A DNA stretch of 13,558 nucleotides from an uncultured Lachnospiraceae bacterium (GTDB lineage: Bacteria > Bacillota > Clostridia > Lachnospirales > Lachnospiraceae). The stretch spans positions 1 to 13,558 of the forward strand of contig CANTGP010000034.1 in the NCBI GenBank assembly GCA_947653315.1. The letters run 5' to 3'. Both the position numbers and the translations under genes were made by a program. Below, in pieces: positions 1 to 13,558 of the stretch. The number at the start of each line of letters is the position of its first letter. The first letter of the stretch is position 1. Under the pieces are notes generated by a model. It had not been told where the DNA came from. It did not search any database and was given only the letters and a program-made list of their open reading frames with translations.

Positions 1-70
1 AACCGGGACAGGAAGTTCCGTTGCTGCCGGCCACTAAAAAAACTCACGCACGGGCGTCCCCCCCAACACA
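1..70. repeat. Partial, diverged copy of the long inverted-repeat element (right end only)
   Basis: The first 70 bases line up with the right end of the large element at 4648-4967. Shared blocks in the same order are AACCGGGACAGG (1-12, matching 4892-4903), GCTGCCG (23-29, matching 4911-4917), an A-run, CGTCC, and CCCAACACA (62-70, matching 4959-4967). The two sequences diverge right after CCCAACACA, which suggests a common element boundary there. The rest of this copy would lie upstream of the window. Between the blocks there are many substitutions and small indels, so this is an old or degenerate copy. Confidence 0.6.
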
Positions 71-118
71 ACATTCAGGCTGAATTGTTGTGTGTTTATC
101 CTTTTTTTATGTTTTTTT
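66..118 (+). terminator. Rho-independent terminator of an upstream, off-window gene
   Basis: ACACAACATTCAG (66-78) pairs with CTGAAT-T-GTTGTGT (80-93) with one bulged T, giving a stem of about 13 bp with a minimal loop. T-rich sequence follows at once, including seven-T runs at 102-108 and 112-118. This is the usual intrinsic terminator layout. It would end transcription entering from the left and insulate the MarR promoter just downstream. The stem reuses the CAACACA bases that close the repeat copy at 1-70. Confidence 0.7.
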
Positions 119-120
119 AA

Positions 121-149
121 TTGCAACGGGAAGAAAATGGGAGTAATAT
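121..149 (+). promoter_or_regulatory. Sigma-A-type promoter of the MarR-ABC-ABC operon
   Basis: A -35 box TTGCAA (121-126) and a -10 box TAATAT (144-149) are separated by exactly 17 bp. The expected start of transcription is near 156, giving a leader of about 55 nt before the preferred MarR start at 212. It lies directly after the terminator at 66-118. Recognised by eye from the consensus only. Confidence 0.65.
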
Positions 150-165
150 ATAACACGGTAAATAG

Positions 166-178
166 TTAACGATGTTAA
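166..178. promoter_or_regulatory. Candidate MarR operator (TTAAC-GAT-GTTAA)
   Basis: TTAAC (166-170) and GTTAA (174-178) form a perfect inverted repeat with a 3-bp spacer. It lies about 10-22 bp downstream of the expected transcription start and before the MarR coding start, a typical place for an autoregulatory site. Size and AT-rich ends resemble SlyA/MarR-type sites such as TTAGCAAGCTAA. That the adjacent MarR protein binds here is inference. Confidence 0.45.
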
Positions 179-211
179 GCAATTCCGATGCCGGGAAATA
201 AGAGGGAGAAT

Positions 212-667
212 ATGGATACCAGCGAAATACAGGAAAAAGTATTAAAAACGACGGACCGCTTTCATAAAATGCGGCTGGAATGTCTGCTGCCGGATCTTTC
301 CAAGCGGGAGTATGAGCTGCTTGCGGCAGTCCAGGAGTACATGGACGGACATACCGGCAGGGGAATCCGTATTTCCGGGCTGGCAGCCAGGCTGAAGGTA
401 TCGTCCCCTGCGGTATCGCGGATGGTCGGGACGCTGGAGGAAAAGGGTTATATAGGGCGGGGCATTGATAAGGAGGACAGAAGAAATACCTATATTACCC
501 TGACGGAAAAGGGGAAAGAAACGAAAGCGGCGGCGGAAGCCGCGCTGTGCGGACTGATGGAGCGGGTGACGCTCCGTATGGGGGAGCGGGATATGGAGGA
601 ACTGCTCAGGCTGTGGAACAGGCTGGCAGATATTATGGAAAAGGAGTTGGAGCAGGAAGATGTTTAA
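212..667 (+). CDS. MarR-family winged-helix transcriptional regulator
   Basis: A 151-residue protein of usual MarR length. The winged helix covers about residues 53-100: helix-turn-helix in the segment ISGLAARLKVSSPAVSRMV, followed by LEEKGYI and the wing with the family-typical DKEDRR at 86-91 and LTEKG. N- and C-terminal helices would make the dimer interface. The start at 212 is preferred over an ATG at 188 because AGGGAG (203-208) precedes 212 closely (3-nt spacing, rather short), while 188 has no visible ribosome site. It overlaps the first ABC gene by 8 nt, so the genes are translationally linked. MarR proteins beside ABC exporters usually repress them until a toxic ligand binds; that role is inferred here, and the ligand is unknown. 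Confidence 0.92.
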   Translation: MDTSEIQEKVLKTTDRFHKMRLECLLPDLSKREYELLAAVQEYMDGHTGRGIRISGLAARLKVSSPAVSRMVGTLEEKGYIGRGIDKEDRRNTYITLTEKGKETKAAAEAALCGLMERVTLRMGERDMEELLRLWNRLADIMEKELEQEDV

Positions 668-2807
668 GATTTTAAAGTATTTGGGCAAATCCAAGGGGGC
701 AGTCGCCGCCATCCTGGCACTTTTGGTCCTTCAGGCATACTGTGACCTTGCGCTGCCGCAGTATACGGCGGATATCGTGGACGTGGGAATCGGGCAGGGC
801 GGCATTGAATACGGGATACCGGAAAGGATGCGTGGGGATACGTTGGAAGCCGTGCGCATGCTTATGACGGCTAAGGAGGAAGAAATCCTGCTTGCCGCTT
901 ATGCCGCGGACGAAAACGGCATTTACGTTCTTGGAAAAAATACGGACCGGGAAGCGCTGGCTGCGGTCATGGAGCTTCCCATGGCAATGCTTGCCATGGC
1001 GGACGCTCCGGGCGGCGTCGATTTTGGGATGCTTATGCAGACGCCGGAGGGCGGTACGGCGGAAGAAGGGGAACTCCTGCGGTACCGGGATTCCTTTATG
1101 GAACGTTATGGGGAAACGGGAGGAGCCATGGTATCCCAAATGGCGGTACAGTCCGTAAAGGCGGAATACGAAGCGCTGGGAATGGATATTTCCTCCGTAC
1201 AGACCCGCTATCTTTTGCAGAGGGGCGGCCGTATGCTCGGACTGTCCGTCCTGATGATGGCGGCTTCCATTCTGGCAGGGCTTTTGGCGGCGAGAACTTC
1301 GGCAAAAATCGGGCGTGATTTAAGGGGCAGCCTGTTCCGTAAGGTGGTGTCCTTTTCCGATGCGGAGATGGACCGTTTTTCCACCGCTTCGCTGATTACC
1401 AGAAGCACCAATGATATCCAGCAGATACAGATGGTATCCGTGATGCTGCTGCGGATGGTTCTCTATGCCCCCATCGTGGGCGTGGGCGGTGTGCTGAAAG
1501 TCGTAAATACCAGGACGGGGATGGGATGGATCATCGCGGTAGCCGTAATCGCCATTATGGTTTTGGTGGGAGGCTTAATGGCAGTCGCCATGCCGAAGTT
1601 TAAAGTAATGCAGAGCCTTGTGGACCGGTTAAACCTTGTTTCCAGGGAAATCTTAACGGGGATTATGGTTATCCGCGCATTCAGCAGGGAAAAATTTGAG
1701 GAAGAACGGTTTGACGGGGCGAATAAGGATTTGATGAAAACACAGTTGTTCACCAACCGCGTCATGACCGTCATGATGCCGGCGATGATGTTAATTATGA
1801 ACGGCATAACGGTAATGATTGTATGGTTCGGGGCAAAAGGAGTGGATTTGGGAAATCTGCAGGTCGGCGACATGCTGGCGTTCATTACTTATACGATGCA
1901 GATTGTCATGGCATTTTTAATGATAACGATGATTTCCATTATGCTGCCCCGTGCCGGTGTGGCGGCGGAACGCATCGAGGAAGTGCTGGCAACCGAGGTG
2001 ACCATTCATGATAAAGAACAGGTAAAAGACGGGGAACTGGAGCAGGTAAAAGGGGTACTGCGTTTTGAACATGTGAGCTTTAAATATCCGGGGGCGGATG
2101 AAAATGCGCTGGAAGATATTGATTTTACCGCCAACCCCGGGGAAACCACTGCGGTAATCGGAAGTACGGGCTGCGGGAAGTCTACGTTAATCCGGCTGGT
2201 TCCCCGCTATTATGACGTAACACAGGGACGCATTACCATAGACGGTGTGGATATCCGGGATCTGTCCCAGCACAAGCTGCGGGGAATGCTCGGATATGTA
2301 CCGCAAAAAGGCGTGCTTTTTTCGGGGGATATCGAGTCCAACTTAAAATTCGGCGGGGATTCCGTCACCGACGGGGATATGGAGGAAGCGGCGCGGATTG
2401 CACAGGCGATGGAATTTATCGACAGCAAACCGAAGCGGTTTAAGAGCGAAATCGCACAGGGCGGAACCAATGTGTCCGGCGGGCAGAAACAACGGCTTTC
2501 CATCGCCCGGGCCATTGCAGGGCATCCGAAAATCTGCCTGTTTGACGACAGCTTTTCCGCATTGGATTACAAGACCGATGTGGTACTTAGAAAAGCGCTG
2601 CACGAAAAACTGGCGGATGCCACGGTGATAATCGTGGCGCAGAGAATCAGTACGATTCTTCATGCGGACCGGATTATCGTACTGGACGACGGAAAGGTGG
2701 CGGGTATCGGCACCCATAAAGAACTGCTGGAGCACTGCAGCGCTTACCGGGAAATTGCGCGCTCCCAGTTGTCGGAAGCAGAATTGGAAGGAGGCAGGGT
2801 ATCATGA
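660..2807 (+). CDS. ABC exporter half-transporter, degenerate-NBD subunit (TM287/BmrC-like)
   Basis: A 715-residue fused membrane domain plus ATPase. TM1 lies near residues 13-30 and TM2 near 192-212; between them is an unusually long hydrophilic segment (about 41-188), probably extracytoplasmic. The nucleotide-binding domain has Walker A GSTGCGKST (501-509), signature VSGGQ (605-609), and a Walker B ending FDDS: D629-D630, so Asp replaces the catalytic Glu. The H-loop His is Gln (Q661 in VAQRIST). These changes mark the degenerate site of heterodimeric type IV exporters; the partner is the next gene, which has canonical residues at these positions. The gene overlaps MarR by 8 nt and the next gene by 4 nt (ATGA). 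Likely a multidrug or toxic-compound exporter in the cytoplasmic membrane; substrate unknown. Confidence 0.93.
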   Translation: MFKILKYLGKSKGAVAAILALLVLQAYCDLALPQYTADIVDVGIGQGGIEYGIPERMRGDTLEAVRMLMTAKEEEILLAAYAADENGIYVLGKNTDREALAAVMELPMAMLAMADAPGGVDFGMLMQTPEGGTAEEGELLRYRDSFMERYGETGGAMVSQMAVQSVKAEYEALGMDISSVQTRYLLQRGGRMLGLSVLMMAASILAGLLAARTSAKIGRDLRGSLFRKVVSFSDAEMDRFSTASLITRSTNDIQQIQMVSVMLLRMVLYAPIVGVGGVLKVVNTRTGMGWIIAVAVIAIMVLVGGLMAVAMPKFKVMQSLVDRLNLVSREILTGIMVIRAFSREKFEEERFDGANKDLMKTQLFTNRVMTVMMPAMMLIMNGITVMIVWFGAKGVDLGNLQVGDMLAFITYTMQIVMAFLMITMISIMLPRAGVAAERIEEVLATEVTIHDKEQVKDGELEQVKGVLRFEHVSFKYPGADENALEDIDFTANPGETTAVIGSTGCGKSTLIRLVPRYYDVTQGRITIDGVDIRDLSQHKLRGMLGYVPQKGVLFSGDIESNLKFGGDSVTDGDMEEAARIAQAMEFIDSKPKRFKSEIAQGGTNVSGGQKQRLSIARAIAGHPKICLFDDSFSALDYKTDVVLRKALHEKLADATVIIVAQRISTILHADRIIVLDDGKVAGIGTHKELLEHCSAYREIARSQLSEAELEGGRVS

Positions 2808-4648
2808 GCGGAGAGAACAGACAGCCGCGCAGGGGACCGCACGGACCTGGACATGGCATGATGCCGGGGGAAAAGGCACGGGATTTTAAGGGAACCCTGC
2901 GTAAAATATTAAAGTATATGGGCGCTTACCGTTATGCTTTGCTTGCGGTAATGGTGTTTGCGGTGGGCGGTACGGCGTTTAACATTATCGGGCCTAAGGT
3001 TTTAAGTCAGGCGACCACGGAGCTGTTTAACGGACTTATGGCGAAAGTGGCTGGAAAAGGGGGCATTGACTTTGGGAAAATCGGCAGGGTACTGCTGGTT
3101 CTTTTGGGGATTTACGCCTTAAGTTCCTTCCTTTCATTTTTACAGGGAATGATTATGACGGGTATTTCCCAAAAAATGTGCTACCGGTTCCGTAAGGAGA
3201 TTTCGGAGAAAACGAACCGGATGCCGTTGGAATATTTTGAGTCAAGGACCGTTGGGGAAGTGCTTTCCCGCATTACCAACGACGTGGATACGCTGGGGCA
3301 GAGCTTAAACCAAAGCATTACGCAGCTCATTACGTCGGTGACGACAATTGTGGGCGTTTTGGTTATGATGTTAAGCATCAGTCCGCTCATGACACTGATT
3401 GCGTTAATCATCCTTCCGGTTTCCGGGACACTGATTGGGCTTGTGGTGAAATTTTCCCAAAAGTATTTTGTGGCGCAGCAGAATTACCTTGGGAAAATTA
3501 ACGGGCAGGTGGAGGAGGTCTACGGCGGCCACAATATCGTCAAGGCGTTTAACCGGGAGGAGCGGGCGTTGGAGGAATTTAACGAAACCAATGCGGTGTT
3601 GTACCGGTCCGCCTGGAAATCCCAGTTCCTTTCCGGCATGATGCAGCCCATTATGATGTTTGTGGGAAACTTAGGTTATGTGGCAGTGGCGGTCAGCGGA
3701 AGCCTGCTCGCCATAAAGGGTACCATCCAAGTGGGGGATATCCAGGCGTTTATCCAGTATGTCAAGAACTTCACCCAGCCCATCACCCAGGTGGCGCAGG
3801 TGTCCAACATGCTCCAGTCCATGGCGGCGGCTGCGGAGCGGGTATTTGAGTTTTTGGATGAAAAAGAGGAAGACGTAAACGTGGACCATGCGGCCAGCCC
3901 GGAGAAAATAAAGGGCAGTGTCCGTTTCCGCCATGTGCGGTTCGGCTACAAGCCGGATAAAATGATCATCCATGATTTTTGCAGCGAAGTGGAACCGGGG
4001 CAGATGGTGGCTATCGTGGGACCCACCGGGGCGGGGAAAACGACGATGGTGAAGCTGCTGATGCGTTTTTATGACGTAAACGGCGGAAGCATTGAGCTGG
4101 ACGGCCATGACATACGGGAATTTAACCGGAGCGAACTGCGGGAAGGATTCGGCATGGTACTTCAGGATACCTGGCTGTTTAAAGGGACGATTATGGAGAA
4201 TATCCGTTACGGCAGGCTGGACGCCACGGACGAGGAGGTCATCGAGGCGGCAAAGGCGGCACATGCCCACCGGTTCATTCAGACCCTTCCCGGCGGATAC
4301 CAAATGGAACTGAACGAGGATGCCAGCAACGTATCGCAGGGGCAGCGGCAGCTTTTAACCATAGCCCGCGCCATTCTTGCCGATAACCGGATTCTGATAC
4401 TGGACGAGGCGACCAGCTCCGTGGATACGAGGACGGAAGCGAGGATTCAGAAGGCAATGAATAACCTCATGAAAGGGAGGACCAGTTTCGTCATCGCCCA
4501 CAGACTTTCCACGATACGGGATGCGGATTTAATCCTGGTCATGAAGGACGGGGATATCATAGAGCAGGGAAACCATGGGGAACTGTTGGCGAAGAACGGG
4601 TTTTATGCGGAGCTTTATAATTCCCAGTTTGAGGAAGTTACGGCTTAG
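2804..4648 (+). CDS. ABC exporter half-transporter, catalytic-NBD subunit (TM288/BmrD-like)
   Basis: A 614-residue membrane domain plus ATPase. A 30-residue Gly/Pro/His/Arg-rich tail precedes TM1 (about 42-63). The ATPase carries Walker A GPTGAGKTT (406-414), Walker B LDEAT with catalytic E535, and H-loop H566 in IAHRLST, all canonical. The signature is VSQGQ (510-514) rather than LSGGQ; a Q in this position is typical of the TM288/BmrD partner, whose signature completes the degenerate site with Walker A/B of the other subunit. GGAAGGAGG (2786-2794) gives a strong ribosome site, and the start overlaps the previous stop (ATGA). The gene ends at the very edge of the inverted-repeat element, yet its C-terminus (YNSQFEEVTA) looks complete. 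Partner of the preceding gene in one exporter; substrate not predictable. Confidence 0.94.
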   Translation: MSGENRQPRRGPHGPGHGMMPGEKARDFKGTLRKILKYMGAYRYALLAVMVFAVGGTAFNIIGPKVLSQATTELFNGLMAKVAGKGGIDFGKIGRVLLVLLGIYALSSFLSFLQGMIMTGISQKMCYRFRKEISEKTNRMPLEYFESRTVGEVLSRITNDVDTLGQSLNQSITQLITSVTTIVGVLVMMLSISPLMTLIALIILPVSGTLIGLVVKFSQKYFVAQQNYLGKINGQVEEVYGGHNIVKAFNREERALEEFNETNAVLYRSAWKSQFLSGMMQPIMMFVGNLGYVAVAVSGSLLAIKGTIQVGDIQAFIQYVKNFTQPITQVAQVSNMLQSMAAAAERVFEFLDEKEEDVNVDHAASPEKIKGSVRFRHVRFGYKPDKMIIHDFCSEVEPGQMVAIVGPTGAGKTTMVKLLMRFYDVNGGSIELDGHDIREFNRSELREGFGMVLQDTWLFKGTIMENIRYGRLDATDEEVIEAAKAAHAHRFIQTLPGGYQMELNEDASNVSQGQRQLLTIARAILADNRILILDEATSSVDTRTEARIQKAMNNLMKGRTSFVIAHRLSTIRDADLILVMKDGDIIEQGNHGELLAKNGFYAELYNSQFEEVTA

Positions 4649-4967
4649 GAAGTGGCGGACGCACGGGCGGGAGTTCTTTACGGGGCGGCGGCAGAGGGAT
4701 TGCCCTTCCCGGTTTTCCGTGCACTTTTTTCGGCTGGGAGTTTCTTGGCAGAATGCAGACACCTAAGGGGAAATGGGCATGGATGCCCATTTCAGCCCGA
4801 GGCGGCACGGATGCCGCTTGAGGGCGCCCGCAGCTTGTGAAAACCTACGCCATTCTGCTTAGAAACTCCCAGCCGGAAAAAGTGCACGGAAAACCGGGAC
4901 AGGCAATCCTGCTGCCGCCGCCCCGCGAAAAAATCCCGTCCGTGCGTCCGCGCCGCTTCCCAACACA
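4648..4967. repeat. Long inverted-repeat element (MITE-like) with structured core
   Basis: The left arm (about 4648-4755) and right arm (about 4851-4960) are reverse complements over roughly 108 nt, with about a dozen mismatches and a few one- or two-base indels counted by eye. Long exact blocks include GGTTTTCCGTGCACTTTTT, GGCTGGGAGTTTCT and CGGGGCGGCGGCAG. The 95-nt core holds two perfect hairpins. A related right end occurs at 1-70 and shares the terminal CCCAACACA, so the element is dispersed. There is no transposase and no convincing target-site duplication. It fills the gap between the ABC operon and the punA promoter. A transcript would form a very long hairpin that may also stop transcription. 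MITE, structured RNA, or both are possible. Confidence 0.8.
4770..4829. other. Twin hairpins with A-N-GGA loops in the core of the inverted-repeat element
   Basis: Hairpin 1 is a perfect 11-bp palindromic stem (4770-4780 with 4783-4793), effectively GGGCA-TGGA-TGCCC with four loop bases. Hairpin 2 pairs 4800-4807 with 4812-4819 (one G-T pair) around loop CGGA (4808-4811). Both close on GGCA/TGCC and show ATGGA or ACGGA at the tip. Each is followed after a few bases by GAGG (4799-4802 and 4820-4823), and a small palindrome GGGCGCCC (4822-4829) may be a worn third unit. If transcribed on the + strand, the loops resemble CsrA-type recognition sites (ANGGA in a hairpin loop). This reading is inference; no csrA gene is in the window. 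Confidence 0.6.
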
Positions 4968-4996
4968 TATCTAAGAGTGAATAGGAAGAATAATAA

Positions 4997-5025
4997 TTGT
5001 CAGAAAATAATAACTATGGTACAAT
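4997..5025 (+). promoter_or_regulatory. Sigma-A-type promoter of the nucleoside salvage operon
   Basis: TTGTCA (4997-5002) and TACAAT (5020-5025) are separated by a 17-bp AT-rich spacer. Expected transcription start is near 5032, leaving a leader of about 78 nt before punA. The promoter lies 30 bp beyond the end of the inverted-repeat element, in AT-rich sequence quite unlike the GC-rich element. It is the only good promoter candidate I see before the series of closely spaced genes running to rnhA. Confidence 0.75.
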
Positions 5026-5053
5026 CTAGAAGAAGCGGAAGCGGTGACAGCCT

Positions 5054-5093
5054 TTTTACCGTGTTCCGATGGGAAAATGGCATTTTGGTAAAA
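5054..5093 (+). promoter_or_regulatory. Hairpin in the punA 5' leader
   Basis: TTTTACC (5054-5060) can pair with GGTAAAA (5087-5093), enclosing a second small palindrome AAAATG-G-CATTTT (5074-5086). The structure ends five bases before the GGGGGTG ribosome site (5098-5104) of punA. It is not followed by a T-run, so it is not an intrinsic terminator. I do not recognise a known riboswitch class; it may affect translation or RNA stability, or be incidental. Confidence 0.3.
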
Positions 5094-5109
5094 GAACGGG
5101 GGTGTATCC

Positions 5110-5931
5110 ATGAATGGCGATTACGGGAAGTTAATGCGTTGTTATGAAAGTTTCCAAAAGAAAATCAGTTTTAAACCGCGCGTGGCAATCGTGCTCGGTT
5201 CGGGGCTTGGGGATTTTGCGGATACCATCAAAGTGGAGGCGGAGCTTTCCTATGCGGATATTGAGGAGTTTCCCGTGTCCACCGTACCGGGACATGCGGG
5301 GAAGTTTATTTTCGGTTATGTGGGTGAAGTACCCGTGGTATGCATGAAAGGAAGGGTCCATTATTATGAGGGCTATCCCATCGGCGATGTGGTGCTTCCC
5401 ACAAGGCTGATGAAGTTGATGGGGGCGGAGGTTTTGTTCCTGACCAATGCGTCGGGCGGAGTGAATACCGGGTTCCGGGCAGGGGATCTGATGCTGATTA
5501 CGGACCATATCTCCGTATTTGCCCCGAATCCTTTGATCGGACCGAACATCGATGAATTGGGAACCCGTTTCCCCGATATGAGTACGGTGTACGACCGTAA
5601 ACTGCAGGATATCCTGCGGCAGACGGCGGCGGAAAACGGGATCGGTTTAAAAGAAGGGGTGTACGTGCAGTTTACCGGTCCTTCCTTTGAGTCCCCGGCG
5701 GAAATAAGGATGGTGCGCGCCCTCGGAGGGGATGCCGTCGGTATGAGTACGGTGGTGGAAGCCATTGCGGCGAACCATATGGGAATGCGCATCTGCGGAA
5801 TTTCCTGTGTGTGTAATCTGGCGGCGGGCATGACGGAGCAGCCGCTTACCCACGCGGAGGTGCAGGAGGCGGCGGACAAGGCGGCTCCCTTGTTTACGAA
5901 ACTGGTGGCGGAGGCGGTGAAGAAATTTTAG
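5110..5931 (+). CDS. punA: Purine nucleoside phosphorylase, trimeric PNP class
   Basis: This 273-residue enzyme cleaves purine (2'-deoxy)nucleosides with phosphate to free base plus (deoxy)ribose-1-phosphate in the cytosol. Length and motifs fit the trimeric PNP/MTAP family: phosphate-loop GSGLG (30-34), PGH (60-62), GRVHYYEG (81-88), NASGG (113-117), GPSFESPAE (190-198) and GMSTVVE (211-217). N236 in CNLAAG aligns by eye with human PNP N243, the residue tied to 6-oxopurine preference, so inosine and guanosine are the likely substrates rather than MTA. GGGGGTG precedes the ATG by 5 nt. It is the first gene after the promoter at 4997-5025 and is followed by cytidine deaminase 49 nt downstream. 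Confidence 0.95.
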   Translation: MNGDYGKLMRCYESFQKKISFKPRVAIVLGSGLGDFADTIKVEAELSYADIEEFPVSTVPGHAGKFIFGYVGEVPVVCMKGRVHYYEGYPIGDVVLPTRLMKLMGAEVLFLTNASGGVNTGFRAGDLMLITDHISVFAPNPLIGPNIDELGTRFPDMSTVYDRKLQDILRQTAAENGIGLKEGVYVQFTGPSFESPAEIRMVRALGGDAVGMSTVVEAIAANHMGMRICGISCVCNLAAGMTEQPLTHAEVQEAADKAAPLFTKLVAEAVKKF

Positions 5932-5980
5932 TCCATTTGACCCGTTATCGGCGGGAATCACTTGGGAGAAAGGATTTGGC

Positions 5981-6436
5981 ATGGTAGATCGCGAAACGGC
6001 GGGAAACTTAATTAAAAAGGCAATGGAAGCGCGGGAAAAAGCCTATGCGCCTTATTCGCATTTTTACGTGGGCGCGGCGCTGCTTACGGAAAACGGGCAG
6101 GTTTATACCGGATGCAATATTGAAAACGCCGCTTACGGACCGAGCAACTGCGCCGAGCGCACCGCTTTTTTTAAGGCGGTGAGCGAGGGGGAGCGTTCCT
6201 TCCTTGCGATTGCCGTTATGGGTGCGGGAGAGGAAAGCGGCGGACAGTATGCCGCGCCCTGCGGCGTCTGCCGCCAGGTCATGGCGGAATTCTGCCGTCC
6301 GGATGACTTTGCGGTTATTATCGCCAATATGGCAGGAGAATATTATGTAAGGACACTGGAAGAACTTCTGCCGGACGGTTTCGGGGCGGCGAACCTGCAA
6401 AAAAAACAGGGATTAGAAAAAAGGGAAGGCGGTTAA
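5981..6436 (+). CDS. cdd: Cytidine deaminase
   Basis: A 151-residue zinc enzyme converting cytidine and deoxycytidine to uridine and deoxyuridine in pyrimidine salvage. The substrate segment GCNIENAAYG (44-53), zinc and catalytic motif C57-A58-E59 (NCAER) and zinc ligands in PCGVC (C94, C97) are all present, so it should be active. It is somewhat longer than the usual ~130-residue tetrameric form because of a polar C-terminal tail (LQKKQGLEKREGG). AGAAAGGA (5967-5974) gives a good ribosome site, about 6 nt before the ATG. The next gene starts 2 nt after its stop, which indicates co-transcription and probably coupled translation. Confidence 0.95.
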   Translation: MVDRETAGNLIKKAMEAREKAYAPYSHFYVGAALLTENGQVYTGCNIENAAYGPSNCAERTAFFKAVSEGERSFLAIAVMGAGEESGGQYAAPCGVCRQVMAEFCRPDDFAVIIANMAGEYYVRTLEELLPDGFGAANLQKKQGLEKREGG

Positions 6437-6438
6437 GG

Positions 6439-7746
6439 ATGAACATACGTTTTTATAACGCCCGGATTTTAACCATGGAAAAGGACATGCCCTTATCGGA
6501 AGGGGAACTGTGGGTAAAGGACGAGCGTATTTTCTATGTGGGGGACGGAAAGGATAAGGAAGGCATTTTTAAGGAAAGCGGTTTGGCCTGCATCATTTGG
6601 GACGAGGAAATCGACTGTCAGGGGAATTTGCTGCTTCCGGGCTTTAAAGATGCCCATACCCATTCGGGCATGACACTTTTACGCTCTTATGCGGATGATC
6701 TGCCGCTGCAGTCGTGGCTGAACGAGCAGGTGTTCCCCGTCGAGGCGAAAATGACGGCGGAGGATATTTACCATTTGACGAAACTGGCGGTTTTGGAGTA
6801 TTTGACCAGCGGCATTACCGCCGTATTTGACATGTACCTGACGCCGGAAAGCGTGGGCAGGGCGTGCAACGAAACGGGAATGCGCTGCGTACAGACGGGA
6901 GCCGTCAATAATTTCAGCCAGTCCGTGGAACTTTTGGAGAAATGGTACGGGGAATTGAACGGGAATGATCCGCTGCTTTCGTTCCGGCTTGGCTTCCATG
7001 CGGAATATACCTGTTCCACGGAGCTGATGGAGCGGGTCGCCGCGCTTGCCGCCGCTTATAAAGCGCCGGTGTATACCCATTTGTCCGAAACAAAGGGAGA
7101 AGTGGAAGGCTGTGTGGAGCGTCACGGCATGACGCCTGCCAAATTCCTGGATTCCCTGGGAATGTTTGATTACGGCGGCGGGGTATACCACGGTGTATGG
7201 CTGACACCGGAGGAAACGGAGCTTTTCCTGGAAAAAAACGTCAGCGTCATTACCAATCCGGCATCCAATTTAAAGCTCGCCAGCGGGATTGCGCCGGTAC
7301 GGGAGTTTTTGGGAAAAGGACTGAATGTAGCCATCGGCACGGACGGACCGGCAAGCAATAATTGTTTGGACATGTTCCGGGAGATGTTCCTTGTGACCGG
7401 ACTGGCGAAAGTAAGGGAGCAGGATGCGTCCGCAGTGGATGCGGCAGAAGTGCTGCGTATGGCTACGGTAAACGGGTCCAAGGCAATGGGGCTTACGGAA
7501 GCGGATGTGCTTGCGCCGGGAAAACTGGCGGATCTTGTCATGCTGGATTTGCACCAGCCGAATATGCAGCCCTTAAATAACATTGCCAAGAATGTTGTGT
7601 ACAGCGGCAGCAAGCAGAATGTGAAAATGACCATGATCCACGGAAAAATCCGTTACCGCGACGGAAAATTCAACGTGGGGAACGAGCCGGAAGACATTTA
7701 TGCCAAGGCAAATGAAATCATAGCTAAAATAGGAGGTTGTAGGTAA
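6439..7746 (+). CDS. COG0402 amidohydrolase, probable MTA/SAH or adenosine deaminase
   Basis: A 435-residue TIM-barrel amidohydrolase of the ATZ/TRZ type. Metal and catalytic residues in order: H73 and H75 in DAHTH, H187 in GFHAEYTCS, H214 and E217 in THLSE, H251 in YHGVW, and D302 in GTDGPASNN. This set matches the S-adenosylhomocysteine/5'-methylthioadenosine deaminase family (TM0936-like), whose members remove the 6-amino group of adenosine-type nucleosides. Beside punA and a base permease, it would turn adenosine, MTA or SAH into inosine-type products. Exact substrate is not decidable from sequence; related enzymes act on guanine, cytosine or chlorinated triazines. The ATG lies 2 nt after cdd, with AAGG just upstream. 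Confidence 0.85.
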   Translation: MNIRFYNARILTMEKDMPLSEGELWVKDERIFYVGDGKDKEGIFKESGLACIIWDEEIDCQGNLLLPGFKDAHTHSGMTLLRSYADDLPLQSWLNEQVFPVEAKMTAEDIYHLTKLAVLEYLTSGITAVFDMYLTPESVGRACNETGMRCVQTGAVNNFSQSVELLEKWYGELNGNDPLLSFRLGFHAEYTCSTELMERVAALAAAYKAPVYTHLSETKGEVEGCVERHGMTPAKFLDSLGMFDYGGGVYHGVWLTPEETELFLEKNVSVITNPASNLKLASGIAPVREFLGKGLNVAIGTDGPASNNCLDMFREMFLVTGLAKVREQDASAVDAAEVLRMATVNGSKAMGLTEADVLAPGKLADLVMLDLHQPNMQPLNNIAKNVVYSGSKQNVKMTMIHGKIRYRDGKFNVGNEPEDIYAKANEIIAKIGGCR

Positions 7747-7747
7747 G

Positions 7748-9115
7748 ATGGAAAAGTTTTTTAAACTAAAGGAACACGGGACCGATGTGAAGACCGAAAT
7801 CATGGCGGGCGTAACGACGTTCATGACGATGGCGTATATTTTGGCGGTAAATCCGAATATCCTGTCCGCATCGGGAATGGATAAGAATGCGGTGCTGATT
7901 GCCACGGCGCTTGCTTCTTTTGTCGGTACCCTGTTAATGGCGCTGTTTGCCAATTATCCGTTTGCGCTGGCGCCGGGTATGGGCTTAAACGCATATTTTG
8001 CCTTTACCGTGGTGGGGCAGATGGAATATTCTTGGCAGATCGCCCTTTTGGCGGTGTTTGTGGAAGGTTTGATTTTCATTGTCCTTTCCCTTACGAATGT
8101 GCGGGAGGCAATTTTCAATGCCATTCCCATGACGTTAAAGTCGGCGGTCAGCGTCGGTATCGGACTGTTCATCGCTTTTATCGGTCTGCAGAACGCGAAA
8201 ATTATCGTGAATGACGATTCCACCCTGTTGACTTACCAGAAATTCGCCGCAGCGGAATTTTCCACGGTTGGCATTACCGCATTGCTGGCGCTGATTGGCG
8301 TTTTGGTTACGGCGGTTCTTTTGATTTTAAAGGTGAAAGGCGGTATCCTGTTCGGCATCCTTGCCACATGGGTGCTCGGTATCCTCTGCGAACTGGCAGG
8401 GCTTTATGTGCCGAACCCGGATGCGGGATGGTATTCCACCATTCCCCATGCCATTGTGAGCTTTGATTTTACGGCGATTGGCAATACTTTCGGGCAGGTG
8501 TTTCAGGCGGATTTCTCCGCGGTTCATATACTGGATTTTATCGTTGTCGTTTTTTCCTTCCTGTTTGTGGATTTGTTTGATACATTGGGAACGTTAATCG
8601 GTGTTTCTTCCAAAGCGGACATGCTGGATAAAAACGGAAGACTGCCGAAAATTAAGGGCGCGCTGATGGCGGATGCCGTGGCTACCAGCGTCGGGGCATT
8701 GCTCGGTACTTCCACCACCACCACGTTTGTGGAAAGCGCTTCCGGCGTAACGGAGGGCGGCAGGACGGGACTGACGGCAGTTACCACGGGACTTTTGTTC
8801 CTGCTGGCGCTGGTTTTCTCCCCGCTGTTTTTAACGATTCCTTCTTTCGCAACGGCTCCGGCACTGGTTATCGTCGGCTTTTATATGATGGGTTCCGTTG
8901 CCAAAATCGACTTTAACGACATGACGGATGCGATTCCGGCATTCCTCTGCATCATTGCCATGCCTTTGGCATACAGCATTTCCGAAGGAATTGCCATCGG
9001 CGTCATTTCCTGGACGCTCCTGTGCCTGGTAACCGGTAAAGCAAAGGAGAAAAAAGTCAGCATCCTGATGTATGTACTGACCGTGCTGTTTATCTTAAAA
9101 TATATCTTTTTATGA
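7748..9115 (+). CDS. NCS2-family purine base permease (AzgA/PbuG-like)
   Basis: A 455-residue polytopic membrane protein with the hydrophobicity of a 12-14 helix transporter. Diagnostic AzgA-type segments are visible: TTFMTMAYILAVNP near the N-terminus (about 23-36), APGMGLNAYFAF (about 75-86), and a GTSTTTTFVESASGVTEGGR block (about 319-338) with the conserved Glu residues used in substrate and proton coupling. Members import hypoxanthine, guanine or adenine by proton symport; hypoxanthine/guanine fits best with the adjacent PNP and deaminase, but this is inference. AGGAGG (7731-7736) lies 11 nt before the ATG, inside the end of the deaminase gene; the intergenic gap is one base. Confidence 0.93.
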   Translation: MEKFFKLKEHGTDVKTEIMAGVTTFMTMAYILAVNPNILSASGMDKNAVLIATALASFVGTLLMALFANYPFALAPGMGLNAYFAFTVVGQMEYSWQIALLAVFVEGLIFIVLSLTNVREAIFNAIPMTLKSAVSVGIGLFIAFIGLQNAKIIVNDDSTLLTYQKFAAAEFSTVGITALLALIGVLVTAVLLILKVKGGILFGILATWVLGILCELAGLYVPNPDAGWYSTIPHAIVSFDFTAIGNTFGQVFQADFSAVHILDFIVVVFSFLFVDLFDTLGTLIGVSSKADMLDKNGRLPKIKGALMADAVATSVGALLGTSTTTTFVESASGVTEGGRTGLTAVTTGLLFLLALVFSPLFLTIPSFATAPALVIVGFYMMGSVAKIDFNDMTDAIPAFLCIIAMPLAYSISEGIAIGVISWTLLCLVTGKAKEKKVSILMYVLTVLFILKYIFL

Positions 9116-9144
9116 TAAACGTTTCCGGTTTGGGAGGGAAATGT

Positions 9145-9864
9145 TTGAAGATTACGTATTTATACCACAGCGGTTTTTCGGTGGAACTGGAAACATGCGT
9201 CCTGCTGTTTGATTATTACAGGGGGACGCTTCCCGTTTGGGAAAAGGAAAAACCGGTTTATGTGTTTGTATCCCACAAACATAAGGATCATTTTAACATG
9301 GAAATTTTCGGGCTGGCGGAGCGGTACGGGCAGGTACACTTTTTCCTTGGCAGCGATATTAAGCTAAGTGAAAAGTATTTGGAGCGCAACGGGGTACCGG
9401 CTTCGGTAAAAAGCCGCATAACGAATGTCGGGAAAAATAAAACGCTGGAATTTAGCGAAGAACTCACGGTCCGTACTCTGCGTTCCACCGATGCCGGGGT
9501 TGCTTTCGTGGTGCGGGTGCAGGGACGTCTGTTTTACCATGCGGGGGATTTAAACTGGTGGCATTGGGAAGGGGAACCTGCTCCCTTTAACGAAAACATG
9601 GAGCGGGATTACAAAAAGGAAATGGATGCCATCCGGGGACTTTTCTTTGATGCCGCTTTCGTACCTTTGGATCCGAGACTGGAAAGCGCTTATGGATGGG
9701 GAATGGATTATTTTCTTATGCAGGCACAGGCGGCGCATGTATTTCCCATGCACATGTGGGAGGAATACGGCATCATAGACCGGTATAAAAAGACTCCCAT
9801 GGGAACAAAATATGGGGGGCTGATTGCGGACATCAGGGAAGCGGGACAGAAGTTTACGGTATAG
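9145..9864 (+). CDS. MBL-fold metallo-hydrolase of unknown substrate
   Basis: A 239-residue metallo-beta-lactamase-fold protein. The metal motif HxHxDH is H44-K-H46-K-D48-H49; further ligands are likely H132/D135 in YHAGDLNWW and H203 in PMHMW, so a dinuclear site looks intact. No signal peptide, so cytosolic. I chose the TTG at 9145 because GGAGGG (9133-9138) lies 6 nt upstream and translation then begins MKITYLYHSGF, directly at the first strand of the fold. An in-frame ATG at 9112 would add 11 residues and overlap the permease stop, but has no ribosome site. Members include UlaG-like lactonases and phosphodiesterases; function here is unknown. Position in the operon hints at nucleoside or phosphosugar chemistry, weakly. 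Confidence 0.85.
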   Translation: MKITYLYHSGFSVELETCVLLFDYYRGTLPVWEKEKPVYVFVSHKHKDHFNMEIFGLAERYGQVHFFLGSDIKLSEKYLERNGVPASVKSRITNVGKNKTLEFSEELTVRTLRSTDAGVAFVVRVQGRLFYHAGDLNWWHWEGEPAPFNENMERDYKKEMDAIRGLFFDAAFVPLDPRLESAYGWGMDYFLMQAQAAHVFPMHMWEEYGIIDRYKKTPMGTKYGGLIADIREAGQKFTV

Positions 9865-9888
9865 CGTTTTGCGGAAACGGGGAAAGAC

Positions 9889-11595
9889 ATGGAATACATC
9901 GTACTGTTACTGACTATTTTTGGTATTATTGCATTAATTATGTTAAAGGGGCTGTATGACGAACGGAGGAAACAGGCAAATTTTGTCAAATGGCTGCGGG
10001 AGAATTACGGGGTGCTGCGGGAACGGGAGGAATACAAGCCGGAGGAATTGGAAAAGATTTCCCGTTATTATCTGGCGCACAAGGCGGACGGATTCCAAAT
10101 CGACGATATTACCTGGAACGATTTAGGTATGGACCAGGTATTTGAGCAGATGAACCACACATATTCCGCCGCCGGCGAGGAATACCTGTATTATCTGCTG
10201 CGCACGCCGGCACAGGATACGGTCCGTATGGAAAAGCTGGAAAGCCAAATCTGTTTTTTTGCCCAAAACAGTGAAAAAAGGGTACAGTACCAAACGTTGT
10301 TTGCCCAAATCGGAAAAACCGGAAAGTATTCCATTTATGATTACCTGGATTATTTGGAAGGGCTGGGGGAAAGAAGCAGCGGGAAACATTACCTGGGGGA
10401 TTTGGCGCTTGCCGTCTCCTTCCTTTTTATGCTGTTTGGCTCCGTCCAGGCAGGGGTAATACTCTTGGTGGCCGCTATCAGCCATAATATCATCGCTTAT
10501 TTTAAGACAAAAAACGAAATCGACCCGTATATTACCAGCTTCGGTTATATCCTGCGCCTGTTAAAGAACGTGGGGGAGATGGAAAAGCTCCCTGCGGCGG
10601 CTTTCGGACAGGAATTGGAGGAGCTTGGGGCATGTTGTAAAAAAATGGGGAAATTCCGGTCGGGTTCCTATATTCTGATGTCGCCCGCCCGTATGGGGGC
10701 GTCCGGGAATCCGTTGGAAATCCTGCTTGATTATATGCGCATGGTGTTCCATTTGGATTTGATTAAATTTAACCGGATGTTAGCGGAAGTAAAGAAAAAC
10801 AGTGCGTCCATCGACCGGATGATTACCCTTACCGGATACATGGAAGCGGTTATCGCCATCGGCTGTTACCGCGCTTCCCTGGAAACATGGTGCCTGCCCG
10901 AATTCGGGGAAGGAAAGGGGCTTACGTTGGAAAACGGCTACCATCCCCTGATTGGGAATCCGGTGAAAAACAGTATCATGGCAAAGCAGGGCGTCCTGCT
11001 GACCGGCTCCAACGCTTCCGGGAAATCCACGTTTTTAAAAACGGTCGCCCTGAATGCCATCCTTGCCCAGACCATTCACACCTGTCTGGCGGACCGGTAC
11101 CGGGCAGGTATTTACCGGATTATGTCCTCCATGACGCTGCGGGATGACCTGGCGGGAGGGGACAGCTATTATATCGTGGAAATTAAGTCCTTAAAACGGA
11201 TTCTGATTCATTCCGCGGACAGCGGAAATCCCGTGTTATGTTTTGTGGACGAAGTACTGCGGGGAACAAACACGGTGGAACGGATTGCCGCTTCCACACA
11301 GATTTTAAGGAGCCTTGCGGGCAGGAACGTGCTTTGCTTTGCGGCGACCCATGACATTGAGCTGACCCATCTTTTGGAGGACAGGTATGCCAATTACCAT
11401 TTCGAGGAAGAAGTGGAAGGGGACGATGTGGTCTTTAACTACCGGTTGAAAAAAGGCAGGGCGACCACGCGCAACGCCATAAAACTGTTGGGTGTCATGG
11501 GATACGAGGAAGGCATCATACGGGAAGCGGAACGGATGGCGGAACAGTTTTTGCGGACGGGAAACTGGGGAAACGGGAAAGGAAGATTGACATGA
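9889..11595 (+). CDS. Membrane-anchored MutS-like ATPase (MutS domain V homologue)
   Basis: A 568-residue protein with a hydrophobic helix at 3-21, a second hydrophobic stretch at about 171-204 (one or two spans), a helical lever-like region, and a C-terminal MutS ATPase. The ATPase shows YHPLIGNP (351-358), Walker A TGSNASGKST (372-381), Walker B VLCFVDE with D454-E455, RGTNTVER (458-465) and ATHD (486-489). The N-terminal mismatch-recognition and connector domains of MutS are absent, as is the Smr nuclease of MutS2. Its job is not known; proteins of this layout are annotated only as MutS-related or DNA mismatch repair ATPases. It begins 24 nt after the MBL gene and overlaps rnhA by 4 nt (ATGA), a notable link to nucleic-acid metabolism. 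Confidence 0.88.
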   Translation: MEYIVLLLTIFGIIALIMLKGLYDERRKQANFVKWLRENYGVLREREEYKPEELEKISRYYLAHKADGFQIDDITWNDLGMDQVFEQMNHTYSAAGEEYLYYLLRTPAQDTVRMEKLESQICFFAQNSEKRVQYQTLFAQIGKTGKYSIYDYLDYLEGLGERSSGKHYLGDLALAVSFLFMLFGSVQAGVILLVAAISHNIIAYFKTKNEIDPYITSFGYILRLLKNVGEMEKLPAAAFGQELEELGACCKKMGKFRSGSYILMSPARMGASGNPLEILLDYMRMVFHLDLIKFNRMLAEVKKNSASIDRMITLTGYMEAVIAIGCYRASLETWCLPEFGEGKGLTLENGYHPLIGNPVKNSIMAKQGVLLTGSNASGKSTFLKTVALNAILAQTIHTCLADRYRAGIYRIMSSMTLRDDLAGGDSYYIVEIKSLKRILIHSADSGNPVLCFVDEVLRGTNTVERIAASTQILRSLAGRNVLCFAATHDIELTHLLEDRYANYHFEEEVEGDDVVFNYRLKKGRATTRNAIKLLGVMGYEEGIIREAERMAEQFLRTGNWGNGKGRLT

Positions 11596-12074
11596 AAGTG
11601 ACGATTTATACGGACGGCGCGGCACGGGGGAATCCGGACGGTCCCGGAGGGTACGGAACCGTGCTGCATTATGTGGACGGGAAGGGGACACTGCATGAGA
11701 GGGAGTATTCTGCAGGATATAAGAAAACAACGAATAACCGGATGGAACTGATGGCAGTCATCGTAGGGCTGGAGGCGCTGACCAAACCCTGTGAAGTGGA
11801 AGTGATATCCGATTCCAAGTATGTAACGGATGCCTTCAATAAACACTGGGTGGAAGGATGGCTGAAAAAAAACTGGAAGACCAGCGGGAACCAGCCCGTG
11901 AAGAACATTGACTTATGGAAACGGCTGTTACATGCCAAAGAACCCCATCATGTGGTATTTACATGGGTAAAGGGGCATGACGGACATCCGCAGAACGAAA
12001 GATGCGATTATTTGGCAACAAGTGCGGCGGATGGCGACGGACTACTTGACGATTCCGTGGACGGGGTGGTATGA
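11592..12074 (+). CDS. rnhA: Ribonuclease HI
   Basis: A 160-residue RNase HI, close to the E. coli length of 155. It cuts the RNA strand of RNA-DNA hybrids (R-loops, primers) using two metal ions. Catalytic residues are D8 (YTDGAARGNP), E52 (NNRMEL), D74 (SDSKYV), and D139 (NERCD), with the flexible-loop H129 in VKGHDGH; a basic handle-like segment (WLKKNWKT, about 90-97) is also present. The short acidic tail after residue 143 is variable in the family. The start codon overlaps the MutS-like stop (ATGA), so translation is probably coupled. The gene's last codons contain a promoter for the next small gene. Confidence 0.95.
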   Translation: MKVTIYTDGAARGNPDGPGGYGTVLHYVDGKGTLHEREYSAGYKKTTNNRMELMAVIVGLEALTKPCEVEVISDSKYVTDAFNKHWVEGWLKKNWKTSGNQPVKNIDLWKRLLHAKEPHHVVFTWVKGHDGHPQNERCDYLATSAADGDGLLDDSVDGVV

Positions 12075-12075
12075 T
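12046..12075 (+). promoter_or_regulatory. Promoter embedded in the 3' end of rnhA
   Basis: TTGACG (12046-12051) and TATGAT (12070-12075) are separated by 18 bp, and TG at 12067-12068 makes the -10 box an extended one (TGGTATGAT). The -10 box covers the rnhA stop codon. Expected transcription start is near 12082, about 53 nt ahead of the small membrane-protein gene at 12135. This would let that gene be expressed independently of the salvage operon. Confidence 0.6.
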
Positions 12076-12134
12076 AGATATAGTGTCGGGAAGGAGTTTC
12101 CTGTCAAAATATGGGAGAGCGGAGGGTCATTGAC

Positions 12135-12317
12135 ATGACAAATATTGTTTTGTTCTTAAATTCCTTTTTATCTTATCTGCTGGTATTCGTATTGATTGTG
12201 GCATTAGTGGTGGTTGCCTGCATTCTCGGTGCGAAATGGTGCAAAAGTTCGGACAGTAAGAAATCGGGCGGAACGGGAAAACCGGTGCTGCCGGATACCG
12301 TTGAAGTGAATCAATAA
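12135..12317 (+). CDS. Small single-span membrane protein (60 aa), hypothetical
   Basis: I do not recognise a characterised family. The 60-residue protein has a short N-terminal segment (MTNIVLFLNS), one strongly hydrophobic span at about 14-41 rich in Leu/Val, then AKWCKSSDSKK and a polar, Gly/Pro-containing tail ending VEVNQ. The positive charges after the span suggest the C-terminus is cytoplasmic. The start at 12135 is chosen because GGAGGG (12121-12126) lies 8 nt upstream; an in-frame ATG at 12111 has its nearest AAGGAG 14 nt away, which is too far. It has its own promoter (12046-12075) and is followed by a terminator, so it looks like a one-gene unit. Ribosome site, promoter and terminator together argue it is a real gene. 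Confidence 0.72.
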   Translation: MTNIVLFLNSFLSYLLVFVLIVALVVVACILGAKWCKSSDSKKSGGTGKPVLPDTVEVNQ

Positions 12318-12348
12318 TTACGGAAAACTGTGGTTGGCAAGAAGGGAC

Positions 12349-12378
12349 AGGGTGTTCATGGAATGTGGACACCCTTTT
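12349..12378 (+). terminator. Rho-independent terminator after the small membrane-protein gene
   Basis: AGGGTGTTC (12349-12357) pairs with GGACACCCT (12367-12375), 9 bp including one G-T pair, around a 9-nt loop. TTTT follows at 12375-12378. The stem is GC-rich at its base and the T-run is short, so the terminator may be partial. It ends the unit started at 12046 and separates it from the WYL regulator. Confidence 0.65.
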
Positions 12379-12469
12379 GATGGTGGGAGGAAAGCCGGAC
12401 GCAGGGTGAAACATGGTGCCCGGTCCATTGTCTCCGGAAAAAAGGCGGAAGGAGCGGGAGGGAATTCGG

Positions 12470-13558
12470 ATGGCGAAATCGGCGAACCAAAAATTGAAAT
12501 TGTTGTATATCGTGCGTATCCTGGAAGAAAATACCGATGAGGACCATTGTATATCCACGCAGGAACTAATCCGGGAACTTGGAACCTATGGCATAACGGC
12601 GGAACGGAAATCCATTTACAGCGATATGGAGCAGTTGGAGCGGTTTGGATATGATATCGTTTACGTAAAAGCGAGAACGGGAGGCGGCTATTATTTGGCA
12701 GGGCGCAGGTTCGAGCTGCCGGAATTAAAGCTGTTGGTGGATGCGGTGCAGTCCTCCCGTTTTTTAACGCTTAAGAAATCCCGTGAACTGATCCACAAAA
12801 TCGGGCAGTTGGCGGGAAAACACGGGGCGAAACAGCTTAACCGGCAGGTTTACGTGGCAGGGCGGATTAAGACGGAGAATGAAAGCATTTATTACACGGT
12901 GGACAAGATACACCGGGCAATCCAGGAAAACTGCCAAATCCGGTTCCAGTACATGGAATGGACGCCGGGAAAGGAATTAAGGCCCCGTAAGGACGGTGTA
13001 AAGTCCCGGATAAGCCCGTGGGCGCTGACCTGTAAGGACGAGAATTACTATTTGGTGGCTTATGACGGTACGGCGGATAAAATCAAACATTACCGCGTGG
13101 ATAAAATCGGAGGGGTACAACTGGAGGAAGGGACTGCAAGGGAAGGGGGCGACTGCTTTCTTAAGTTTGACATCGGGGCATATACCAACAAAACCTTCGG
13201 TATGTTCGGCGGTGAGGAAGCCGTGGTCATGCTGGAGATACCGGAGCGGATGGTGGGAATCGTTTTGGACCGTTTCGGCAGGGAAACCGATATCCGGCGT
13301 GTGGAGCGTATGGAGCATATGGAAAAAAATACCGACCGCCGCCAAAGCACGGCAGAACCGGAAACGGGAACGGAGGAGTCCCGCTTCCGCGCAAGGTTCA
13401 CGGTGGCGGTAAGCCGTCCGTTTTTCGGATGGCTTACCGGGCTTGGCGCGGACGTGAAAATCCTTTCCCCCGCCGCCGTGGCCGGACAGTACCGCGATTA
13501 TCTTAAGGAGATTTTGGAAAATTACGAGAACAATGAAATAGAAAATGAAATAGAAAAT
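12470..13558 (+). CDS. WYL-domain transcriptional regulator (YafY/DeoR-like HTH), open at window end
   Basis: An open frame of 363 codons with no stop before the window edge, so the 3' end is missing. The N-terminal winged helix-turn-helix spans about 7-80 (STQELIRELGTYGITAERKSIYSD is the core, ending GGGYYLAGR). The WYL domain follows, with SPWALTCKDENYYLVAYD at about 182-199 and HYRVDKI at 207-213. A C-terminal extension domain is interrupted by a charged linker (about 285-305). WYL proteins sense ligands, often nucleotides or nucleic acid, and control nearby genes. GGGAGGG (12456-12462) lies 7 nt before the ATG. No clear promoter of its own is visible in the 90 bp after the terminator. The visible end encodes a repeated NEIENEIEN tail. 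Target genes unknown. Confidence 0.9.
   Translation, partial: MAKSANQKLKLLYIVRILEENTDEDHCISTQELIRELGTYGITAERKSIYSDMEQLERFGYDIVYVKARTGGGYYLAGRRFELPELKLLVDAVQSSRFLTLKKSRELIHKIGQLAGKHGAKQLNRQVYVAGRIKTENESIYYTVDKIHRAIQENCQIRFQYMEWTPGKELRPRKDGVKSRISPWALTCKDENYYLVAYDGTADKIKHYRVDKIGGVQLEEGTAREGGDCFLKFDIGAYTNKTFGMFGGEEAVVMLEIPERMVGIVLDRFGRETDIRRVERMEHMEKNTDRRQSTAEPETGTEESRFRARFTVAVSRPFFGWLTGLGADVKILSPAAVAGQYRDYLKEILENYENNEIENEIEN
13532..13558 (+). repeat. 12-bp tandem repeat at the 3' end of the WYL regulator
   Basis: AATGAAATAGAA occurs at 13532-13543 and 13544-13555, followed by AAT (13556-13558) where the window stops, so more units may follow. The repeat is in frame and encodes NEIE units. A 12-bp unit keeps the frame when copy number changes, so strains could differ in tail length. 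Confidence 0.6.

What the first reader, a model, noticed from the sequence alone, without database searches (positions are those of the whole stretch)
4648..4967. Dispersed ~320-bp element with two ~108-nt inverted arms and a structured core
The arms match over their whole length with only scattered differences, far beyond any terminator. No protein is encoded, and a diverged relative of the right end sits at 1-70. Shared boundaries at two places argue for a mobile or once-mobile non-autonomous element, possibly with a conserved RNA fold. It sits directly behind the ABC stop codon and 30 bp ahead of a promoter. Direct: arms, core, second partial copy. Inference: mobility and RNA function.
Basis: partly seen in the sequence, partly recalled or inferred. 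Interest (0 to 1): 0.72.

Follow-up and report, generated by a model that had tools for sequence, protein, structure and literature searches.

The report
Mobile foldback element carrying TwoAYGGAY RNA
A non-coding, hairpin-forming piece of DNA found in dozens of places in this bacterium's genome carries at its tip a conserved RNA motif of unknown role, and in two close relatives it lands at a fixed distance in front of gene promoters, which gives an orphan RNA family a concrete and testable biology.

Summary
Window 4649-4967 is a ~320-bp inverted repeat (101-nt arms, 88% complementary). Its apex is Rfam RF01731, TwoAYGGAY (81.5 bits, cut-off 43), an RNA candidate of unknown function. The element is dispersed: about 40 places in this fragmented genome, 62 Rfam matches in relative G015.

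It is mobile. In sister genomes G004/G015, 10 of 64 copies with recognisable ends have exact 8-10-bp target duplications (shuffled expectation 0.29). Four of 12 G004 sites are contiguous empty sites in G015, a fifth nearly so.

Two features look new. (1) In G004/G015, 23 of 45 copies have a promoter whose -35 box starts 19-23 nt outside one end. (2) Arms are nearly identical within a copy but differ strongly between copies (97% against 69%; 93% against 55% in G433), with G.U and A.C mismatches about equally common, whereas apical hairpins tolerate only G.U (9 against 0). I infer that DNA copying keeps the arms paired and RNA selection keeps the apex.

No transposase partner was found; the RNA's role is unknown.

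The parts
4649..4755 (+). left arm of the foldback element
   Evidence: inverted repeat I1; fold
4851..4967 (+). right arm and truncated right end (CCCAACACA 4959-4967 is the start of the right-end consensus CCCAACACAACATTCAGGCTGAACTGTTAC read from other copies of this genome)
4723..4883 (+). TwoAYGGAY RNA core, full-length match to RF01731 (81.5 bits, cut-off 43)
4775..4788 (+). apical hairpin 1, loop ATGGAT 4779-4784
4802..4817 (+). apical hairpin 2, loop ACGGAT 4807-4812
4649..4667 (+). left end that mirrors the right arm instead of the common left end of this genome's copies (outward TGGGTAA after GTGC in 5 of 8 left ends seen): palindrome run past the normal end
   Evidence: the copying direction is inference
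1..89 (+). right end of a second copy, cut by the contig start
4997..5025 (+). host promoter next to the element: -35 TTGTCA 4997-5002, 17 nt, -10 TACAAT 5020-5025, in front of the purine nucleoside phosphorylase-like gene at 5110
   Evidence: 10 of 12 consensus bases; gene named by eye

Best explanation
It is a non-autonomous foldback transposon (MITE-like), moved in trans by an unidentified transposase that leaves 8-10-bp target duplications. In the G004/G015 subfamily insertion is directed to a fixed place, about 20 nt upstream of the -35 box of existing sigma-A promoters, in either orientation. Shown: copies, conserved ends, duplications, empty sites, the promoter distance in two genomes. 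Inferred: arm pairing is maintained at the DNA level, by template-switch (snap-back) copying of one arm onto the other, which makes each copy's arms private and near perfect and now and then runs past the end into the flank. Inferred: the apex is expressed from the + strand and selected as an RNA, probably as a protein-bound structure that serves the element (its transposition or its control) or, after insertion, nearby genes.
For: Copies: 41 places by my hand count of the listing in G000, with only 40 of 138 candidates scored; 62 Rfam matches in G015; 14 of 41 genomes, the own one included, carry the family. Duplications: 10 of 64 copies, 0.29 expected from shuffled partners. Empty sites: 4 of 12 contiguous, 1 nearly so. 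Target: promoter-like sites (9 of 12 bases or better) at offsets 20 and 21 in 8 and 23 of 189 ends, at most 3 at any other offset, inward control at most 2; 23 of 45 two-ended elements have one at 19-23 nt (10 left, 12 right, 1 both). Empty alleles already carry the -35 box at 4 of 5 sites, read by eye (TTGACA, TTGAGA, TTGACG, TTGACT). Arms: within-copy identity 0.968 and between-copy 0.686 in 16 B copies, cores 0.851; 0.933, 0.549 and 0.810 in 10 G433 copies. One orthologous G004/G015 site keeps the borders but has unrelated arms. Isolated mismatches in outer arms: G.U 92, A.C 75, p 0.22. Palindrome overrun of 15 and 18 nt in 2 of 64, and at the window's own left end. Apical hairpins: 878 Watson-Crick, 9 G.U, 0 A.C.
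Against: No autonomous partner found, but the search was partial: end-like matches in 20 G015 stretches (one search lists only the first part of 140 places), ORFs read in 4 of the 20. The one transposase gene between inward-facing end matches (L194) belongs to a separate IS with its own ends. The two long IS256-type genes of G015 lack these ends. The promoter distance is shown for G004/G015 only; in the other 12 genomes 5 of 107 arm ends have a strong promoter within 50 nt, 1 of 107 at 150-200 nt. 22 of 45 elements show none at the fixed distance. In the window's own genome right arms are alike between copies (80-97% to the window's), so private arms are not seen there. Some A copies have arms only 66% alike. 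Two G008/G014 copies look more conserved than their flanks (by eye), which hints at constraint. Overruns are rare (2 of 64). The apical wobble count is small (9, two shared by G000 copies). An IS that inserts into the hairpin-1 loop shows that this hairpin is also read as DNA.
Confidence: 0.7

Rival explanations
1. The whole ~320-nt hairpin, arms included, is one structured RNA gene or cis-regulatory RNA kept by selection for RNA pairing; copies spread only as passengers.
For: Rfam match above cut-off; very stable fold; two G008/G014 copies look more conserved than flanks.
Against: Outer arms show no significant G.U excess over A.C (92 against 75; 298 against 382 in all columns of 131 copies). 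Gene context is orientation-neutral (--37, -+35, ++30, +-20 of 122 copies with a called ORF on both sides).
Confidence: 0.15
2. A CsrA-binding sponge RNA: the AYGGAY loops titrate CsrA, and many copies raise the dose.
For: Loop match proposed in print (PMC4333381, passages); csrA found above cut-off in 11 of 14 carrier genomes.
Against: csrA is also in 16 of 27 non-carriers, and was not found in carriers G003, G009, G013 (97, 83 and 65% complete). Insertion polymorphism, ends and duplications are not explained by it.
Confidence: 0.15
3. A long terminator or transcription insulator between neighbouring genes.
For: Intergenic position; stable hairpin.
Against: No preference for gene 3' ends: 35 of 122 copies lie between divergent ORFs and 20 between convergent ones; presence differs between sister genomes.
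Confidence: 0.07
4. Arms are newly made at each transposition from a variable donor rather than homogenised in place later.
For: Many B copies have arms perfect or nearly so although copies differ by ~31%.
Against: One orthologous site with the same borders carries different arms in G004 and G015, which fits replacement in place. A second site first counted with it is better read as a separate insertion beside the remnant of an older end (own duplication GTCAGGGAAA), so the odds here are raised from 0.25 to 0.3.
Confidence: 0.3

Closest known systems
Rfam RF01731 TwoAYGGAY RNA (Weinberg 2010, PMC2864571: table row seen)
   Same: The core 4723-4883 is a full-length match above cut-off; two AYGGAY hairpins; same broad taxa (relatives of the window's class, two Lachnospiraceae, one gammaproteobacterium).
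   Different: In the passages seen it is an RNA candidate (RNA probable, not cis-regulatory, not a riboswitch). Here it is the apex of a mobile element; the Rfam outer stem is the inner part of arms that go much further.
Bacterial MITEs: Correia/NEMIS, RUP, ERIC, YPAL (PMC2229807, passages)
   Same: Non-coding, dispersed, intergenic, terminal inverted repeats, target duplications, stable RNA stem-loops, empty sites.
   Different: Those reviewed are ~100-200 bp, most with end repeats of 4-24 bp; here arms are mostly 60-200 bp, private to each copy in two genomes examined, with a conserved multi-hairpin apex and, in two genomes, a fixed distance to the -35 box.
Eukaryotic foldback/Mutator elements (PMC3169594, search listing and start of abstract; duplication size recalled)
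   Same: Long inverted arms, duplications of similar size.
   Different: No sequence relation tested; no Mutator/IS256 partner found in G015.
Quasipalindrome correction by template switching (PMC8604942, passages; others as search listing)
   Same: Known mechanism that homogenises inverted-repeat arms.
   Different: That study treats short repeats; here arms of about 60-130 bp in many dispersed copies.
IS elements that insert into repetitive palindromes, such as IS1397 in E. coli PUs (recalled)
   Same: A DDE_Tnp_1 IS of G015 inserts into the hairpin-1 loop of the element with a 10-bp duplication.
   Different: It is a visitor with its own ends, not the element's partner.
Promoter-directed retroelements such as Ty3 (recalled)
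   Same: Insertion at a fixed distance from promoters.
   Different: Bacterial, non-coding, sigma-A promoters; contact with RNA polymerase is not tested.

Membership tests
Rfam RF01731 TwoAYGGAY | score above the curated cut-off over the full model | tested here: met
   81.5 bits against 43, model 1-168
Rfam RF01731 TwoAYGGAY | two hairpins with AYGGAY loops | tested here: met
   loops at 4779-4784 and 4807-4812 in the window; by a strict loop and 5-bp stem rule only 17 of 130 copies have both
Rfam RF01731 TwoAYGGAY | stems that covary | tested here: met
   110 hairpins with 32 different stems; pairs 2-5 each use all four Watson-Crick types, pair 1 is always C-G
MITE-like element | multi-copy, non-coding, conserved ends | tested here: met
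MITE-like element | target-site duplication | tested here: met
   relatives G004/G015 only: 10 of 64 against 0.29 expected; not tested by a call for the window copy, whose right end is truncated
MITE-like element | empty sites in relatives | tested here: met
   of 12: 4 contiguous, 1 nearly so, 4 split by an insert, 3 matched in part only
MITE-like element | autonomous partner with the same ends | tested here: inconclusive
   none found in a partial search of G015
CsrA-sequestering RNA | binds CsrA | not testable with these tools
   only csrA presence counted: 11 of 14 carriers, 16 of 27 others
REP/RAYT system | movement without target duplication (recalled) | tested here: not met
   duplications present
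REP/RAYT system | linked Y1 (RAYT) transposase gene | not tested
   no search for Y1 transposases was made

The most novel reading that the evidence does not exclude
A new kind of bacterial mobile element: its transposition complex finds promoters, perhaps through RNA polymerase or sigma factor, it carries a structured RNA that takes part in movement or its control, and its long arms are rebuilt by snap-back DNA synthesis so that every copy has a private, nearly perfect palindrome.
Probability: 0.2. Interest if true: 0.9.

Novelty: new variant of a known kind. Interest (0 to 1): 0.7.

Why it matters
TwoAYGGAY has been an RNA candidate without a known function since 2010. Showing that it is the tip of a mobile foldback element changes the question from 'what does this sRNA regulate' to 'how does this element move and pick promoters', and both are testable. 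Promoter-directed insertion at base-level spacing would be notable in bacteria. The element also sits at many assembly breaks of its host genome: at least 26 of the 41 places I count lie at a contig end.

Tried and rejected
Long arms as an RNA selected by pairing: no wobble bias. Terminator or cis-regulatory RNA: gene orientation neutral. Composite transposon between divergent pairs: the DNA between holds ordinary host-type genes, a ribH-like gene in G008/G014, an EF-G-like gene in G019, a P-loop NTPase-like ORF in Psychromonas, an acetyltransferase-like ORF in G240 (named by eye from translations). IS256/Mutator partner in G015: no matching ends at the two long genes. The transposase gene beside a copy in L194, which I first took as unrelated without a test, was followed up: it is an IS with its own ends that inserts into the element. 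Empty site for the window's own copy: no match to the ABC C-terminus within about 1.5 kb of PNP in the 15 other genus genomes, so none could be read. Their genomes nevertheless gave named carriers. Plasmids and phages, distant blastn with the window element: no match. Rfam mir-584 (43.1 bits, cut-off 80) is taken as an effect of the long hairpin. G014:C2:1930494 looks like an inverted contig-end artefact; it is still, and was dropped and, with two contig-cut copies. L337 was fetched too short through my typing error, so its arms could not be measured.

Full report
WHAT IS THERE. The inverted repeat is real: arms 4655-4755 and 4851-4951, 88% complementary, 95 nt apart, fold energy z -20.5. It sits between the stop codon of the second ABC exporter-like gene (4646-4648) and a good promoter (TTGTCA 4997-5002, N17, TACAAT 5020-5025) of a PNP-like gene. 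Rfam places the apex, 4723-4883 +, in RF01731 TwoAYGGAY (81.5 bits against 43); the hairpin loops ATGGAT and ACGGAT lie at 4779-4784 and 4807-4812.

WHAT IS KNOWN. The library holds 7 papers with the word TwoAYGGAY, 5 listed, and 4 with RF01731. I read passages in the five listed: the 2010 table (probable RNA, not cis-regulatory, not a riboswitch), Rfam 15, a proposal that it binds CsrA, which also says the external stem is not well conserved, a covariation paper and a stability study. PMC7682815 was not opened. None of these passages mentions mobility, which is no proof that nobody has noted it. Searches for repeat elements of this kind in other words (3, 1, 8 and 1 papers listed) gave, by title and abstract start, one useful MITE review (PMC2229807, passages read). 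on promoter-proximal transposition lists 15 of 42 papers; none is by title or abstract start about bacterial promoter targeting.

COPIES. In the window's own genome (3.24 Mb, 508 contigs) a search with 4648-4967 gave 91 matches; 40 of 138 candidates were scored, and I count 41 separate places in the listing, at least 26 of them at a contig end. The partial copy at window 1-89 is of this kind: the contig begins inside an element. In 41 genomes (own plus 40 relatives) 14 have the RNA family, all above its cut-off; a fuller scan gives 62 in G015. In 391 genomes of the class, 36 have a match and 27 one above cut-off. Of 17 distant matches fetched from other families (G077, G065, G403, G216, G060, G055, G258), 15 have arms of 57-178 columns; L343 has 14 and L337 was fetched too short. 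Among 21 named genomes reached through the scan, 3 carry it: Lachnospiraceae bacterium RGIG8602 (G433; 37 matches, 36 above cut-off), Lachnospiraceae bacterium Mgla_MAG_3-bin_26 (2) and Psychromonas ossibalaenae ATCC BAA-1528 (12). I could not name the window's own genus.

ENDS AND MOBILITY. Aligned G015 copies end in GGAAATCAATTTT and its complement, usually with CAC or similar outside. For 64 two-ended elements of G004/G015, 10 have an exact direct repeat of 8-10 bp at the ends, against 0.29 expected when partners are shuffled (examples). Twelve joined-flank constructs from G004 were searched in G015: constructs 4, 5, 6 and 10 match one contiguous stretch, 11 nearly so; 1, 2, 3 and 9 are split by an insert; 7, 8 and 12 match in part only. 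Alignments of the five are; where flanks diverge the exact join cannot always be placed. Between the fetched copies of G004 (22) and G015 (53) two sites share both flanks, and a third, contig-cut one shares one flank; not all copies of either genome were fetched.

TARGET. Reading outward from 189 end-like matches of G004/G015 (127 with a G-rich inner side), TTGACA-like boxes (5 of 6 or better) peak at offset 20 (7) and 21 (18), at most 3 elsewhere. With a -10 box at 16-18 nt (9 of 12 in all), offsets 20 and 21 hold 8 and 23, other offsets at most 3; the inward control has at most 2. Per element, 23 of 45 have such a promoter at 19-23 nt, on the left in 10, the right in 12, both in 1; three control windows hold 9 hits together. 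The empty alleles carry the -35 box too at 4 of 5 sites (read by eye), so the promoter belongs to the host. Base-level spacing is hard to get from selection against bad insertions alone, so I read it as target choice; that is inference. It is not shown outside G004/G015: 5 of 107 ends in the other 12 genomes have a strong promoter within 50 nt, 1 of 107 at 150-200 nt. In G433, 6 of 20 ends score 9 or more, at distances from 11 to 43 nt. The window copy has its promoter 30 nt past 4967, but its right end is truncated, so no distance can be compared.

ARMS. In 131 copies from 14 genomes the arm alignment has 12,925 Watson-Crick columns, 298 G.U, 382 A.C and 1,015 other mismatches, plus 878 gaps. 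Counting only mismatches with three paired neighbours on each side, and dropping three copies, outer arms have G.U 92, A.C 75, others 40 (p 0.22); the inner 30 columns have 2, 5 and 111, the last mostly fixed internal-loop positions by my reading. A selected RNA helix should prefer G.U. In apical hairpins the count is 878, 9 and 0 (the nine are listed, two shared by G000 copies). Within a copy, left and right arm identity is 0.968 (median, 16 B copies), while left arms of different copies are 0.686 alike (shuffled 0.556) and cores 0.851; for 11 A copies 0.875, 0.616 and 0.874. In G433 (10 of its copies) 0.933, 0.549 and 0.810. Left arms are G-rich in G015 (44-45%) and C-rich in G433 (35%). In the window's genome, by contrast, right arms of other fetched copies are 80-97% identical to the window's. 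At one orthologous G004/G015 site (G004:C79:9037, G015:C2:128811) the borders agree and the arms do not. At the second (G004:C93:38268, G015:C2:556300) the G004 copy has its own duplication, GTCAGGGAAA, and lies beside what looks like the remnant of an end like that of the G015 copy, so I now read it as a separate, later insertion. Two G008/G014 sites look more conserved than their flanks (by eye). Palindromes run 15 and 18 nt past the end in 2 of 64 copies. In the window the left end reads GAAGTGGCGGACGCACGGG, mirroring the right arm, where 5 of 8 other left ends seen continue outward with TGGGTAA directly after GTGC.

AN IS THAT AIMS AT THE APEX. G015 has 8 copies of an IS whose transposase carries a DDE_Tnp_1 domain (62 bits); no copy shows in the G004 listing. 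By reading, in 5 of 8 (L387, L389, L391, L393, L395) both sides of the IS are the two halves of one B-type element, and the join is the loop of hairpin 1, with a 10-bp duplication such as CCATGGAGGG or CCATCCATGG. In a sixth (L385, the same place as L194) one side is such a half and the other is a second, A-type element. Two (L397, L399) lie in other DNA. This is a visitor that uses the hairpin as a target, not the missing partner; it shows that the hairpin is recognisable as DNA too.

INTERPRETATION. Homogenisation of inverted-repeat arms by template switching is a known process (PMC8604942, passages). It accounts for arms that are nearly perfect within a copy, private between copies, without wobble bias, and occasionally longer than the element. 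The apex behaves differently and looks like an RNA. Its job is not shown. The CsrA proposal stays open: csrA is in 11 of 14 carriers and 16 of 27 non-carriers, no clear link. The neutral orientation to genes (--37, -+35, ++30, +-20, simple ORF calls) speaks against a terminator or leader role.

LIMITS. Most genomes used are unnamed assemblies; ends in several genomes are less clear than in G004/G015; the search for a transposase was partial; no expression data. The overall claim of a mobile foldback element carrying the TwoAYGGAY core is strong (about 0.9); the promoter rule is strong for two genomes (about 0.85 there); arm homogenisation at the DNA level about 0.7; RNA function of the apex about 0.7, its nature open.

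Noticed in passing
L387, L389, L391, L393, L395, L385 (G015): A DDE_Tnp_1 IS inserts into the hairpin-1 loop of the element: 5 of 8 IS copies split one element there with a 10-bp duplication, a sixth keeps one half.
   Followed up: partly
G015, G023, G448, G216, G260: Neighbouring copies within ~600 bp are mostly divergent (- then +): by hand count of these capped listings 9 divergent, 2 tandem, 0 convergent. Unexplained.
   Followed up: partly
G000 contigs: At least 26 of 41 counted places lie at contig ends, so the element probably causes much of the assembly's fragmentation.
   Followed up: partly
L190, around 2440-2483 (G015:C3:679170): Mini-element with its two ends almost fused, an apparent 8-bp repeat AATTAAAT and TTGACA next to it (read by eye).
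   Followed up: partly
G014:C2:1930494 and G014:C1:4273 (L168, L167): Both flanks of one copy match the same ~620-bp flank of the other, once inverted, near contig ends: likely assembly fold-back.
   Followed up: partly
L107, upstream of PNP in G013: A different palindromic repeat and a short tandem array (GACTTATGCATAG) sit in front of the PNP gene there.
   Followed up: no
L034/L056 (G023) and L070 (G019): Copies with very different stem sequences but the same architecture, useful for a covariation model.
   Followed up: no
G004:C79:28831 and G023:C14:83673: Second, more divergent CsrA homologues in two genomes that carry the element.
   Followed up: no
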